DNA of 64,000 bases from an uncultured Veillonellaceae bacterium (GTDB lineage Bacteria > Bacillota > Negativicutes > Veillonellales > Veillonellaceae): contig CAMBIX010000003.1 in the NCBI GenBank assembly GCA_945867815.1, forward strand, positions 1-64,000, in the 5' to 3' direction. This document shows, piece by piece, positions 1 to 64,000 of this stretch (its first letter is position 1; every line of letters starts with the position of its first letter). The notes beneath the pieces are model-generated. The model ran no database searches. It saw only the letters and a list, made by a program, of their open reading frames with translations, and was not told the DNA's origin. A program made the position numbers and the translations under genes.

Positions 1-1888
1 CCGGATTGGTATTTGTTACAATGATGCTATTATCACTGGATTCAACCGTTGTCTGTCCAGCCTTCATCTGACCCAAGTTAACAGCATCGGTATCAGCAGA
101 ACCTGCCGCTACACCATGAATCTGGTTGCCGCCATTATTCAAACCAGCATTAGTTAAGGATACATTCTTACTTGCCCCTGCCGGACTAGTAATGGTCACA
201 CCGCCATCATTCATTGTTGTATTGCCGGTTGTTACCGACTTAGCGGTTACATCCTTGAAGTCCGGCGAATCAGTCATGCTGATACCTACCATGCCGTTGG
301 AGATGGTGGTCTTCAAGTTCTTACCAAGATACGTGCCGCCCTGCGTTGCACCGCCTGTGGTCTGACCGGCATCTGCTGCGGAGATGGACAACGTAGACCC
401 TAAAATCTGTTTGGTGCCGCCGACTGTATCATCGTTACCAGTTACGGTAATCGGTTTAACCATGACATTATACAACTGCTTGCCGTTGATAGCATCTGTC
501 GATGTTGCACTTACTTCACCAGGTGCTACATTAACGATCTGGCGTGTTAATTTCGGCTGCGTTACTTGTGCAGTCGACACAGTTTCCGAACCGACACTGA
601 CAACGCCAATCGTCAATGCACCGTCTTTTTGCGCATTGTCATAAGAGACTGTCTTACCCTGTGCATCGGTAACCTGGCTTTCTCCTACAGCAACTGCTTT
701 CTTATCCATAGAAGAGCTACCTAAAGCAACAGATCCTTCATTTTCAACATCTGCACCTACACCAATAGCGACACCATATTTAGCATTTTCACCTACCAAG
801 GAATTATGACCTAACGCTACGCCATCCTGTGCATAGGCTCTTGCTTGAAACCCGTTAGCAACAGAACCTGTTCCATCGGCTTTCGAATAAGCTCCGGTTG
901 CCGTTGCCTTATTAAGAGCCTGTGCATTATAGCCTAAAGCAGTAGCCAAATTCCCATCTACTTTATACCCAGATTGTTCGATTGTATTACCGCGCCAGTT
1001 CGTATGCGCGCCAGCCCCTAATGCTACAGAACCGGCTCCATACGTATCTGTGTGTGAACCTACGCCTACTGTTTGATCGTCATGAGTTTTAGCTTGAGAA
1101 CCTAAGGATACGCTGTTTCTTCCTTCCGCCAAGCTGCCGCTACCGATGGCCTGGCTCCAAGAGACGCCATCCTTAACAGTAGCAGCGCTACCGATAGCAA
1201 CGCCTTCTATACCGCCATTGGAAGCACCGTTACCAATAACAACGGAGTTAGTGTTGGTTGCTTTTGCTGTGTTACCAATAACAACGGAGAACTGATCTGT
1301 TGACGTATTCTCATTACCGATAACGATGCTGCGGTTTGGATCTCGTGCCATATTATCATCACCGATGACAATCGTCCGTCCTGATACTCCTTTCCCATTC
1401 ACCGGTGGCACCGTAGCATTATAATCTACCGTGTTTCGATTCCCATAAATGACACTGTCAAATGTTCGTTTGTCAAAATTCGTAGCCACCGGGATGCCGG
1501 CTGTATCCTTGGATAAAATTTCTTTATTGGCATTACCAACCATAACGGTATTCTGGCTAAGTGCCTGGTTGTTATTACCAACGGCTATAGTATTCGATTG
1601 ATCAGCTTTCGTGTTTTCCCCTATAGCAATCGCCCCATTGCCGGCTGCAATAGCGCCTTCACCGGCAACAATCGTATTATTTGTTCCGTTCGAAATACCT
1701 GAATTTGCATAACTTACACCGGACGCTGTCGCCAATAAAGCCGCCAACACCGGTGCCAATAAAGCGGTCTTCATCATCGATTTATGATGTACCCGTTTGG
1801 TTGTCTTCTGATTGCGGCGGGCAAACTCCGACGCAACAATATAACAGCCTTTAGCCTTACTCCATACAACATTATAGATCTTATTCAC
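1..1888 (-). CDS. Trimeric autotransporter adhesin (YadA/Hia-type), N-terminal part, runs off the left edge
   Basis: This is an outer-membrane trimeric adhesin of the type V secretion class; about 629 codons are visible and the C-terminal anchor lies outside the window. The frame is open from a GTG start at 1888 with a GGAGG box 7 bases upstream. Residues 1-25 (MNKIYNVVWSKAKGCYIVAS...) match the extended signal peptide region, followed by a hydrophobic signal segment ending near VSYA. Next come many head-type repeats of about 14 residues with cores such as AIGENT, VIGNGA, VALGAGA and VALGSSS, as in the left-handed beta-roll of YadA. A HIM/neck-like segment (TDAINGKQLYNVM) follows near residue 490, then stalk-like sequence and a second neck-like DAVNLGQM near the edge. 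Such proteins need BamA-type outer-membrane insertion, so the cell is a diderm. Plus-strand open frames inside this gene are shadows. Confidence 0.93.
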   Translation of the reverse strand, partial: MNKIYNVVWSKAKGCYIVASEFARRNQKTTKRVHHKSMMKTALLAPVLAALLATASGVSYANSGISNGTNNTIVAGEGAIAAGNGAIAIGENTKADQSNTIAVGNNNQALSQNTVMVGNANKEILSKDTAGIPVATNFDKRTFDSVIYGNRNTVDYNATVPPVNGKGVSGRTIVIGDDNMARDPNRSIVIGNENTSTDQFSVVIGNTAKATNTNSVVIGNGASNGGIEGVAIGSAATVKDGVSWSQAIGSGSLAEGRNSVSLGSQAKTHDDQTVGVGSHTDTYGAGSVALGAGAHTNWRGNTIEQSGYKVDGNLATALGYNAQALNKATATGAYSKADGTGSVANGFQARAYAQDGVALGHNSLVGENAKYGVAIGVGADVENEGSVALGSSSMDKKAVAVGESQVTDAQGKTVSYDNAQKDGALTIGVVSVGSETVSTAQVTQPKLTRQIVNVAPGEVSATSTDAINGKQLYNVMVKPITVTGNDDTVGGTKQILGSTLSISAADAGQTTGGATQGGTYLGKNLKTTISNGMVGISMTDSPDFKDVTAKSVTTGNTTMNDGGVTITSPAGASKNVSLTNAGLNNGGNQIHGVAAGSADTDAVNLGQMKAGQTTVESSDNSIIVTNTNP

Positions 1889-2416
1889 AAATATTCCTCC
1901 ACCTATGCATCTTACAATAAACCGTTACCTATACGTATCTACTATTAACCACGCTCCTCTACGGTGACTGCGGCACGACTATCCTCTCTACCTATAAACG
2001 GAATGGCATCAATTACCTGTCTCAATAAAACGCATTACCAGACCGGTCTTCTTACTATTTTCCTTTTTTTATAGATAAATAATATACGTAAACAATATAC
2101 TTTATATATTATATAATTATAATGAAAAAAACAACTTTAATTTATTTTAATTAAAGTTGTTTCACAAATTGTTAATAAAATATTAAATTGTACACGCAAA
2201 AATCCAATAATTAAGGTTCTTTGTCAAATGTTGGGGTCTCTCCCATCTATACCCCTTTCTACCAGCAGCTCTCTTATATACTCGCATCTTAACGATAATC
2301 TCGTTAAATAAAACAAACATGTATATAGAGACCTGCTCTTTTATTCTTATAGATAGACTTTTAACTAATTCTACCCTATACGCAATAGGTACCTATAGTT
2401 ACTATGTACTCTATCC
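1889..2416. other. Gene-free AT-rich stretch between the adhesin and the citrate transporter
   Basis: No convincing open frame is seen on either strand. The part next to the adhesin must hold its promoter, but I see no clear -35/-10 pair. The strongest structure is the hairpin at 2129-2162, listed separately. The rest is very AT-rich. Confidence 0.6.
2123..2162 (-). terminator. Intrinsic terminator downstream of the citrate transporter
   Basis: Perfect 14-bp inverted repeat (2129-2142 and 2149-2162) with a 6-base loop. Reading on the minus strand the stem runs into TTTTTTCATT. It lies about 255 bp after the transporter stop and would end transcription before the adhesin promoter region. The stem is AT-rich, so strength is uncertain. 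Confidence 0.7.
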
Positions 2417-3757
2417 TTATACGGCAAAAAGACCTAATACAGTAGCTAGTGCCAAGGAAATCCAAGAAAGAATCCACATATATGGTGCGCAGTAAACAAT
2501 TAACTTACGTAAGGAGATACCTGCCAAACCGCAAGCTAAATACGTTGTGGCCGCCTGTGGCGTTACCAATACGCCGTAGTTCTTACCAATTAGCATAGCC
2601 ATAGACATACTTTCTGGACTAACACCAAAGCTCTGACCTACATTAATAGCCAGTGGCATTAAGCCAAAGAAATAGGAGTCTGTCCCTAGCAACATACCAA
2701 TTGGCACAGCTAAGAAGCCAAATACATCCTGCAGATGTGGCCCTAAGAAGTTAGGAATAACAGCTACTAACATTTCTGCCATCGAATGCATCATACCTGA
2801 TTTATCAAGGACACCTAAGAATACACCAGATGCCAATAAAATCATCGGCATCGATACAGCTGTTGCTGCATGCATTTTCATAGCCCGTGCCTGGTCTTTC
2901 GCCTTAGGGAAGTTAACCATTAAAGCTAAGGCAAGGCCTATCATGAAGGCACCATACATAGGAATCTTCGTAAAGCATAACAAGGCGATAACCCCTAAAG
3001 TAAGCAATAAGTTAAACCAGAACATCTGTGGTTTTTTCATAAACTTAGCATCTTCTTCAGACAACTGGTCATCAGCAGAAATTTCTTCATTAGATGTAAC
3101 CATCATAGCTGCTTTACTACCTGGTACCGGCACAATACCAGCACCACGCCGTTTTTCTACAATCCCCATATACACAGCAAAAGCAAGGTTAACTAAACAG
3201 CCTACAATCTGTAATGGGATTAATTTATGCCAAATAATATTAACGTCAACGCCCAATACAACGCCTGTACGAGCAACTGGACCGCCCCAAGGCATTAAGT
3301 TCATAACACTGAAAGCCGCCCCGATAAGACATACCAAAACAACAGGGCGCATATGCATCTTTTTATAAATAGGAAGCATAGCTGGAATAGTAATCAACAT
3401 AGTAGCTGCCAAAGCCCCATCCAAATGGGAAATGGTAGCCAAAATCATAGTTGATACCGTAACCATAATAGTGTTATTACCAGCTTTTTTTACCAGGAAA
3501 TTAACCAATGGATCAAATAAGCCCAAATCACTCATCATGGAGAAATAAATAATTGAGAAAATAAATAATACCGCTGTTGACCAAGTAACACCAACGCCTG
3601 TTTTCATAAAGCCAAAAATTTCCGCTGGAGAGTAGCCCGCAATAAGCGCGGCAATGATTGGTACAAAAATGAACAACGGTACTGGCTGTCCTTTACCAGA
3701 TACAAGGGCTGCTACGATGACAATAACCATCAAAGCGCCAATAATCCCTAAAAACAT
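2417..3757 (-). CDS. CitMHS-family citrate (metal-citrate/proton) transporter
   Basis: Inner-membrane symporter of 446 residues, the usual length for the CitMHS family, which takes up citrate complexed with a divalent metal or with protons. It shows about 11-12 hydrophobic segments, a long charged central loop (about residues 215-245) and family-like stretches such as SHLDGALAATM, LMPWGGPVARTG and GTDSYFFGLMPLA. The start has a strong GGAGG box. It follows citF by about 250 bp on the same strand, so it most likely supplies substrate to the neighbouring citrate lyase. The family is clear; whether the substrate is Mg-, Ca- or another metal-citrate cannot be read from the sequence. Confidence 0.9.
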   Translation of the reverse strand: MFLGIIGALMVIVIVAALVSGKGQPVPLFIFVPIIAALIAGYSPAEIFGFMKTGVGVTWSTAVLFIFSIIYFSMMSDLGLFDPLVNFLVKKAGNNTIMVTVSTMILATISHLDGALAATMLITIPAMLPIYKKMHMRPVVLVCLIGAAFSVMNLMPWGGPVARTGVVLGVDVNIIWHKLIPLQIVGCLVNLAFAVYMGIVEKRRGAGIVPVPGSKAAMMVTSNEEISADDQLSEEDAKFMKKPQMFWFNLLLTLGVIALLCFTKIPMYGAFMIGLALALMVNFPKAKDQARAMKMHAATAVSMPMILLASGVFLGVLDKSGMMHSMAEMLVAVIPNFLGPHLQDVFGFLAVPIGMLLGTDSYFFGLMPLAINVGQSFGVSPESMSMAMLIGKNYGVLVTPQAATTYLACGLAGISLRKLIVYCAPYMWILSWISLALATVLGLFAV

Positions 3758-4007
3758 ACACTTCCTCCTTTAGGAATAAAACAATTTTTCTATAGTCTTA
3801 TTTAATTAAGACCATAAAATAAAACTATATACTCGTGTAAAAAAAATAATTTCACCACGAGCCCAATACTATACCAAATACCCGATACTAGATAACAAGA
3901 ACCCTATACCAAGATTCATTACCTATATGTATTAATTAAATAGCCAACATATCTCAGTTAGAGGATCTAGCCCTCTAACTGGTATATGTCAACAAGACTA
4001 ACTCAAC
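3758..4007 (-). promoter_or_regulatory. citF-citrate transporter spacer with hairpin at 3948-3988
   Basis: A hairpin starts 20 bp after citF: a 10-bp perfect stem (3955-3964 with 3972-3981) extended outward by CATAT/ATATG. Its minus-strand exit lacks a U-run, so it looks more like an RNA-stabilising or partial-termination stem than a full terminator. Nearer the transporter is a palindrome, GTCTTA-N6-TAAGAC (3796-3813). A separate transporter promoter is possible but none is convincing. Confidence 0.45.
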
Positions 4008-5558
4008 TTAGTCTAATGGTTTACGAACAACGTCGATAATAGAGCCATCACGATATTCAACGATAGCTACGATATCTTCGTCTTTATCGCTAACTTTAAT
4101 ATCTTCTGGTTTACCTACACGGTCATAAGCCATTTTCTGCAATTCTTCAATTGTAAAGATTGGCAAATCAGAACCTTGTAATTTTTCAATTAAATCCTGA
4201 CGAGCTGGATTAATAGCTAACCCACGTTCTGTTACGATAACATCAACAGAACTACCTGGTGTGATAACCGTCTGTACATGATCACGAACCATTGGCAAAC
4301 GACCACGAATTAATGGGCAAGTAATAACTGTTACTTTAGCACCAGCAGCTGTATCACTATGACCACCAGAAGCACCCATCAATACACCATTAGAATCAGT
4401 CATACAGTTAACATTAAAATCTGTATCTACTTCAGTAGCACCTAAGAACACCACATCTAAATGATTAACCATGCAGTCTGTCCAAGGATTAGCATACATA
4501 GAGGCACTCATTTCAATATGATTTGGATTGTTGTGCAAGGAAGCAGCTGCTGCTGTATCAAATGTCTGCGTATCATATACAGCCTTAATCAACCCTTCTT
4601 CTAGCATGCCAGCTAATACACCTGTAGCACCGCCAACACCAAAACCACCAACAACGCCTTTTGCTTTTAATTTTTCACTAATATTCTTAGCCACAGCCAA
4701 TGGAGCCCCACCAGCACCTAACTGGAAGGAGAAGCCTTCTTCAATAATGCCCGCTTCATCTAAGAACTGAGCTGCCATTTCAGCAATTTTAAGTTGTACT
4801 GGATTACGAGTAATGCCAATAGCACCAGAGGCAATGCCGTTCGGATCACCAATTTCTTCAACGGCTACCACATAATCAACGTTAGTCTGTGGAATGCTGT
4901 ACGGATATACATAATCAACCAAATTATCTGTAATTAAAACGGTCTGATCTGCATATTGTGCATCAACCATAGCATAACCAAGAGCACCACAAGCCGATTT
5001 ACCAATCATGCCTGTTGCATTCCCGCGAGGATCACAAGTTGGTACACCTAAAAAAGCTACGTCAATATGTACATCACCACAAGTTACAGCACGAGCACGA
5101 CCACCATGTGGGCGAATGACTAACGGCCGTTTTAAAGCACCTGGATTCTGTGTTAAGAATTTACCAAGCGCATCGCGAACACCTGATGTTTCCAAAGCAG
5201 TTACCGTGCCATCCTTAATCATATCGATTAAGAAATCATGGCAAGGAGACAAGGAACTTGTCGCAATCGTTAAGTCCTTAATACCTTTTTCATGGATACG
5301 GTCCATAACGAGTTTCATTACATAGTCACCATTACGGAAATGATGATGGAAAGAAATCGTCATGCCATCCTTTAAGCCTGTCTTTTCAATAGCTTCATCA
5401 ATAGAAACTAATACTTTACTTGTATGAGCTAGCGTCGTATGCATAGGACGACCAGCCCGTTTTGTTTTTGCTTCTAAAGCAAATTCCCCTTGATAGACTT
5501 CACGACCTTTTAATGCTGGAATAGTCAAAGGAATTTCTCGATTTACTTTATTTAACAT
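4008..5558 (-). CDS. citF: Citrate lyase alpha subunit (citrate CoA/ACP-transferase)
   Basis: Cytosolic alpha subunit of citrate lyase: it exchanges acetate for citrate on the thiol carrier to make citryl thioester. Length 516 matches the family (about 500-515). Visible family features include the N-terminal VNREIPLTIPALKGREVYQG, the SFHHHFRNGDYV segment, glycine-rich FQLGAGGAPLAVA and GGFGVGGATGVLAG, and a C-terminal ERGLAINPARQDL. It overlaps citE by 11 bp with a GAAGGAG box inside citE, so the two are translationally linked. Together with CitE and CitD it would split citrate to acetate and oxaloacetate in anaerobic citrate use. Confidence 0.96.
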   Translation of the reverse strand: MLNKVNREIPLTIPALKGREVYQGEFALEAKTKRAGRPMHTTLAHTSKVLVSIDEAIEKTGLKDGMTISFHHHFRNGDYVMKLVMDRIHEKGIKDLTIATSSLSPCHDFLIDMIKDGTVTALETSGVRDALGKFLTQNPGALKRPLVIRPHGGRARAVTCGDVHIDVAFLGVPTCDPRGNATGMIGKSACGALGYAMVDAQYADQTVLITDNLVDYVYPYSIPQTNVDYVVAVEEIGDPNGIASGAIGITRNPVQLKIAEMAAQFLDEAGIIEEGFSFQLGAGGAPLAVAKNISEKLKAKGVVGGFGVGGATGVLAGMLEEGLIKAVYDTQTFDTAAAASLHNNPNHIEMSASMYANPWTDCMVNHLDVVFLGATEVDTDFNVNCMTDSNGVLMGASGGHSDTAAGAKVTVITCPLIRGRLPMVRDHVQTVITPGSSVDVIVTERGLAINPARQDLIEKLQGSDLPIFTIEELQKMAYDRVGKPEDIKVSDKDEDIVAIVEYRDGSIIDVVRKPLD

Positions 5559-6480
5559 CTCGTTCAGCTCCTTCTTCTAATTCAACTTTAATTCCTGCAG
5601 CCCATGCCTTATCTACAACGCGCTGAGCTCGTACTACGATAGGACCATCAATCATCTTACCATCTACGGCAATAACACCTTTGTTATTACGTAACGCATC
5701 AGCATAGCTATTCAAGACTTTTACAGAGTGAGCGATTTCTTTTTCACTTGGAGTAAATACATCATGAATAATCTTAATCTGACTTGGATGAATACAAGAT
5801 TTGCCATCAAAGCCAAGAGCCTTAATGAATTCCACTTCTTCACGGAAGCCTTCTGGATCTTTTACATCAGAGAATACCGTATCAATAACACGAATACCTG
5901 CTTCACGAGCGGCTAATAAAATAGTTTGCCGTGCAAATAACAATTCTACAGCTGGTTTATTTTTAGTTGTACGAAGGTCAGCTCGATAATCTTCAGCCCC
6001 CAAGGCAATAGCGACTACACGAGGACCATGGCAGATTTCACGTACATTATATAAACCTTTTACGCTTTCAATAGCTACGATAATATTAATCGTGCCTTCT
6101 TCCCAACCATTGGCTTTTTCTACTTCTTCGATTTTCTTAGCTACTAATTCAACTTCCGATACATCTTCTGTCTTAGGCAAGCGAATCAAATCAGGTTTAG
6201 CTGGAATAATAACATCCATATCATCTAAACCATACGGTGTCTGTGTTGGATGATTGATACGAACAACACGTTCCCCTTTGAATGGCAATTTTTTTAGTGC
6301 TTCAGCTACCAACAAACGAGCTGTATCTTTTTCCGTTACTGGAATGGAATCTTCAATATCAAACATCAAGCTATCAGCACCGTGAATATCCGCACTGTTA
6401 ATCATTTTAGGCGAATTGCCAGGCACGAACATCATGGAACGGGACAAGCGTTTTTTAGCGTCTTCTGTTAATTGACTCAT
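5548..6480 (-). CDS. citE: Citrate lyase beta subunit (citryl lyase)
   Basis: Cleaves citryl thioester to oxaloacetate and regenerates acetyl thioester. Length 310 residues, slightly longer than the usual 290-305. The HpcH/HpaI aldolase fold is shown by SMMFVPGNSPKMI near the N-terminus, the acidic metal-site stretch DSLMFDIEDSIP (about residue 34), RINHPTQTPYG, ALGAEDYRADL and FDGKSCIHPSQI. The start codon overlaps the citD stop (TAATG) and the end overlaps citF by 11 bp, giving a tight citD-citE-citF operon. Confidence 0.96.
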   Translation of the reverse strand: MSQLTEDAKKRLSRSMMFVPGNSPKMINSADIHGADSLMFDIEDSIPVTEKDTARLLVAEALKKLPFKGERVVRINHPTQTPYGLDDMDVIIPAKPDLIRLPKTEDVSEVELVAKKIEEVEKANGWEEGTINIIVAIESVKGLYNVREICHGPRVVAIALGAEDYRADLRTTKNKPAVELLFARQTILLAAREAGIRVIDTVFSDVKDPEGFREEVEFIKALGFDGKSCIHPSQIKIIHDVFTPSEKEIAHSVKVLNSYADALRNNKGVIAVDGKMIDGPIVVRAQRVVDKAWAAGIKVELEEGAERDVK

Positions 6481-6749
6481 TAGGCCTTGCTCCCCCTTTC
6501 TAATGCACCAAGTACGCGGGCTTTAATAGTGTAATCCCATGCGTTCTTATCTTGGGCTATTACTTTAACGCCATCAAATCCAGCGTCAGCTACTACTTTC
6601 TTAATGAATTCTTCAATATGTTTACCATATTGATGCATAACCTTAGATGTTAAGTCCACTTCTACACCCGATGCGATTGGTTCTACCGTAACAAGTACGT
6701 CGTTCTTTTCATCGAATCCGGCTGTAGCTGCTTTCACTAACTTAGCCAT
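6480..6749 (-). CDS. citD: Citrate lyase gamma subunit (acyl carrier protein), lacking the usual carrier serine
   Basis: Small acyl-carrier subunit of citrate lyase, 89 residues. I chose the ATG at 6749 (AAAGGATAGGCAT box) rather than an upstream in-frame start at 6773. In the family the serine of an AGTLESGD-type motif (Ser14 in Klebsiella) is esterified with the phosphoribosyl-dephospho-CoA arm. Here the aligned stretch reads TAGFDEKNDVLVTV: lysine stands where the serine should be and no serine is close by. The rest of the fold is recognisable (EVDLTSKVMHQYGKHIEEFI, then DYTIKARVLGALERG). The genes that make and attach the arm (citG, citX) and the ligase citC are not in this window. The subunit may be structural while free CoA thioesters are used; see findings. 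Confidence 0.88.
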   Translation of the reverse strand: MAKLVKAATAGFDEKNDVLVTVEPIASGVEVDLTSKVMHQYGKHIEEFIKKVVADAGFDGVKVIAQDKNAWDYTIKARVLGALERGSKA

Positions 6750-6798
6750 ATGCCTATCCTTTCTATCTACCACAAGAAATCACTATTTTTACACCTTT

Positions 6799-6872
6799 AT
6801 TATACGCACGCTTACTGGTAGAAAGAAAATAAAAAGTACTTATAGGCGATATAAATTATCTCTTACGATAAT
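6799..6872 (-). promoter_or_regulatory. citDEF promoter with LysR-type operator
   Basis: A TATAAT -10 sequence reads on the minus strand at 6804-6799 with no good -35, as expected for an activated promoter. About 60 bp upstream is a palindrome with T-N11-A character, ATTATC-N6-GATAAT at 6855-6872, centred near -70 of the inferred start. That is the usual recognition-site position for LysR regulators, and a LysR gene lies immediately upstream. Confidence 0.6.
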
Positions 6873-6902
6873 TTTATAATCCATATGCGTTTATGTAATA
6901 TT

Positions 6903-6967
6903 AAAAAGGGGTGGCTCCCTAGCAAGCCCATACTATCGTAAGACTTGCTAGGAAACCGCTCCTTTTT
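6903..6967 (-). terminator. Intrinsic terminator after the LysR gene
   Basis: Long hairpin: AAAAAGG...CCTAGCAAG pairs with CTTGCTAGG...CCTTTTT, with internal mismatches. On the minus strand it ends in a T-run just after the LysR stop. It separates the regulator from citDEF, so citDEF should have its own promoter. Confidence 0.85.
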
Positions 6968-6975
6968 ATATGCTA

Positions 6976-7863
6976 TTAAGTTTGTGGTATACGATGCTTA
7001 TAATATTCTAAAACATACTCAATAAAAGTACGTACTGCTGGTAACTGCATGCTTACTTTATCATCATAATATAGATATGTTGGTCTCGTTAAAGGCTGCC
7101 CTTGGCTATCAAAAATAGGCTCAATATAAATACCTTCATCACGGCAACTGCCAAGACCCATATAAGGTAAAATTGACCAACCTAAGCCTTCTCGTATAAA
7201 ATGGCGACAAGTAACCATAGAATCAAGTTCCATAGCTGACTGGGTACCTGCTGGCAAGTTTTCACTACACCAATTATCAAAGACCGTTTGTATAGATGGA
7301 TCCGTACGATACTGTATCAAGGGACGCTTAGATAACTCTTCATGGCTAATCTTATCCTTATTAGCTAAGCAATAAGGTTCATCTAGCAAGAAAACCTGTT
7401 TGCCCTGTCCGCTATAAGCACCACGTGCAATAGCAACATTTACCTCACCAGTATTATACATCTTTTGAATTTGCTGACTATACCTAGTCTTTACCTGAAT
7501 ATGAATCTTAGGATATTTAGCTGTAAACGAATGCAAAAGAACAGGCAATTCATAATCAGCGAAATTAATAGACGCCCCAATCTTCAATGTTCCACTAACT
7601 TCACCCGTTAGTTGTCCCATAGACTGCCGCATCAATTCCGTTTCCTGCACCATTCGCTGGCAATACTCATAGAAAACTTCACCTTGCGGCGTCAAAGTCA
7701 TTCCATCATTGGTACGAAGCAATAAAGGACAATCCATTTCCTCTTCCATATGCCGCAAACGATAACTCAACGCCGGTTGCGATAAAAACAACTTCTCCGC
7801 CGCCCGCGTTATATTCCCTTCTGTTACCACCGTGATAAATGTATGCCATTCCTTTTCGTCCAT
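6976..7863 (-). CDS. LysR-family transcriptional regulator, probable activator of citDEF
   Basis: 295 residues, standard LysR length. Residues 1-60 form the winged HTH (FITVVTEGNITRAAEKLFLSQPALSYRLRHMEEEM), followed by the periplasmic-binding-like effector domain (GASINFADYELPVLL onward, LGWSILPYMG near the end). It lies directly upstream of citDEF in the same orientation, separated by a terminator and a promoter holding a LysR-like palindrome. It is therefore a likely citrate-responsive regulator (inference; the effector cannot be read from sequence). Confidence 0.93.
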   Translation of the reverse strand: MDEKEWHTFITVVTEGNITRAAEKLFLSQPALSYRLRHMEEEMDCPLLLRTNDGMTLTPQGEVFYEYCQRMVQETELMRQSMGQLTGEVSGTLKIGASINFADYELPVLLHSFTAKYPKIHIQVKTRYSQQIQKMYNTGEVNVAIARGAYSGQGKQVFLLDEPYCLANKDKISHEELSKRPLIQYRTDPSIQTVFDNWCSENLPAGTQSAMELDSMVTCRHFIREGLGWSILPYMGLGSCRDEGIYIEPIFDSQGQPLTRPTYLYYDDKVSMQLPAVRTFIEYVLEYYKHRIPQT

Positions 7864-7923
7864 ACGTGCCTCTTATATTAATTACCTCTTACATAGTCTA
7901 TCTCTGCACTTTTCTATATCCCG

Positions 7924-9666
7924 CTACCGCGCATTCGCCTGTCCTTCAAAGACTTTTCCACGTGCACCATCGACAGTGACAACCACACCGTCATCAAGCA
8001 TGCGCCCATCAACACCTAAGACAACAGGAATTCCATAATTCATGCCTACAATAGCGGCACCAGACGTAAATCCATCTTCTAAGGAAATAATAGCTCCTGC
8101 CCGTTTCGTATAGGCCGCCATATCTGCTTCCATCGTACCAATGACTAACACATCACCATCTGTAAAACGATCTTGCCAACCAACCTTAGTTGTATTACAT
8201 ACACGACCTGTCGCTGCCTTTTTACCAACACCATTGCCAGCCAAAAGAACACAACCGACAACATGTACACGGATCATATTGGTTGTTCCTGCTGTACCTG
8301 ATGGTACACCAGCTGTAACTACAACCAAATCACCTGAATCAATTTTACCTGATTCTGCCGACGTAGCAATCGCACTACGTACCATATCATCCGAATTCGT
8401 TTCCTTCGGAGCTAATTGTGCCTCTACACCCCAATACAACTGCACCCGGCGAATAATTTCTTCATGCGGCGTTACTGCAATAATTTTACAATCTGGCCGA
8501 TTGCGAGCGACTGACAAGGCCGTCCGTCCACTTTCTGTGCAGGTCAAAATAGCCGCAGCTCCTAAATTTTCTGCAATCCGCACCGTTGCATCACAGACCG
8601 CTTCCGTTGTTCTAAATTCAGCTTGGTCAAATTCATGGCGCATCTTACGGTAAAGATCCGACGATTCAATAACCGTAGCGACCCGCATCATAGTCTTAAC
8701 CGCTTCAACTGGATAATCACCACCAGCTGTTTCTCCACTTAACATAATCGCACTCGTACCATCAAAAATAGCATTAGCTACATCGCTGGCTTCTGCTCGT
8801 GTTGGTCTTGGATTATGTGTCATAGACTCTAACATCTGTGTAGCCGTAATAACCGGTTTAGCAGCTAAATTGCACTTGGCAATCATCTGCTTTTGCAAAA
8901 CAGGCACTTCTTCCGCTGGAATTTCTACACCTAAGTCACCACGAGCTACCATTAGTCCATCAGACATTTTTAAGATATCATCAAAATTATTAAGACCTTC
9001 CTGGTTTTCAATTTTAGAGATAATCTGAATGTCAGCCCCTTCATCTTCTAAAATACGGCGAATGGCTACCACATCAGAGCCCCTCTGCATAAAAGAAGCC
9101 GCTACAAAATCTACCTTCTGCTGACAACCAAAACGCAAGTCCGCTTCATCCTGCTTGGATACAGGCGGCAAAGACAAATTAGCTCCTGGTACAGCCACGC
9201 GTTTGCGGTCACTCATAGACCCGCTATTTTGTACCGTCGTATAAATTTCCGTACCATCGATTTTATTAACTTTCAAAGTAACTAAGCCATCAGATAATAA
9301 AATATCACTGCCAACTTTAATATCATCGACAAGACCCGCATGATTAACACTACAGCGATGCACATCACCTTCAATATCTTGCGTCGTTAAGATAAATTCT
9401 TGCCCTGCCTGTAATTCAACCTTACCCTCTTTAAATAAGCCTAACCGCATTTCTGGACCTTTAGTATCTAGCATTAAGGCCACTGGGCGGCCAACCCGTT
9501 CGGCTGCTTCCCGAACCATCTGCATACGTTTTGCATGATCTTCATGAGATCCATGTGAAAAATTAAAACGAGCCACATTCATCCCCGCTTGAATCATAGC
9601 TTCCAAAACACCTGGTGCATCTGTACTCGGTCCAATAGTACATACAATTTTCGTTTTCTTTAACAT
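7924..9666 (-). CDS. pyk: Pyruvate kinase with C-terminal PEP-mobile-like domain
   Basis: Converts PEP and ADP to pyruvate and ATP. 580 residues, the long Firmicute form. The start MLKKTKIVCTIGPS is typical. The TIM-barrel core carries NFSHGSHEDH, the MLDTKGPEMR substrate loop, SKIENQEGL, MVARGDLGVEIP and TQMLESM. Residues from about 475 form the extra domain related to phosphohistidine PEP-utilising domains; the histidine-containing TSHAA motif of active swivel domains is replaced here by TSGAA, so this copy cannot be phosphorylated there. The spacing to the LysR gene downstream is 60 bp, so partial cotranscription is possible. Confidence 0.96.
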   Translation of the reverse strand: MLKKTKIVCTIGPSTDAPGVLEAMIQAGMNVARFNFSHGSHEDHAKRMQMVREAAERVGRPVALMLDTKGPEMRLGLFKEGKVELQAGQEFILTTQDIEGDVHRCSVNHAGLVDDIKVGSDILLSDGLVTLKVNKIDGTEIYTTVQNSGSMSDRKRVAVPGANLSLPPVSKQDEADLRFGCQQKVDFVAASFMQRGSDVVAIRRILEDEGADIQIISKIENQEGLNNFDDILKMSDGLMVARGDLGVEIPAEEVPVLQKQMIAKCNLAAKPVITATQMLESMTHNPRPTRAEASDVANAIFDGTSAIMLSGETAGGDYPVEAVKTMMRVATVIESSDLYRKMRHEFDQAEFRTTEAVCDATVRIAENLGAAAILTCTESGRTALSVARNRPDCKIIAVTPHEEIIRRVQLYWGVEAQLAPKETNSDDMVRSAIATSAESGKIDSGDLVVVTAGVPSGTAGTTNMIRVHVVGCVLLAGNGVGKKAATGRVCNTTKVGWQDRFTDGDVLVIGTMEADMAAYTKRAGAIISLEDGFTSGAAIVGMNYGIPVVLGVDGRMLDDGVVVTVDGARGKVFEGQANAR

Positions 9667-9708
9667 CTGAAACCCTCCTTGCCTGCATCATTTTCTACAT
9701 ATACATAC

Positions 9709-12700
9709 TTATACTAATTCAACACTGTCTTTACCTAATATATTCTCTATAGACTGGCAAATCTCTTTTGTAGGTGTAAAATAAAAAGCTTGGCTCGCTG
9801 GTATTTGTTTACGCTGTGCCTCAATCTGAAAAGCCACCGGCGTTGTTCCAGCCGTTGCTAATAGTAATTTTCTAAGAGCCTGACTGGCTTCTGGTGTATC
9901 ATAGCCTTTACGGATATGAAGTACCACCTGCCGTGCATTTTCCATTCGCACCCGTAGAGGTTTTACTGAATCCGCAATCAACTGAATGCCTTTTTCATCA
10001 GCGTCTAGCCGACCATGCACTTTTACCGCCATATCTACAGCCAAATAGGTCTGACTCTGTTGGTAAATTCTAGGGAAAACAACCACTTCCATAGAGCCTG
10101 TATAATCTTCAACTTGGATAATAGACATAACTTCATTGCGTTTAGTCATAATATCCCGCTTATTAGTAATAAGACCACCAATGGTCACTTCTTTTTTATC
10201 CAGTCGCTCTGGATTATCCTGAGCCTTTCCTAGTTCAAAGAGCTGATTCAATATATCTTTATATTCATCCAAAGGATGCCCCGTTATATAAAAACCCGTA
10301 TATTCCTTTTCATCCTTAAGCTTTTCAACATCACTTAAATCTGCCACCTGCGGTACAGCCACGGCATCGGCACTTTCCTCAGCTTCTCCGAACAAGCTCA
10401 TTGTGCCAAGAGCCTCATCTTTTTGTAACTTACTGCCTAAAGCCTGCACTTGTTCATACATGGCTAAAAGCTGACCTCTAGTCTCACTAAAAGAATCCAT
10501 AGCCCCGCAACGAATTAAGCTTTCCAAAAGCCGCTTATTGACTAAACGTGCATCCACTCGTTTGCAAAAATCTAACAATGATGAATACCTACCATGAAGC
10601 TGTCGTTCCTTAATTAAAGCCTCAATAGCGTTGTCACCTACTTGCTTTATCCCGCCAAGGCCAAAGCGAATAGCGCCCTCTTGTACAGCAAAACCTCGTT
10701 CACTCGCATTAATATCTGGCCCTAAAACCGGCACACCATGCTTTTTACATTCATTAATATAAAAAGTTAACTTTAAAGGATTTCCCATAAAACTTGTCAT
10801 AGTCGCCGCTAAAAACTCTGGAAAATAATGAGCCTTCAAATAAGCCGTCTGATAAGCAATATAGGCATACGCCGCTGAATGAGACTTATTAAAACCATAG
10901 CCGGCGAAATAAACAAGCAAATCAAAGACTTCCTTGGCTACGTCTTCATCAATGCCATTAGATAAAGCTCCTTCCATGAAGGAGGCTCGCTGTGCCTTCA
11001 AGACAGACTCTTTCTTTTTTCCCATAGCACGCCGCATCAAATCAGCTTGTCCCAAGGAAAAGCCACCCATAGCCGAGGCTATCTGCATAACCTGTTCTTG
11101 GTAAAGAATAACCCCAAAGGTATCCTTCAAAATCGGCTCTAACAAAGGATGTAAATAAGTGACTTCTTTTTCACCATGACGGCGCTTAATGAAATCTTCT
11201 ACCATGCCACTACCTAAAGGTCCTGGCCTGTACAAGGCAACTAAAGGAATCAAATCTTCAAAATGACTAGGCTTTAAATCCATAACAAGGCGCGTGATAC
11301 CTTCCGATTCTAGCTGAAAAACACCAGCTGTATCTCCCTTTTGCAAGAGCTGGCAAGCCGCCTTGTCATCTAAAGAAATAGCATCTAAGTCTATACTAAG
11401 TCCCCGATTCTTCTTAATAAGTTCCAAGGCATCATTCATAACTGTCAGGGTGCGAAGGCCCAAAAAGTCCATCTTCAAAAGGCCTAGCTCTTCAATATTA
11501 TCCTTATCGTACTGAGTCACATAGCCTTCTTCATTGGAATTTTGTATGGGCACAATATCTTCCAAAGGTGCCGCCGAAATTACCACACCCGCCGCATGGG
11601 TCGAGGTGTTACGGGCTATTCCTTCTAATTTTAGGCCATAATCAAACAGTTGTTTAACTACCGGATCTGATTCGTATTTTTCCTTTAACTCCTTACCAGC
11701 TAGGGCCTTTTGCAAGGTTATCCCCAGTTCATTAGGAATCAACTTAGCTAGGCGATTAACCTCCGCCAAAGGAATATCTAATACGCGACCTACATCTCGA
11801 ATAACCGCCCGTGCTGCTTCCGTACCAAAGGTAATAATCTGAGCCACTCGTGCCTGTCCATACTTACGCGTTACATACTCAATGGCCTTGCCTCGTTTTT
11901 CATAGCAAAAGTCAATATCAATATCAGGCATGCTAACACGTTCTGGATTCAAAAACCGTTCAAAAAGCAGGTCATACTTTAAAGGATCTAAGCCCGTAAT
12001 CCCTAGCAAATAGGCAACCACAGACCCAGCCGCACTACCACGCCCTGGACCGACTAATATATCATGGGTCTTAGCGTAATGCACATAATCCCACACAATC
12101 AAAAAATAATCATCAAAGCCCATAGTATGAATAATACCAAGCTCATAATCCAGCCGTTCAGTCACCTCTTTAGAGGCCTCGCCATACAAACGGGGAATCG
12201 CTTCTTCACATAATTTACGTAAATAAGTCGCAGCCGTTTCCCCTTCTGGCACCTCATAATGAGGCAAATGATGGGCATCAAAATCAAATTCTACATGACA
12301 GCGGTCAGCAATAGCCAAGGTATTCTCCATTGCCCCTGGAATATGTCCAAAGAGCTCCGCCATCTCATCCCCGCTCTTCATATAAAAAGAGTCATTAGGA
12401 AAACGTAAGCGGTCGATATCGGACTGCTTACGACCTGTAGAAATACAAACCTTAATATCCTGCGCTTCTGCGTCTTCTCTGTTCACATAATGAAAATCAT
12501 TGGAACAAACAAGTCCTACCTGGTATTCCTTGGCCAATTCGATTAAAACATCCTGCGCCTGTAACTCCTCTGGTATTCCATGGTTTTGCAGTTCCAAGAA
12601 AAAATTATCCTTGCCATAGGTATCTAAATACCATTCTAGGGACTGCCGGGCCTTTTCCATATCCCCTTGAATAATGTACTGAGGAATTTCCCCTTGAATA

Positions 12701-13116
12701 CAAGCACTCAAAACAATAATTCCTTTATTGTAAGTTCTAAGCAAATCGTGGTCAGCACGTGGCTTATAAAAGTACCCTTCTGTAGACGCTTTGGATACAA
12801 TTTTTACAATATTCTCATACCCTTCTTGCGTCTCAGCCAATAAGATTAAATGCTTTAATCGGTCACGCTTACTCCCCTCCGGCTTTTCCAAGCGACTGCC
12901 TAGAGTCACATAGACTTCACAACCAATAATGGGCTTTATTCCCGCTTTTACAGCCTCTTTATAAAAATAAACGGCCCCACACATATTACCGTGATCGGTT
13001 ATAGCCAAAGCCGGCATATTCAGTTCCTTAGCCCTAGCTACCATGTCAGGAAGCCGGCTAATCCCATCCAGCAAACTATATTCTGTATGTGTATGTAAAT
13101 GTACAAATGGTTTCAT
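9709..13116 (-). CDS. dnaE: DNA polymerase III alpha subunit
   Basis: Replicative polymerase subunit of the DnaE type, 1135 residues. The PHP domain begins at residue 7 (HTHTEYSLLDGISRL), and the catalytic aspartates are in PDIDIDF. Fingers (GGFSLGQADLMRRAMGKKK, FNKSHSAAYAYIAYQTAYLK) are intact. Downstream are a helix-hairpin-helix region and an OB-fold domain (VTIGGLITNKRDIMTKRNEVMSI is the OB start, split here: VTIGGLITNKRD then EVMSIIQVEDYTG). It lies 42 bp upstream of pyk in the same direction, an arrangement found in several Firmicutes. Confidence 0.97.
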   Translation of the reverse strand: MKPFVHLHTHTEYSLLDGISRLPDMVARAKELNMPALAITDHGNMCGAVYFYKEAVKAGIKPIIGCEVYVTLGSRLEKPEGSKRDRLKHLILLAETQEGYENIVKIVSKASTEGYFYKPRADHDLLRTYNKGIIVLSACIQGEIPQYIIQGDMEKARQSLEWYLDTYGKDNFFLELQNHGIPEELQAQDVLIELAKEYQVGLVCSNDFHYVNREDAEAQDIKVCISTGRKQSDIDRLRFPNDSFYMKSGDEMAELFGHIPGAMENTLAIADRCHVEFDFDAHHLPHYEVPEGETAATYLRKLCEEAIPRLYGEASKEVTERLDYELGIIHTMGFDDYFLIVWDYVHYAKTHDILVGPGRGSAAGSVVAYLLGITGLDPLKYDLLFERFLNPERVSMPDIDIDFCYEKRGKAIEYVTRKYGQARVAQIITFGTEAARAVIRDVGRVLDIPLAEVNRLAKLIPNELGITLQKALAGKELKEKYESDPVVKQLFDYGLKLEGIARNTSTHAAGVVISAAPLEDIVPIQNSNEEGYVTQYDKDNIEELGLLKMDFLGLRTLTVMNDALELIKKNRGLSIDLDAISLDDKAACQLLQKGDTAGVFQLESEGITRLVMDLKPSHFEDLIPLVALYRPGPLGSGMVEDFIKRRHGEKEVTYLHPLLEPILKDTFGVILYQEQVMQIASAMGGFSLGQADLMRRAMGKKKESVLKAQRASFMEGALSNGIDEDVAKEVFDLLVYFAGYGFNKSHSAAYAYIAYQTAYLKAHYFPEFLAATMTSFMGNPLKLTFYINECKKHGVPVLGPDINASERGFAVQEGAIRFGLGGIKQVGDNAIEALIKERQLHGRYSSLLDFCKRVDARLVNKRLLESLIRCGAMDSFSETRGQLLAMYEQVQALGSKLQKDEALGTMSLFGEAEESADAVAVPQVADLSDVEKLKDEKEYTGFYITGHPLDEYKDILNQLFELGKAQDNPERLDKKEVTIGGLITNKRDIMTKRNEVMSIIQVEDYTGSMEVVVFPRIYQQSQTYLAVDMAVKVHGRLDADEKGIQLIADSVKPLRVRMENARQVVLHIRKGYDTPEASQALRKLLLATAGTTPVAFQIEAQRKQIPASQAFYFTPTKEICQSIENILGKDSVELV

Positions 13117-13176
13117 TTACGGCCTCACTCCCCTTCCTGCCTATATTTTCAATCAATTTACTTCTCATTTATATTC

Positions 13177-14058
13177 TTATACCGTAACCGCATTACAAGA
13201 CGTCCGTCGGTAAAAAACAACCATTTCTCTATGAATCCACCAATACTCTGGTTCCATATCCTCAACAATAGCATAGAAACGTTTCGAATGATTCAATTCA
13301 ATAAAATGAGCTAACTCGTGAATAAAAACAGCCCGTAAATACTCTGGTTGACCCTTAACCAATTGTATATTTAGACTAACCCGCTTTCGTCCTGGCGTAC
13401 ACGACCCCCATCGACTCGTCATCCAGCGAAGTTCAAGCTTATCTAACTCTATAACATAACCGTGCTGCCGAAATTGTTTCAACAAATAGTTACGTAAAAA
13501 GGCAACGCATTCTTTTATTTGCGTCACATAAAAATCTTCCATCAATCGCTTTTTTTCTTCCACACTTAAGGGATGTCCTTTGAGATAATAAAAAACAAGA
13601 TAGCGCCCTTCTACTTTGATAAAGGGTGCCGTCATATTCTGTATACGTATATCCTTATCCGTCTCAGAATTTTCAGTACCTCGCCCTTTCTTCTCAGTCT
13701 TTCTTTGTCTATGTTTAGCCACAAGTTCTTCCTTGCTAACCCCTTTTAACACAATTTCATAGCCTAGGCCCCATAGACAAACAATATCACCTTTTTTATA
13801 ATCGATTCTCTGTCTCTCTCTATCCTCTCGTTCTTGACACAAACGCTCTTGCCCAGAAGCAATAAAATCAGAAGCGCCTATAACAAAATCATCTACGCTT
13901 TTAAGTGACACACCCCTAGGCGCTGATACCTTTACTAGTCCATCCTTGGCTATACGCAGATTATAGCGTTTGACCGACTTTATAGTCAGCCTATAAGTAA
14001 TGCGGCCATATTTTCCCATAACCGTTCGTTCAAGAACCGTTCCTAATCTCATACTCAA
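13177..14058 (-). CDS. YgjP-like (DUF45) zinc metallopeptidase-fold protein
   Basis: 293 residues. The C-terminal half carries the zinc motif HELAHFIELNHSKRFY (HExxH with a third histidine five residues on), preceded by RWGSCTPGRKRVSLNIQL, the hallmark of the M48-related YgjP/DUF45 family. The N-terminal half has the family segment YNLRIAKDGLVKVSAPRG, with a basic low-complexity insert (about residues 120-150). The start is uncertain: a TTG at 14058 has an AGGAT box, an ATG lies at 14052, and a third in-frame start occurs near residue 14. The cellular role is not known from sequence. Confidence 0.85.
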   Translation of the reverse strand: MSMRLGTVLERTVMGKYGRITYRLTIKSVKRYNLRIAKDGLVKVSAPRGVSLKSVDDFVIGASDFIASGQERLCQEREDRERQRIDYKKGDIVCLWGLGYEIVLKGVSKEELVAKHRQRKTEKKGRGTENSETDKDIRIQNMTAPFIKVEGRYLVFYYLKGHPLSVEEKKRLMEDFYVTQIKECVAFLRNYLLKQFRQHGYVIELDKLELRWMTSRWGSCTPGRKRVSLNIQLVKGQPEYLRAVFIHELAHFIELNHSKRFYAIVEDMEPEYWWIHREMVVFYRRTSCNAVTV

Positions 14059-14159
14059 TATTATATCCTATTTTATGCTTATCTTAGCACACTTTTACAA
14101 AGCTATATTTTTACTATGCTAAAGACTTTCTAGCCCTAAACGATACCCAGATGCACTAA

Positions 14160-14253
14160 ATCACGAAGTGCCCTGTGCTTCTCGTAGGGAGCCTTCACCG
14201 TAGGTGACCAGCTCTCGAGCGAACGTACAGGGTACTTCCATACCCTGCTCATG
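14160..14253. repeat. Structured intergenic repeat, copy 1
   Basis: Begins TCACGAAGTGCCCTGT and ends ACAGGGTACTTCCATACC. The arms GAAGTGCCCTGT and ACAGGGTACTTC pair over 12 positions with one G-T pair; an inner hairpin TTCACC/GGTGA lies between. The ends resemble those at 25034, 45687, 45826 and 51224. Confidence 0.75.
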
Positions 14254-14324
14254 ATGTTAGACACACTACTTATATTATAGCAGACAAAGCACATAAAGAA
14301 CTCATAATAAACAACTCATAATAA

Positions 14325-14359
14325 ACAACAAAACCGGCAACAGTAACGTTACCGGTTTT
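14325..14359 (-). terminator. Intrinsic terminator after typA
   Basis: AAAACCGG and CCGGTTTT arms (14330-14337, 14352-14359) plus inner AAC/GTT pairs. On the minus strand it follows the typA stop by about 30 bp and runs into TTTTGTTGTTT. Confidence 0.85.
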
Positions 14360-14391
14360 ATGTCATAGAGACTAGCTATATTCGCTCTATC

Positions 14392-16203
14392 TTATTTTTT
14401 ATTTTTAGCTGCTTTAGCACGCGCACTGCGGTCTAAAATAGCCTTGCGCATACGAATGCTCTTCGGCGTTACTTCAACCAATTCATCATCATTGATCCAT
14501 TCCAAAGCCTGTTCCAAACTGAAAATACGAGGTGGAACCAAACGTACGGCATCATCCGACGAACTGGAACGCGTATTAGTCAAATGCTTAGTCTTACATG
14601 GGTTAACATCCATATCCGTATCACGAGCATTTTCACCAATAATACGACCCATATACACTTCTTCATTAGGACCAACGAACAAAGTACCACGGTTCTGAAT
14701 AGAGTCCAAACCATATGGCGTTGTTTCCCCATTTTCGAAAGCAACCAAGGCCCCACGTGTACGACCTGGAATATCTCCCTTGTATGGGGCATAACCATGG
14801 AATACATGGTTCATAATCCCATTACCCTTAGTAGCTGTCAATAACTGGGCACGGAAACCAATCAAGCCACGAGCCGGAATAACAAATTCCATACGTAAGT
14901 AACCTGCTACTTCAGCCATATTAATCAATTCAGCCTTACGCTGACCAAGGTTTTCCATAACAGCACCCATAAATTCTTGTGGTACGTCAACAGTTAAGTA
15001 TTCCAATGGTTCGCATAATTGGTCATTAATGCGTTTGTAAATAACCTTAGGTTTCCCAACCTGCATTTCGTACCCTTCACGGCGCATGGTTTCAATCAAT
15101 ACAGCAATATGTAATTCGCCACGACCAGATACTTTGAAAGAATCTGGTGATTCTGTTTCTTCTACCCGCATAGATACGTTCGTTTCTACTTCGCGGAACA
15201 AACGATCACGCAAGTGACGGCTAGTTACAAAGTCCCCTTCTTTACCCGCAAATGGAGAGTTGTTAACGGAGAAAATCATGGACAAGGTTGGTTCATCGAT
15301 GGAAATAGAAGGTAAGGCTTCTGGTTTTTCTGCATCAGCTACGGTTTCACCAATATTGATATCTTCAATGCCGATAAAGGCAATAATATCGCCCATAATA
15401 GCTTCGTCTGTTTCAACACGTTTTAAGCCGTTATAAGTATATACACGACCGATACGGCCTTTCCGTTCACTATCGCCATCCAAAATGGCTACCTGCTGAT
15501 TTGGTTTCATGCGGCCACGAACGATACGACCAACAGCTACCTTACCAACATATTCATCATAGTCAAGTGTAGTAACCATGAACTGTAATGGCGCATCTAC
15601 GTCCCCTTCTGGTGCTGGAATTTCTTTAATCAATACATCAAATAATGGATCCATGTTATCTGATTCATCATCCATGCTTAATTTAGCGATACCATCACGA
15701 GCTGAAGCGTATACAACCGGGAAATCCAACTGATCATCGTTAGCTTCTAGTTCCATAAATAATTCCAGAACTTCTTCTTCTACTTCACTAACACGTTGGT
15801 CAGGACGGTCAATCTTGTTAATAACAACGATTGGTTTTAAACCCTGTTCCAAGGCCTTTTTCAATACGTATTTTGTCTGAGGCATTGGGCCTTCAAAAGC
15901 ATCAACCAATAATAAAACGCCATCAACCATGTTAAGTACACGCTGTACTTCCCCACCGAAATCAGCATGGCCCGGAGTATCTACGATATTAATCTTTACA
16001 CCGTTATGCATAACAGCCGTGTTCTTAGATAAAATAGTAATCCCACGTTCACGTTCAAGGTCATTAGAGTCCATAACGCGGTCAGCTACTTTTTCGTTTT
16101 CACGGAAAATATGGCTTTGTTTTAACATAGCATCAACCAAGGTCGTCTTACCATGGTCAACGTGCGCAATAATGGCAACATTACGAAGATTTTCGCGAAT
16201 CAT
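14392..16203 (-). CDS. typA: Translational GTPase TypA/BipA
   Basis: Ribosome-binding GTPase acting in 50S assembly and stress adaptation. 603 residues, the usual length. G-domain motifs are intact: [12 protein letters not shown] (G1), RGITILSKN (switch I), [10 protein letters not shown] (G3) and NKIDRPDQR (G4). EF-G-like domains III and V follow ([33 protein letters not shown]), and the TypA-specific C-terminal domain ends in a lysine-rich tail. It is flanked by its own terminator and is monocistronic. Confidence 0.97.
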
Positions 16204-16326
16204 AATTGTCTCCTCTGTGTATCTTCTCTATACAAATGATATATCATTAAATCTAAAATAAATAACAACGCTTAATTATATCACAAAATACATAAATAAC
16301 AAAGGAACTTTATTATTTACATACTT

Positions 16327-16773
16327 TTAACAGCTTTCCAAAAAGGCCTTCACCACATCATTTTTCGCTTTCATAGCTTCAATCTCATCAGGCTGCAACA
16401 CCTGCACCTTATCACGGTCTAAATTAACTAAGCATAAAAAGCCTACGTAATCCCCTTTATTAGCGCGAAACTGATGAACCATCCGGCTAGGTATTTCTAT
16501 AAAATCGCCTACCTTAATATCTGTCACCTTATCATCTAAGAGAACCTGTCCATGACCACGGAAAATCATAACCATATGCGTATGGTCATGTCGTTCTAAG
16601 GTAGAATAGCCACCTGGTTTTACTTCAAAATACCGAAATTGGCAGGGAATATCCTTAGCGCCATTAAAGAGCACCTGCCGTGTTACATCCTTAAAAGGGC
16701 TCCCGTCCTGCTTATAAACTAATGTATCTACACCATCCCAAGTATAGCTAGATTCATCAAACTGTTTTATCAT
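16327..16773 (-). CDS. Small cupin-domain protein
   Basis: 148 residues with a single cupin barrel: motif 1 as GGYSTLERHDHTHMVMIFRG (about residues 53-72) and motif 2 as GDFIEIPSRMVHQF. Histidines H62, H64 and H66 in motif 1 and one in motif 2 could bind a metal. Members of this class range from small sugar-binding sensors to dioxygenase-like enzymes, and substrate cannot be inferred. No operon partner is apparent. Confidence 0.8.
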   Translation of the reverse strand: MIKQFDESSYTWDGVDTLVYKQDGSPFKDVTRQVLFNGAKDIPCQFRYFEVKPGGYSTLERHDHTHMVMIFRGHGQVLLDDKVTDIKVGDFIEIPSRMVHQFRANKGDYVGFLCLVNLDRDKVQVLQPDEIEAMKAKNDVVKAFLESC

Positions 16774-17106
16774 TTAATATGCCTCTCTATTTATATTCCT
16801 TATACTGAAGAAAATACGCGCAATCAGCTAACTTTATTAGATAACAAACAATTTCTTGTCTTGTAATTTAGTTGCTAGCACCAGATACTGACAACATAGA
16901 CACTACCAATAGTCCTCTCTTATCTTTACTTCCATAAGTAGAAAGGGATTGCAATATCATAAATTGCAATCCCTTTCTACTTCATATACTAGCTAATTAA
17001 GAACAAAACTAACAATGTCTCCCCTATAGATGTCACTTCAATGCTAAAACTACAGCAAAGTATCATCAAGTTAACTGTTTAATCTCGGCTTTTCTATTCT
17101 TATCTA
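16774..17106. other. Gene-free stretch with a perfect inverted repeat
   Basis: No open frame of note. The main structure is the 20-bp perfect inverted repeat at 16936-16982, listed separately. The remainder is AT-rich and should include the cupin promoter. Confidence 0.6.
16936..16982. repeat. Perfect 20-bp inverted repeat with 7-base loop
   Basis: Arms 16936-16955 and 16963-16982 are exact reverse complements, with core GTAGAAAGGGATTGCAAT. Neither side is followed by a T-run, so it is not a canonical terminator. It lies about 125 bp after the metal-binding protein gene on the minus strand. Confidence 0.8.
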
Positions 17107-17415
17107 TTAGCTAAATAATTTTTTAATTACGCTGCCTACGCCATGATGATGGTGATGCGGTGCATCCGTAATACCTGTTACTTCAAAGCCTGTATCATCG
17201 ATGGCTTTGGAAATCTGTTCTTCTGTCGACTTAGCGCTATCAAAGGAAATCGTTACATCTTTAGTCTTCAAATCTACATCACAAGACATAACGCCTGGCA
17301 TACCTAACGCAGCACCAGTAACCGTTTTTTTGCAGTTATCACACATCATACCAGGTACTTTAAATACTTTAGTTACATTTGTTCCGTTGGCTTCACAGCC
17401 GCAATCTTTACACAT
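17107..17415 (-). CDS. Heavy-metal-associated (HMA) domain protein with Cys-rich head and His tail
   Basis: 102 residues. The centre is an HMA fold: VFKVPGMMCDNCKKTVTGAA carries the CxxC metal site, followed by MPGVMSCDVDLKTKDVTISFD. Added to this are an N-terminal CKDCGC cluster and a C-terminal HHHHHG stretch ahead of a short amphipathic end. It resembles a cytosolic copper or other soft-metal carrier. It starts 15 bp after tatA with a GGAGAGGG box, so the two are probably cotranscribed. Which metal it carries is open. Confidence 0.85.
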   Translation of the reverse strand: MCKDCGCEANGTNVTKVFKVPGMMCDNCKKTVTGAALGMPGVMSCDVDLKTKDVTISFDSAKSTEEQISKAIDDTGFEVTGITDAPHHHHHGVGSVIKKLFS

Positions 17416-17430
17416 ACTATCCCTCTCCTT

Positions 17431-17673
17431 TTATTTGTCAGCTTCTTTTTGTTTCTGATCGTTTTTAGCGCCCACTTCAACATCAATTGTTTCTACTTTT
17501 GCTTCCGTCTTAACTGGCTGTTCTGTTTTAGCTTCTGACGGTGTTACAGCCCCTTTAAATTCTTTAAGGCTTTTACCAATAGCCTTACCGACTTCTGGCA
17601 ATTTTCCTGGGCCAAAAACAACCAATGCAATTACTAAAACTAAGATCAATTCAGGCGTTCCTAAATTAAACAT
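17431..17673 (-). CDS. tatA: Twin-arginine translocase subunit TatA/TatE
   Basis: 80 residues: an N-terminal membrane helix ([20 protein letters not shown]), the [20 protein letters not shown] hinge and amphipathic helix typical of TatA, then a charged low-complexity tail. I start at ATG 17673 because the in-frame GTG nine bases upstream lies inside the AGAGGTG ribosome-binding box. It forms the Sec-independent pore for folded proteins; tatC is not in the window. Confidence 0.93.
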
Positions 17674-17759
17674 GTATGTCACCTCTCTGCAAATACCAAT
17701 CTACTTACCTAGTGTAACAGTTTTCTTGTATTTACGCTAGCTGAAGCCTCCACAGTTAA

Positions 17760-18518
17760 TTATAATTTTAACTTTCCACCGGCTGCTTCATCAACGTACC
17801 AGCGCACCTCATCTTGCGATAAGACCGCCCCTGGCAACACATGACCAATTCGATCCTGCCAAGTATCATCCTGATAGGTCTCCCGCTGTCGCAAGACACG
17901 AGCTAAGGCAGCCATCTTGGTCTCACCTACAACAGCAAACCACACATCCTTTGTTTTAGCTAAGAAAGGAAAGGTCATAGTCACACGATCCCATACCTTA
18001 CCACCAGGCACGGCTCGAACCGACAACTCTTGTTCTTCCAACACTGGGGACTTAGCAAATAAAGACGCAATATGCCCATCGTCACCAAGACCAAGTATAA
18101 GGATATCCGCCGCCTCTTTTTCACAAGCACTAAGTACTGTCGTCAACTCTTTATCATAAAGAGTTGCTACTTCCTCTAAAGTACCTGCTTCTGTTTGTAC
18201 GGGATAAAAGTGACAGCAACCGCTAATATGTGAAAACAATCGTTCCTTAGCACGATGAAAATTATTATCCTCACTTGACTGCGGAACAAATCGTTCATCC
18301 GTCCAAAGGAAGTATATATTCTCCCAGTCTATACGGTCTAAATACGCCGGCGACCGTAAAAGTTCTAAGAAGCCATTCACTGCTCGCCCCCCAGAAATAG
18401 CTACCACACAGGTACCTGTCTCTTTAATGTATGCTTGCGTGCGTGCTAAAAAATCCTTAGCCACAGCTTCCGTTACGCCCTGCGGTGTTACAAATTGACG
18501 TATCACATCTTTTGGCAT
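17760..18518 (-). CDS. pgl: 6-phosphogluconolactonase
   Basis: Hydrolyses 6-phosphogluconolactone in the oxidative pentose phosphate pathway. 252 residues from ATG 18518 (GGAG box 9 bases upstream); the open frame extends 21 codons further but without a good signal. Family features: VVAISGGRAVNGFLELL near residue 36, the WTDERFVPQSSEDNNF signature, and LGLGDDGHIASLF. No zwf or gnd lies nearby. Confidence 0.9.
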   Translation of the reverse strand: MPKDVIRQFVTPQGVTEAVAKDFLARTQAYIKETGTCVVAISGGRAVNGFLELLRSPAYLDRIDWENIYFLWTDERFVPQSSEDNNFHRAKERLFSHISGCCHFYPVQTEAGTLEEVATLYDKELTTVLSACEKEAADILILGLGDDGHIASLFAKSPVLEEQELSVRAVPGGKVWDRVTMTFPFLAKTKDVWFAVVGETKMAALARVLRQRETYQDDTWQDRIGHVLPGAVLSQDEVRWYVDEAAGGKLKL

Positions 18519-18650
18519 CGTACAGAACTCCTTTCTCTTCCTGTATACGCCTACTCTAGCACATTCGAGAGCGTAATTCAATGTCCCCGTATAATTTTCT
18601 CAATAACGGATACATAGGCTCTCTATTTCAAAGTTATTGAGTTATAGAAC

Positions 18651-18686
18651 CCAAAAAGACCTCTGCGGATATACCACAGAGGTCTT
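18651..18686 (-). terminator. Intrinsic terminator after rpsI
   Basis: AAGACCTCTG and CAGAGGTCTT arms (18656-18665, 18677-18686). On the minus strand the stem is followed by TTTTTGGG, about 20 bp after the rpsI stop. Confidence 0.9.
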
Positions 18687-18706
18687 GATATAATCTCGTT
18701 TCCAAA

Positions 18707-19099
18707 TTAACGTTTGGAGAACTGGGATGCTTTACGGGCTTTCTTAAGACCGTATTTCTTACGTTCTTTCATACGTGGGTCACGAGTTAAGAAACCAGCC
18801 TTCTTCAAAGAAGAACGAAGGTCGCGGTCAACGTCTAACAAAGCACGAGAAATACCATGACGGATAGCGCCTGCCTGACCAGATGCACCACCACCAGCTA
18901 CGGTAGCAATAACATCATACTGGTTTGTAGTGCCAGTTAATTCCAATGGCTGTTTTACGATTAATTCCAAAGTCTGACGACCGAAATATTCGTTCAAGTC
19001 GCGTTTGTTGATAGTGATTTTGCCTGTTCCCGGTACGAGACGAACACGGGCAACGGAAGATTTTCTACGGCCTGTACCGTAGTTTTGAGCTACTGCCAT
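18707..19099 (-). CDS. rpsI: Ribosomal protein S9
   Basis: 130 residues, full length. [18 protein letters not shown] at the N-terminus and the basic tail [17 protein letters not shown] that reaches the ribosomal P-site are both present. It follows rplM by 23 bp with a GGAGGAGG-type box, the conserved L13-S9 operon. Confidence 0.98.
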
Positions 19100-19122
19100 T
19101 TATGAGTTCCTCCTCCCGGTAA

Positions 19123-19563
19123 TTACCGAATATCTAATTCCAATACTTCTGGTTTCTGAGCCTGATGCGGATGTTCTGGACCAGCGTATACGTTAAGTTT
19201 ACGATACATCTGTTCACCCAAACTATTCTTAGGCAACATGCCACGTACAGCAATTTCTATAACGCGTTCTGGCTGTTTAGCTAACATATCCGTAATTGGG
19301 ATAAAGCGAGAACCGCCTGGATAGCCAGAATGACGGAAATATGTCTTCTGTAATAATTTCTTACCTGTTACACGAACTTTTTCTGCATTGACAACGATTA
19401 CGAAGTCGCCTGTATCTACATGCGGTGTAAATGTTGGTTTGTTTTTGCCCCGAAGAACTTTAGCTACTTCGGCAGCAAGACGGCCTAAAGTCTTACCTTC
19501 AGCGTCTACAACATACCATTTACGTTCAACCGTATTTGGATTGGCCATATATGTGGTCTTCAT
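19123..19563 (-). CDS. rplM: Ribosomal protein L13
   Basis: 146 residues, full length. The sequence opens [20 protein letters not shown] as in other Firmicutes, with [19 protein letters not shown] and [19 protein letters not shown]. It has an AGGAGG box and is first gene of the L13-S9 operon. Expression is probably autoregulated through the leader described next. Confidence 0.98.
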
Positions 19564-19601
19564 GCTGCAATTCCTCCTAAAAATGATGATATGTTACGAA
19601 G

Positions 19602-19691
19602 AAGCATTTTGTTTCTCATTCCGGGGCTAATTGGAATCGGAATCAAATATGCTTACCGAAACATTATACTCAGTAATATTTTATCTGTCAA
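19602..19691 (-). promoter_or_regulatory. rplM-rpsI promoter and L13-type leader
   Basis: A near-perfect sigma-A promoter: TTGACA at 19691-19686, 17-base spacer, TATAAT at 19668-19663. The inferred transcript starts near 19656. Its first 55 bases fold as an outer AAGCAU/AUGCUU stem (19654-19649 with 19607-19602) around an AUUCC/GGAAU stem, consistent with the L13 leader autoregulatory RNA of Firmicutes. The promoter is clear; the leader assignment rests on position and structure only. Confidence 0.7.
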
Positions 19692-19720
19692 TAATAAAAG
19701 GTCTTACCCTCTATTTGTTT

Positions 19721-20665
19721 TTATTTAGACGTATCCACGTCTTCACCAATCAGCCGCACTTCTGGTTCCAGCTGAACTCCATGGGCATCCATAACCCGGC
19801 GCTGCACTTCATGAATTACACCTAGTACATCTCTTGCCGTTGCAGCGCCCTTATTAATAACAAAGCCAGCATGCTTTTCAGACACTTGCGCATCCCCTAC
19901 AGATAAGCCTTTAAGACCTGTTTGTTCAATTAGCGTTCCCGCATAATAACCAGTCGGCCGTTTAAAAGTAGAGCCCGCACTAGGATATTCTAGAGGCTGC
20001 TTAGACTCACGACGCACCGTCAATTCATCCATCCGCTCTTTAATCTTATCTGCTTGACCTAGCTGCAACTGCAAGTCAATTTCGCCAATAATTTCACCAT
20101 TATCATGAAAGAGACTATGACGATAGGCAAAGTCCAATGCAGGTCCTACGTATTCACGTATGACTCCATCACGACCAACCGCACGTACTGCATGCACCAC
20201 TTGACTCATTTCACCATCATAAGCACCAGCATTCATAAAAACAGCACCACCAAGGCTACCTGGAATACCAATAGCAAACTCTAGTCCCGTCAAAGAATGC
20301 CGCCAAGCAAACTCAGACACGTCCTTTAGCATATACCCAGCACCAGCCGTTATTACCGTATCCTGACAAGCTAATTTTTGCTTCATATTTGCCAAAGATA
20401 CAACTACACCGCGAATACCCCCATCTCGTACCAAAACATTGGAGCCCACCCCATGAATGGTCATAGGCACGCGTGCTTTACCAATTTCTTCCATAACAAG
20501 ACTGAGTTCTGTCATATTAGCTGGTTCGATAAAAATATCCGCCGGTCCACCAATTTTAAAGGTCGTATGAGCCGACATCAATTCATGCAAATGAATCTGC
20601 TCTACATTTACCCGTTTTTGTAGAGCCAGGCACAAGGCCTGCAATTTACTGTTTAGCTTTTTCAA
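19721..20665 (-). CDS. murB: UDP-N-acetylenolpyruvoylglucosamine reductase
   Basis: Flavoenzyme that makes UDP-MurNAc for peptidoglycan. 314 residues. FAD-binding segments TFKIGGPADIFIEP, GVGSNVLVRDGGIRG and GIPGSLGGAVFMNAGAY are present, and YPSAGSTFKRP contains the proton-donating serine. The start overlaps the end of the ylbF-like gene by 20 bp, indicating coupling. Confidence 0.96.
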   Translation of the reverse strand: MKKLNSKLQALCLALQKRVNVEQIHLHELMSAHTTFKIGGPADIFIEPANMTELSLVMEEIGKARVPMTIHGVGSNVLVRDGGIRGVVVSLANMKQKLACQDTVITAGAGYMLKDVSEFAWRHSLTGLEFAIGIPGSLGGAVFMNAGAYDGEMSQVVHAVRAVGRDGVIREYVGPALDFAYRHSLFHDNGEIIGEIDLQLQLGQADKIKERMDELTVRRESKQPLEYPSAGSTFKRPTGYYAGTLIEQTGLKGLSVGDAQVSEKHAGFVINKGAATARDVLGVIHEVQRRVMDAHGVQLEPEVRLIGEDVDTSK

Positions 20666-21002
20666 GAATCTTCATTCCTTCAGTAATTGGTTCACTAATA
20701 ATACGATAAATATCATTAGACACCTGCGTCCAACGAACATGAGCCTGCAAGTAAGCCTGAGCACCCGAATTAGCCTGTACCATAGGCATTAATTCTTGTT
20801 GCTCCTTCATAAAGCTTTCTTCTTTGTCCTTATCACCAGCCATCTTAGCATATTCCCACTGCATCTGCTGCATTAAGAATTTTTCCACTAGACCCTTGGC
20901 CGTGTCATCATTTTCAATAGCCTTCTGTGCATCCATTAAGGCCTTATATTCTTCACTATCTCTCATTTCTTTCTGCAATGCATATGCTTTATCGTAATTC
21001 AT
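20646..21002 (-). CDS. YlbF/YmcA-family protein
   Basis: 118 residues, almost wholly helical and charged, matching the YlbF/YmcA (DUF964) family, whose Bacillus members form a complex controlling RNase Y action. Typical features are an early YDKAYALQKEMRDSEEYKAL helix and repeated short acidic/basic helices. Whether it has the RNase Y role here is unknown. It overlaps murB and is probably cotranscribed with it. Confidence 0.8.
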   Translation of the reverse strand: MNYDKAYALQKEMRDSEEYKALMDAQKAIENDDTAKGLVEKFLMQQMQWEYAKMAGDKDKEESFMKEQQELMPMVQANSGAQAYLQAHVRWTQVSNDIYRIISEPITEGMKILEKAKQ

Positions 21003-21108
21003 ATAAACTCCTTTTCAATTACCCTGTAAATCACTCATATCATATAAAATTTAAATCAATTTCTCAAGCCGTACGAATAAAATCGTGCTCAATAAATTAT
21101 TTCCACTA

Positions 21109-21612
21109 CTACCTAGCACTACCAGGCGTATTAAGATGTACCCAACCACCCAAGTTCTTTAAATCCGGAAAGTGAAGTTGGCGCATAGCTTCATAAGCGA
21201 TAATAGCTACCGAATTAGATAAATTAAGAGACCGTGCTTCTTCAATCATAGGAATGCGAATGCAATGGTCTTCATTTTTAGCTAACAATTCTTCTGGGAG
21301 CCCCTTTGTTTCCTTACCAAAAACTAACATATCTCCAATTTGATACTGCACTTCATCATAGGTATGTTTAGATTTAGTAGATGCGTAAAAATAGCGACGG
21401 TCTGGATACTTATCATAGACTTCCTGCAAATTTTCATGTACCTGCACATCCACCAAATGCCAATAATCAAGGCCGGCTCGTTTTAAATATTTGTCTTCCA
21501 AAGAAAAACCCAAAGGTTTAACTAAATGCAGGGTCATATGATTAGCTGCACACAAACGGGCAATATTCCCTGTATTTCCTGGAATTTCTGGTTCTACTAA
21601 GACGATTTCCAC
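21109..21612 (-). CDS. trmL: tRNA (cytidine(34)-2'-O)-methyltransferase
   Basis: SPOUT-fold tRNA wobble methylase, 167 residues. Motifs: EPEIPGNTGNIARLCAA at the N-terminus, KPLGFSLEDKYLKRAGLDYW, LVFGKETKGLPEELL and the knot-forming IPMIEEARSLNLSNSVAII. It modifies the ribose of nucleotide 34 in some leucine tRNAs. Confidence 0.94.
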   Translation of the reverse strand: MEIVLVEPEIPGNTGNIARLCAANHMTLHLVKPLGFSLEDKYLKRAGLDYWHLVDVQVHENLQEVYDKYPDRRYFYASTKSKHTYDEVQYQIGDMLVFGKETKGLPEELLAKNEDHCIRIPMIEEARSLNLSNSVAIIAYEAMRQLHFPDLKNLGGWVHLNTPGSAR

Positions 21613-21709
21613 ACTATTCCTTCTTTCTTGCTATCTTAATTCTATCCTATCATACCACAGATACACTGATTACCAACCTTTTTTAGGCATCTAAAACGCA
21701 TACGCCAGC

Positions 21710-22189
21710 CTATGACTCCTGCCGCACAAAATGCCCACTCTTACCGCCCTCTTTTTCAAGGAGATAGACGGGGCCTATGACCATTGTCTTCGTGACCGCC
21801 TTGCACATATCATAAACTGTTAAAAGGCCAACCTGAACAGCGGTTAAGGCCTCCATCTCAACACCTGTACGCCCCTTGGTCTCTACGATAGCCCGCACCT
21901 CAACTTCATCACTTTCTGACAAAGCCTTACAGTGTACATCTACCTTAGTTAAGGCTAAAGGATGACATAGAGGAATTAAATCGCTCGTCCGTTTAGCCCC
22001 CATAATAGCCGCTAATTGAGCTACAGACAGAACGTCTCCTTTTTTTACCGTGCCAGACGTAATTTTCTGCATAACCTCTGGTCCCACTTGAATCCGCCCT
22101 TCAGCTATAGCTCGGCGTTTTGTTATATCCTTGTCGCCTACATCAACCATACGGGCGTTACCATCTTCATCAAAATGTGTAAATTCCAT
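21710..22189 (-). CDS. moaC: Molybdenum cofactor biosynthesis protein C (cyclic pyranopterin monophosphate synthase)
   Basis: 159 residues from ATG 22189 (GGATTT box); the open frame extends 19 codons further upstream without a ribosome site. Matches MoaC throughout: [20 protein letters not shown], the [14 protein letters not shown] active-site stretch, and [22 protein letters not shown]. No other Moco gene is adjacent, so the remainder of the pathway lies elsewhere. Confidence 0.96.
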
Positions 22190-22362
22190 AAATAAATCCT
22201 TTCCATACAAGTTTAATAAAATTTTAACAAAAACAAGGGCTTTCAAAAAGGATTTTCATCAATGTATAGAGAAATTTCTATCTAAGAGCGATGCGATTTA
22301 ATGATAAAGCTTATAAAATAAAACGCTCATTTCTAATTAGTAAGAATTGCGAGGCGATTGCA

Positions 22363-23034
22363 TTGAGTACAAACTTAACCTACTATGGTCACGCTGCCTT
22401 TATGGTGACCCACAACGACACGTCTTTATTATTTGACCCTTTCTTAACTGGCAATACTTGGAATGTAGCCAAGCCAGAAGACATTAAATGCCAATACATA
22501 TTCGTCAGCCATGGTCATGATGACCATTATGGCGATACAGCGCAAATTGCCAAAGCTAACAAGGCCCTTGTCATATCCACCGCTGAAATGGCTCATAAGG
22601 CTGAGGAAGATGGCTGCCAAGTTCATGCTATGCATTTAGGTGGCAAATTCGATTTTCCTTTTGGCTCACTTCGCCTTGTACCCGCCTTTCATGGAGCTGG
22701 TGTAGCTGGTGGCCACGCCGCTGGTGCCTTAGTCGATTTCTTCGGCACAAAGATTTATTTTGCTGGCGATACAGCACTCTTCTCTGATATGAAATTACTA
22801 GACCGCTTTGGCCAAATCGACTACGCCTTTTTACCTATTGGCGATAATTTCACCATGGGCCCTGAAGATGCCCTAATCGCAGCTAACTATATAAATGCTC
22901 GCGTCACGATTCCTATTCACTATAAAACATGGCCCGTTATCGATGCGGATCCGAATCAATTTGTTAAAGACTTAAAAGATAAGTATCAATTAAAAGGTCG
23001 TGTTGTCGAACCAGGCATAACGATTCCGCTATAA
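22363..23034 (+). CDS. Metallo-beta-lactamase-fold hydrolase, UPF0173 family
   Basis: 223 residues from a TTG at 22363 with a GAGG box 8 bases upstream. This start gives the family-typical opening LTYYGHAAFMV; the longer frame to 22291 lacks a signal. The metal motif is VSHGHDDHYGDT, with further ligand regions HGAGVAGGH, FAGDTALFSDM and IPIHYKTWP. Substrate unknown for the family. It is divergent from moaC. Confidence 0.88.
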   Translation: MSTNLTYYGHAAFMVTHNDTSLLFDPFLTGNTWNVAKPEDIKCQYIFVSHGHDDHYGDTAQIAKANKALVISTAEMAHKAEEDGCQVHAMHLGGKFDFPFGSLRLVPAFHGAGVAGGHAAGALVDFFGTKIYFAGDTALFSDMKLLDRFGQIDYAFLPIGDNFTMGPEDALIAANYINARVTIPIHYKTWPVIDADPNQFVKDLKDKYQLKGRVVEPGITIPL

Positions 23035-23044
23035 AATATTCCTT

Positions 23045-23085
23045 ATATAAGAATAACCAGTTATTATAACTGGCTATTCTTATAT
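23045..23085. terminator. Hairpin between convergent genes, likely bidirectional terminator
   Basis: 18-bp arms (23045-23062, 23068-23085) with one mismatch and a 5-base loop, 10 bp after the hydrolase stop. The flanking U-runs are weak on both sides. Placement between convergent genes supports a terminator. Confidence 0.7.
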
Positions 23086-23115
23086 CTCAATATGGACAAA
23101 CCGTAAGCGACGGTC

Positions 23116-23523
23116 TTAACGGTCGCCATTAACAAGGCTCTCAATCCGAGCCCGAAGTTCTTCTGTTGTTTCCTCTTCAATTGGGTCAAAATGATTAAAA
23201 ATGACCCCCAATTGGCGACGCAAAAACTGTTTCTGCGAATCTTTCAGACGATATTGTTTCCCATTAAAAGCAATTTGCTTACTCTTAGCCAAAGCCCACA
23301 AATCATATACAGGATCTTCTGGTTTTTCTTTTAGGTCAGCTAACTCATCAAGGGATACATTATAATATACGGCCAAGCGCTTTAAGGTATCTAAGTCTGG
23401 TTCCCTATACCCTGTTTCATAATTAGATAAGGCCGCATTGCTAATCCCTATAGTAGCAGCCACTTCTAATTGACTCTTGCCCATGCGTACACGCGCTTGT
23501 TTTAAATTCTTTGCTAACGTCAT
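23116..23523 (-). CDS. XRE-family HTH transcriptional regulator
   Basis: 135 residues. Residues 1-60 are a Cro/CI-type HTH (LKQARVRMGKSQLEVAATIG, ISNAALSNYETGYREPDLDTL). The C-terminal half is charged and helical, with no known sensor domain. It is divergent from the dehydrogenase gene at 23675, about 150 bp apart, so may control that promoter region (inference). Confidence 0.88.
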   Translation of the reverse strand: MTLAKNLKQARVRMGKSQLEVAATIGISNAALSNYETGYREPDLDTLKRLAVYYNVSLDELADLKEKPEDPVYDLWALAKSKQIAFNGKQYRLKDSQKQFLRRQLGVIFNHFDPIEEETTEELRARIESLVNGDR

Positions 23524-23674
23524 TCATAACTCCCCATTCCTGCCCCTTGCTTACAATCGGCACGTTAGTCTGTAATACCTATATTATACACTAACTTTCA
23601 TTTTTTATGTAATAAACGCACTAAGTTTTCTTATAAATATTATACATTTTATTTATAGAAAGGTGGCTCTTATT

Positions 23675-24616
23675 ATGAATCTTTCCATCACAGAACCTCT
23701 TGGCATTTCCCAAGCTAAGGTTGACGAATTAAGTGAACAATACCTACCAGCTGACGTGGAAGTAACTTATTATAATACACCCACTGCCGATGAAGCTGAA
23801 AAAATAGCTCGCGCCAAGAGTGCTGACGCTGTTATCATCGCTAATTCTCCCTTCAAAGACGACGTATTGACAAAATGCCCTAATTTACGTTTTATCAGCG
23901 TCGCCTTTACTGGCGTTGACCATCTAGGCATGGATTATTGCAAAGCCCATAATATTACCGTATCTAATTGCTCCGGCTATGCCAACGTAGCTGTTAGCGA
24001 ACTTGTTATGGGGCTAGCCTTATCTCTTTATCGCAAACTTCGCGACTGCGATGATGCGGTTCGCACTGGTGGTACCCGCGATGGTCTTTTAGGTTTAGAA
24101 CTGCACGGCAAAACTTTCGGTGTTATCGGCGCTGGAGCTATCGGTCTGCATACAATTAAACTCGCCCAAGCCTTTGGCTGTAACGTAGTAGCCTATAACC
24201 GAACACCTAAGTCCATCCCTGGCGTTACCTTCTTATCTTTGGATGACGTCTTAAAGCAAAGCGATATTGTAAGCTTACACGTTCCCTTAACCAATGCTAC
24301 TACGCACCTTATCAATGCTGATAAACTAGCCTTGATGAAATCATCCGCTATCTTAATCAACACGGCTCGTGGTGCCGTTGTAGATAATCAGGCCCTAGCT
24401 AATGCACTAGAAAAAGGCACTATTGCTGGTGCTGGCATTGATGTATTTGAAATGGAACCACCTATTCCGTCCAAGCACCCATTACTTCATGCCCCAAACC
24501 CTCTACTAGCACCCCATATTGGCTTTGCTACAGCTGAAGCTATGGAAAAACGAGCTGTCATAGCCTTCGAAAACGTAGCCGCTTGGCTTAAAGGCCAACC
24601 TCAAAACGTACAATAA
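23675..24616 (+). CDS. D-2-hydroxyacid dehydrogenase, NAD-dependent
   Basis: 313 residues from ATG 23675 (AAAGGTGG box); a GTG twelve bases upstream is part of that box. The Rossmann motif is VIGAGAIGLHTIKLA, the catalytic Arg lies in INTARGAVVD, and the Glu/His pair in FEMEPP and APHIGFAT. Similar to phosphoglycerate, glycerate or lactate dehydrogenases of this superfamily; substrate cannot be chosen from sequence alone. Confidence 0.88.
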   Translation: MNLSITEPLGISQAKVDELSEQYLPADVEVTYYNTPTADEAEKIARAKSADAVIIANSPFKDDVLTKCPNLRFISVAFTGVDHLGMDYCKAHNITVSNCSGYANVAVSELVMGLALSLYRKLRDCDDAVRTGGTRDGLLGLELHGKTFGVIGAGAIGLHTIKLAQAFGCNVVAYNRTPKSIPGVTFLSLDDVLKQSDIVSLHVPLTNATTHLINADKLALMKSSAILINTARGAVVDNQALANALEKGTIAGAGIDVFEMEPPIPSKHPLLHAPNPLLAPHIGFATAEAMEKRAVIAFENVAAWLKGQPQNVQ

Positions 24617-24651
24617 GACTACCGTATTAAAGCTGAAACAATAACATATAG

Positions 24652-24755
24652 ACTAGTAATACTTAGGCTAGTACCACCTAGACTAGTATTGCGGCGGCTA
24701 CTACTAGCTAGGCTATACCAGCTGAGCTAGTAACACCTAAACTAATAACTCAAGT
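24652..24755. repeat. Degenerate tandem repeat, unit about 15 bp
   Basis: About seven imperfect units of the form CTAGTANNNCCTAGR in series. Both strands carry frequent TAG stops, so it is not coding. It lies between the dehydrogenase stop and its terminator. Confidence 0.7.
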
Positions 24756-24826
24756 TTATAAGTGCTAACCTAACATATTTTTATAAAAGGCACCTATTTT
24801 AGCCCAAAATAATATCCACTTAGTAA

Positions 24827-24880
24827 AACGCGAGGAAAAATTGCGGAATCTGCATTTTTTCCTCGCGTTGTTTTCTTTTC
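24827..24880. terminator. Strong bidirectional terminator
   Basis: AACGCGAGGAAAAA (24827-24840) pairs with the T-rich arm ending CCTCGCGTT (24855-24869). GTTTTCTTTTC follows on the plus strand, and a T-run follows on the minus strand. It separates the dehydrogenase from the nickel/urease locus running the other way. Confidence 0.9.
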
Positions 24881-25052
24881 CGAACCATTTGCATAATCTA
24901 GACACTAAAAAAGCGTATACACATACCTTTAGATCTAAATCACGAAGCGTCTAATATCTCTTTCTTTCCCTCACCAAACCATTCGCATAATCCAAACACT
25001 TAAAAGCATATATACATACCCTTTGGCTCTACGTCACGAAACGCCTAATGTC
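24881..25052. repeat. Imperfect direct duplication, period 94 bp
   Basis: Copy A begins CGAACCATTTGCATAATC at 24881 and copy B CAAACCATTCGCATAATC at 24975. Both continue through a shared segment ending TCACGAARCGYCTAATRTCTC. Copy A thus holds only the left half of the structured repeat (from 24940); copy B runs into the full copy at 25034. Confidence 0.8.
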
Positions 25053-25118
25053 TCTTCAAAACGACTTGCGAGCGTAGCGAAGGACGGAGTCTTTGAAGAC
25101 CATGAGACGCTTCCGTAC
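25034..25118. repeat. Structured intergenic repeat, copy 2
   Basis: Starts TCACGAAACGCCTAATG and ends CATGAGACGCTTCCGTAC, which pair as outer arms with A-C mismatches that become G-U on the minus strand. TCTTCAAA pairs exactly with TTTGAAGA inside. The centre contains GAGCGTAGCGAAGGACGGA, closely matching the centre of the copy at 51224. Confidence 0.75.
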
Positions 25119-25158
25119 TCTGCTCTCCAACGATATACGTATACGCTAACATATAAAA

Positions 25159-25953
25159 TTAATTATGCAAATGCAACTCCTCATCGCCTTGATGATGATG
25201 CACATGCACATGATAATGTGGATCTACCAAATTAACCTTCTTCAACAAACCCGCTTGTTGCACAATATCCACCGCTTTTCCGTCGGCTACCAAACTGTGG
25301 TCTTCTCCAAAAAGCACAATCCGTTCCACCATCTCATGAACCATATGAATATCATGAGTCGCAATCAACAAAGTCTTCCCTTCTTCGTGAAGTTGTTGCA
25401 GTATATCTAATAACAAGACCTGCGTCCGCGGATCCAAGGCCGCCATCGGTTCATCCATAATAATCATATCTGGATTCATGGCCAGTACCGCTGCAATGGC
25501 AATCCGTTTTTGCTGGCCCCCACTGCAGTGATAAGGCACACTATGGCGAAGCCCTTCAATATGTAATAAAGCTAGTACATCAGCTACCCGTCCTTCAATA
25601 ACCTCATCAGATAGACCCATCTGTTCTAAGCCAAAGCGAATCTCTTCCTCTACCGTCGGACAAAATAGCTGGTTCTCCGAATTTTGAAACACATAGCCTA
25701 TGCGCTGATGAAACAATCGAGACGTCTTCTTGTTTTTCAAAACTTGGGGCGTAATCTCTGTCCCATCAAATACGTACTTACCTTTTACAAGCGGCAATAT
25801 ACCGCTCAAAATCTTTAGAACCGTCGTTTTACCGCACCCATTAGCCCCCATCAAGGCCACAGATTGTCCTTTATCTATGGATAAAGACAAGTCTTTCAAC
25901 AAAGGTTTTTCATAGTCATACCCATACGTAATATTTTCTAGTGCTATATACAT
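25159..25953 (-). CDS. cbiO: Nickel/cobalt ECF transporter ATPase with His-rich tail
   Basis: 264 residues. Full ABC ATPase: Walker A MGANGCGKTT, Q-loop FQNSENQLF, signature CSGGQQKRIAIA, Walker B MIIMDEPMAALD and switch His in ATHDIH. The last 25 residues carry nine histidines (VDPHYHVHVHHHQGDEELHL), which is not needed for ATPase function and suggests metal buffering or sensing. It is the last gene of the Ni/urease locus, 61 bp after cbiQ. Ni is more likely than Co given the urease neighbours. Confidence 0.93.
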   Translation of the reverse strand: MYIALENITYGYDYEKPLLKDLSLSIDKGQSVALMGANGCGKTTVLKILSGILPLVKGKYVFDGTEITPQVLKNKKTSRLFHQRIGYVFQNSENQLFCPTVEEEIRFGLEQMGLSDEVIEGRVADVLALLHIEGLRHSVPYHCSGGQQKRIAIAAVLAMNPDMIIMDEPMAALDPRTQVLLLDILQQLHEEGKTLLIATHDIHMVHEMVERIVLFGEDHSLVADGKAVDIVQQAGLLKKVNLVDPHYHVHVHHHQGDEELHLHN

Positions 25954-26014
25954 AGTTGTCCTCTTTACCTATTTTAACTACTCTTCAGCTAGCAAAACCA
26001 ATCCAAACCTATCC

Positions 26015-26833
26015 CTATAAGCCTCTTGTCTGCCAATACGTATACAGTAAGACCAAAGTCACCACAATAGCTAGCAAATCAGCCATTTGAATTGACCCTT
26101 TTTTCTTAACAAATACATATTCACCTGTAAAGCCACGACATAGCATAGCATCATACAAGGCTTTCGCTTCTTCTTGAGACCGTAAAAACAAGGTACCCAT
26201 AAGAGCCCCCATACTTGTTCCTTTCTTATGATTGCGACCTACAGACCGTAATTGCATAGCCTGCAAGAGGGACAATGACCGCTGGCCTAAGACAAAAATA
26301 TATTTCATCGTAATATGCAAGATAAAGATAAAAATATGAGGCACCTTAAAAAATCGTAAGGACCGAATGGTATCGTTCCAAGAGGTATTAAAAGCAAAGA
26401 GCTGCATGCTGCTTACCGTCAAAAACAACTTAAAAGGAACCACCCAAAAGAGCTTGTTTCCCAGCCATATAAAAGACGGCAAAAACACTAAGGCATTGAT
26501 AATCATGGCTAAGAAAGATACTTTTAAGATTACCGATAATTGCCGACTCGGCGCCAAGGCCAGTTCCACCATAATCCAAGCCAAGGCCATATACAAGAAT
26601 TGTAGACTCTGCGTCAAAGCGACTAAAAGAACAAAAATAAAGGTTGTAATTAACTTTTGTATAGAATGCCCATTGCGGGATACGGCTGACGCATCTACAT
26701 AACGAAAGCGTTCCAACACATGGAGGATAGACTTAATAGACTTACGCAAGAAACGATCATTATCAACTTGCGGTTGGTAGTCTTCCTTTGCTAAGAGCCA
26801 AGGAGGCAGACACACCCGCTCCTTCTCTTCCAT
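26015..26833 (-). CDS. cbiQ: Nickel/cobalt ECF transporter transmembrane (T) component
   Basis: 272 residues, about five membrane helices, with the coupling motif MQLRSVGRNHKKG and a second, EAKALYDAMLCRGFTG, that contact the ATPases. This is the T-component of an energy-coupling-factor importer, working with CbiM and CbiO. It has a GGAGG-type box and lies 179 bp after cbiM. Confidence 0.92.
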   Translation of the reverse strand: MEEKERVCLPPWLLAKEDYQPQVDNDRFLRKSIKSILHVLERFRYVDASAVSRNGHSIQKLITTFIFVLLVALTQSLQFLYMALAWIMVELALAPSRQLSVILKVSFLAMIINALVFLPSFIWLGNKLFWVVPFKLFLTVSSMQLFAFNTSWNDTIRSLRFFKVPHIFIFILHITMKYIFVLGQRSLSLLQAMQLRSVGRNHKKGTSMGALMGTLFLRSQEEAKALYDAMLCRGFTGEYVFVKKKGSIQMADLLAIVVTLVLLYTYWQTRGL

Positions 26834-27012
26834 AAGTATCCTCCTTTCACTTAAATTTCAAATGCCCACGTAAGCACAGCATTACGTCTAATATTTATCT
26901 ATAAAAAACTTCAGCACAAAGCAAAACACACGACTAACTCCATACAGGTCTATACAGGTAAGAAAGAAATAAGTCTTCCCCATATCTTTCCACTCACCAC
27001 AAAAACATATAG

Positions 27013-27996
27013 CTATGCTGTCTGACGACGACCTGCACTAAACAATTTAAAGACAATAACCAGCAAGGCAATACCAATAATTGCCGACAAAATATAGCCC
27101 ATCGATTCTGGCAAGCCCGTTACCGAATAATCAGCAAATAAAGGTGTCCAATCAAAGCCATTAGCCATACCGCTTGGCACGAAGCCTAGCGGCACACCAC
27201 CAGTTATAACATCTGAAATTTCATCAGCACCCCATTCGCCCCAAGCGCCAGCCGAGGTTAATAAGCCTAGTGGGCACAAAACAACAAGGGCAATAATCAA
27301 ACCATATAAACGTTTAGCCCGTATATGAACAGACGTAGCCGCATCACGCAAGGTTGACGAATCAGCCTTACCCACAAAGGAATAAATGCCTACCGCAAAA
27401 ATAGCTTCGGCTAATCCCGCAATGGTTAAATGGGGAATCATCATAGCTGGCAAAGAAATAGTTAATGGATACGGGCAATATAAAGGTACCCCGGCCGCCG
27501 TATGAAAGAGGGCTGGCTGTACGCCAAATTCAACGGCCGCACACAAGGCTGCCAAATTAATTCCTACATAAGCACCAATCGCTAAGGACACTAATTTAGG
27601 CAACCACTTTTGCAATACTACATATAAACCATAACCAAGGAAAGGCATGACAATAGCCATATTAAAAATATTCGCACCTAGAGCCAAGATACCACCATCA
27701 CCAAAGAAGACAGCCTGTATAAATAGAGCTGCCGCCACACATAAGCAGGCCGCCTCTGGTCCTAAGAGGGCCGCAAGCAGAGTGCCTCCTACGGCATGCG
27801 CACTGGTCCCGCCTGGTACAGGAACATTAAACATCATTAGCAAAAAAGAAATCGCCGCGCCAACACCTAACATAGGCATTTTTTCTGCTGGCAAATGCTC
27901 TCTTACCTTTTTAGCACATAAAGCAACAATAGGAAAAGCGACAACCGCCATAACACCACACGTCTCAGGGCTTAAATAATTATCTGGTATATGCAT
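27013..27996 (-). CDS. cbiM: Nickel/cobalt ECF substrate-binding component CbiM with fused C-terminal N-type segment
   Basis: 327 residues. The N-terminus MHIPDNYLSPETCG is the CbiM/NikM signature: Met1-His2 enters the metal site, completed by a buried histidine such as GTSAHAVGG. About six helices form the S-component. After residue 230 there is an extracytoplasmic loop and a final helix, as in NikMN fusions that replace CbiN. Its position behind ureD and the fluoride channels points to Ni import for urease. No cobalamin riboswitch is seen upstream. Confidence 0.93.
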   Translation of the reverse strand: MHIPDNYLSPETCGVMAVVAFPIVALCAKKVREHLPAEKMPMLGVGAAISFLLMMFNVPVPGGTSAHAVGGTLLAALLGPEAACLCVAAALFIQAVFFGDGGILALGANIFNMAIVMPFLGYGLYVVLQKWLPKLVSLAIGAYVGINLAALCAAVEFGVQPALFHTAAGVPLYCPYPLTISLPAMMIPHLTIAGLAEAIFAVGIYSFVGKADSSTLRDAATSVHIRAKRLYGLIIALVVLCPLGLLTSAGAWGEWGADEISDVITGGVPLGFVPSGMANGFDWTPLFADYSVTGLPESMGYILSAIIGIALLVIVFKLFSAGRRQTA

Positions 27997-28153
27997 CGTA
28001 TCCTCCTCTTATTTTGCACACTCATAAACACTATTTAGTCTCTAAAAAATAGATAAGAACTTCTATCATTTAATTTGATTATACAATTACAAATTCAAAT
28101 AGTACTAGCTCATTATATATGTTATGAAATATTCTTATACGTCTTAAAAAGAG

Positions 28154-28543
28154 TTACTTTAATAACTCAATAATCTTTTTGTCACTTAAGAAAATCCACA
28201 TACCATAATAAACGGCAGCAATACAAACGGTAAATTCTATAAGCAAAAAGCCCATGCTAATCCATATATCATGTGTCAACATCGCATTAGCTAAGCCACC
28301 GGCATATTCTGAAAAGGTAGTAAGGCCACCACAAAAACCTGTCGCAAAAAAAGCATACATATACTGCCCGCCCCATCGTTTTAATAAGGCAGCCATAATC
28401 ATACCTATAAAAAAGCAACCGACTACATTACACACAATAACAGCCCACAAGCCAAAAGTATAGGCTCCTATAGCATCAATAACATAATTACGCACCATGG
28501 CCCCAAAGGCACAGCCTATGCCTATCAATAAATACTTTTTCAT
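28154..28543 (-). CDS. crcB: Fluoride channel subunit (CrcB/FluC), first of a pair
   Basis: 129 residues from ATG 28543; an upstream in-frame start at 28576 lacks a good signal. Four helices with the family motifs GIGCAFGAMVRNYV and GFCGGLTTFSEY. The second phenylalanine of the usual TFSTF box is Tyr here, as can occur when two different subunits form a heterodimer. FluC exports fluoride passively down its electrochemical gradient. Its partner is the next upstream gene, separated by 36 bp. Confidence 0.92.
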   Translation of the reverse strand: MKKYLLIGIGCAFGAMVRNYVIDAIGAYTFGLWAVIVCNVVGCFFIGMIMAALLKRWGGQYMYAFFATGFCGGLTTFSEYAGGLANAMLTHDIWISMGFLLIEFTVCIAAVYYGMWIFLSDKKIIELLK

Positions 28544-28579
28544 TTTACACCCATTCCGTTCTAAGCAAGCAATCAATTA

Positions 28580-28975
28580 TTAAAAATGTAAAATACCATT
28601 AATACCTATAACAACAATAATTCCCAAAAAAGCGGCTGTAATCGCTGTTGTTGCTGTATTAATCCAATAAGCCAGGCCTAGTTGAGCCCGTCCTTCCGCA
28701 AAATAACGAAAGACTTCCAATGAAAAAGTAGAAAAAGTTGTTAACCCACCGCAAAAACCAACGCCAGCCATCAATTCTACACTTGGGACTAGCATGTGCT
28801 TATAAGTCAAACCAATTAAAACACCTAAGAAAAAACAACCCAGTACATTAGCCAAAAACGTACCATGATACACAACAGACTCGCCCCCATTAAAACGATT
28901 GCCTAACCAGGAACGCAAGATACCTCCAAAAAAGGCACCCAATCCAACCAACAAATAATTATAAACAACGTCCAT
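28580..28975 (-). CDS. crcB: Fluoride channel subunit (CrcB/FluC), second of a pair
   Basis: 131 residues, four helices, with GLGAFFGGILRSWLG and the complete GFCGGLTTFSTFS motif. It begins 19 bp after ureD on the same strand, with no riboswitch in the gap, so it is driven with the urease genes rather than by a fluoride riboswitch. Together with the neighbouring copy it would form a dual-topology heterodimer. Confidence 0.93.
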   Translation of the reverse strand: MDVVYNYLLVGLGAFFGGILRSWLGNRFNGGESVVYHGTFLANVLGCFFLGVLIGLTYKHMLVPSVELMAGVGFCGGLTTFSTFSLEVFRYFAEGRAQLGLAYWINTATTAITAAFLGIIVVIGINGILHF

Positions 28976-28994
28976 ACATACCTACTCTTACTTA

Positions 28995-29831
28995 CTAGTG
29001 GTCATTCTTCCGTAAGGCTAACGGATCATAACCCTTAACTTCTTCTCTAAAATAATTAATACTACCAAAAATAGTTGACCGCAGAGCATGATTATTGGCG
29101 CCCAAAACACGGACAACAAGCCCACATTTTTCAAGTTTCGTTACCCCATACAGGCAATCTATATGGTGCGCTTCTAAATAGTCACGCATGCCATCAATAA
29201 CTGTTTTATCAATGCAGTCATCAATGATAACAACTGAGCCATAAGCTTGATAACCTTCAAAATAACCTAGCCCATGCATATCATCTAGTTTAGGATTACA
29301 AATCAAATAATCATCTAACACTAACTCTCCGTCACGATGAATGACTGTTTTTAACCCCACTTCATCATACTGAAAGGGTTTATCATCAGGAGACCAGCCA
29401 GCAGTTAACCCATCTGAAAAAATGAGAGTCGACCCCTTAGCCATTTCAATACGATTTTCCTGTAGATAATAGGCATTTTTATAGGGAATCACTGGATCCG
29501 CATAGTATTCCAATATACCTTGTTCATCAATGCGAATGTCGACCTCTTGCACGGTCTGCTTATGATTATTACATTTAAAAATATAAGTCGGCGCTTGCGT
29601 CGTTACTACCGCATGCGCTTCTGGTTCCACTTCCATTGAGGCCGTATACGTTTCACCCTCAATAAATCCACCACCTACAGAAATCAGAAAATAATAAGGC
29701 ACTTCTATATATTTCCTAATGCCCATACCGGCTGATACACGTGAATTACCATGATGATAAATCTTATGCGCAACTGTACGCTCGCCTCTCCGCTGAAAAC
29801 CTAATTCAATAACACCTGCTGGTTCTTTCAT
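28995..29831 (-). CDS. ureD: Urease accessory protein UreD (UreH)
   Basis: 278 residues. Scaffold that binds urease apoprotein and joins UreF and UreG for nickel insertion. Family features: ISVGGGFIEGETYTASMEVE, VVTTQAPTYIFKCN, EYYADPVIPYKNAYYLQ and FSDGLTAGWSPDD. It lies 95 bp after ureG, and a fluoride channel gene follows directly. Confidence 0.94.
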   Translation of the reverse strand: MKEPAGVIELGFQRRGERTVAHKIYHHGNSRVSAGMGIRKYIEVPYYFLISVGGGFIEGETYTASMEVEPEAHAVVTTQAPTYIFKCNNHKQTVQEVDIRIDEQGILEYYADPVIPYKNAYYLQENRIEMAKGSTLIFSDGLTAGWSPDDKPFQYDEVGLKTVIHRDGELVLDDYLICNPKLDDMHGLGYFEGYQAYGSVVIIDDCIDKTVIDGMRDYLEAHHIDCLYGVTKLEKCGLVVRVLGANNHALRSTIFGSINYFREEVKGYDPLALRKNDH

Positions 29832-29926
29832 TCATACACCTCTATCGTATGCTTTTCTATATTTCATATGACCTTCCAGCCTATACAAGGAGTTCATATA
29901 AAATAAGCTGTCTTAAAAACCGTCTC

Positions 29927-30541
29927 TTAGTCTAGGCCTTCTAACAAACAATCCCGTTTAATCCAAGCGACTACATCATCAAGGCCTTCATCTTTTTTCA
30001 AATTTGTAAATAAGAAAGTACCATTAGGTCTAAATTTCTTAGAATCTTCCCGCATACGATCTAAATTAGCGCCTACATAAGGAGCTAAGTCTGTCTTATT
30101 AATAATAAATAAATCCGACTTAATCATCCCCATACCGGCCTTACGAGGAATTTTTTCACCAGCTGCCACATCAATAATATAAATAGAAAAATCAACAAGT
30201 TCTGGACTAAAAGTAGCTGCTAAATTATCGCCACCACTTTCTACAAAGATAATATCCAAGTCTGAAAAGCGATTTTCAAGTTCATCAATAGCCGCTAAAT
30301 TCATAGAAGCATCTTCACGAATAGCCGTGTGTGGGCAGCCTCCTGTTTCCACACCAATAATATGATCTTCTGGTAATACCGAATTATTACACATGAAAAT
30401 AGCATCTTCCTTGGTATAAATATCATTGGTAATAACGCCCATTTTATAATCATTATTCATACGACGTGTTAATCGTTCAATAAGCATGGTCTTACCAGAA
30501 CCAACAGGCCCACCAACACCAATACGAATAGCTCGTTTCAT
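29927..30541 (-). CDS. ureG: Urease accessory GTPase UreG
   Basis: 204 residues. SIMIBI-class GTPase that delivers nickel to urease. P-loop [11 protein letters not shown] near residue 9, the metal-binding Cys-Pro-His in [29 protein letters not shown], and the [11 protein letters not shown] base-recognition motif are intact. Confidence 0.97.
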
Positions 30542-30673
30542 ACTATCCCTACTTTCTTTATTACAACTAGGCTACCTATCTAACACCTAGCATCTAACCA
30601 TTACTAAATAGTAACCATTTCGGATTTTCCTAACCCTTTTTATAAACCGCAAAAGCCCGATAAGACAAATCTA

Positions 30674-31453
30674 TTAAGACATGAATAGCCGAGCTAATTG
30701 CGTTTCATGGCGAATTTGTGCCAATTCTAATCCTGGTACATTAGCCCCTAGATACTTACTATTTAAGTGTTGTATCCGATGATACAAGTGACCAATCAAT
30801 TCTATTGTATCATGCAGAATAACTTGCCCTTCCTTCTGCCCTAATGGAATCGAACGAACCGCATTTTGTACTAAGGTCGAGGCTACATTATACCCATACC
30901 ACAAGAAAGCTTCTTTTAGAGGCAGCCCTTTATAGTAAGCAAAAATAGCAAAGACTATTGCTGGATTACCAAAAGCTTCCTTTTGCTTTATCTTATTCAA
31001 ATATACGTCCAGTAAGGGAATGTCTTCACTAATCAAATGCAAGATATCTAGCATTTGCTTAGCAATGAGTTTAGCTCCATTTCGTGTTTCTGTAGCAATG
31101 GTTGATACCGTAATCGTATCATCATAAGTCCACAGACGATCAATCTTATCTTCCTTTAAGGCTTCATAACAAAGCTTAACTAAAAGACCTTCACCATAAG
31201 TAAACTGATTCATATAATACGACGTAAACCACTCTTTAAATTGCGGCGCCTTCTTAATCCGACCATCGACAATATAATTTTCCATTCCAAAGGAATGATT
31301 AAAGGTACCTACAGGAAAGGTAGAATCACAAATCTGAAAAACTTCTAACAAGGTAAGTGAATCCACCTTATGAAGACCTTCATCAATTTGATACCCTTGT
31401 TTTACTGTAAGAGCATTTACTTTATGTTTTTTTATTTCTTCTGCCATAGCCAT
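30674..31453 (-). CDS. ureF: Urease accessory protein UreF
   Basis: 259 residues, all-helical, with the family core QICDSTFPVGTFNHSFGMEN and ETRNGAKLIAKQMLDI. The first ~35 residues are an extension ahead of the conserved start. Two in-frame ATGs (31453, 31447) sit at the end of ureE; the second has the better-spaced AGG box. UreF gates GTPase action in the UreG-UreF-UreD complex. Confidence 0.93.
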   Translation of the reverse strand: MAMAEEIKKHKVNALTVKQGYQIDEGLHKVDSLTLLEVFQICDSTFPVGTFNHSFGMENYIVDGRIKKAPQFKEWFTSYYMNQFTYGEGLLVKLCYEALKEDKIDRLWTYDDTITVSTIATETRNGAKLIAKQMLDILHLISEDIPLLDVYLNKIKQKEAFGNPAIVFAIFAYYKGLPLKEAFLWYGYNVASTLVQNAVRSIPLGQKEGQVILHDTIELIGHLYHRIQHLNSKYLGANVPGLELAQIRHETQLARLFMS

Positions 31454-31456
31454 TAC

Positions 31457-31927
31457 CTATTCATGATGATGTGCATGCGTATGTACTAAATCTACATAGG
31501 AAAGAGGATTATCTAATTCTCGTTTTTCTACCCTATATTCAATTCCCTGTTGTTTTAGTGCATCCATAACGACAGGATCCGTAAATAATATAATCGTTCC
31601 TTCTTTCACTTGGATAGGCTTATGTAAATTACCTAAAAAATGTGCTACTTCCCCCATTTGATCAATGCTATTAGGCTTAATAACAATCATTTCATCAGGA
31701 ATAACACGCAACACTAATAGTTCATGGTCAGACAATTTAAAAGTGCTACCATTTTCTAATCTTGGCCCATCATCGTCAATACGAATGCCATATTCATGAT
31801 TATGGTCAGAGGCAACTCGCAAAATACGTTTGTGCAAATCATCACTCTTAACCATGCATGTTTCTACATGATAATTATCTATGCCTGGAATATCTTTTAT
31901 ATTTCCCCATATTTCTGTTAATACCAT
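31457..31927 (-). CDS. ureE: Urease nickel metallochaperone UreE
   Basis: 156 residues from ATG 31927 with an AGAGGTG box; the open frame begins earlier but runs through the terminator hairpin. The central domain contains the conserved nickel-site segment VIPDEMIVIKPNSIDQMGEVAHFLGN. The tail is histidine-rich (THAHHHE). It hands nickel to UreG. The gene ends 3 bp before ureF. Confidence 0.93.
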   Translation of the reverse strand: MVLTEIWGNIKDIPGIDNYHVETCMVKSDDLHKRILRVASDHNHEYGIRIDDDGPRLENGSTFKLSDHELLVLRVIPDEMIVIKPNSIDQMGEVAHFLGNLHKPIQVKEGTIILFTDPVVMDALKQQGIEYRVEKRELDNPLSYVDLVHTHAHHHE

Positions 31928-31939
31928 AGTATCACCTCT

Positions 31940-31983
31940 AAAAAAAGCCGAGATAGCTTTTTCTATATGACTATCTCGACTTT
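31940..31983 (-). terminator. Intrinsic terminator between ureC and ureE
   Basis: On the minus strand, AAGTCGAGATAG (31982-31971) pairs with CTATCTCGGCTT (31956-31945; one G-U pair) and runs straight into seven Ts. The AGAGG box of ureE begins immediately after the T-run. Its placement inside the urease operon suggests partial termination that sets accessory genes below structural genes. Confidence 0.85.
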
Positions 31984-32094
31984 CCTCATCAACAAACCTA
32001 ACTTTCTGTATCAACGGCCACTCTTACTTTCTGTGCGTAATAAGAACCTGTATAATACGTCGTCGATACAGACTTACCTTGCTAGTAGCAAATC

Positions 32095-33819
32095 TTAGAA
32101 CAAGTAATACCGTTGTGTTAATGGCAAGGTATCTACTGGATCACAGTTAATCAATTCATCATCAATGAATACTTCATAAGTCTGTGGATCAATGCGAATC
32201 GTCGATGGTACATAGTTATTTAATTTCATGTTCCGTTTTGTTAAATTACGTGTATTATGAACAGGCAATACAATCTTATGTAAATCTAATTCATCCGCAA
32301 TGCCATGTTCATAGGCATAGGTGGATACAAAGGTAATACCACAAGTAGCACTACCAGCAGAACCAACACTGCCCCACAAATCACGCATAAAACGAGGTTC
32401 TGGTGTTGGCAAGCTAGAACCAGCGTCACCCATAACACCATAAGCAATCACACCAGCTTTTAATACCATTTCTGGTTTTGTACCGAATTTAGCTGGATCC
32501 CAAATAACAAGATCTGCGTATTTACCAACTTCGATAGAACCTACATAATCCGAAATCCCCTGTGTAATAGCTGGGTTAATTGTGTATTTAGCTACATACC
32601 GTTTAATACGTGTATTATCATCATATTCGCTATCTGTACCTAGTGGCCCCCGTTGTTTTTTCATCTTATCAGCCAACTGCCATGTACGCATGCAGACTTC
32701 ACCAATACGACCCATAGCCATGGTATCGGATGTCATCATACTAATAGCACCCATATCATGCAATACGTCTTCGGCTGCTACTGTCTGTTTACGAACACGA
32801 GATTCTGCAAAAGCTACGTCTTCTGGAACCTTTGGATTTAGGCTATGACAAACCATAGTCATATCGAACAATTCATCAATAACGTTCTTGGTGAATGGAT
32901 TAGTTGGGTTGGTAGAGGATGTTAAAAAGTTATCCTGCCCAGCGATAACCATTAAGTCTGGTGCATGTCCGCCGCCAGCACCTTCTGTATGGAAAGCATG
33001 GACGGTACGACCACCAATAGCATTAATCGTATGACCTACGAAACCACCTTCATTCAAGGAGTCTGTATGAATAGCTAACTGTACGTCATATTTATCAGCA
33101 GCTTTTAAGGAGTTATCTAAACCAGCAGCGGTAGCGCCCCAGTCTTCATGGGTTTTAATACCTGCAGCACCAGCTTCGATCTGTTCACCAATCACTTCTG
33201 GACGGGCACCAGCCCCTTTAGCCATAATACCAAAGTTCATGGAATAATTTTCAACGGCTCTTAATAATTGATGAATATGATATTTACCTGGTGTTGTTGT
33301 AGCTGAGCAAGTCCCATTAGCAGGACCCGTACCGCCACCAAATACAGTCGTAATCCCATTATCCATACCAGCATGAACAATACCTGGGGAGATATAATGA
33401 ACATGTGTATCTAAACCACCAGCCGTAACAATCATACCTGCCGCATTAATTGCTTCTGTACTGGATCCGACAACAAAGTCAACATTATCCATATTATCTG
33501 GGTTGCCACCTTTACCAATGGCTACAATTTTACCGTCACGAATACCAATATCGGCTTTAATAATGCCTGTATAGTCAATAATCAAAGCGTTACTAATGAT
33601 GGTATCCACAACTAATGGATTTTCAGAACGTAATTCCATAGGATTTATACCCATACCATCACGCAATACCTTACCGCCACCAAATTGGCTTTCTTGGCCT
33701 TTTACAATATAATCTTTTTCTACTTTAGCAAATAGATTGGTGTCGCCTAAACGAACACTATCACCTTCAGCTGGTCCATATAACTGTGTATAATGGTCTC
33801 TATCAATTGAAAAGCTCAT
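32095..33819 (-). CDS. ureC: Urease alpha subunit (catalytic)
   Basis: 574 residues from ATG 33819 (AGAGG box); a longer frame to 33885 adds 22 unlikely residues. Hydrolyses urea to ammonia and carbamate at a dinickel site. Nickel ligands are visible: [11 protein letters not shown], the carbamylated Lys and His in [37 protein letters not shown] and the Asp in [11 protein letters not shown]. The flap [20 protein letters not shown] has the catalytic Cys-His. All key residues are intact. Confidence 0.98.
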
Positions 33820-33937
33820 ATCTTTACCTCTTCTCTGTAATAGACAAAGTCCCTTTGTCTTATATGAAGTCAAATCTGTGTTCAATAATTAGTATGTAAT
33901 GTGTAATGTTACTACTTGTTAAAAATATAGAGTCTAA

Positions 33938-34276
33938 TTATTTCTTAGCGATTGGACGTTCATGATTATCTAAGGCACCGTTAACTTTATTATTGAAACC
34001 AAAGATACGACGTTTTCCGCCATAATCAACTAATTGTACCGTTCTTGTTTCACCTGGTTCAAAACGAACAGCTGTCCCCGCAATAATATCTAAGCGTTTG
34101 CCATAGGCTTTTTCTCGATCAAACACTAGCCCTTGTTCATTAGCTTCATAAAAATGAAAGTGCGAACCTACCTGTACAGCACGGTCACCAACATTTTTAA
34201 CTTCAAGAGAAATAGCTTCATAGCCTTCATTACAAATAATTGGTTTATCGGACAATTTATATTCGCCTGGAATCAT
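33938..34276 (-). CDS. ureB: Urease beta subunit
   Basis: 112 residues with the standard [18 protein letters not shown] opening, [18 protein letters not shown] and [17 protein letters not shown]. It is the separate-subunit form, not fused to UreA. It lies 18 bp after ureA. Confidence 0.97.
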
Positions 34277-34294
34277 TATAAATCCCTCCCTATC

Positions 34295-34597
34295 TTATTG
34301 AATTGGATCATGAATTGTAACAAGCTTTGTGCCATCTACAAAAGTAGCTTCTACTTGAATCATCTTAATCATTTCTGGAACGCCTTCCATTACGTCTTCA
34401 CGAGATAAGACTTCACGGCCTTCCTTCATCATGTCAGCTACCGACTTACCAGCCCGTGCTCCTTCTAAAATATGATCTGTAATTAAGGCTACACTTTCTG
34501 GATGATTGAGTTTTAATCCAGCATCTTTACGCCGTTGCGCAATCATTGCTGCCAAACTAATCAACATTTTTTCTCTTTCACGTTCTGTTAACTGCAT
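34295..34597 (-). CDS. ureA: Urease gamma subunit
   Basis: 100 residues, the usual length of separate Ure[21 protein letters not shown] and [21 protein letters not shown] are diagnostic, ending with [19 protein letters not shown]. It begins the structural ureABC set, 36 bp after ureI. Confidence 0.98.
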
Positions 34598-34633
34598 GTG
34601 CCTCGCACCCTTTCTTTTACGTTAATAGAAAAT

Positions 34634-35155
34634 TTATTTCCAAAGGCCTAATAACATATAGAAGCCTGGAATCCAAGCGGTAACAATCCCTTCAATTAAT
34701 CCAAGCCAACCAACAGCCTTGCCCAAATTAATCTTTAAATTGTTTTCAATAAATCCAGTCAACCATAGGATACCCCATGCCCACCAGATAAAGCCGTACC
34801 ATTCATTACCACCAATATTTTGCATGCACAACAAACCAGCTGGCACCGTATTAATAGCAACAAACAAACTATACCAACCATATAAACGACCATCTAAATC
34901 GAATGTTGTATTAACGGCTACGTACAAGTATGTAAAAGCAAATAAGAGGCCTGTTGCACTCGCATAGAACCACAAAGGACCTTTATCAGCACAAATACCA
35001 TAACTCATGGCTACGATATTCATAATCAAGCCAAGGCCACCAGTAAATACGTTCATAACAACAATTGACTTATCTGTCATGCCCTGAATCCGGTATAGAC
35101 CGTTACTCATTAAGACCATACCTACATAGAGTAAAATTGTCCCTAATAAACCCAT
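34634..35155 (-). CDS. ureI: Urea channel of the UreI/AmiS family
   Basis: 173 residues from ATG 35155 (AGAAAGAAGTG box; the in-frame GTG at 35164 belongs to that box). Six hydrophobic segments. Family residues include GMVLMSNGLYRIQGM, ATGLLFAFTYLYVA, LYGWYSLFVAI and EWYGFIWWAWGILWL. Proton-gated urea entry is known for Helicobacter UreI; gating here is unproven. It stands between amt and ureA. Confidence 0.93.
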   Translation of the reverse strand: MGLLGTILLYVGMVLMSNGLYRIQGMTDKSIVVMNVFTGGLGLIMNIVAMSYGICADKGPLWFYASATGLLFAFTYLYVAVNTTFDLDGRLYGWYSLFVAINTVPAGLLCMQNIGGNEWYGFIWWAWGILWLTGFIENNLKINLGKAVGWLGLIEGIVTAWIPGFYMLLGLWK

Positions 35156-35250
35156 GTTAATCACTTCTTTCTACGAATATTGAATCTCAATATCATCTGT
35201 GTTTTAAGAATAAAGGATTAAAAACACCAGCTCTTACTCCTCTTCCTATT

Positions 35251-36474
35251 CTATTTATCATGACCTAATTGATAAGCCGTTTCTTCCAACAAGACATTAT
35301 CAATGCCTTTTTCAATATCAGCCTGTGACGGGCGAATATTAGTAATGGCTGCAAATATTTTCAATAAAATATAAGTACCTACAAAGGCCAAAATAGCTAC
35401 TAAGACAGCACCAAAAATCTGTACGCCTAACTGCGTCCAGCTAGCACTAACGCCATTAACCGTAGCATCAGCAAAAATACCAATTAAAATAGTACCAGTA
35501 AAACCACCAATACCATGTACGCCCCATACGTCTAAAGCATCATCCCAACCATAACGTAAACGTACTGATACAGCCACATTACATACGATAGCGGCAATCG
35601 CACCCACTAATGGTGCATAGGCAAAATCAATATAACCAGCACAAGGGGTAATGGTTGCCAAACCGGCTACTGAACCAGTCAATACATCTAAGAATTGAAC
35701 ACGGCCACGGAACATTTTAGCAATAACCATCCACATAACCATAGCCCCTGCTAAGCCCAAAATGGTATTAGTAAAAGCAGTGGCTGCTAACATATTGGCT
35801 TCTAAGGCACCGCCAGAATTGAAACCAAACCAACCGAACCATAATAAGCCCGTACCAATCGCTGCCGCCATCAAGTTACTTGATTTAGCTTCACCTGGTT
35901 TTAATTTACGGCTGCCTAAAACAAATACACTAGCTAAGGCTGCAAAACCCGCTGACGTATGAATGACAGTACCACCAGCAAAATCAACGAAGCCCATTTT
36001 CTGTAAGAAGCCACCACCCCAAATCCAATGAGCCACTGGGATATAAATTAATACTGTCCAAAAGATAAGTAATAAAATATACCCCCGCATATTCAAACGT
36101 TCTGCAAAAGCCCCTGTGATTAAAGGTACCGTAATAACACAGAACATCATTTGAAATAAGCAGAATAAGATAAATGGAATCTTTGCTGCATATACCGCAT
36201 TTGGCACTAAGCCTACATTAAACAAACCAAAATAATCACTAATACTACCAATCAATCCGCCATGGTCAGCCCCAAAAGCCAGGCCAAACCCACCATAAAT
36301 CCAAATCAAAGTTACAATACCCATGGCTACAAATGACTGCATCATGATATACAAGATGCTACGTTTCCTTGCTAAACCGCCATAGAAGAATGCCAGTCCT
36401 GGTGTCATTAGACAAACAAGAGCCGTACATAACATCATAAAGACGGTGTCGCCGTGATTTACTAGGCTATCCAC
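35251..36474 (-). CDS. amt: Ammonium transporter (Amt/AmtB/Rh family)
   Basis: 407 residues, about 11 helices, GTG start at 36474 with a GGAG box 8 bases upstream. Conserved features: TPGLAFFYGGLARKR, the pore His in IPVAHWIWGGGF, GLLWFGWFGFNSGG, and the second pore His in DVWGVHGIGGFTG. No glnK is adjacent. As the likely first gene of the urease locus it may export ammonia produced from urea or recapture it. Confidence 0.95.
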   Translation of the reverse strand: MDSLVNHGDTVFMMLCTALVCLMTPGLAFFYGGLARKRSILYIMMQSFVAMGIVTLIWIYGGFGLAFGADHGGLIGSISDYFGLFNVGLVPNAVYAAKIPFILFCLFQMMFCVITVPLITGAFAERLNMRGYILLLIFWTVLIYIPVAHWIWGGGFLQKMGFVDFAGGTVIHTSAGFAALASVFVLGSRKLKPGEAKSSNLMAAAIGTGLLWFGWFGFNSGGALEANMLAATAFTNTILGLAGAMVMWMVIAKMFRGRVQFLDVLTGSVAGLATITPCAGYIDFAYAPLVGAIAAIVCNVAVSVRLRYGWDDALDVWGVHGIGGFTGTILIGIFADATVNGVSASWTQLGVQIFGAVLVAILAFVGTYILLKIFAAITNIRPSQADIEKGIDNVLLEETAYQLGHDK

Positions 36475-36512
36475 GTCATCAACTCCTTCGGCTTATGCCG
36501 TAAAAATTTATT

Positions 36513-36531
36513 ATTAACCCCATTGGTTAAT
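36513..36531. promoter_or_regulatory. Candidate operator upstream of amt
   Basis: Inverted repeat ATTAACC-N5-GGTTAAT about 40 bp before the amt start. It could be a regulator site or a leader stem; no matching factor is evident in the window, and I found no clear -35/-10 pair. Confidence 0.35.
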
Positions 36532-36673
36532 ACCATGATTACAGACGCTATTCTATCTCATAAATTATGTTAATGGTGTGATAATCGAAACAAATGATAG
36601 ATATTTTTCAAAATTACTTTATCATTTATATAAAAGGTTCATAAACATACTTTCTACATATGAATTAACTATC

Positions 36674-36997
36674 TTAAAAAGGCAACACCTTAGGATTATT
36701 GTTATTTACTAGCTCAAAGGGCTTATTATCCCAAGAAAAAGGCACCTTTTGCCAACCCATCAGGATACCTTTATCAATCAAATTATCCCGCAAGTCGACT
36801 AATCGATTAACGGCAGCATTCAAGTCTTCCTCTGTATCTACCGTATGTGATGTCTGCTGATCTATCTTATCAAACCAGCCTTTTCGCTCATCATCACTAA
36901 TATCCGCTGCCTTTATGGCATCTCTAAATTCAAAAAAAGTATCAAAAGCCATATCTAAAAATAGACTACGTTTTTCCTTAAACTCTTCCGACGTCAT
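36674..36997 (-). CDS. Conserved-looking protein of unknown function
   Basis: 107 residues with a GGAGG box. Acidic, helical, no signal peptide or membrane segment. The tail is asparagine-rich (FELVNNNNPKVLPF). I do not recognise the family. It sits upstream of amt on the same strand with about 200 bp between, so a link to nitrogen or urease functions is not established. Confidence 0.75.
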   Translation of the reverse strand: MTSEEFKEKRSLFLDMAFDTFFEFRDAIKAADISDDERKGWFDKIDQQTSHTVDTEEDLNAAVNRLVDLRDNLIDKGILMGWQKVPFSWDNKPFELVNNNNPKVLPF

Positions 36998-37386
36998 ATA
37001 CCTACCTCCACCTTACACTAGCTTACTATCAACTTCGCCACAAAACTCTTTTCTTCCTCTTCCCATTTCAAAAGATTTTTAGAAAAAAGCTTTTCCCAAT
37101 TCAAATTTAGTCCTTTCCCCACTAACCTACCCAAATCGCGCTTATCCAAATTGGATAAAAGGGCACACGCCCGCAAGGGTCTTCTCTTCTTCTCCCTCTC
37201 ACCCTAATTAAAGAAAAGAATGCAAAAAAGGGCCCTCTTCCCGTTAAAGAGCCTTTATCAGATTTATTTTCATCTTTTACTTATAAGCTCCCCAATCACA
37301 CTCATCCTTATTGAAGAAAAGGGCATACTCCTGTAAGGAGCCCTTACCGAAGATAACTAGCTCCGAGGGAGTATGCCCTTTTCATA
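36998..37386. other. Gene-free stretch with serial terminator-like hairpins
   Basis: Downstream of cysE. Besides the strong terminator at 37317-37383, two weaker hairpins follow: one around 37227-37258 (AAAGGGCC...GAGCCTTT) and a degenerate GGGCACACGCCC-type stem around 37160. They look like decayed relatives of the main terminator. Confidence 0.55.
37317..37383 (-). terminator. Intrinsic terminator after cysE
   Basis: Perfect AAAAGGGCATACTCC/GGAGTATGCCCTTTT arms at the two ends, with an inner stem around AGGAGCCC/CTCCGAGG. The minus-strand exit is TTTTCTTC. It starts just after the cysE stop. Confidence 0.9.
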
Positions 37387-38013
37387 TTATATATACCACG
37401 CCATATCTTCTGTCATGTCTTCTGGCACAAAGGCCACGCGTGGTCGATGGACCCGCTTGCCTCCTACCACATGTACATCTGGCTTGTGCTGCCGACGTAC
37501 GACGTGTTCTGGTTCCGTTTCATAGATTATTACATCTTCTGGTACGTCACGCTTAATCACCAGGTTACACCCAATCTTACTACGGTCACCAACCGTAATG
37601 TCTCCCAGCACCTTTGTGCCAGCCCCAATTAAGACATTATTGCCAACCGTTGGATGCCGTTTTACTGCTCGAGAACTCATACCGCCTAATGTGACACCAT
37701 GGAAGAGGGTTACATCTTCACCAACAATAGCCGTTTCCCCAATAACAACGCCCATGCCGTGATCAATAAATAAGCCCCTGCCAATTGTAGCGCCTGGATG
37801 AATCTCAATACCTGTTACATGCCGCGAATGTAAGGCCACACGTCGTGCCAATATGCGATGCCCATGTAAATACAGGCTATGTGCGATATGATGCCAAAAC
37901 AAGGCTTTTATATGCGGATAAGTCCAAATAACCATCCAAGCCGACGTAGCCGCTGGATCTGACTTCATCGTCCGCATTATATTGTATTTCATATCTTTCC
38001 AAAACGTCCCCAT
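37387..38013 (-). CDS. cysE: Serine O-acetyltransferase
   Basis: 208 residues, the short Firmicute type. Activates serine with acetyl-CoA for cysteine synthesis. The hexapeptide-repeat barrel is visible: GIEIHPGATIGRGLFIDHGM, GVVIGETAIVGEDVTLFHGV and TLGGMSSRAVKRHPTVGNNV, with the catalytic histidines HG and DHG. Cotranscribed after cysK (41 bp). Confidence 0.96.
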   Translation of the reverse strand: MGTFWKDMKYNIMRTMKSDPAATSAWMVIWTYPHIKALFWHHIAHSLYLHGHRILARRVALHSRHVTGIEIHPGATIGRGLFIDHGMGVVIGETAIVGEDVTLFHGVTLGGMSSRAVKRHPTVGNNVLIGAGTKVLGDITVGDRSKIGCNLVIKRDVPEDVIIYETEPEHVVRRQHKPDVHVVGGKRVHRPRVAFVPEDMTEDMAWYI

Positions 38014-38054
38014 AGCCCCTCCTTAGGCACTCTCATCTCTTAATTACTCCTAAC

Positions 38055-38972
38055 TTATGCCTTTACATAGGTTACATCATCAAAAGCAAGCATGGATAAG
38101 TATTTTTCTACGCCATCTGGTGCAATCGCTACCACAATATCACTTGGATGTTTCTTGCTGTACTCCTTAGCTGCAAAAATAGCTGCACCAGCAGAAATAC
38201 CAATGCTGACACCACTTTCACGCATAAAGGTCTGTACCTGACCCATAGCTTCTTCATCGGTAACGGTCATAACTTCGTCCATTAAGGATTTATCAAAGTT
38301 TTCTGGGATAAAGCCAGCGCCAATACCTTGAATCTTATGAGCACCACCCTTACCTTGAGAAATCATTGGTGAACCAGCTGGTTCAACTGCAATGGCCTTA
38401 ATATCTTTATTATACTCTTTTACCTTACGAGCGACACCTGTAAATGTGCCGCCTGTACCAATACCAGCAATAACAGCGCCAACTTTAGGTACCTGTTGAA
38501 TGATTTCTTCACCTGTTGTTTCATAGTGGATACCAGGGTTAGCTGGGTTAACGAACTGACCTAGAGTAACCGCAGATGGGTTCGCATCCAAAATTTCCTG
38601 AGCCTTAGCCAAAGCACCTTTCATACCCGTTTCTTTTGGTGTTAAAACTAACTGAGCACCATAGGCCTTAACAAGTTCCCGACGTTCTTTACTCATACTT
38701 TCTGGCATAATGATAACTACTTTTAAGTTAAGAACAGCACCAAGCATAGCTAAAGCAATGCCTGTATTACCACTCGTTGCTTCAACCAAGATCGTATCAT
38801 CTTTAATCTGCCCCTTTTGTTGTGCATCACGAAGCATACCATAAACAGCACGGTCTTTTACACTGCCACCTACATTATATTTTTCCAATTTTACATATAC
38901 ATTGGAATCCCCAATCTGATACATTGGTGTATTACCAATTAATTTTACTGTGTCATTTGTAACTATAGCCAT
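38055..38972 (-). CDS. cysK: Cysteine synthase (O-acetylserine sulfhydrylase)
   Basis: 305 residues, PLP fold-type II. Schiff-base Lys39 in VGGSVKDRAVYGM, EATSGNTGIALAM, phosphate loop GTGGTFTGVA and C-terminal ISAGAAIFAAKE. It takes O-acetylserine from CysE and sulfide. The operon is preceded by a T-box that should sense uncharged tRNA-Cys. Confidence 0.96.
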   Translation of the reverse strand: MAIVTNDTVKLIGNTPMYQIGDSNVYVKLEKYNVGGSVKDRAVYGMLRDAQQKGQIKDDTILVEATSGNTGIALAMLGAVLNLKVVIIMPESMSKERRELVKAYGAQLVLTPKETGMKGALAKAQEILDANPSAVTLGQFVNPANPGIHYETTGEEIIQQVPKVGAVIAGIGTGGTFTGVARKVKEYNKDIKAIAVEPAGSPMISQGKGGAHKIQGIGAGFIPENFDKSLMDEVMTVTDEEAMGQVQTFMRESGVSIGISAGAAIFAAKEYSKKHPSDIVVAIAPDGVEKYLSMLAFDDVTYVKA

Positions 38973-39030
38973 TGCTAATTACCTCTCTTCTATAAAAATT
39001 TTTGAATGATGATGTTAAAAGCAGGCAATA

Positions 39031-39353
39031 AAAAAGCCCTTGCTTGTCATCTGACAAACAAGGGCGTACTATCGCGGTTCCACCTTGCTTATGTCCTTAT
39101 CCTTAAGTAATACGTCTACCACTCAAAAGATAAGCCACATATCTTTACCCTTATAACTAATCTACACACACTATTAGTCTATAAGGCTTACGATAACGGT
39201 GTAAGTCCCGAAAGAAGCTCCCCCAGTTGGCTTCGCCTCTTTAACTCCAAGATGCACTTCTCTATATCTCTCATGACTCCTTCTCAGCAACGGAGCTCTC
39301 TTTGCAATCCTTATATAGATACTTTTCTTTTCATCGTCATTCCTTATTAAGAT
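39031..39353 (-). promoter_or_regulatory. T-box leader (cysteine type) with terminator, upstream of cysK
   Basis: The T-box sequence GGTGGAACCGCG reads on the minus strand at 39084-39073. It is followed by the terminator hairpin (39065-39052 with 39049-39036) and a run of Ts. Upstream a long stem I region contains GAAGTGCATC, in which UGC (39256-39254), a Cys codon, sits as a likely specifier. Antitermination by uncharged tRNA-Cys fits the cysK-cysE genes below. Confidence 0.92.
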
Positions 39354-39359
39354 AAACCT

Positions 39360-39388
39360 ACTATAACACTATGAATTAAAACTGTCAA
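39360..39388 (-). promoter_or_regulatory. Promoter of the T-box/cysK/cysE operon
   Basis: TTGACA at 39388-39383, a 17-base spacer and TATAGT at 39365-39360. It lies 60 bp beyond the end of the truncated methylase gene. Confidence 0.85.
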
Positions 39389-39447
39389 TTCTATTTATTA
39401 CATTGTAGCATTTTATTTGGTTCTTCACGTTTTTCTGGGGGATGGCA

Positions 39448-39987
39448 TTAAGCATGTCTTGTTTGTATCCAAACATCTTTCATTTGCTTATCTCCATTAA
39501 GCGCTTTCATTAAAGCATAATTAAAATAATGTTTAGCCTTTTTTTCATTCTTTTTAGCCCATAAAATTGTCTCCGTTGAATGAGTAAAACAACGACAGCC
39601 TAAATTGGGTGGTGGATTTGTCTTTTGCCAAGTTATATTATTAAGGATTTTAAAATTTTCTTTTTCCAAAGCCATACCAACTGCATAAATATTATGCAAT
39701 GTACCAGATACCCACAATGTTCCATGTAAAGACAAAACCTGAAAGCATAAAGAAATCCAACATCGGTTAAAAGCATACTTTTCTTCTAAAGACAAGCCTT
39801 TATCCCAATTACCCTTATTGACAGATACCATATGCCCACCTTTGCAAGAGATGCCATCATTACTCAAAAAATAAGGTGGATCCGCAAAAATCATATTTGC
39901 CTGTTTATCAACCAATGAAGGTAAGATACGGAATGTATTTCCTAAATATAAGCTACATAAATCATCTTTATAATATGCCTCTACCAT
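39448..39987 (-). pseudogene. DpnA-like DNA adenine methyltransferase, C-terminally truncated
   Basis: 179 residues remain of a beta-class methyltransferase normally near 260. The N-terminal catalytic motif FADPPYFLSNDGISCKGGH and the segments LSLHGTLWVSGTLHNIY, LNNITWQKTNPPPNLGCR and FTHSTETILWAKKN match the second methylase of DpnII-type systems. The protein stops after MKDVW plus six residues, before the HPTQKP region and the FxGSGTT AdoMet-binding motif that lie C-terminal in this class. It is therefore very probably inactive. It follows the Dam-like gene by 26 bp. Confidence 0.85.
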
Positions 39988-40013
39988 GTGATTCTTCTCT
40001 ACTTCTCCTTTCT

Positions 40014-40859
40014 TTATTCATAATTACGTACGATAACTTCAAAACCGGTCCTCTTATCTGCCTTTGAATTAATCATTCGTTTCACAGGAACGACTTCATA
40101 ATTAAACTGTCCATACAATTCCCGAATCAGTGGCGTATCATGATTAGTTAGCATACAATAGCAACCTTTATCTGTTAATCCCCTAAAAACTCGTTCTAAC
40201 CGACGATGTTCTTCCTCAGCAAAACCTTCCTTTGTATAGGCCTCAAAAGAATCTTCCTTTATAGGTGCATAAGGGCTGTCTAAAAATAAAAAATCACCCG
40301 ATTTAGCTTTTTGACAAATCCCCTCAAAATCACCACAAGTAATCTTTACAGCCTGTAATTGCGATGAAACACAGAATAAATTCTCTTTCACATAAGAAGG
40401 TCGCACCGACCTATTATAAGGTACATTAAATAAACCTTTTCGATTAAGCCGATATAAGCCATTAAAACAGTGCTTATTTAAAAATATAAACAAAGCCGCC
40501 GTTTCTATATCGTAGGTATGTGTTAGCAACTTTGTATTATATAATTCTCGAGCTTTATAATAAAATTCCTGCTTATCTTGGTTAATTTTCTCATCTAGCA
40601 GTATTATTGCCCCAATTAGTTCCTCTACATGATCACGAATTTGTACATAAACATTAATTAAAGCTTCATTTAAATCATTAATGATAGCTTTTTTAGGTTG
40701 CAAATAAAAAAATACAGCACCGCCTCCTACAAAAGGCTCTATGTAAGTATTAAACTTTGGCGGCAGTCGTTTTTCTATCTGTGAAAGCAATTGCCTCTTG
40801 CCGCCAGCCCATTTTACAAAAGGTGTAGCCTCTTGTTTTACATCTATTATCTTATTCAT
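40014..40859 (-). CDS. Dam/DpnM-type DNA adenine methyltransferase (predicted GATC)
   Basis: 281 residues, full length for the D12 alpha class. AdoMet motif PFVKWAGGKRQLLSQI at residue 13, IEPFVGGGAVFFYL, and the family stretches FIFLNKHCFNGLYRLNRKG and FEAYTKEGF. The catalytic motif reads LDSPYAP instead of DPPYxP; Ser for Pro is encoded AGC, not a one-base slip from CCN. Similarity to DpnM suggests GATC. It is paired with a truncated DpnA-like gene, and no DpnII-like endonuclease is seen in the window. Confidence 0.88.
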   Translation of the reverse strand: MNKIIDVKQEATPFVKWAGGKRQLLSQIEKRLPPKFNTYIEPFVGGGAVFFYLQPKKAIINDLNEALINVYVQIRDHVEELIGAIILLDEKINQDKQEFYYKARELYNTKLLTHTYDIETAALFIFLNKHCFNGLYRLNRKGLFNVPYNRSVRPSYVKENLFCVSSQLQAVKITCGDFEGICQKAKSGDFLFLDSPYAPIKEDSFEAYTKEGFAEEEHRRLERVFRGLTDKGCYCMLTNHDTPLIRELYGQFNYEVVPVKRMINSKADKRTGFEVIVRNYE

Positions 40860-40989
40860 TATATCTATACTAATTTCCTTATCAATCCATTACCAAATTA
40901 GGTGTTTGTCCTCTAATTAATTAGACTAGATAAATAGTCACAAGAACGGACTACCTACCTAGCCTCTCAATAAATTAATTTATTATCTC

Positions 40990-42978
40990 TTACAAATTAC
41001 TAGCCAATTCATACGCATCCCAAATAGCATACATAATATTAGCCACCTTACGGGCATCCCCAATCTTATATACATTAGGTACATCGTATTTCAGAGCCTC
41101 GTAGATACCCGCCTGACTCTTATAGCCAACGGCTAATACAACGGTATCGGATGGTATCGATTCTGTCTGTCCCTGTCTTGTAACAAGCAGACCTTCGTCA
41201 CCTACCTTATCTACCTGCGTTGACGTTAAGACCTTAACGCCTTTGAATGGCAATAGTTCTTTTAACATATCTGAATTAGCTGAGCATAAAGGTCCATTTT
41301 TAACTAATAATTCGTCTTCCACTTCCACAAGAGTAACATCATGCCCTTCTTCTTGTAACCACAAGGCCGTTTCACAACCAACAAGACCGCCACCAATAAC
41401 AGCTACCTTTTTACCAGCCGGCACTTTACCTTCTAATACATCAGCTGCGGTTACCACTTTATCAGAACCAAAATCTATCAGCCTAGGTGTCGATCCAGTT
41501 GCTACAATAATAGCATCTGATGGAATCCGCGTAACGTCTTCCGGCCCCATATGTGACCGCAAGTGCACATCAACACCCAACTTATACAATTCCTGCATAT
41601 ACCACTGAGCCAAACGATGTTCATCTTCTTTAAAGGACGGTACCCCTCCCGGCAATAAATTACCACCTAAATGATCCGTCTGCTCATAAATAATCGGTTC
41701 GTGCCCACGCAAGGCCAAGACGCGAGCTGCTTCACAGCCAGCAACACCGCCACCAACGATAAGAATTCGTTTCTTACGCTGAGCTGGTTTTAAGCCCCCA
41801 TCAGCTTCTCGACAACATTCCGGATTAACTGCACAATTAAGAGAAGAGTAATGCTGAATCCGTCCCATACAACCTTCTTGACAGGATATACAAGGTCGTG
41901 CCGTCTCTTCTTTATCACTAGCTACCTTATTTACATAATCTGGATCGGCTAACAAAGGCCGACCTAGACTGACAATATCACAGGCTAACTGTTGCACTGC
42001 TTCTGTCGCCCTAGCGGCATCATCCATGCGTCCCGCACAGATAACAGGAATGCTAACAACTTCTTTTACCTTCTTAGCAAAAGGAATGTATAAGCCTTTT
42101 TCTTGATACATAGGCGGATGATTCCACCACCACGCATCATAACATCCAGCATCCACATCAAGGGCATCGTAGCCATATTTTTCTAATAATTGAGCTGCCG
42201 CTAACCCTTCTTCTATGTCACGCCCTTTTTCTTCAAAGGCCTCACCAGAAAGAGCCCCCTTGCGCCAATCTTTAATAAAACTCTTTAAGCTATACCGCAA
42301 AGTAACTGGAAAGTCCTGACCACAACGTTTTTTAATCTCTTCTACAATTTCCTTAGCAAAGCGTAAGCGGTTTTCTAGGCTGCCACCGTATTGATCCGTC
42401 CGCTGATTAAAGAAAGAAATAGCGAATTGGTCAAGCAAATAGCCTTCATGGACAGCATGAATTTGTACGCCATCAAAGCCAGCTCGTTTAGCATTATAAG
42501 CCCCTTGTCCGAATTGTTCGACAATATGATGAATTTCATCAATAGTTAAAGGACGGCAAGTCTTATCTAACCAACGATGAGGAATCGCGGACGGCGCTAC
42601 TGGGTCAGCTTCGCCTAAATTCGTTGGAATGGTTACACGACCAAAGCCAGCACTCATTTGCAAGAAAACCTTAGCATCATAAGCATGAATACGTTCCGTC
42701 ATTTCACGAGACGTCCTCACAAAATGAACTGGATTATGTGTTGACGTCGGGCAATTAGGACGACTATGCACTTCTATCACGTCATCCACCATAGTAACGC
42801 CTGTAATAATAAGGCCAACACCACCTTGGGCACGACGCACATAGTATTCAATGCCCCGTCTATTAAAGCCACCTTCCGCATCAGCTAAGCCCAATGGACC
42901 CATTGGCGCCATTGCAAAACGATTTTTTATCTCTACCTTGCCTATTTGCACCGGTTGAAATAATGTCGTGTACTTCAT
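40990..42978 (-). CDS. NADH:flavin oxidoreductase, 2-enoate/2,4-dienoyl-CoA reductase type
   Basis: 662 residues in three parts. An Old Yellow Enzyme TIM barrel with FMN (residues 1-350: FAMAPMGPLG, AHRW-like active-site region, DAGCYDAWWW), a four-Cys Fe-S site (PCISCQEGCMGRI, then CAVNPECCRE), and an FAD/NADH domain (ILIVGGGVAGCEAARVL; VAVIGGGLVGCETALWL). Family members reduce activated C=C bonds of enoates, dienoyl-CoA or related compounds, or open trimethylamine. The substrate cannot be read here. It stands alone between defective genes. Confidence 0.9.
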   Translation of the reverse strand: MKYTTLFQPVQIGKVEIKNRFAMAPMGPLGLADAEGGFNRRGIEYYVRRAQGGVGLIITGVTMVDDVIEVHSRPNCPTSTHNPVHFVRTSREMTERIHAYDAKVFLQMSAGFGRVTIPTNLGEADPVAPSAIPHRWLDKTCRPLTIDEIHHIVEQFGQGAYNAKRAGFDGVQIHAVHEGYLLDQFAISFFNQRTDQYGGSLENRLRFAKEIVEEIKKRCGQDFPVTLRYSLKSFIKDWRKGALSGEAFEEKGRDIEEGLAAAQLLEKYGYDALDVDAGCYDAWWWNHPPMYQEKGLYIPFAKKVKEVVSIPVICAGRMDDAARATEAVQQLACDIVSLGRPLLADPDYVNKVASDKEETARPCISCQEGCMGRIQHYSSLNCAVNPECCREADGGLKPAQRKKRILIVGGGVAGCEAARVLALRGHEPIIYEQTDHLGGNLLPGGVPSFKEDEHRLAQWYMQELYKLGVDVHLRSHMGPEDVTRIPSDAIIVATGSTPRLIDFGSDKVVTAADVLEGKVPAGKKVAVIGGGLVGCETALWLQEEGHDVTLVEVEDELLVKNGPLCSANSDMLKELLPFKGVKVLTSTQVDKVGDEGLLVTRQGQTESIPSDTVVLAVGYKSQAGIYEALKYDVPNVYKIGDARKVANIMYAIWDAYELASNL

Positions 42979-42994
42979 GTCAGCCTCCCATAAT

Positions 42995-43776
42995 TTATGC
43001 TAATAACCAATCCATCAAGTTCAAAGCCTTTATTCCATTATACGAGGTAATATAACTTCTATCCATCGATAAAATAATTTTTTCATAATTATCTGCAATC
43101 ATCTGCAAGTGTCTAAGTTCACGTTCCCTCGTTTCTGGCGATTGCATACTTTCCATTACTTGAATATATATCTTTTCATTTGGCTTTTCTGCTATAAAGT
43201 CAACTTCCGTTTGCCCCACTTTTCCAATATATACACAATACTCTCGACGCAACAATTCTAAATACACTATATTTTCTAAAATATGTCCTCGATCAGCATC
43301 CCGATACCCTAAAATCATATTTCTAAATCCCATATCAATAATATAGTATTTTTTTAAGGTCTTTAACAACTGTTTTCCTTTAACATCATACCGTTGCACT
43401 GATGAAAAAATAAAAGTATCGCACAGCATCTGAATATACTTAGCTATCGTTTATCCAGACATAGCCTTAGTTTTTTTACCTTCTAACTCACCTTCGTTAA
43501 CTAATACTTTTCCTATATTATTAGGCGAAATAACACTACCAATGCTAGAACATAAATAAAGCATAACTTTTTCTAATGTTATCTGATTAGCATTCTCATT
43601 TCTTTGTAAAATATCTCGCAAAATAACAGTTGAATAAATATCTTCTAATGCTTGATTACTCCTAGCTTCATTAAAACGATATTCTCTCAAAATAGGCATG
43701 CCACCAAATTGTAAATACCGCTGAAATTTGATTTCAATTGATTTAAATAATTTGGTCGATTAATTAACGTCGCCAT
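42995..43776 (-). pseudogene. AAA/DUF4143 ATPase gene, internally deleted and interrupted
   Basis: The start MATLINRPNYLNQL (ATG 43776) is typical of the family but runs at once into a different frame at FQRYLQFGGMPILREYRF, so the whole AAA domain (roughly 200 residues, including Walker motifs) is missing. The DUF4143 part continues to KTKAMSG, where an in-frame TAA at 43453-43451 interrupts it. Beyond the stop the same frame goes on as TIAKYIQMLCDTF through the nuclease-like end (VGQTEVDFIAEK). So there is one deletion/frame break and one nonsense codon. Confidence 0.88.
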
Positions 43777-43840
43777 TCTAGCCTGCCTTCTTCTAATTTT
43801 CCTAAAATTTATAAATTTATTATACCGAAAGTTATAAAAA

Positions 43841-43882
43841 AAAATAAAAGTTTCCAATATAGACATTGAAAACTTTTATTTT
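43841..43882. terminator. Terminator after the biotin operon
   Basis: 18-bp arms (43841-43858, 43865-43882) with one mismatch and T-rich flanks on both strands. It follows the membrane-protein gene on the minus strand by about 95 bp. Confidence 0.85.
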
Positions 43883-43977
43883 TTATGTGATTCTAAAAGT
43901 GCATATATGTAATTTATAGAATTCAATTACTATTCTATAATTCTAAAATACTCCTTTTGCAATAAGCCCCTCCCACC

Positions 43978-44448
43978 TTATGCCAAGCGCACCATATGCC
44001 TCGTCCGTACTAACACACGCGTCAATATAGGTGCTACAACAGCCGTAAAAATACATCCCGGCAAAGACAAGACTAACAGGGCTAACATAGCCTTGCCAAC
44101 AAATATCGATAAAAAGACCCTGGCTAGCAAAGAGGCAATGGGGCCCGCCATAATTAGACTCCACATGCGATTTTTAGCTAACCACAAAACAAAGCCTACG
44201 ACTAAACGAAATTGCATAGCTATAGCCACATTTAATACATTCTGTGTGCCCAACCCCAAACAGATAAGACTTGATAAACACCCAGCAATAATGTATTTCT
44301 TAAAACCAAAAGCGGCACAAATAGCTACCGCAAAAGGTGCCGATAATTGAAACTCTACCCCTGGAAACAAACTAGGTAACTTAAAAGACCCTGTTACCGT
44401 AATAATCGCCACCAACAAAGCCATTTCGCATATATCTCGTGTCTTCAT
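43978..44448 (-). CDS. Small polytopic membrane protein in the biotin operon, possible ECF-type S component
   Basis: 156 residues with five or so hydrophobic helices, a short N-terminal KTRDICEMALLVAII and a positive C-terminus. The look (ALLVAIITVTGSFKLPSLFPG, then a helix pair) recalls substrate-binding subunits of ECF transporters, but BioY motifs are not evident. It starts 6 bp after bioF, so is almost certainly cotranscribed with the biotin genes; transport of biotin, pimelate or an intermediate is an inference. Confidence 0.7.
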   Translation of the reverse strand: MKTRDICEMALLVAIITVTGSFKLPSLFPGVEFQLSAPFAVAICAAFGFKKYIIAGCLSSLICLGLGTQNVLNVAIAMQFRLVVGFVLWLAKNRMWSLIMAGPIASLLARVFLSIFVGKAMLALLVLSLPGCIFTAVVAPILTRVLVRTRHMVRLA

Positions 44449-44454
44449 CTTATA

Positions 44455-45642
44455 TTAGACTTCCTTTTTACTAGAAAACGCCTGTAATCCTTCAGATAAA
44501 ACATCCGCTACCTGCGCAAGTTCCTCTTCTGTATGTGCCGCCGTTACCGTTAAGCGTAACCGGCTTTGTCCTTCAGGCACCGTTGGCGGTCGAATAGCTG
44601 ATAGCAATATACCTCTATCATACATATAATCCGCTAACTGCAAGGCTCGTTCATTACTACCAACCAAAATAGGAAAAATAGGACTCTCTGTCTGGCAGGC
44701 AATGCCCCTATTATGTAAAAGTTTTTCCATAAACACTTGATTACGTACTAACCGTTTCTGCACCTCTGGATGTTCTTTCAACTCAATTAAAGCTCCCAAG
44801 GCAGCCCCTATCGTTGCTGGACTTAAGGCTGTAGAAAAAATAAAACTACGCGCCTTATTCACTAAATAATCACGAAACTTCTGCGAGGTCGCTACAAAAC
44901 CGCCTTCCGATGCTAATGCCTTACTTAATGTACCAACTTGTAGGTCCACACGTTTCTGGCAATTAAATGCATGAGCCGTACCTCGACCGCCTGCAATCAC
45001 CCCTGTCGCATGAGCATCATCAATCATAACCAAGGCATTATACTTACCTGCCAAATCACAGATGTCTGAAACCGGTGCCAAATCACCGTCCATACTAAAG
45101 ACTCCATCAGATACAATTAACTTAGGTACCTCTACCGGAACCTCTTCCAGCAAACGTTCTAGCTGACCCATATCTTTATGGGCAAAGACCCTTGTTGTCC
45201 CTCGACTTAACCGACAGCCATCAATAATCGACGCATGATTTAAGGCATCGCTAAAAATATAGCCCTCTTTGCCTATTAAAGAACTAATAATACCTACATT
45301 GGCCATATAGCCTGTATTAAAGACAAGAGCCGCTTCCGTTCCCTTAAAATCAGCTAAGGCCGCTTCCAACTCCTCATATAAAGGATTATTCCCTGATGTC
45401 AACCGAGCACCACCAGCCCCTGTCCCGTATTGATGAATCGCCTGTATGGCTGATTCTTGTACATGCAAGCAGTCTGTTAAACCCAAATAATTGTTAGAAT
45501 TCATTACCAAATACGGCTTACCCTCTATCGCTACATGCGTACTATCAATGGGGCGCTGCGAGCGAATGTGACGAAACCCTTTTGCCGCCTTAATACGAGT
45601 CAATTCCGTCTCAATTAACTGCTTTTCCTCTCCCGCTAACAT
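44455..45642 (-). CDS. bioF: 8-amino-7-oxononanoate synthase
   Basis: 395 residues. PLP enzyme joining pimeloyl thioester and alanine. NSNNYLGLTD, YGTGAGGARLTSGNNPLYEELE, the DDAHATGV pair and the PLP lysine in GTLSKALASEGGF are intact. It is separated from bioD by two copies of the structured repeat (about 290 bp). Confidence 0.95.
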   Translation of the reverse strand: MLAGEEKQLIETELTRIKAAKGFRHIRSQRPIDSTHVAIEGKPYLVMNSNNYLGLTDCLHVQESAIQAIHQYGTGAGGARLTSGNNPLYEELEAALADFKGTEAALVFNTGYMANVGIISSLIGKEGYIFSDALNHASIIDGCRLSRGTTRVFAHKDMGQLERLLEEVPVEVPKLIVSDGVFSMDGDLAPVSDICDLAGKYNALVMIDDAHATGVIAGGRGTAHAFNCQKRVDLQVGTLSKALASEGGFVATSQKFRDYLVNKARSFIFSTALSPATIGAALGALIELKEHPEVQKRLVRNQVFMEKLLHNRGIACQTESPIFPILVGSNERALQLADYMYDRGILLSAIRPPTVPEGQSRLRLTVTAAHTEEELAQVADVLSEGLQAFSSKKEV

Positions 45643-45686
45643 ACAAGTCTCCTTTTATAAACTATTATCTGCTCTTAAGCCCTATA

Positions 45687-45795
45687 TCACGAAGCGCCTA
45701 CTGTCTCTTCAATACGCATAAACCCTTAGGATAATTTTGATAACTTTAAGCGCAACAAAAACGGCGTCTTTAAAACTCATTAGGTACTTCCATAC
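45687..45795. repeat. Structured intergenic repeat, copy 3a
   Basis: TCACGAAGCGCCTA at the left end and TTAGGTACTTCCATAC at the right, pairing as arms with one G-T and one mismatch. It sits inside the biotin operon between bioD and bioF. Confidence 0.7.
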
Positions 45796-45825
45796 TTAGT
45801 TTGAGATATAGGTTTTAGCTCTATA

Positions 45826-45923
45826 TCATGAAGCGCCTTTCTCTTATTTAAGGACTTACATGCTTCTCCTAGGCGGCTACGCTAGTCAGGAGCCCGAGAA
45901 AATCTACAAGGTGCTTTCGTACC
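45826..45923. repeat. Structured intergenic repeat, copy 3b
   Basis: TCATGAAGCGCCTT to AAGGTGCTTTCGTACC; arms pair with one bulge and a G-T pair. An inner hairpin TTCTCCT...AGGAGCCCGAGAA lies between. It is the second of two consecutive copies between bioD and bioF. Confidence 0.7.
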
Positions 45924-45935
45924 CTATCTCAAAGC

Positions 45936-46604
45936 CTATTCAAACATAGCCTTTAAGACCTCAATATCCGCCGAAAGCTCCGTAGCTCCTTGCGACACCT
46001 TTGCAGCAATAGGCACGCCCGCCATCTTCGTAATCATAAGTGCATTATCCACTTCCATAGGATTCCCCAACCAGTGATTCAAAATTACACCCTTTACTTC
46101 TATACCTAGAGACCGAGCATAAGCAACTGTCGTAACTACTGCATTAATGGTCCCTAGACCTGCTTCTGCTACAATCAAAACACTAAGTTCTAACATTTTT
46201 ATAAGATCCGTCAAGTATAAATCTTGTGTATCATCAATTCGAATCGGGCAAACAATGCCGCCACTGCCTTCCATAAGAACATAGTCATATCTAGCCGCTA
46301 CTTTTTTATAACCTTCTTGAATAACCTCTTTATCAATCGGCCGTCCTTCCCAACGGGCGGCTAAATGAGGCGATACTGCGTTTTTATATAAATAAGACAA
46401 TAATAATTCATCATCTTCTTCCAGTCCTGCTATCTGTTTAACATAACCAGCATCGCTATTCTTTATAGAATCAGCCCCACTAAGTGCGGCCTTATAATAA
46501 CCAACAGATAACCCACTATCTTTTAACTTTTTAGCCAATAAAGCCGTCACATATGTCTTACCTATATCAGTACCTGTACCAGTAATAAATAAGCCCTTTC
46601 CCAT
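45936..46604 (-). CDS. bioD: Dethiobiotin synthetase
   Basis: 222 residues from ATG 46604 (AGAGGTG box; the in-frame GTG at 46613 is part of it). P-loop variant TGTGTDIGKTYVTA near residue 8, YKAALSG with the carbamate-site Lys, MEGSGGIVCPI and VAEAGLGTINAV are present. Closes the ureido ring of biotin using CO2 and ATP. Confidence 0.94.
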   Translation of the reverse strand: MGKGLFITGTGTDIGKTYVTALLAKKLKDSGLSVGYYKAALSGADSIKNSDAGYVKQIAGLEEDDELLLSYLYKNAVSPHLAARWEGRPIDKEVIQEGYKKVAARYDYVLMEGSGGIVCPIRIDDTQDLYLTDLIKMLELSVLIVAEAGLGTINAVVTTVAYARSLGIEVKGVILNHWLGNPMEVDNALMITKMAGVPIAAKVSQGATELSADIEVLKAMFE

Positions 46605-46637
46605 CAATACCACCTCTATATCAATATGATCTTTAAC

Positions 46638-47417
46638 TTAACCGTTTGTTACTAACACCGGCTGCTCTTCTAAATAGACCTTTAAGGCTCCTACATCGGT
46701 CTCCGGTTCTACAAAGAAGACGCGGCCACCTACAGGGCTACCAAACTCTTTTAATCGACTAATCCGATGATAAGTCTGTCCATACGACACGTAACCAGTT
46801 ATATAATCTGGATCATCAGATAAACAAAGCTCACCTAGAACTCCTTTAGCTGACAACACTTTAGAGGCCAACACCAAAGCTTCTCGTATATGTTCCCCCT
46901 TATAGTGATGAGCTTCTAGCCAAAACTCCATATCCTTCGGATTAGCAAAACCCATACGAGATACACGTACACCTCGGTCGCCTGTATTATCAAGACGGTC
47001 TCCTGTAAAAGCATCTAATAGAGCTGCGCCCCGCATTTTTCCACCAGCTGTCAAAATCGTTTCCCATGCCTTCTTTACTACCTTCCGAGGCAAATGTATT
47101 TCCTTATGAAGAAGTTTATAAATCTTCGTGTGTCCCTCTTCAATAGAGGCCACATCAGTCGCCTTTATAGCTAATAAAGGAATCCGTTGAATGGATTCTT
47201 GTGGAATTTTATCTATAGTAATTCGTATAAAATCAGCTGTTCCCTTAGGATGGCTCAAGGCTCTTCTTACCAAAGCCTGTGCTTCTAAAGCCAGTTCCTC
47301 TTTCGTCAACAAGCGTTCCGCCCCTGATATATGTCGGCCACCCCTTTCATGAGGTCCACCTTCAGCTGCTCGCATGCGGATACTATATAAATCATTCTGA
47401 GACCTTAGTAAATCCAT
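46638..47417 (-). CDS. bioW: 6-carboxyhexanoate-CoA ligase (pimeloyl-CoA synthetase)
   Basis: 259 residues. Makes pimeloyl-CoA from free pimelate. The start resembles Bacillus BioW (LYSIRMRAAEGGPHERGGRH then ISGAERLL), with DRLDNTGDRGVRVSRMG downstream. ATG follows the bioA stop within a few bases. Its presence shows the pimelate route rather than BioC/BioH. Confidence 0.94.
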   Translation of the reverse strand: MDLLRSQNDLYSIRMRAAEGGPHERGGRHISGAERLLTKEELALEAQALVRRALSHPKGTADFIRITIDKIPQESIQRIPLLAIKATDVASIEEGHTKIYKLLHKEIHLPRKVVKKAWETILTAGGKMRGAALLDAFTGDRLDNTGDRGVRVSRMGFANPKDMEFWLEAHHYKGEHIREALVLASKVLSAKGVLGELCLSDDPDYITGYVSYGQTYHRISRLKEFGSPVGGRVFFVEPETDVGALKVYLEEQPVLVTNG

Positions 47418-48773
47418 TTAACCTAGCACATCCTTCATAGCTTTCTGCATCCGTTCAATCGCCTGTCGATACGTATCCTTCGTTGTTGTTAGTGGTGCAT
47501 TAAAATACAATACGTCACCTAAGGGTCTAAGCAAAAGCCCATAATCTAAGGCCCGTTTATAAATAGCGTACCCCGTCCGTTTCGACGGATCAAACGGCTG
47601 TTTTGTCTCCCTATTAGCTACTAATTCAATGGCATTAATAAGGCCTATATGACGAATTTCTCCTACATGTTTATGACCACCAACGGCTTCTTCTAAGGTT
47701 TCATGCAACCACAGAGCTCGTTTATTAGCTTTTTCCAGCATCTTATCTTCACGCATAATTTTTTGTACGGCTAAGGCCGCTACACATCCTAGCGGGTTGC
47801 CTGCATAGGTATGACTATGTACAAAAGCCTTGTGTTCTAAGTAGTCCGCATAAAAAGCATCATATATCTGCTGCGTCGTAATCGTAATCGACATAGGTAA
47901 ATAACCGCCAGTAAGCCCTTTAGACACGGTCATAATATCTGGGGATACCTGCGTATGATTAAAGGCAAACATCTTCCCAGTCCGGCCAAATCCCGTAGCA
48001 ATTTCATCAGCTATTAAGAGAACCCCATAAGCATCACAAAGATGACGCAGTTTTTCCAAATATAGAGCTGGATAGATACGCATCCCCGCACTACCTTGCA
48101 AGAGTGGCTCTACTATAATGGCTACCGTATCATGGCCATCTCTTTCAAAAGCCTTTTCTGCCTGTTCAAAACACTGACACTGGCAAGATTCTCTCGTCAA
48201 TCCATAAGGACACCGATAACAATCCGGTGCTTCAATATGTATAGTCGATTTCATTAGCATAGGCTGATACATTTCAGCAAATAAATCGAGACTACCCACC
48301 GATAAAGCGCCAATAGTTTCTCCATGATACGATCCTGTCAGGCACATAAACTTAGTCCGTTGAGCCTGTCCAATCTGATGTTGGTACTGAAAGGCCATTT
48401 TAAGACCCGCTTCGACTGCACCCGATCCATTATCATTAAAATGGAATTTTGTTAACCCCTTTGGCAAAATCTTTATTAATTCGTCACACAAGCGAATGGC
48501 TGGCTTATGACTTAAGTTAGCAAAAATTACATGTTCTAATACCTCTAATTGCTTTTCTATAGCCTTAGATATGACTGGATTACAATGTCCCAATAAATTA
48601 GCCCACCAAGAACTAACAATATCTATATATTCTTTGCCATCAATATCATAGAGGTAGGAACCTTTACCGTGGTCAATAACAATCGGCGGTAAACTTTCAT
48701 AATCCTTCATTTGTGAACACGGATGCCAAATATGTGCCAAATCCTCTGCTACCCACTCTTGTGTTGTCTTCAT
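47418..48773 (-). CDS. bioA: Adenosylmethionine-8-amino-7-oxononanoate aminotransferase
   Basis: 451 residues from ATG 48773 (GGAG box). Class III PLP aminotransferase: IWHPCSQMKDYES, SSWWANLLGH, GSYHGETIGALSVG, IADEIATGFGRTGKMFAFN and the PLP Lys in MTVSKGLTGGYLPM. First gene of the bioA-bioW-bioD-bioF set, controlled by the BirA-like sites upstream. Confidence 0.95.
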   Translation of the reverse strand: MKTTQEWVAEDLAHIWHPCSQMKDYESLPPIVIDHGKGSYLYDIDGKEYIDIVSSWWANLLGHCNPVISKAIEKQLEVLEHVIFANLSHKPAIRLCDELIKILPKGLTKFHFNDNGSGAVEAGLKMAFQYQHQIGQAQRTKFMCLTGSYHGETIGALSVGSLDLFAEMYQPMLMKSTIHIEAPDCYRCPYGLTRESCQCQCFEQAEKAFERDGHDTVAIIVEPLLQGSAGMRIYPALYLEKLRHLCDAYGVLLIADEIATGFGRTGKMFAFNHTQVSPDIMTVSKGLTGGYLPMSITITTQQIYDAFYADYLEHKAFVHSHTYAGNPLGCVAALAVQKIMREDKMLEKANKRALWLHETLEEAVGGHKHVGEIRHIGLINAIELVANRETKQPFDPSKRTGYAIYKRALDYGLLLRPLGDVLYFNAPLTTTKDTYRQAIERMQKAMKDVLG

Positions 48774-48881
48774 CAAATCACTCCTGCTACTTATTAATAA
48801 TTAAGATTTCATACGTAATAACTAATACTCAACACCTAATAACTAAACTTTGCCTATCAATCGTTAATCGTTAATTATTAA

Positions 48882-48978
48882 TTGTTAACTCTAAATCATT
48901 GTTATTCGTTTACAATATACTTGTATTTAATCACCAGCGAGAGGTATTGTCAATATAATTATTTTTATCAGTTTACAA
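48882..48978 (-). promoter_or_regulatory. bio operon promoter flanked by two BirA-like operators
   Basis: TTGACA at 48953-48948, 17-base spacer, TTAAAT at 48930-48925. Just downstream is TTGTTAACT-N16-CGTTTACAA (48882-48915), matching the TTGTWAACC-N16-GGTTWACAA pattern bound by biotin-loaded BirA. A second, weaker box (TTGTCAATA-N14-AGTTTACAA, 48947-48978) overlaps the -35. Confidence 0.8.
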
Positions 48979-49544
48979 TATCTTTTATACCTACTTTGTA
49001 CTTTTCTAGTTCCAGCTACACGTACAAGCAATTGTTTCCCTCGTGCCATGGATTCTCTTAATTCATAGCATACATAAACTCTCTTAATTCATAGCACCTA
49101 TAAATTCTCTTAATTCACGACGACTTATTTTATATCTATCAATTGCTCCCTATTCGATACAATGAACTACCCATGAGGACTCCTACTACTAATGATTATC
49201 CTCGCCTAACAATTTCTCTTATATGCTCCCTATAAAAACCATTTTCTAGACGAGCTCGCCCATTTACTATATAATGAGCTTAAGATATATGTATAGTAAA
49301 CATTATTAAAACAACTCTTAGTAATAGTTAGCTGTAAGTATTAATTTCTTGCCTTTTTATTTCAAAAATGAATCGGCTAATCTATCATATGATTCAAGTA
49401 TCTATCTAAGGTGATAAACTCACTTGTAGACAGTTCGCTAGCCCTGCCTTAGGCCAATGGCTAAACCTCTCATCGTATATTACCTAGCGTTGTATCGTTA
49501 TTTTGTTGTATTGTTATATAGTTGTAATTTTTAAGGAGGTTCCC
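48979..49544. other. Gene-free stretch between the divergent biotin and DASS genes
   Basis: About 560 bp with no convincing gene. It contains a three-unit 26-bp tandem repeat (49055-49122) and should include the promoter of the transporter gene, for which no clear -35/-10 pair stands out. Confidence 0.6.
49055..49122. repeat. Tandem repeat, unit 26 bp, about 2.6 copies
   Basis: Units start CTCTTAATTCATAGCA at 49055 and 49081, with a third partial unit (CTCTTAATTCACGACG) at 49107. Units 1 and 2 differ at few positions. Non-coding. Confidence 0.85.
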
Positions 49545-51029
49545 ATGACAACACCTGTTGCTCAACCCAATCGAACCTGGCTGCAAAATGCCGGCCTCAT
49601 TGGTGGCTTTCTTCTCTTAGCCATCATTCTTTTCTTACCAACACCTGCTACGCTATCAACCGCTGGTCACCGTATGATTGCCATCCTCTTCTTTTCTATT
49701 GTTATCTGGATGACATCAGCCGTTTCTTATCCAGTTAGTGCCACCATTATCACCGCCATGACCGCCCTCTCCCTAGGGTTAGCACCTGATATGGCGCACC
49801 CAGATAAACTATTAGGTACTTCTAGTGCCTTAAAAATCGCCTTATCTGGTTACGCGACTCCAGCTTGGGCACTTGTAGCTGCCGCTATGTTTATCTCCGT
49901 AGCTATGATGAAAACTGGCCTTGATAAGCGCATTGCTATGCTGGTTCTTTCCCGAGTAGGTACCAAAATATCTTCTATCTATTTAGGCATTATCGTTACT
50001 GGCTTCATTCTTGCCTTTTTTGTACCTAGTGCGACGGCAAGACTTGCTTGTCTAGTGCCAATTATTCTTGGTATTACCGAAAGTCTAGGTATTAATAAAA
50101 AGAGCCGCTTAGCCGTTCTTCTCATGGTTGGAGCCACTCAGGCCGATACCTTATGGAATATCATGGTACAAACAGCCGCTGCTCAAAACCTAATTACCGT
50201 TGGCTTCATTAATACCCAACTGCATACACAAATTCCGTGGTTCACTTGGTTACTCGCTGCCGCTCCTTTTTCTCTCATTATGGTTGTTATCTATTTTTTC
50301 CTCTCCATGTACCTCTTAAAACCAGAAAAACTAGATATGACAAACGGTCTTGAACGTATCAAACAACTTCGTAAAGAAATGGGGCCTATGAGTCTTGATG
50401 AAAAGAAGCTATTAATCATCTCCATCCTATTACTCTTTACTTGGGCTACTGGTGGTAAACTTCACCATATTGATACATCTACCTCAACCATTGTAGCTAT
50501 CGCCCTCTTTTTAACACCTAAAATTGGTATTATGGACTGGAAATACGCCCAACCTCGTATTGGCTGGGGGGCTATCGTTATGTTTGGTGCGGGCATCAGC
50601 CTAGGTACCGCTCTATTGCAAACCAAAGCCGCTGTATGGCTGGCTACCATCTTTATTAATGCCTTCTCCTTAATGGATGCAGCCTTTCTAGGCCTTATGG
50701 CCATTATGTCCCTCTTCCTCATCTTAATCCATCTAGGCTTTGCTTCCGCTACGGCATTAGCTTCCGCTATGATTCCTATCATAATATCCATTTTGCAAAA
50801 AGTGCAAATTCCAGGTGTTGATATCGCGATGGCAACCATGCTCTTCCAATTCGCTGTTTGCTTCGGCTTCATCTTGCCTGTTAACTCCCCTCAAGGTATG
50901 GTGGCCTACGGGACAGATACCTTTGAGGTAAAAGACTTCATCAAAACTGGCGTTCCTATTACTATTATTGGATATGCTATGCTAATCCTCTTGGCCGCTA
51001 CCTACTGGCATTGGATTGGTATTGTATAA
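49545..51029 (+). CDS. DASS-family (SLC13-type) divalent anion/Na+ symporter
   Basis: 494 residues from ATG 49545 with AAGGAGG box; a 14-codon upstream extension has no signal. About 12 helices. The family's two Ser-Asn-type motifs appear as FVPSATARLACLVP and ILPVNSPQGMVAYG. Probable substrates are dicarboxylates such as succinate, malate or tartrate. Malic enzyme lies 310 bp downstream on the opposite strand, consistent with dicarboxylate use (inference). Confidence 0.88.
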   Translation: MTTPVAQPNRTWLQNAGLIGGFLLLAIILFLPTPATLSTAGHRMIAILFFSIVIWMTSAVSYPVSATIITAMTALSLGLAPDMAHPDKLLGTSSALKIALSGYATPAWALVAAAMFISVAMMKTGLDKRIAMLVLSRVGTKISSIYLGIIVTGFILAFFVPSATARLACLVPIILGITESLGINKKSRLAVLLMVGATQADTLWNIMVQTAAAQNLITVGFINTQLHTQIPWFTWLLAAAPFSLIMVVIYFFLSMYLLKPEKLDMTNGLERIKQLRKEMGPMSLDEKKLLIISILLLFTWATGGKLHHIDTSTSTIVAIALFLTPKIGIMDWKYAQPRIGWGAIVMFGAGISLGTALLQTKAAVWLATIFINAFSLMDAAFLGLMAIMSLFLILIHLGFASATALASAMIPIIISILQKVQIPGVDIAMATMLFQFAVCFGFILPVNSPQGMVAYGTDTFEVKDFIKTGVPITIIGYAMLILLAATYWHWIGIV

Positions 51030-51080
51030 ATTTTTCTTGCTTTTCTCGAACCAATAGGCTATAATTATCTCGTTACATAT

Positions 51081-51156
51081 GCCGGTATAGCTCAGCTGGT
51101 AGAGCATCTCATTCGTAATGAGAGGGTCGTTGGTTCGAGTCCAATTATCGGCTCCA
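51081..51156 (+). tRNA. tRNA-Thr, anticodon CGU
   Basis: Full cloverleaf: acceptor GCCGGTA/TATCGGC (one G-T pair), D arm GCTC-AGCTGGTAG-AGC, anticodon arm TCTCA-TTCGTAA-TGAGA with CGT at 51114-51116, T arm GTTGG-TTCGAGT-CCAAT (one G-T pair) and encoded CCA. It reads ACG codons. Confidence 0.96.
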
Positions 51157-51212
51157 AAAAATAAAAAGGAAGGGTCTGGAATAAAATTCCAGACCCTTCC
51201 TTTTTATTTTTT
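51156..51212. terminator. 26-bp perfect bidirectional terminator
   Basis: Arms 51156-51181 and 51187-51212 are exact reverse complements (core GGAAGGGTCTGGAA) with A-rich and T-rich ends and a 5-base loop. It serves the tRNA on the plus strand and the malic enzyme on the minus strand. Confidence 0.95.
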
Positions 51213-51223
51213 ATTTCATCTAA

Positions 51224-51310
51224 GTTACGAAGTGCCTGACGTCTCTTACGAGCGACTTACGAGCGAAGCGAAGAACGGAATCTCGGAAGACCGTCAGGTG
51301 CTTCCGTTCC
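51224..51310. repeat. Structured intergenic repeat, copy 4
   Basis: GTTACGAAGTGCCTGACG to CGTCAGGTGCTTCCGTTCC. The 13-base arms GAAGTGCCTGACG and CGTCAGGTGCTTC pair completely when two G-T pairs are allowed. The centre GAGCGAAGCGAAGAACGGA matches the copy at 25034. Confidence 0.8.
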
Positions 51311-51339
51311 CCGAAACTAACCTAAGCAATTAACGCCCT

Positions 51340-52530
51340 TTAGTCCAACGTCTTCTTACGAGCCACGCCCGTCTTAATAGCCGTTTCTGCAACCGCCTTA
51401 GCTACTGCTACTGGTACCCGTTCATCAAAAGCATCAGCCACTACATAATCTTCACGCAAATCTTCATCACTAATCAAATTAGACAAAGCATCAGCTGCAG
51501 CCAACTTCATTTCATCATTAATCTGTGTTGCATGCACATCAATAGCGCCACGGAAAATACCTGGGAACACATTAACATTGTTAATCTGGTTAGGTGCATC
51601 ACTACGACCCGTCCCCATAACACGTACACCTAGAGCCTTAGCATCATCATACATAATTTCTGGCACTGGATTAGCCATAGCAAAGACAATGCTGTCTTTA
51701 GCAAGACCTTTAATAATATCAGGTGTAAAAGCATTAGCAGCTGATACACCTAATAATACATCAGCGCCCTTAGCCACTTCTGCTAAGGTTCCTGTCTTAT
51801 CTTCTTGCCCAAATAATTTAATCAATTCAGCCTGTAAGGAATCAAGACGTTTATAGTTCTTGTTTAATACACCAGAACTTACCATTAAGGTAATATCACG
51901 AGCACCGGCTAAGTATAACAAACGAGCCATATTAGCACCAGCAGCGCCCGACCCATTAATAACGATCTTAACCTTAGCTAAATCTTTCTTTACAAAACGA
52001 AGAGCTGCTTTTACACCAGCTAAGCAAGCAATAGCTGTCCCATGTTGGTCATCATGGAATACAGGAATTTCCAATTCTTCTTTTAGGCGTTTTTCAATTT
52101 CATAACACTTAGGCGAAGAAATATCTTCCAAGTTGATTCCGGCAAAGTTCTTCTGCACTAATTTTACTGTATGAATAAATTCTTCTGGATCCTTTGTATC
52201 AAGTACCAATGGAATGCAGTCTACATTACCAAAACGTTTAAACAATAAGGATTTGCCTTCCATAACAGGAAGCGCAGCTACTGCCCCAATATCACCTAAG
52301 CCAAGTACTCGCGTGCCATCAGAGATAACAGCTACCATGTTACTACGGCAGGTTAATTCAAAAGATTCTTCTGGATTTTTCTTAATACGTAAGCAAGGTT
52401 CTGCCACACCTGGTGTATAAGCAACCGATAAATCGTGACCGTCTTTTAATGGATATTTAGTACCCATCGTCAAAAAACCACCAAGTTCTCTTTTCTTTTC
52501 AACTGCTTCTTCAAATACATCCTTAGCCAT
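51340..52530 (-). CDS. Malic enzyme (malate dehydrogenase, oxaloacetate-decarboxylating)
   Basis: 396 residues, the short bacterial form, from ATG 52530 (GGAGGA box). Converts malate to pyruvate and CO2 with NAD(P). SVAYTPGVAEPCLRI, MEGKSLLFKRFGNVD, FHDDQHGTAIACLAG and the Rossmann NGSGAAGANMARLLYLAGA are all present. No C-terminal phosphotransacetylase-like domain. It starts 13 bp after speD. Cofactor choice is not certain. Confidence 0.94.
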   Translation of the reverse strand: MAKDVFEEAVEKKRELGGFLTMGTKYPLKDGHDLSVAYTPGVAEPCLRIKKNPEESFELTCRSNMVAVISDGTRVLGLGDIGAVAALPVMEGKSLLFKRFGNVDCIPLVLDTKDPEEFIHTVKLVQKNFAGINLEDISSPKCYEIEKRLKEELEIPVFHDDQHGTAIACLAGVKAALRFVKKDLAKVKIVINGSGAAGANMARLLYLAGARDITLMVSSGVLNKNYKRLDSLQAELIKLFGQEDKTGTLAEVAKGADVLLGVSAANAFTPDIIKGLAKDSIVFAMANPVPEIMYDDAKALGVRVMGTGRSDAPNQINNVNVFPGIFRGAIDVHATQINDEMKLAAADALSNLISDEDLREDYVVADAFDERVPVAVAKAVAETAIKTGVARKKTLD

Positions 52531-52543
52531 AAAAATGTCCTCC

Positions 52544-53323
52544 TCACTTAATGGACGGCAAATTGCGCCCATAAAAAATTTCTAACATTTCTTGCCGTAA
52601 TTGCTGTCGAATATGTTTGCGTTCCTTCGGTGATAATTCATCCTCCGTCACCCCAAACAAATAATTATTCAGGTCAAACTCTTTCAACATCATCTTCGTA
52701 TGGAAAATATTTTCCTGATATACATTAACATCAATCATATCGTATCGATTTTTAGTCTTAGTATTAATATAATTTTGAATCGAATTGATACGGTGATCGA
52801 TGTATATCTTCTTACCATTAATATCCCGAGTAAAACCACGTACCCGGTAATCCAAACTCAAAATATCAGAATCAAAACAACCAATCAAGTAATTCAGCGC
52901 ATTTAACGGTGATATTTGCCCACAAGTAGATACATCAATATCAGCCCTAAACGTACTAATCCCTTTATAAGGATGACTTTCTGGATAGGTATGCACTGTT
53001 AAATGACTCTTATCCAAATGGCAGACAACATCTTTCTTTTCCACCTCTTCTTCTGAGATTAAAATGGTAACGCTGGCTCCCTGTGGATCATAGTCTTGCT
53101 TAGCCACATTTAATATATTGGCCCCAATAATATGAGATACTTCTGTCAATATATCCGTTAAGCGACTAGCATTATAAACTTCATCAATATACTCAATATA
53201 CTGGCGTTTTTCTTCTTCTGTACGGGTATAGCAAATATCATAAATATTAAAACTCAAGGTCTTTGTCAAATTGTTAAACCCATAAAGTTTCATTTTCTTA
53301 ATAGGTTTTACTGGTTTTTCCAT
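52544..53323 (-). CDS. speD: S-adenosylmethionine decarboxylase proenzyme
   Basis: 259 residues, the Escherichia-type SpeD rather than the shorter Bacillus SpeH. It aligns along its length: [59 protein letters not shown] and [20 protein letters not shown]. The self-processing serine that becomes the pyruvoyl group is in [18 protein letters not shown]. Makes decarboxylated SAM for spermidine; no speE is in the window. Start could be ATG 53323 or a later Met at residue 11. Confidence 0.95.
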
Positions 53324-53456
53324 CAATGTGTATGCCTTTCTTTATACACTCGCATAATTACTATTACTATCTTTTATACTTTATTTACGCTTTTATTGTA
53401 GCCAAGACAAACAAGGCTTGTCAATAATGATTATGTATTAAGAATCTAGCTTTCTA

Positions 53457-54059
53457 TTACCAATTATAAGTAGCTAATTTCTTTAACAATGTGGCAATTG
53501 CATGTCCTCGATGGCTAATTTTATTTTTCTCTTCTGGCAATAATTGCGCCATTGTTTTCTTATAATCTGGCAAGTAAAAGTAAGGATCATAACCAAACCC
53601 ATTAGTCCCTTCTGGACTTTCTTGTATATACCCGTTACAAGTACCGAAAGTAACTAGTTCTCGTCCATCAGGGAACGTTAGCAACAGCGAACAAGCATAG
53701 TGCGCCATTCGTTTTTCAAAAGGCACATCAGCTAATTCACGAACTAGCTTTTTATTATTTTCTTCATCGCTGGCGTTTTCTCCTGCATAGCGTGCCGAAT
53801 ATACACCTGGCGCTCCATCCAAAGCATCCACCAAGAGGCCTGAATCATCCGCTAAGCAAGGCAGTTGACAAGCCTTCATATAATACTGGGCCTTTTGTCT
53901 GGCATTTTCTTCAAAGGTAGAACCGGTCTCTTCCGGCTCTTCAATAGACATTAATTCCTTAATCCCCACTGCTTCAATACCTAAAGGCTTAAGTAGTTCT
54001 TTAAACTCTCTAATTTTCCCCTTATTATGCGTGGCTAGTACAATTTTTTTATGTTCCAT
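53457..54059 (-). CDS. rdgB: XTP/dITP diphosphatase (Ham1/RdgB family)
   Basis: 200 residues. House-cleaning nucleotidase for ITP, XTP and their deoxy forms. LATHNKGKIREFKELL, ADDSGLLVDALDGAPGVYSA, GFGYDPYFYLPD and the C-terminal ISHRGHAI are diagnostic. It starts 30 bp after the deacetylase-family gene. Confidence 0.95.
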   Translation of the reverse strand: MEHKKIVLATHNKGKIREFKELLKPLGIEAVGIKELMSIEEPEETGSTFEENARQKAQYYMKACQLPCLADDSGLLVDALDGAPGVYSARYAGENASDEENNKKLVRELADVPFEKRMAHYACSLLLTFPDGRELVTFGTCNGYIQESPEGTNGFGYDPYFYLPDYKKTMAQLLPEEKNKISHRGHAIATLLKKLATYNW

Positions 54060-54089
54060 GAATTTATAACCCTTTCTCTACTCAGTGAC

Positions 54090-55436
54090 TTAGAGTTCTT
54101 CCGACAGTCCCTTACCTTCATCAGCTATAACATAACGTTTAGCTTGACCTTCTTTTTTTCGACGCCACAACTCGTCATAGGCCTCTTGTCGGCACACTTC
54201 ATCTGCCTGCCAAGGAATAAACATTCCCATTACGTGTTGGTGTCCATAAGGGCCCGCTGTTGATTGCGAATCAATTAAACGCCAACCCACTTGATGAGGA
54301 TATAAACGTACCGTTTCATGCCGTAATTCACTAATGCCAGTTTCATCATAATAAATACGTTTTTCTGTTTTATATATGTCTCCATAGCGACTTAAAGTCT
54401 TAGCCTTCAATTGATCACGCTGAGCCCACTGGACCTTCCACTGGGCAATAAGGCTTTCAATATACCGCGTTACATCATCTGTCTGCGCATACTTAACTGA
54501 ATCAAAAGCCGGTTCTATAACCTGACTATAATCAAGGCCTGCCATAGAAAGAACAATGCCTGTGTTGACATATGGCAGGGCTTCTTTTACAGAATAACCC
54601 CCTTCTAAGACAGCTATATCCGCCTGCAATATGTGGGCAAGTTCTGCATAGCCCTTGGCCGTTACATTCATATTAGCTAAGGGATCACTAAAATGATTAT
54701 CCTGTCCAGCCGAATTAATAATTAAATCTGGCTTAAAATCATCCAATATAGGCTTAACCAATTCCGTCAAAACTCGATGGAGGCCCTTATCCCCTGTGCC
54801 TGGTGGCAAGGGGATATTAACATTAGCCCCAACTGCCTGCGGTCCGCCAAATTCATCCATAAAACCGGTTCCAGGATATAAGGTTCGTCCATCTTGATGA
54901 AAGGAAATATAAAGTGTATCTGGGTCATGATAAAACATATCCTGTGAGCCATCCCCATGATGTACATCCGTATCTACAAAAGCTACACGACCTACAGGAT
55001 AGTGCCGCCGTATATAGGCCAGCATAACTGCTTCAATATTAATCGTACAAAAGCCACGAATACCATGTACCATTCGCATAGCATGGTGTCCTGGCGGACG
55101 CACCAAGGCAAAGGCTCGTTTTACGTCACCTTCCATAAGAGCTTTAGCCGCTGCTATAGCCCCGCCCGCTGACACACGGTGCGCTTCTGTTACCCAATGA
55201 TGTAAATCAGGTGCACCTACGTGTACACAAGCAATATCATTCCAATCAGCCACTAAGGGATTATACTCACGAATGGCCGGATGATCCAGAAGACCTTCTT
55301 CTTCTAATTGATCACGTGTATAGAGAAGGCGTTCTTGCCGTTCCGGATGTGTCTCCGATATTTTCCAATCAAAGGCAGGGAAAAAGACCAAACCTAAGGC
55401 TGGTTTATCTTGTTTTTGTCTCTTAGTCTCTAACAT
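54090..55436 (-). CDS. Histone deacetylase/acetylpolyamine amidohydrolase superfamily protein
   Basis: 448 residues, a deacetylase core of about 310 plus a 130-residue C-terminal extension. Zinc and catalytic motifs are intact: VRPPGHHAMRM, the DTDVHHGDGSQDMF metal site, FHQDGRTLYPGTG, INSAGQDNHFSDPL and VLEGGYSV. Substrates in the family include acetyl-lysine (AcuC), acetylpolyamines and acetylated small molecules. The gene overlaps the hydantoinase-A-like gene by 14 bp, and speD lies downstream, so an acetylpolyamine role is possible but unproven. Confidence 0.9.
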   Translation of the reverse strand: MLETKRQKQDKPALGLVFFPAFDWKISETHPERQERLLYTRDQLEEEGLLDHPAIREYNPLVADWNDIACVHVGAPDLHHWVTEAHRVSAGGAIAAAKALMEGDVKRAFALVRPPGHHAMRMVHGIRGFCTINIEAVMLAYIRRHYPVGRVAFVDTDVHHGDGSQDMFYHDPDTLYISFHQDGRTLYPGTGFMDEFGGPQAVGANVNIPLPPGTGDKGLHRVLTELVKPILDDFKPDLIINSAGQDNHFSDPLANMNVTAKGYAELAHILQADIAVLEGGYSVKEALPYVNTGIVLSMAGLDYSQVIEPAFDSVKYAQTDDVTRYIESLIAQWKVQWAQRDQLKAKTLSRYGDIYKTEKRIYYDETGISELRHETVRLYPHQVGWRLIDSQSTAGPYGHQHVMGMFIPWQADEVCRQEAYDELWRRKKEGQAKRYVIADEGKGLSEEL

Positions 55437-57171
55437 AAGTATCTACTCCCGCCTTTCCTTGTAAATGAAGATTCATAATTCGGCATTCTCTATAACCCCC
55501 ATCTAAAACAGGAAAATCCTCTTTGGCAACCACTTCAACTATAAGATTCTCTTGAATACCCATCTGCTTAGCCAGATCTTGCAAATAACCTTGTCCTTTA
55601 GCCAATAGCTCTGCCATTGAGTAAATACCAACGTTACTCTCCTGTAAGCCCAATTCTGGTACCGTTAACTCTTGCTTACCTGTATGACAGTATAAGGATA
55701 CTTGTACCGTCTCTTTAGCTAGTGCTGCCCCTATGGCATTAGCCACCGGCGCTTCCTTAGGGGTAAGGACAGATATATGCATAGCCTTAGCCACTAAGGG
55801 AGCCAAGGCACCTGCCGTACCGCCTACGCCTACTAGACTTTCTGGCTTAAACCTATGTGCCTCTACAATATCCTGTACCGTATAAACAGCCCGTTTATTT
55901 TCACGAGTAACTGCTCGTCTTATACCTTCTTGAATGGTATCTACAGCTGCCTCTATAATAGCCTTAGCCACTTGCTCTACCTTATCTTTATCTACTTGTT
56001 TAGTGATAACGGCTTGCTTTTGCCCCTTAGCCTGACCTAACTCTACTCTTTGTTTATTAGTACTAAACGTCCCCATCAAAACAGTCAATTGCGTAAGACC
56101 TTGCCAAGCCCATTCTTTATCTCCAAAATCAGCATACCCAGCTACAATCAAAGCATCACCTAAAGTAGGACTTTCACCGCCTAAAGCCATGGACGGCCCA
56201 CGCCGCTCTGGACCTACCTGCCAGGTTCCATCTTTTCTTAACGAAACATAGGACTCGCCACCGATACCAACAGACTCTACCTGAAAGGACTGTACCGCTG
56301 ACGGATAGTCCCTAATAGTGACACCTCCTCTAGCTCGAATGGGTTGTCCTTCCTTCCACAAAGAGATATCCGTCGTTGTTCCCCCCATGTCTAGGGCTAC
56401 GGCCATAGAGGTAGGCATACCACCGAGTGCTTTCATACCTAATACGCTGGCTGCTGATCCTGTAAAGACGGCTTCAACTGGCATTTGAGTTAAGGCTCCT
56501 ATAGGTAAGGAACCGCCATCAGCCTTTAACATATATAAGGGAGCCTCTATATGCCGAGCCTTTAGAGCGTCCTGCACACCCTTAACGAAGTCTGAAAATG
56601 TAGTCTGCACAGCACTATTAAAATAGGCACTCACTGTCCGCCGTGGAAAATGAAGGGCGCCACTTAACTTAGTTCCTTCTGACACCAGTCGATAACCACT
56701 TTGTTTAGCTAAATCACTTAACGCCTGCTCTTCTGATGGATTTCGAATGGCGAATTTAGCTGATACCGCCGCCGGCCTATGTCCAGCCTGTACCTCTTGT
56801 TTCATCAACGCCTTTACTTCTTTCCGATTAAAATACGCTACCACTCGGCCTTGGTGATCCGTATAGCCTGGAATTTGTATAGGTTTTACTGGAAAAGCTT
56901 CCTCTACATTACGGCCTGGTCCAGGAATAACATATAAATCTGTTTGCTCTTCTTTACCTTCAATAACCACATTCGTTACTATCGTTGTCGACAAGGTCAC
57001 TTTTTCTATTTGTTCTACAGGTACATCTTTACATACCGCATCAAGAACGGCTAAGAGGCCATCCATAATTTGTCCATGTGTCGTCCGACGTTTAGCAAAG
57101 GCCCGCATATGCCCTTTGTCTAAAACAACAGCATCTGTAAAGGTTCCGCCTACATCTATCCCTATTTTCAT
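55423..57171 (-). CDS. Hydantoinase/oxoprolinase HyuA-like protein, no HyuB partner
   Basis: 582 residues. The N-terminal ATP/phosphate loop IGIDVGGTFTDAVVLDKG, STTIVTNVVIEGK, ALDMGGTTTDISLWKEG and VGVGGTAGALAPLVAKAM show the ASKHA-type hydantoinase A family, which cleaves cyclic amides such as hydantoin or 5-oxoproline using ATP and normally pairs with HyuB. No HyuB is present. The 14-bp overlap with the deacetylase-family gene implies a joint pathway. Confidence 0.87.
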   Translation of the reverse strand: MKIGIDVGGTFTDAVVLDKGHMRAFAKRRTTHGQIMDGLLAVLDAVCKDVPVEQIEKVTLSTTIVTNVVIEGKEEQTDLYVIPGPGRNVEEAFPVKPIQIPGYTDHQGRVVAYFNRKEVKALMKQEVQAGHRPAAVSAKFAIRNPSEEQALSDLAKQSGYRLVSEGTKLSGALHFPRRTVSAYFNSAVQTTFSDFVKGVQDALKARHIEAPLYMLKADGGSLPIGALTQMPVEAVFTGSAASVLGMKALGGMPTSMAVALDMGGTTTDISLWKEGQPIRARGGVTIRDYPSAVQSFQVESVGIGGESYVSLRKDGTWQVGPERRGPSMALGGESPTLGDALIVAGYADFGDKEWAWQGLTQLTVLMGTFSTNKQRVELGQAKGQKQAVITKQVDKDKVEQVAKAIIEAAVDTIQEGIRRAVTRENKRAVYTVQDIVEAHRFKPESLVGVGGTAGALAPLVAKAMHISVLTPKEAPVANAIGAALAKETVQVSLYCHTGKQELTVPELGLQESNVGIYSMAELLAKGQGYLQDLAKQMGIQENLIVEVVAKEDFPVLDGGYRECRIMNLHLQGKAGVDTYVRD

Positions 57172-57372
57172 TTCTCGACCTTCTTTTTATGTTTAAGTAA
57201 CGTCATCCTTATTGATTCTTACTTTTTATTATATCATGCCAGCCCAATCAGCTTTTCATCTACTAGAATGCTTTTGTTAACGTCTACTTCTCTAGCAAAA
57301 GCCTTCCAAAAAACTCTATGCTTATCTTATCGCAAAAGGCTAACAATAACTAAAACCCAAACTTACAAAAGA

Positions 57373-57413
57373 ATAAAAAAGAGCCTCAACAAAGACATCT
57401 CTGTTGGGCTCTT
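57373..57413 (-). terminator. Intrinsic terminator after the CofE-like gene
   Basis: AAGAGCC-CAACA pairs with TGTTGGGCTCTT (one bulge), with TTTTTTATTC following on the minus strand, about 12 bp after the stop. Confidence 0.9.
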
Positions 57414-57425
57414 CTGCTTTATATT

Positions 57426-58082
57426 TTATTGTTGTTCCCGCGCTACTGATGCAAAATTCTTAATAATAACAATAGGCGTCATCTGGCTATCATTACCAAA
57501 TGGATTGTTAATCAAAATACGGGCAATCCGTTTTGGATCTAGGCCCCGACTATGGCCAAGTACAGCCGACCGTTTCAAGTCATTTACATCGGCAACGACA
57601 GCTCCATAGCAACCCGTGCGTTGAACAATCTGTTCTGCTACTTGGTTAGGATGTTTTGGACCATATACAATATGCTTATCAAAAGGAGGCATCGTCCCTG
57701 TTACATCATCTGTCAAGGATGCCTGACGGGCTAATTGATAGAAAACCCCGTTTTTACGGAAAATCTTAGCAATCGCTCCTGCAAAGAAACAGAACATGGT
57801 CTTCCATTCCCCTTCTAAGTTCATTGCTGCCTGCATACCATAAACAGAACTCATCGAACCATCAGCAGGAACAAACCGGCATAAAAAACGCGCCTTCCAA
57901 GACGGTTTTAATTCTTCTGGACGAGTGAAATGTCCTTGTGTAATTGCGACTACAGATTCTGCTACACATACAATGTCTTCTGGACCAATATCCTGTCCTG
58001 CATACTCTAAAATTGTATTTACAATATTATCTTTAGGTGTCAAAATTCGCGTATGTACAGGAACCAATTCTAATTGTGCCAT
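57426..58082 (-). CDS. CofE-like gamma-glutamyl ligase domain protein
   Basis: 218 residues resembling coenzyme F420-0:L-glutamate ligase: VPVHTRILTPKDNIVNTILE, ICVAESVVAITQGHF and the GAVVADVNDLKRSAVLGHSR stretch. No other F420 gene is in the window, and F420 is not expected in this group, so the true acceptor is probably different. It has an AAGGAGG box and follows the membrane protein by 10 bp in an operon with murI, which produces D-glutamate. Confidence 0.75.
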   Translation of the reverse strand: MAQLELVPVHTRILTPKDNIVNTILEYAGQDIGPEDIVCVAESVVAITQGHFTRPEELKPSWKARFLCRFVPADGSMSSVYGMQAAMNLEGEWKTMFCFFAGAIAKIFRKNGVFYQLARQASLTDDVTGTMPPFDKHIVYGPKHPNQVAEQIVQRTGCYGAVVADVNDLKRSAVLGHSRGLDPKRIARILINNPFGNDSQMTPIVIIKNFASVAREQQ

Positions 58083-58092
58083 GAAAGCCTCC

Positions 58093-58632
58093 TTACTGAC
58101 GCATTGCCTGTTCTAATTCTTCGGATGTTAAGACTAAACGATTCTTGGAAATATGCCAATCACTGCGACCAACAACTTGGTAAACAATATCAATAGGCAT
58201 GTCAGGGAAATTCATCAATTCCTTGCGAATATTTCCATCTTTTACGCTCATAATGACGCGCAAGCGAACCGTACCACCCTTACGTGGTGGAATAATAACA
58301 GATTCCCAATACCCATCATGACGAGGACGGCTCACATCCATAGTCCAAGACTCAATATGAACACCATCAAATTGTTCTTCTGGCATCAAATGACGAGGAT
58401 ACAAATCCATAATCGTCCCATTTTGACGGCCCTTATTAACAAAAGGAATATCACATGTTAATGTAACCTGACTAAAACTAATATCTTCTACAATAAACGG
58501 TGTGTGTCGTTTAACCAACATAACAATTCGTTCATTGCCTTGCTGCCAAGCATATAACCTAAATAATAGGTACAAGACAGCTAAAATTAAAATAATCGCC
58601 ACTATAATATTAATCAGCGTAGACAAAAACAT
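58093..58632 (-). CDS. Membrane-anchored protein of unknown function
   Basis: 179 residues: one N-terminal helix (LINIIVAIILILAVLYLLFRLY) then a soluble domain with many beta-like stretches (VTLTCDIPFVNKGRQNGTIMD, GGTVRLRVIMSVKDG). I do not recognise the family. Placed 13 bp after murI and 10 bp before the CofE-like gene, so probably a partner of that ligase. Confidence 0.8.
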   Translation of the reverse strand: MFLSTLINIIVAIILILAVLYLLFRLYAWQQGNERIVMLVKRHTPFIVEDISFSQVTLTCDIPFVNKGRQNGTIMDLYPRHLMPEEQFDGVHIESWTMDVSRPRHDGYWESVIIPPRKGGTVRLRVIMSVKDGNIRKELMNFPDMPIDIVYQVVGRSDWHISKNRLVLTSEELEQAMRQ

Positions 58633-58645
58633 GCATCTTCACTCC

Positions 58646-59461
58646 TCACAAGATAATTTTTTGAAGCGTATACTCCGACGGTAATAAAAACTGACCAGCC
58701 AACTCTCTAGCCACTTCGATATTTTTAGTAAAGCACAAATCAATATGCCCCGTTTCTCGTTTTGGATTCCACAAATGTTGCGATGTTAAAATCCGTTTAG
58801 CCTCATTGGCTGTTTCATAAGACGGATCCACAAAGACAATATCTCCTTCCGCCATCTGCTCCATAACGGGCTTTAGAAAAGGAAAATGCGTACACCCTAA
58901 TACTACGGTATCCGCATCACTAGTCAATATCGGTTGTAAATACGTACGCAAGGGTTCTTTTACCTGATCATCAATAATATGTCCCGTTTCTACCAAATGG
59001 GCCAAATCAGGACAGGGTACTTCCAAAACAGATACATTCGCATCTACTTTTTTGACTGCCGCTCGATGCTGATGACTATTAATGGTCGCCACCGTCGCCA
59101 TCACGGCAATCGACTTTTGCGGGCTAATACTAATAGCCGTCCGTACGCCCTTACACATACCAACCACCGGAAAGGAAACGGTATTACGCAAAACCTTTGA
59201 TGAAACAGCTGTAAAGGTATTACAAGCAATAACAGCCATCTTGATAGGTAAAGATTCCAATCGCTGGGCAATCCGTAAAGCAATACGGTTAATGTCCGTT
59301 TCTGGTAAATTACCTACTGGATTATTGGCATTATCACCAATAAAAACAAAATCTTCATGGGGAAACATAGACCGTAAAACACGAAGCACAGTCAATCCAC
59401 CAACACCTGAATCAAATACACCAATAGGCAAACGACTGCGTTCAGCCATATGCTGTGCCAT
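58646..59461 (-). CDS. murI: Glutamate racemase
   Basis: 271 residues. Supplies D-glutamate for peptidoglycan. IGVFDSGVGGLTVLRVLR, the catalytic Cys in IACNTFTAVSSK, and VVLGCTHFPFLKP with the second Cys are intact. The start overlaps the upstream thioesterase stop (TAATG). An alternative start lies four codons in. Confidence 0.94.
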   Translation of the reverse strand: MAQHMAERSRLPIGVFDSGVGGLTVLRVLRSMFPHEDFVFIGDNANNPVGNLPETDINRIALRIAQRLESLPIKMAVIACNTFTAVSSKVLRNTVSFPVVGMCKGVRTAISISPQKSIAVMATVATINSHQHRAAVKKVDANVSVLEVPCPDLAHLVETGHIIDDQVKEPLRTYLQPILTSDADTVVLGCTHFPFLKPVMEQMAEGDIVFVDPSYETANEAKRILTSQHLWNPKRETGHIDLCFTKNIEVARELAGQFLLPSEYTLQKIIL

Positions 59462-59874
59462 TATTGTACATCCTCCTTAGCCAATGCCTCCATAGGCCGA
59501 TAAAACTCATCTGGAAGACGTATAATTTTACCTGTTTTTGCATCGGTAAACACATTTTGTGTATCACCGGTACAAACAACCGAGTGGTCTTCTCGATAAA
59601 TAACATAATGTAAGGCACATTGTGCCCTTGTCATCTTGGTTACAGTAACAGCAATGGTCAACACATCATCAAACCGTGCTGGCTCCTTATATTCACAGCT
59701 TACTTTGGTAATAGGAAATACAATGCCCTTATCCATCATATCCCATAAGCTAATACCTATACTGCGGAACAACTCAACCCGCGCCACTTCAAACCAGCGA
59801 ATATGATTACTATGATGGGCTACCTCCATCATATCTGTCTCATAAAATCGCACCTGCACCGTCGTAGTAAACAT
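59461..59874 (-). CDS. Acyl-CoA thioesterase, hotdog fold (YbgC/4HBT type)
   Basis: 137 residues from the second Met (59874, AGGG box 7 bases away). VRFYETDMMEVAHHSNHIRWFE is the 4-hydroxybenzoyl-CoA thioesterase/YbgC signature with the catalytic Asp region, followed by the fold's beta-strands (CEYKEPARFDDVLTIAV). Substrate unknown. First gene of the murI operon. Confidence 0.87.
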   Translation of the reverse strand: MFTTTVQVRFYETDMMEVAHHSNHIRWFEVARVELFRSIGISLWDMMDKGIVFPITKVSCEYKEPARFDDVLTIAVTVTKMTRAQCALHYVIYREDHSVVCTGDTQNVFTDAKTGKIIRLPDEFYRPMEALAKEDVQ

Positions 59875-59940
59875 AGTCATTCCCTTCCCTGTAAAAACAA
59901 TTCATGCTTGATTGTACGCCTAGGGAATGCTCATGTCAAA

Positions 59941-60294
59941 CTATTTAGAGTCAGCCGTTAAAAACGGGGTGAATTTCTGTGCCGATTCCCTATGAGATGG
60001 TTTAATATAACGATTAGCTATTTTAAAAGCAAAGGCCACAACAGCTGCGTCATCTAACCAACCTACCAGTGGCACCTTATCAGGAATAATATCTGTTGGA
60101 ATCATCAAATATCCTAAGGTCCCAGCCAAAATAGCCTTAACTAATTTCGGTGTATCTTCATCACGCAAACAGAAGAAAAGTATCAAGGCCTGACGCATGA
60201 AAACTAAATTCTTACCCATCGTATTAATAAAGCTCATAAAACGGCTGGGAGAAAAATACTTACCATATTTTACTAACTTTAACGGATTTAGCAT
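59941..60294 (-). CDS. YkvA-like (DUF1232) membrane protein
   Basis: 117 residues from ATG 60294 (GGAG box). The DUF1232 signature is visible as AILAGTLGYLMIPTDIIPDKVPLVGWLDDAAVVAFAFK (in two parts: TLGYLMIPTDIIPD and GWLDDAAVVAFA). Function unknown. Follows the next upstream gene by 37 bp. Confidence 0.85.
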   Translation of the reverse strand: MLNPLKLVKYGKYFSPSRFMSFINTMGKNLVFMRQALILFFCLRDEDTPKLVKAILAGTLGYLMIPTDIIPDKVPLVGWLDDAAVVAFAFKIANRYIKPSHRESAQKFTPFLTADSK

Positions 60295-60330
60295 ACAACT
60301 CACTCCTTAGTATTTATCGCTTCGTAAGTA

Positions 60331-61200
60331 CTATTTACAAAGATTATCTTTAATCGTCTGTACCTTTTCACTAACCTTAAACAAGGCATCACACGCATCT
60401 GATGTGACAGTACTTGCTAAATCATCACTCATCATAACAGATTTAGCTGCTTCCACAGAACCAACAGCCATACTTTTTGTTAAATCAGCTGCCGATTCAG
60501 CTAATACCAACAATAAAGAACCAATACCACTGGCGGCATGTGTTAACCCATCAATAGAATCGCAACTATCCAACTGATCCTTCAAGGCACCGCCAGCCAT
60601 ACCAACAATGCTAGCTAAGGCACCAACGGCACTTTCAAGACCTGCCTTGCCAAATACTTCACCAGCACCATATAAAACAGTAGAGCCTAAACTTTCTACC
60701 TTAGTACCCGTTTCTGCAATAAAATCCCGTGTTTCATCACCAAGTGGCGTATGTTTCAATGGATTAGGTGCCAACATATCTACGGTTGTCTTAATATGAG
60801 TAAAGACACGGGATAGTTCTTCTTGACAGCCCGTACCTTCTAATGGCAAAGGCATCCCCATGCTAATCCAGCGTTTAGCCGCCTGTCCTATAGCATAGGT
60901 CATGCACATAGCTACTGGCACTTTTAAGGCTTTCATTGGTAATAGTTTATTAAGAGCCACGCCTAACAAACTGCCACCTAGTCCAGCCAAAAAGCCCATA
61001 ATAGCACCTGCACCAACATCTTTACCATAAGCACCAGCAATACGAGTAACCATATACACATCATTAGCACAAATAGCAACTGTTGGTAAAACAGGAGAAA
61101 TAGACAAAACACCAGCGCGAGCTGCTCCCCAACGACATAATTGTTCCGCTTCTTGATTCATTACATCTGTTGTCATTAATTCATTACTCATCTTTTCCAT
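60331..61200 (-). CDS. Membrane-associated protein of unknown function, DUF697/EcsC-like
   Basis: 289 residues from ATG 61200 (GAAGGAG box). Glycine- and alanine-rich helices (AGAIMGFLAGLGGSLLGVAL, GALASIVGMAGGAL) next to a Cys/His-poor region. The pattern of an N-terminal amphipathic head and paired membrane-interacting helices recalls YcjF/DUF697 or EcsC proteins, but the assignment is weak. Probably cotranscribed with the YkvA-like gene. Confidence 0.6.
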   Translation of the reverse strand: MEKMSNELMTTDVMNQEAEQLCRWGAARAGVLSISPVLPTVAICANDVYMVTRIAGAYGKDVGAGAIMGFLAGLGGSLLGVALNKLLPMKALKVPVAMCMTYAIGQAAKRWISMGMPLPLEGTGCQEELSRVFTHIKTTVDMLAPNPLKHTPLGDETRDFIAETGTKVESLGSTVLYGAGEVFGKAGLESAVGALASIVGMAGGALKDQLDSCDSIDGLTHAASGIGSLLLVLAESAADLTKSMAVGSVEAAKSVMMSDDLASTVTSDACDALFKVSEKVQTIKDNLCK

Positions 61201-61317
61201 GATACGCTCCTTCACCTATACGCGAATATATCATAAAATCGTATGTTTACATGTTTTCTATCTTTTATTACTTCTCTAAAAAAAGCCTATATCCTTTTTT
61301 TTAGTTTTAATTTTATC

Positions 61318-62085
61318 TTACCAACTTGTTAAGCCCCCATCAATGGTCCAGGCAGCTCCAGTTACAAAAGACGCCTTATCGCTAAGCAAAAAGGCAATAA
61401 CTTCCCCAATTTCTTTAGGTTTAGCAATGCGTCCCAGCGGATAATGCATAGCCATTTCTTCCAAAGCCTCTTCCCTAGAAGAATCGCTTTCAGCCAATTG
61501 CTTTGCTACCAAAGACGTATCCACATCACCTGGGCAAACACAATTAACGCGTACATTATGAGGCGCCATTTCTAAGGATAAGGACTTAGTAAAACTAACC
61601 ACAGCCCCCTTAGATGCACCATAGACAGAGCAGGCTACATTCCCCTGTAGACCTGCATCACTAGCTATCGTAACGATACTGCCCTGCACCCGCCTTAGAT
61701 AAGGCAAGGCCGCCTGGCATAAGAAAACAGTCCCCTTTACATTAGTACCAATCATTTCATCAAAGGATTCTTCCGTCACATCACCTAGGAGCTTTTCTTC
61801 ATAAAAGCCCGCCGCTGTTACAAGGGCATTAATAGCGCCAAAACGTTTAACTGTTTCCGCTACAATTTGGCCACATTCACTAACCTTGCTCACATCCCCC
61901 GCTACAAAACGCACCTTAGAGGATATACGTCTAAGTTTAACAACCGCATCCTGTCCCCGTCGTTCATTACGGCCATTAATAACTACGCACCAACCATCCT
62001 TTAAAAGAAGCTGTGCTGTAGCAAAACCAATACCTGACGTACCACCACTAATCAAGGCAACCTGTGTATCACTTCTATGAGGCAT
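61318..62085 (-). CDS. Short-chain dehydrogenase/reductase
   Basis: 255 residues, classical SDR. Cofactor motif SGGTSGIGFATAQ (residues 14-20 region), NGRN favouring NADP, VTAAGFY for NNAG, the Ser in ASDAGLQG, YGASK with the catalytic Tyr/Lys, and CPGDVDTSLV. Could act on 3-oxoacyl or other carbonyl substrates; FabG is one possibility but there is no fab context. GGAGGA box present. Confidence 0.9.
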   Translation of the reverse strand: MPHRSDTQVALISGGTSGIGFATAQLLLKDGWCVVINGRNERRGQDAVVKLRRISSKVRFVAGDVSKVSECGQIVAETVKRFGAINALVTAAGFYEEKLLGDVTEESFDEMIGTNVKGTVFLCQAALPYLRRVQGSIVTIASDAGLQGNVACSVYGASKGAVVSFTKSLSLEMAPHNVRVNCVCPGDVDTSLVAKQLAESDSSREEALEEMAMHYPLGRIAKPKEIGEVIAFLLSDKASFVTGAAWTIDGGLTSW

Positions 62086-62195
62086 ATAAAATCCTCCTTT
62101 TTATCATATACAAAGTATATACAAAGAAAGTACTTGCATTAATTACAAAGCAAATCACTCTATAGGAAAATAGAAACATCTAGTAAAAACAAAAT

Positions 62196-62969
62196 CTATC
62201 CTAAGGCACCAGATAGCGTATAATCATAAACTAGTTTTATTAGCATGCCAGCCGTCACCACAATAAGCAACAAGCGTACTAGGCGTGTACCGCCAGTTAG
62301 AGCAAAACGAGAACCTAAAAAAGCACCAATAACCTGACCTACTGCCATGGACAAACCGTATAAAATATCAATTTGCCCCATTGTCAAAAACAGACCCAAG
62401 GCTGTAATGTTGGTAATAAAATTTAATACCTTAGTATTGCCTGCCGCCTGCAAAAAATCAAAACCTAAGAGCAAAAAGGCAATGGTTAAAAACGTACCCG
62501 TCCCTGGTCCAATGAAGCCATCATAAAGGCCAATACCAAAAGCCATAGTCACAAGTATAACTTGCTGTTTATAACCGCCCTTATGAAAGATATTCACCTC
62601 GCCCCAATCACGTTTAAAAATGGTAAATAAAAGCACAGCGATTAAGAGAGCAATAACAATCGGCTTCACATAGGTAGGCGACAACCACATAACTAAAGCC
62701 GCCCCTCCTAAAGAACCACAAAAGGCCAAAGGCACTAACCGACCGACTACGTCCCAAGATACAGCTCCATGCCTCGCATAATTAATCATAGCCGTAAAGG
62801 CACCAAACACACTGCCTAGCTTATTAGAGCCTAGTGCTGTCGCTGGCAGTAAACCTGTTAATAATACGGCTGGCACCGAAATCAATCCGCCACCGCCAAC
62901 AATAGAATCAACAAAACCAGCTAAAGTCCCAATAAAGGCTAAGATAAGAGCTATCTCATAGGCACTCAC
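62196..62969 (-). CDS. Sulfite/organosulfonate exporter TauE/SafE-family membrane protein
   Basis: 257 residues, about eight helices. The two internal family repeats appear as GFVDSIVGGGGLISVPAVLL near the N-terminus and IGLYDGFIGPGTGTFLTIAF in the middle. Substrate unknown; family members export sulfite, sulfoacetate or similar anions. It overlaps the YerC-like start region by 4 bp (ATGA). Confidence 0.9.
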   Translation of the reverse strand: MSAYEIALILAFIGTLAGFVDSIVGGGGLISVPAVLLTGLLPATALGSNKLGSVFGAFTAMINYARHGAVSWDVVGRLVPLAFCGSLGGAALVMWLSPTYVKPIVIALLIAVLLFTIFKRDWGEVNIFHKGGYKQQVILVTMAFGIGLYDGFIGPGTGTFLTIAFLLLGFDFLQAAGNTKVLNFITNITALGLFLTMGQIDILYGLSMAVGQVIGAFLGSRFALTGGTRLVRLLLIVVTAGMLIKLVYDYTLSGALG

Positions 62970-63280
62970 GGCGTTTCACCTGCATCCTTTTCTTTCAAAC
63001 GATTAAGGACAAGCACGTAACCATCCGCTCCATAGACTAGACTGCGTTTAACACGGCTAATCGTCGCCGTACTAGCCCCTGTTTGCTCAACAATCTCTTC
63101 ATAAGATTCACCGGCTTGTAACATTTCTGCCACTTCTAACCGTTGGGTTAAGGCTTTTAATTCACTAACTGTACAAATATCTTGAAAAAACTCATAACAT
63201 TCTTCCACCGTCTTTAACTGCAAGACCCCTTCAAACAAACGGTCTGTAGCCTGACTCCGTAATTTTTCATTAACACTCAT
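62966..63280 (-). CDS. YerC/YecD-type TrpR-like regulator
   Basis: 104 residues from ATG 63280, which has an AAGGTG box; the frame's first ATG at 63298 has none. A TrpR-like helix-turn-helix is clear: SELKALTQRLEVAEMLQAG then SYEEIVEQTGASTATISRVK. The Firmicute YerC family is conserved near purine or central genes, with ligand unknown. Operon with the TauE-family gene. Confidence 0.88.
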   Translation of the reverse strand: MSVNEKLRSQATDRLFEGVLQLKTVEECYEFFQDICTVSELKALTQRLEVAEMLQAGESYEEIVEQTGASTATISRVKRSLVYGADGYVLVLNRLKEKDAGETP

Positions 63281-63360
63281 AGATAACACCTTATCCATTT
63301 ACTATCGACTATCATATGATTTATCTGCTTTCATGCTTTATTTCATTATAATATAGGCCT

Positions 63361-63398
63361 AATAAATAAAAAAGAGCGGATAAACAAATATCCACTCT
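63361..63398 (-). terminator. Intrinsic terminator after metI
   Basis: AGAGTGGATA (63398-63389) pairs with TATCCGCTCT (63382-63373, one G-T pair), with TTTTTTATTTATT following on the minus strand, 36 bp after the metI stop. Confidence 0.92.
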
Positions 63399-63433
63399 TC
63401 CTATAGAGACTGTCTCACACTTCTCTTATCTAT

Positions 63434-64000
63434 TTACTTCTTATTCAATTTGCGAGACCACATATCCCCACCTACTTGGGCTATCTGTACCATAACCACT
63501 AAGATGACGATGGTAATAAGCATAATCGTCCCATCAAAACGTTGGTATCCATAGCGAATCGCAATATCACCTAGGCCGCCGCCACCAACGGCACCAGCCA
63601 TAGCCGAATAACCAATTAAGTTAATAATTAGAACCGTAATATTATCAATTATAGTCGGCATAGATTCTGGCAATAGCACCTTACAAATAATCTGATAAGG
63701 AGAAGCTCCCATAGCCCGTGCTGCTTCTACGACCCCACTATCTACTTCACGAATAGACGTTTCCACTAAGCGTGCCAGGAAAGGAATAGCCGCAATCGTC
63801 AAAGGCACGCAAGCCGCCGTTGTACCAATAGAGGTGCCTACAACCAACCGAGTAAAAGGTATAATAGCAACCATCAAAATGATAAACGGTATAGACCGTA
63901 AAATATTAACAATGACTCCTAATATATGGTTAACTGAATAATTTTCTAATATTTGGTTCTTACTCGTTACAACCAAAACGACACCTAATGGCACACCTAC
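63434..64000 (-). CDS. metI: Methionine ABC transporter permease (MetI), N-terminus cut by the window edge
   Basis: At least 189 residues of a protein near 220. The frame stays open to the window edge (VGVPLGVVLVV...), so residues before about 30 are missing and a GTG inside the frame is not the real start. LRSIPFIILMVAIIP, LARLVETSIREV, the ATPase-contact EAARAMGASPYQII and GAVGGGGLGDIAIRYG identify it as MetI. The ATPase (metN) would be upstream, outside the window. Confidence 0.93.
   Translation of the reverse strand, partial: VGVPLGVVLVVTSKNQILENYSVNHILGVIVNILRSIPFIILMVAIIPFTRLVVGTSIGTTAACVPLTIAAIPFLARLVETSIREVDSGVVEAARAMGASPYQIICKVLLPESMPTIIDNITVLIINLIGYSAMAGAVGGGGLGDIAIRYGYQRFDGTIMLITIVILVVMVQIAQVGGDMWSRKLNKK

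Follow-up and report, generated by a model that had tools for sequence, protein, structure and literature searches.

Lysine in place of the carrier serine in a Veillonellaceae CitD: a candidate citrate lyase without a covalent arm

The citrate lyase operon in a 64,000-nucleotide stretch of DNA from an uncultured Veillonellaceae bacterium (hereafter the window) encodes a CitD subunit in which lysine replaces the carrier serine. An initial annotation had pointed this out for the single gene; the observation is confirmed here and extended to a conserved variant of citrate lyase that, judged from sequences and gene content, appears to be armless. The variant is best read as a citrate lyase that probably uses free CoA and works without a covalent arm, CitD being kept as a structural subunit. 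No earlier report of a serine-less CitD was found in the literature searched, which left subscription papers aside.

The carrier site of CitD and its locus

The genes citD, citE and citF lie on the minus strand in this order, their ends overlapping, and citD passes into citE via TAATG. The first gene, citD (6480..6749), encodes a citrate lyase gamma subunit of 89 aa, the N-terminal part of which is MAKLVKAATAGFDEKNDVLV... The protein passes the gathering cut-off of Pfam PF06857 (76.1 bits, 2.7e-21, cut-off 25.1) and the cut-off of the NCBIfam citrate lyase gamma model NF009726 (74.6 bits, cut-off 65), and lies slightly below that of TIGR01608 citD (63.3, cut-off 63.5). Alignment with E. coli CitD and about 100 relatives places Lys15 (codon AAG, 6705..6707, minus strand) in the column of the carrier serine, which is Ser14 in Klebsiella and E. 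coli CitD, and confirms that the serine is missing with Lys in its place. The carrier stretch reads AGFDEKND in the window CitD and AGTLESGD in E. coli CitD. In the same alignment neither Ser nor Thr occurs in loop 11-17 of the window protein, and the nearest following serine, Ser27, lies outside the loop. The Lys-type group to which the window CitD belongs has a second constant change, DKxAWDY instead of DKGALDC. The initial annotation had named a second, canonical CitD as evidence that would speak against it; profile searches across the window genome found no second CitD.

The operon resembles canonical CitDEF of Klebsiella and E. coli K-12 (b0613-b0618) in having the D, E and F subunits in the same order. 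A gene for a CitMHS-like transporter (2417..3757, minus strand) lies downstream of citF, which it adjoins in some relatives too; its product scores above the cut-off of PF03600 (98.7 bits) and below that of TIGR00784 (248 bits, cut-off 259.7). Upstream of citD, a LysR-type regulator is encoded (6976..7863, minus strand), and most Lys-type loci have such a gene beside those of the lyase. Its nearest NCBIfam model, at a score below the cut-off (193.9 bits, cut-off 400), is CcpC, which in Bacillus responds to citrate. The transporter gene is closely followed downstream by a 629-aa open frame (2-1888, minus strand), which runs past the window start and resembles the passenger of a trimeric autotransporter adhesin with VIGN-type head repeats.

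Maturation genes and conservation of the serine-less form

Canonical citrate lyase (EC 4.1.3.6) has a carrier serine in CitD and depends on CitX, CitG and CitC. The initial annotation had found citC, citX and citG lacking from the operon, and this absence extends to the whole window genome (1.97 Mb, 99.66% complete). Searches that recovered the E. coli controls gave no match for CitX and none for CitG in this genome, and the single match to the CitC family is a CoaD-like protein of 198 aa far below the TIGR00124 cut-off, so that a CitC encoded at another site was discarded as a candidate.

Co-absence of the carrier serine and the maturation genes, which had been proposed as a check, is imperfect across the Negativicutes. 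Among 380 genomes of the class, 130 have PF06857, and 118 of these were counted as having a lyase-type CitD after 12 had been taken as malonate decarboxylase only (nine read as MdcC and three same-genus neighbours). A CitX accompanies CitD in 79 of these 118 genomes, and every one of the 77 in which the carrier residue could be read (all except G081 and G273) has a Ser-type CitD. CitX is missing from the other 39, and 35 of these have only Lys or Thr at the carrier site (26 Veillonellaceae, G347, G019, G032, G049, G086 and G141-G144); the Thr case G086 is 77% complete and holds CitC. The remaining four, G020, G021, G030 (63% completeness) and G271, keep Ser, which the initial annotation had not anticipated. 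Because the genomes are related, these counts do not represent independent events. In G020 and G021 (L127 177-488 and L128 5970-6278) the retained serine lies in GTEDSGD and GTEESGD, respectively, CitX is not detected, and CitE has a His like that of free-CoA enzymes.

Within the Veillonellaceae, CitX and CitG occur only in G377 and G378, which are also the only ones among 20 family genomes tested to have CitC above the cut-off; both have an extra Ser-type CitD, on the same contig. G379 has two Lys-type CitDs and lacks CitX, CitG and CitC. In G077 and others, Lys-type and Ser-type lyases occur alongside each other together with CitX. CitG without CitX in the f5 genomes was considered as a partial maturation system and set aside; in those read, CitG accompanies MdcC-type carriers (GVTGSGD). 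Large numbers of CitD paralogues, up to eight each, are present in the large genomes G071, G074, G075, G077 and G293; they are Ser-type, some with Lys- or Thr-type copies alongside, which suggests several lyases with different substrates.

The Lys form is found in all 28 Veillonellaceae genomes searched and is thus more than a chance event. Its codon is AAA in 23 and AAG in five of them, and the median dN/dS of citD is 0.067 (152 pairs with usable dS), indicating that the gene is under purifying selection. Six genomes, among them V. seminalis and V. sp. R32, encode CitD and CitE in a single open frame; in the model of a fused protein, the linker is of low confidence.

On a tree built on CitE and CitF, the Lys-type clade stands apart from canonical lyases, and serine-less lyases fall into two groups, to be taken as at least two. 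The AWDY group comprises Veillonellaceae, Pectinatus, Megasphaera and some Sporomusa-like genomes, with two Ser and two Thr members among them, and the GALDF group comprises the f5 genomes of the class and L144. Lys is the usual replacement of Ser in at least two groups, which had not been anticipated either; in the close relatives G077 and G075 the carrier-site residue is Lys and Thr, respectively, and in L126 it is Pro. The starred branches of the tree demand at least three changes between Ser and not-Ser, independent changes being few and the genomes related; the order of the groups is ambiguous, and a single serine loss with reversals is conceivable. In a Peptococcaceae MAG, CitD (L193 5986-6255) has a carrier Ser (GTLESSD) together with the AWDY motif, and the two changes are therefore separable. 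An orphan CitD of G075 (L246 947-1276) has Pro at the carrier site (GTLEPND), and neither citE nor citF lies beside it within the 6-kb stretch. The citD gene of Pectinatus frisingensis MB174 is split over two contig ends (L194, L195), probably by an assembly break.

Partner subunits, the CitD fold and a free CoA cycle

The CitE and CitF subunits look intact, as had been noted initially. The transferase alpha subunit encoded by citF (4008..5558, minus strand) scores 665 bits against the equivalog model TIGR01584 (cut-off 501), active-site residues of both subunits are retained in the alignment, and the catalytic residues of the CitE superfamily, E43, D44, R74, E138, D164 and D278, are invariant in the lyase beta subunit encoded by citE (5548..6480, minus strand). 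The window CitE scores 342 bits against TIGR01588, below the cut-off of 443; the four Ser-type CitE of Negativicutes tested also fall below it (325-404), and the model was dropped as a discriminator.

The window CitE differs from canonical CitE at the position of E. coli Asn233, which is His231 (IHPxQ; codon 5788..5790, minus strand). The residue is His in all 25 serine-less lyases with a readable CitE, compared with Asn in 43, His in five and other residues in three of 51 Ser-type lyases. The five PDB relatives that were aligned (1sgj, 5ugr, CLYBL 5vxc, RipC 3qll and malyl-CoA lyase 4l9y) have His as well. CitX is missing from the genomes of two of the five lyases that combine Ser with His (L127 and L128), a sign that the change to His may come before the loss of Ser. 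Since only about three changes on the tree are involved (paired test, p = 1), this His appears to be a marker that provides supporting rather than statistical evidence. Lys25 of CitE was discarded as a further marker of free CoA use; it is not common to the PDB relatives. Free-CoA CitE-like lyases such as malyl-CoA lyase, CLYBL and RipC/Ccl agree with the window CitE in the catalytic residues and in the His of IHPxQ, and the window enzyme would likewise take acyl-CoA rather than acyl-carrier substrates. However, those enzymes work without CitD and CitF, and the window CitE lies far below the equivalog cut-off of RipC/Ccl (NF038242, 175.1 bits, cut-off 375).

In the AlphaFold model of the window CitD (pLDDT 91.8), the strands formed by residues 8-10 and 18-24 flank the loop that has Lys15 at its tip. 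The top match of the model by VIA-align is MdcC, the carrier subunit of malonate decarboxylase (5vit_C; Z 10.8, rmsd 2.1 Å, 85 residues); Foldseek, unlike VIA-align, ranks EF-G domains ahead of MdcC by E-value. Residues 1-87 of the model fall on residues 11-97 of MdcC, and these near-gapless ranges with an offset of 10 would pair Lys15 with Ser25, the attachment residue. MdcC has the same fold but differs in having a modified Ser, the maturation enzymes MdcB and MdcG, and other partner enzymes (PMC5534430). Ser25 of MdcC is at the tip of a loop that points to the transferase site, and some 10 Å separate it from the ribose 2'-OH in a modelled CoA (PMC5534430). A Lys at this position could be within reach of the phosphates of free CoA.

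The cycle that we infer has free CoA as carrier and citrate as substrate. CitF would form citryl-CoA and acetate by passing the CoA of free acetyl-CoA on to citrate, and CitE would cleave citryl-CoA to oxaloacetate and acetyl-CoA. Acetyl-CoA would re-enter the cycle and would therefore be a catalytic, diffusible co-substrate. Under this reading CitC for acetylation and CitX and CitG for attachment and synthesis of the arm are unneeded, which would account for their absence. CitD would remain as a structural subunit, joined to CitE in some species, and would perhaps grip CoA, with Lys15 at the tip of the formerly arm-bearing loop contacting the phosphates of the bound molecule. A more specific version, in which the change from Ser to Lys made a clamp that holds CoA non-covalently out of a covalent carrier, with a salt bridge between Lys15 and the 3'-phosphate of free CoA at the former attachment point of the arm, and did so more than once, is a tentative proposal that we consider rather doubtful. 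Dimroth and Eggerer (1975) reportedly found CoA thioesters to serve as substrates of isolated Klebsiella CitF and CitE. Characterised CitE-like enzymes outside citrate lyase take free CoA thioesters (PMC3832036). The initial annotation had suggested such a lyase with CitD as structural subunit, and this suggestion is the one best supported by the co-absence, the conservation, the CitE His and the CitD-CitE fusions, with citrate as the presumed substrate.

Alternative explanations and significance

A lyase of the same free CoA design could have another hydroxy acid, such as citramalate, methylcitrate or malate, as its natural substrate. A review states that citrate is not metabolised by Veillonella (PMC8757872), the families of adjacent transporters vary between genera, and the tree sets the Lys-type clade apart from canonical lyases. 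However, CitF scores above the cut-off for citrate lyase alpha, and the regulator is nearest to CcpC, although below its cut-off. Moreover, the neighbours of the lyase genes elsewhere include PEP carboxykinase, aconitase, and 2HCT and DASS transporters, a set that would fit citrate, the first three also fitting oxaloacetate. Citrate lyase genes are among those with altered expression towards stationary phase in V. dispar (PMC10100942). A different substrate is an unlikely alternative.

It is less likely still that unrecognised enzymes provide CitD with an arm at a different residue or with a different type of arm, such as a lipoyl-like one on Lys15. The predicted position of Lys15 at a loop tip between strands and the recurrence of Lys as replacement would suit such an arm, but the enzyme for the known arm precursor, CitG, is missing as well, the Thr and Pro found in close relatives and in L126 do not keep the Lys, and no new conserved Ser or Thr has appeared in the loop. 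A new attachment residue, which the initial annotation had left as an option, is accordingly unlikely.

The operon might also run in reverse, joining oxaloacetate and acetate to citrate in organisms that lack citrate synthase; indeed, neither the window genome nor any other Veillonellaceae genome tested has Si-citrate synthase (PF00285). However, the operon is located with transporters, and the single match to the aconitase family in the window genome is LeuC-sized, so that a full-size aconitase to use the citrate is lacking. Because this genome lacks both enzymes, a biosynthetic role is unlikely, and we regard the reverse direction as very improbable. A dying or non-functional gene set, the other option raised initially on the loss of the canonical carrier residue and now of the maturation genes, is rejected by the occurrence of the Lys form in 28 of 28 family genomes, the dN/dS of about 0.07, the intact catalytic residues and the recurrent in-frame CitD-CitE fusion, and is hardly credible.

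Textbooks present citrate lyase as a carrier-protein enzyme, and its arm costs the cell three dedicated maturation genes. If the free CoA reading is true, a conserved natural lyase without the arm would show that the enzyme can dispense with it and would open the purpose of the arm to direct study. The Lys-type proteins entered as citrate lyase acyl carrier protein in Veillonella and its relatives are probably not acyl carriers, and their annotation bears on metabolic models of Veillonella, a common genus of the mouth and gut.
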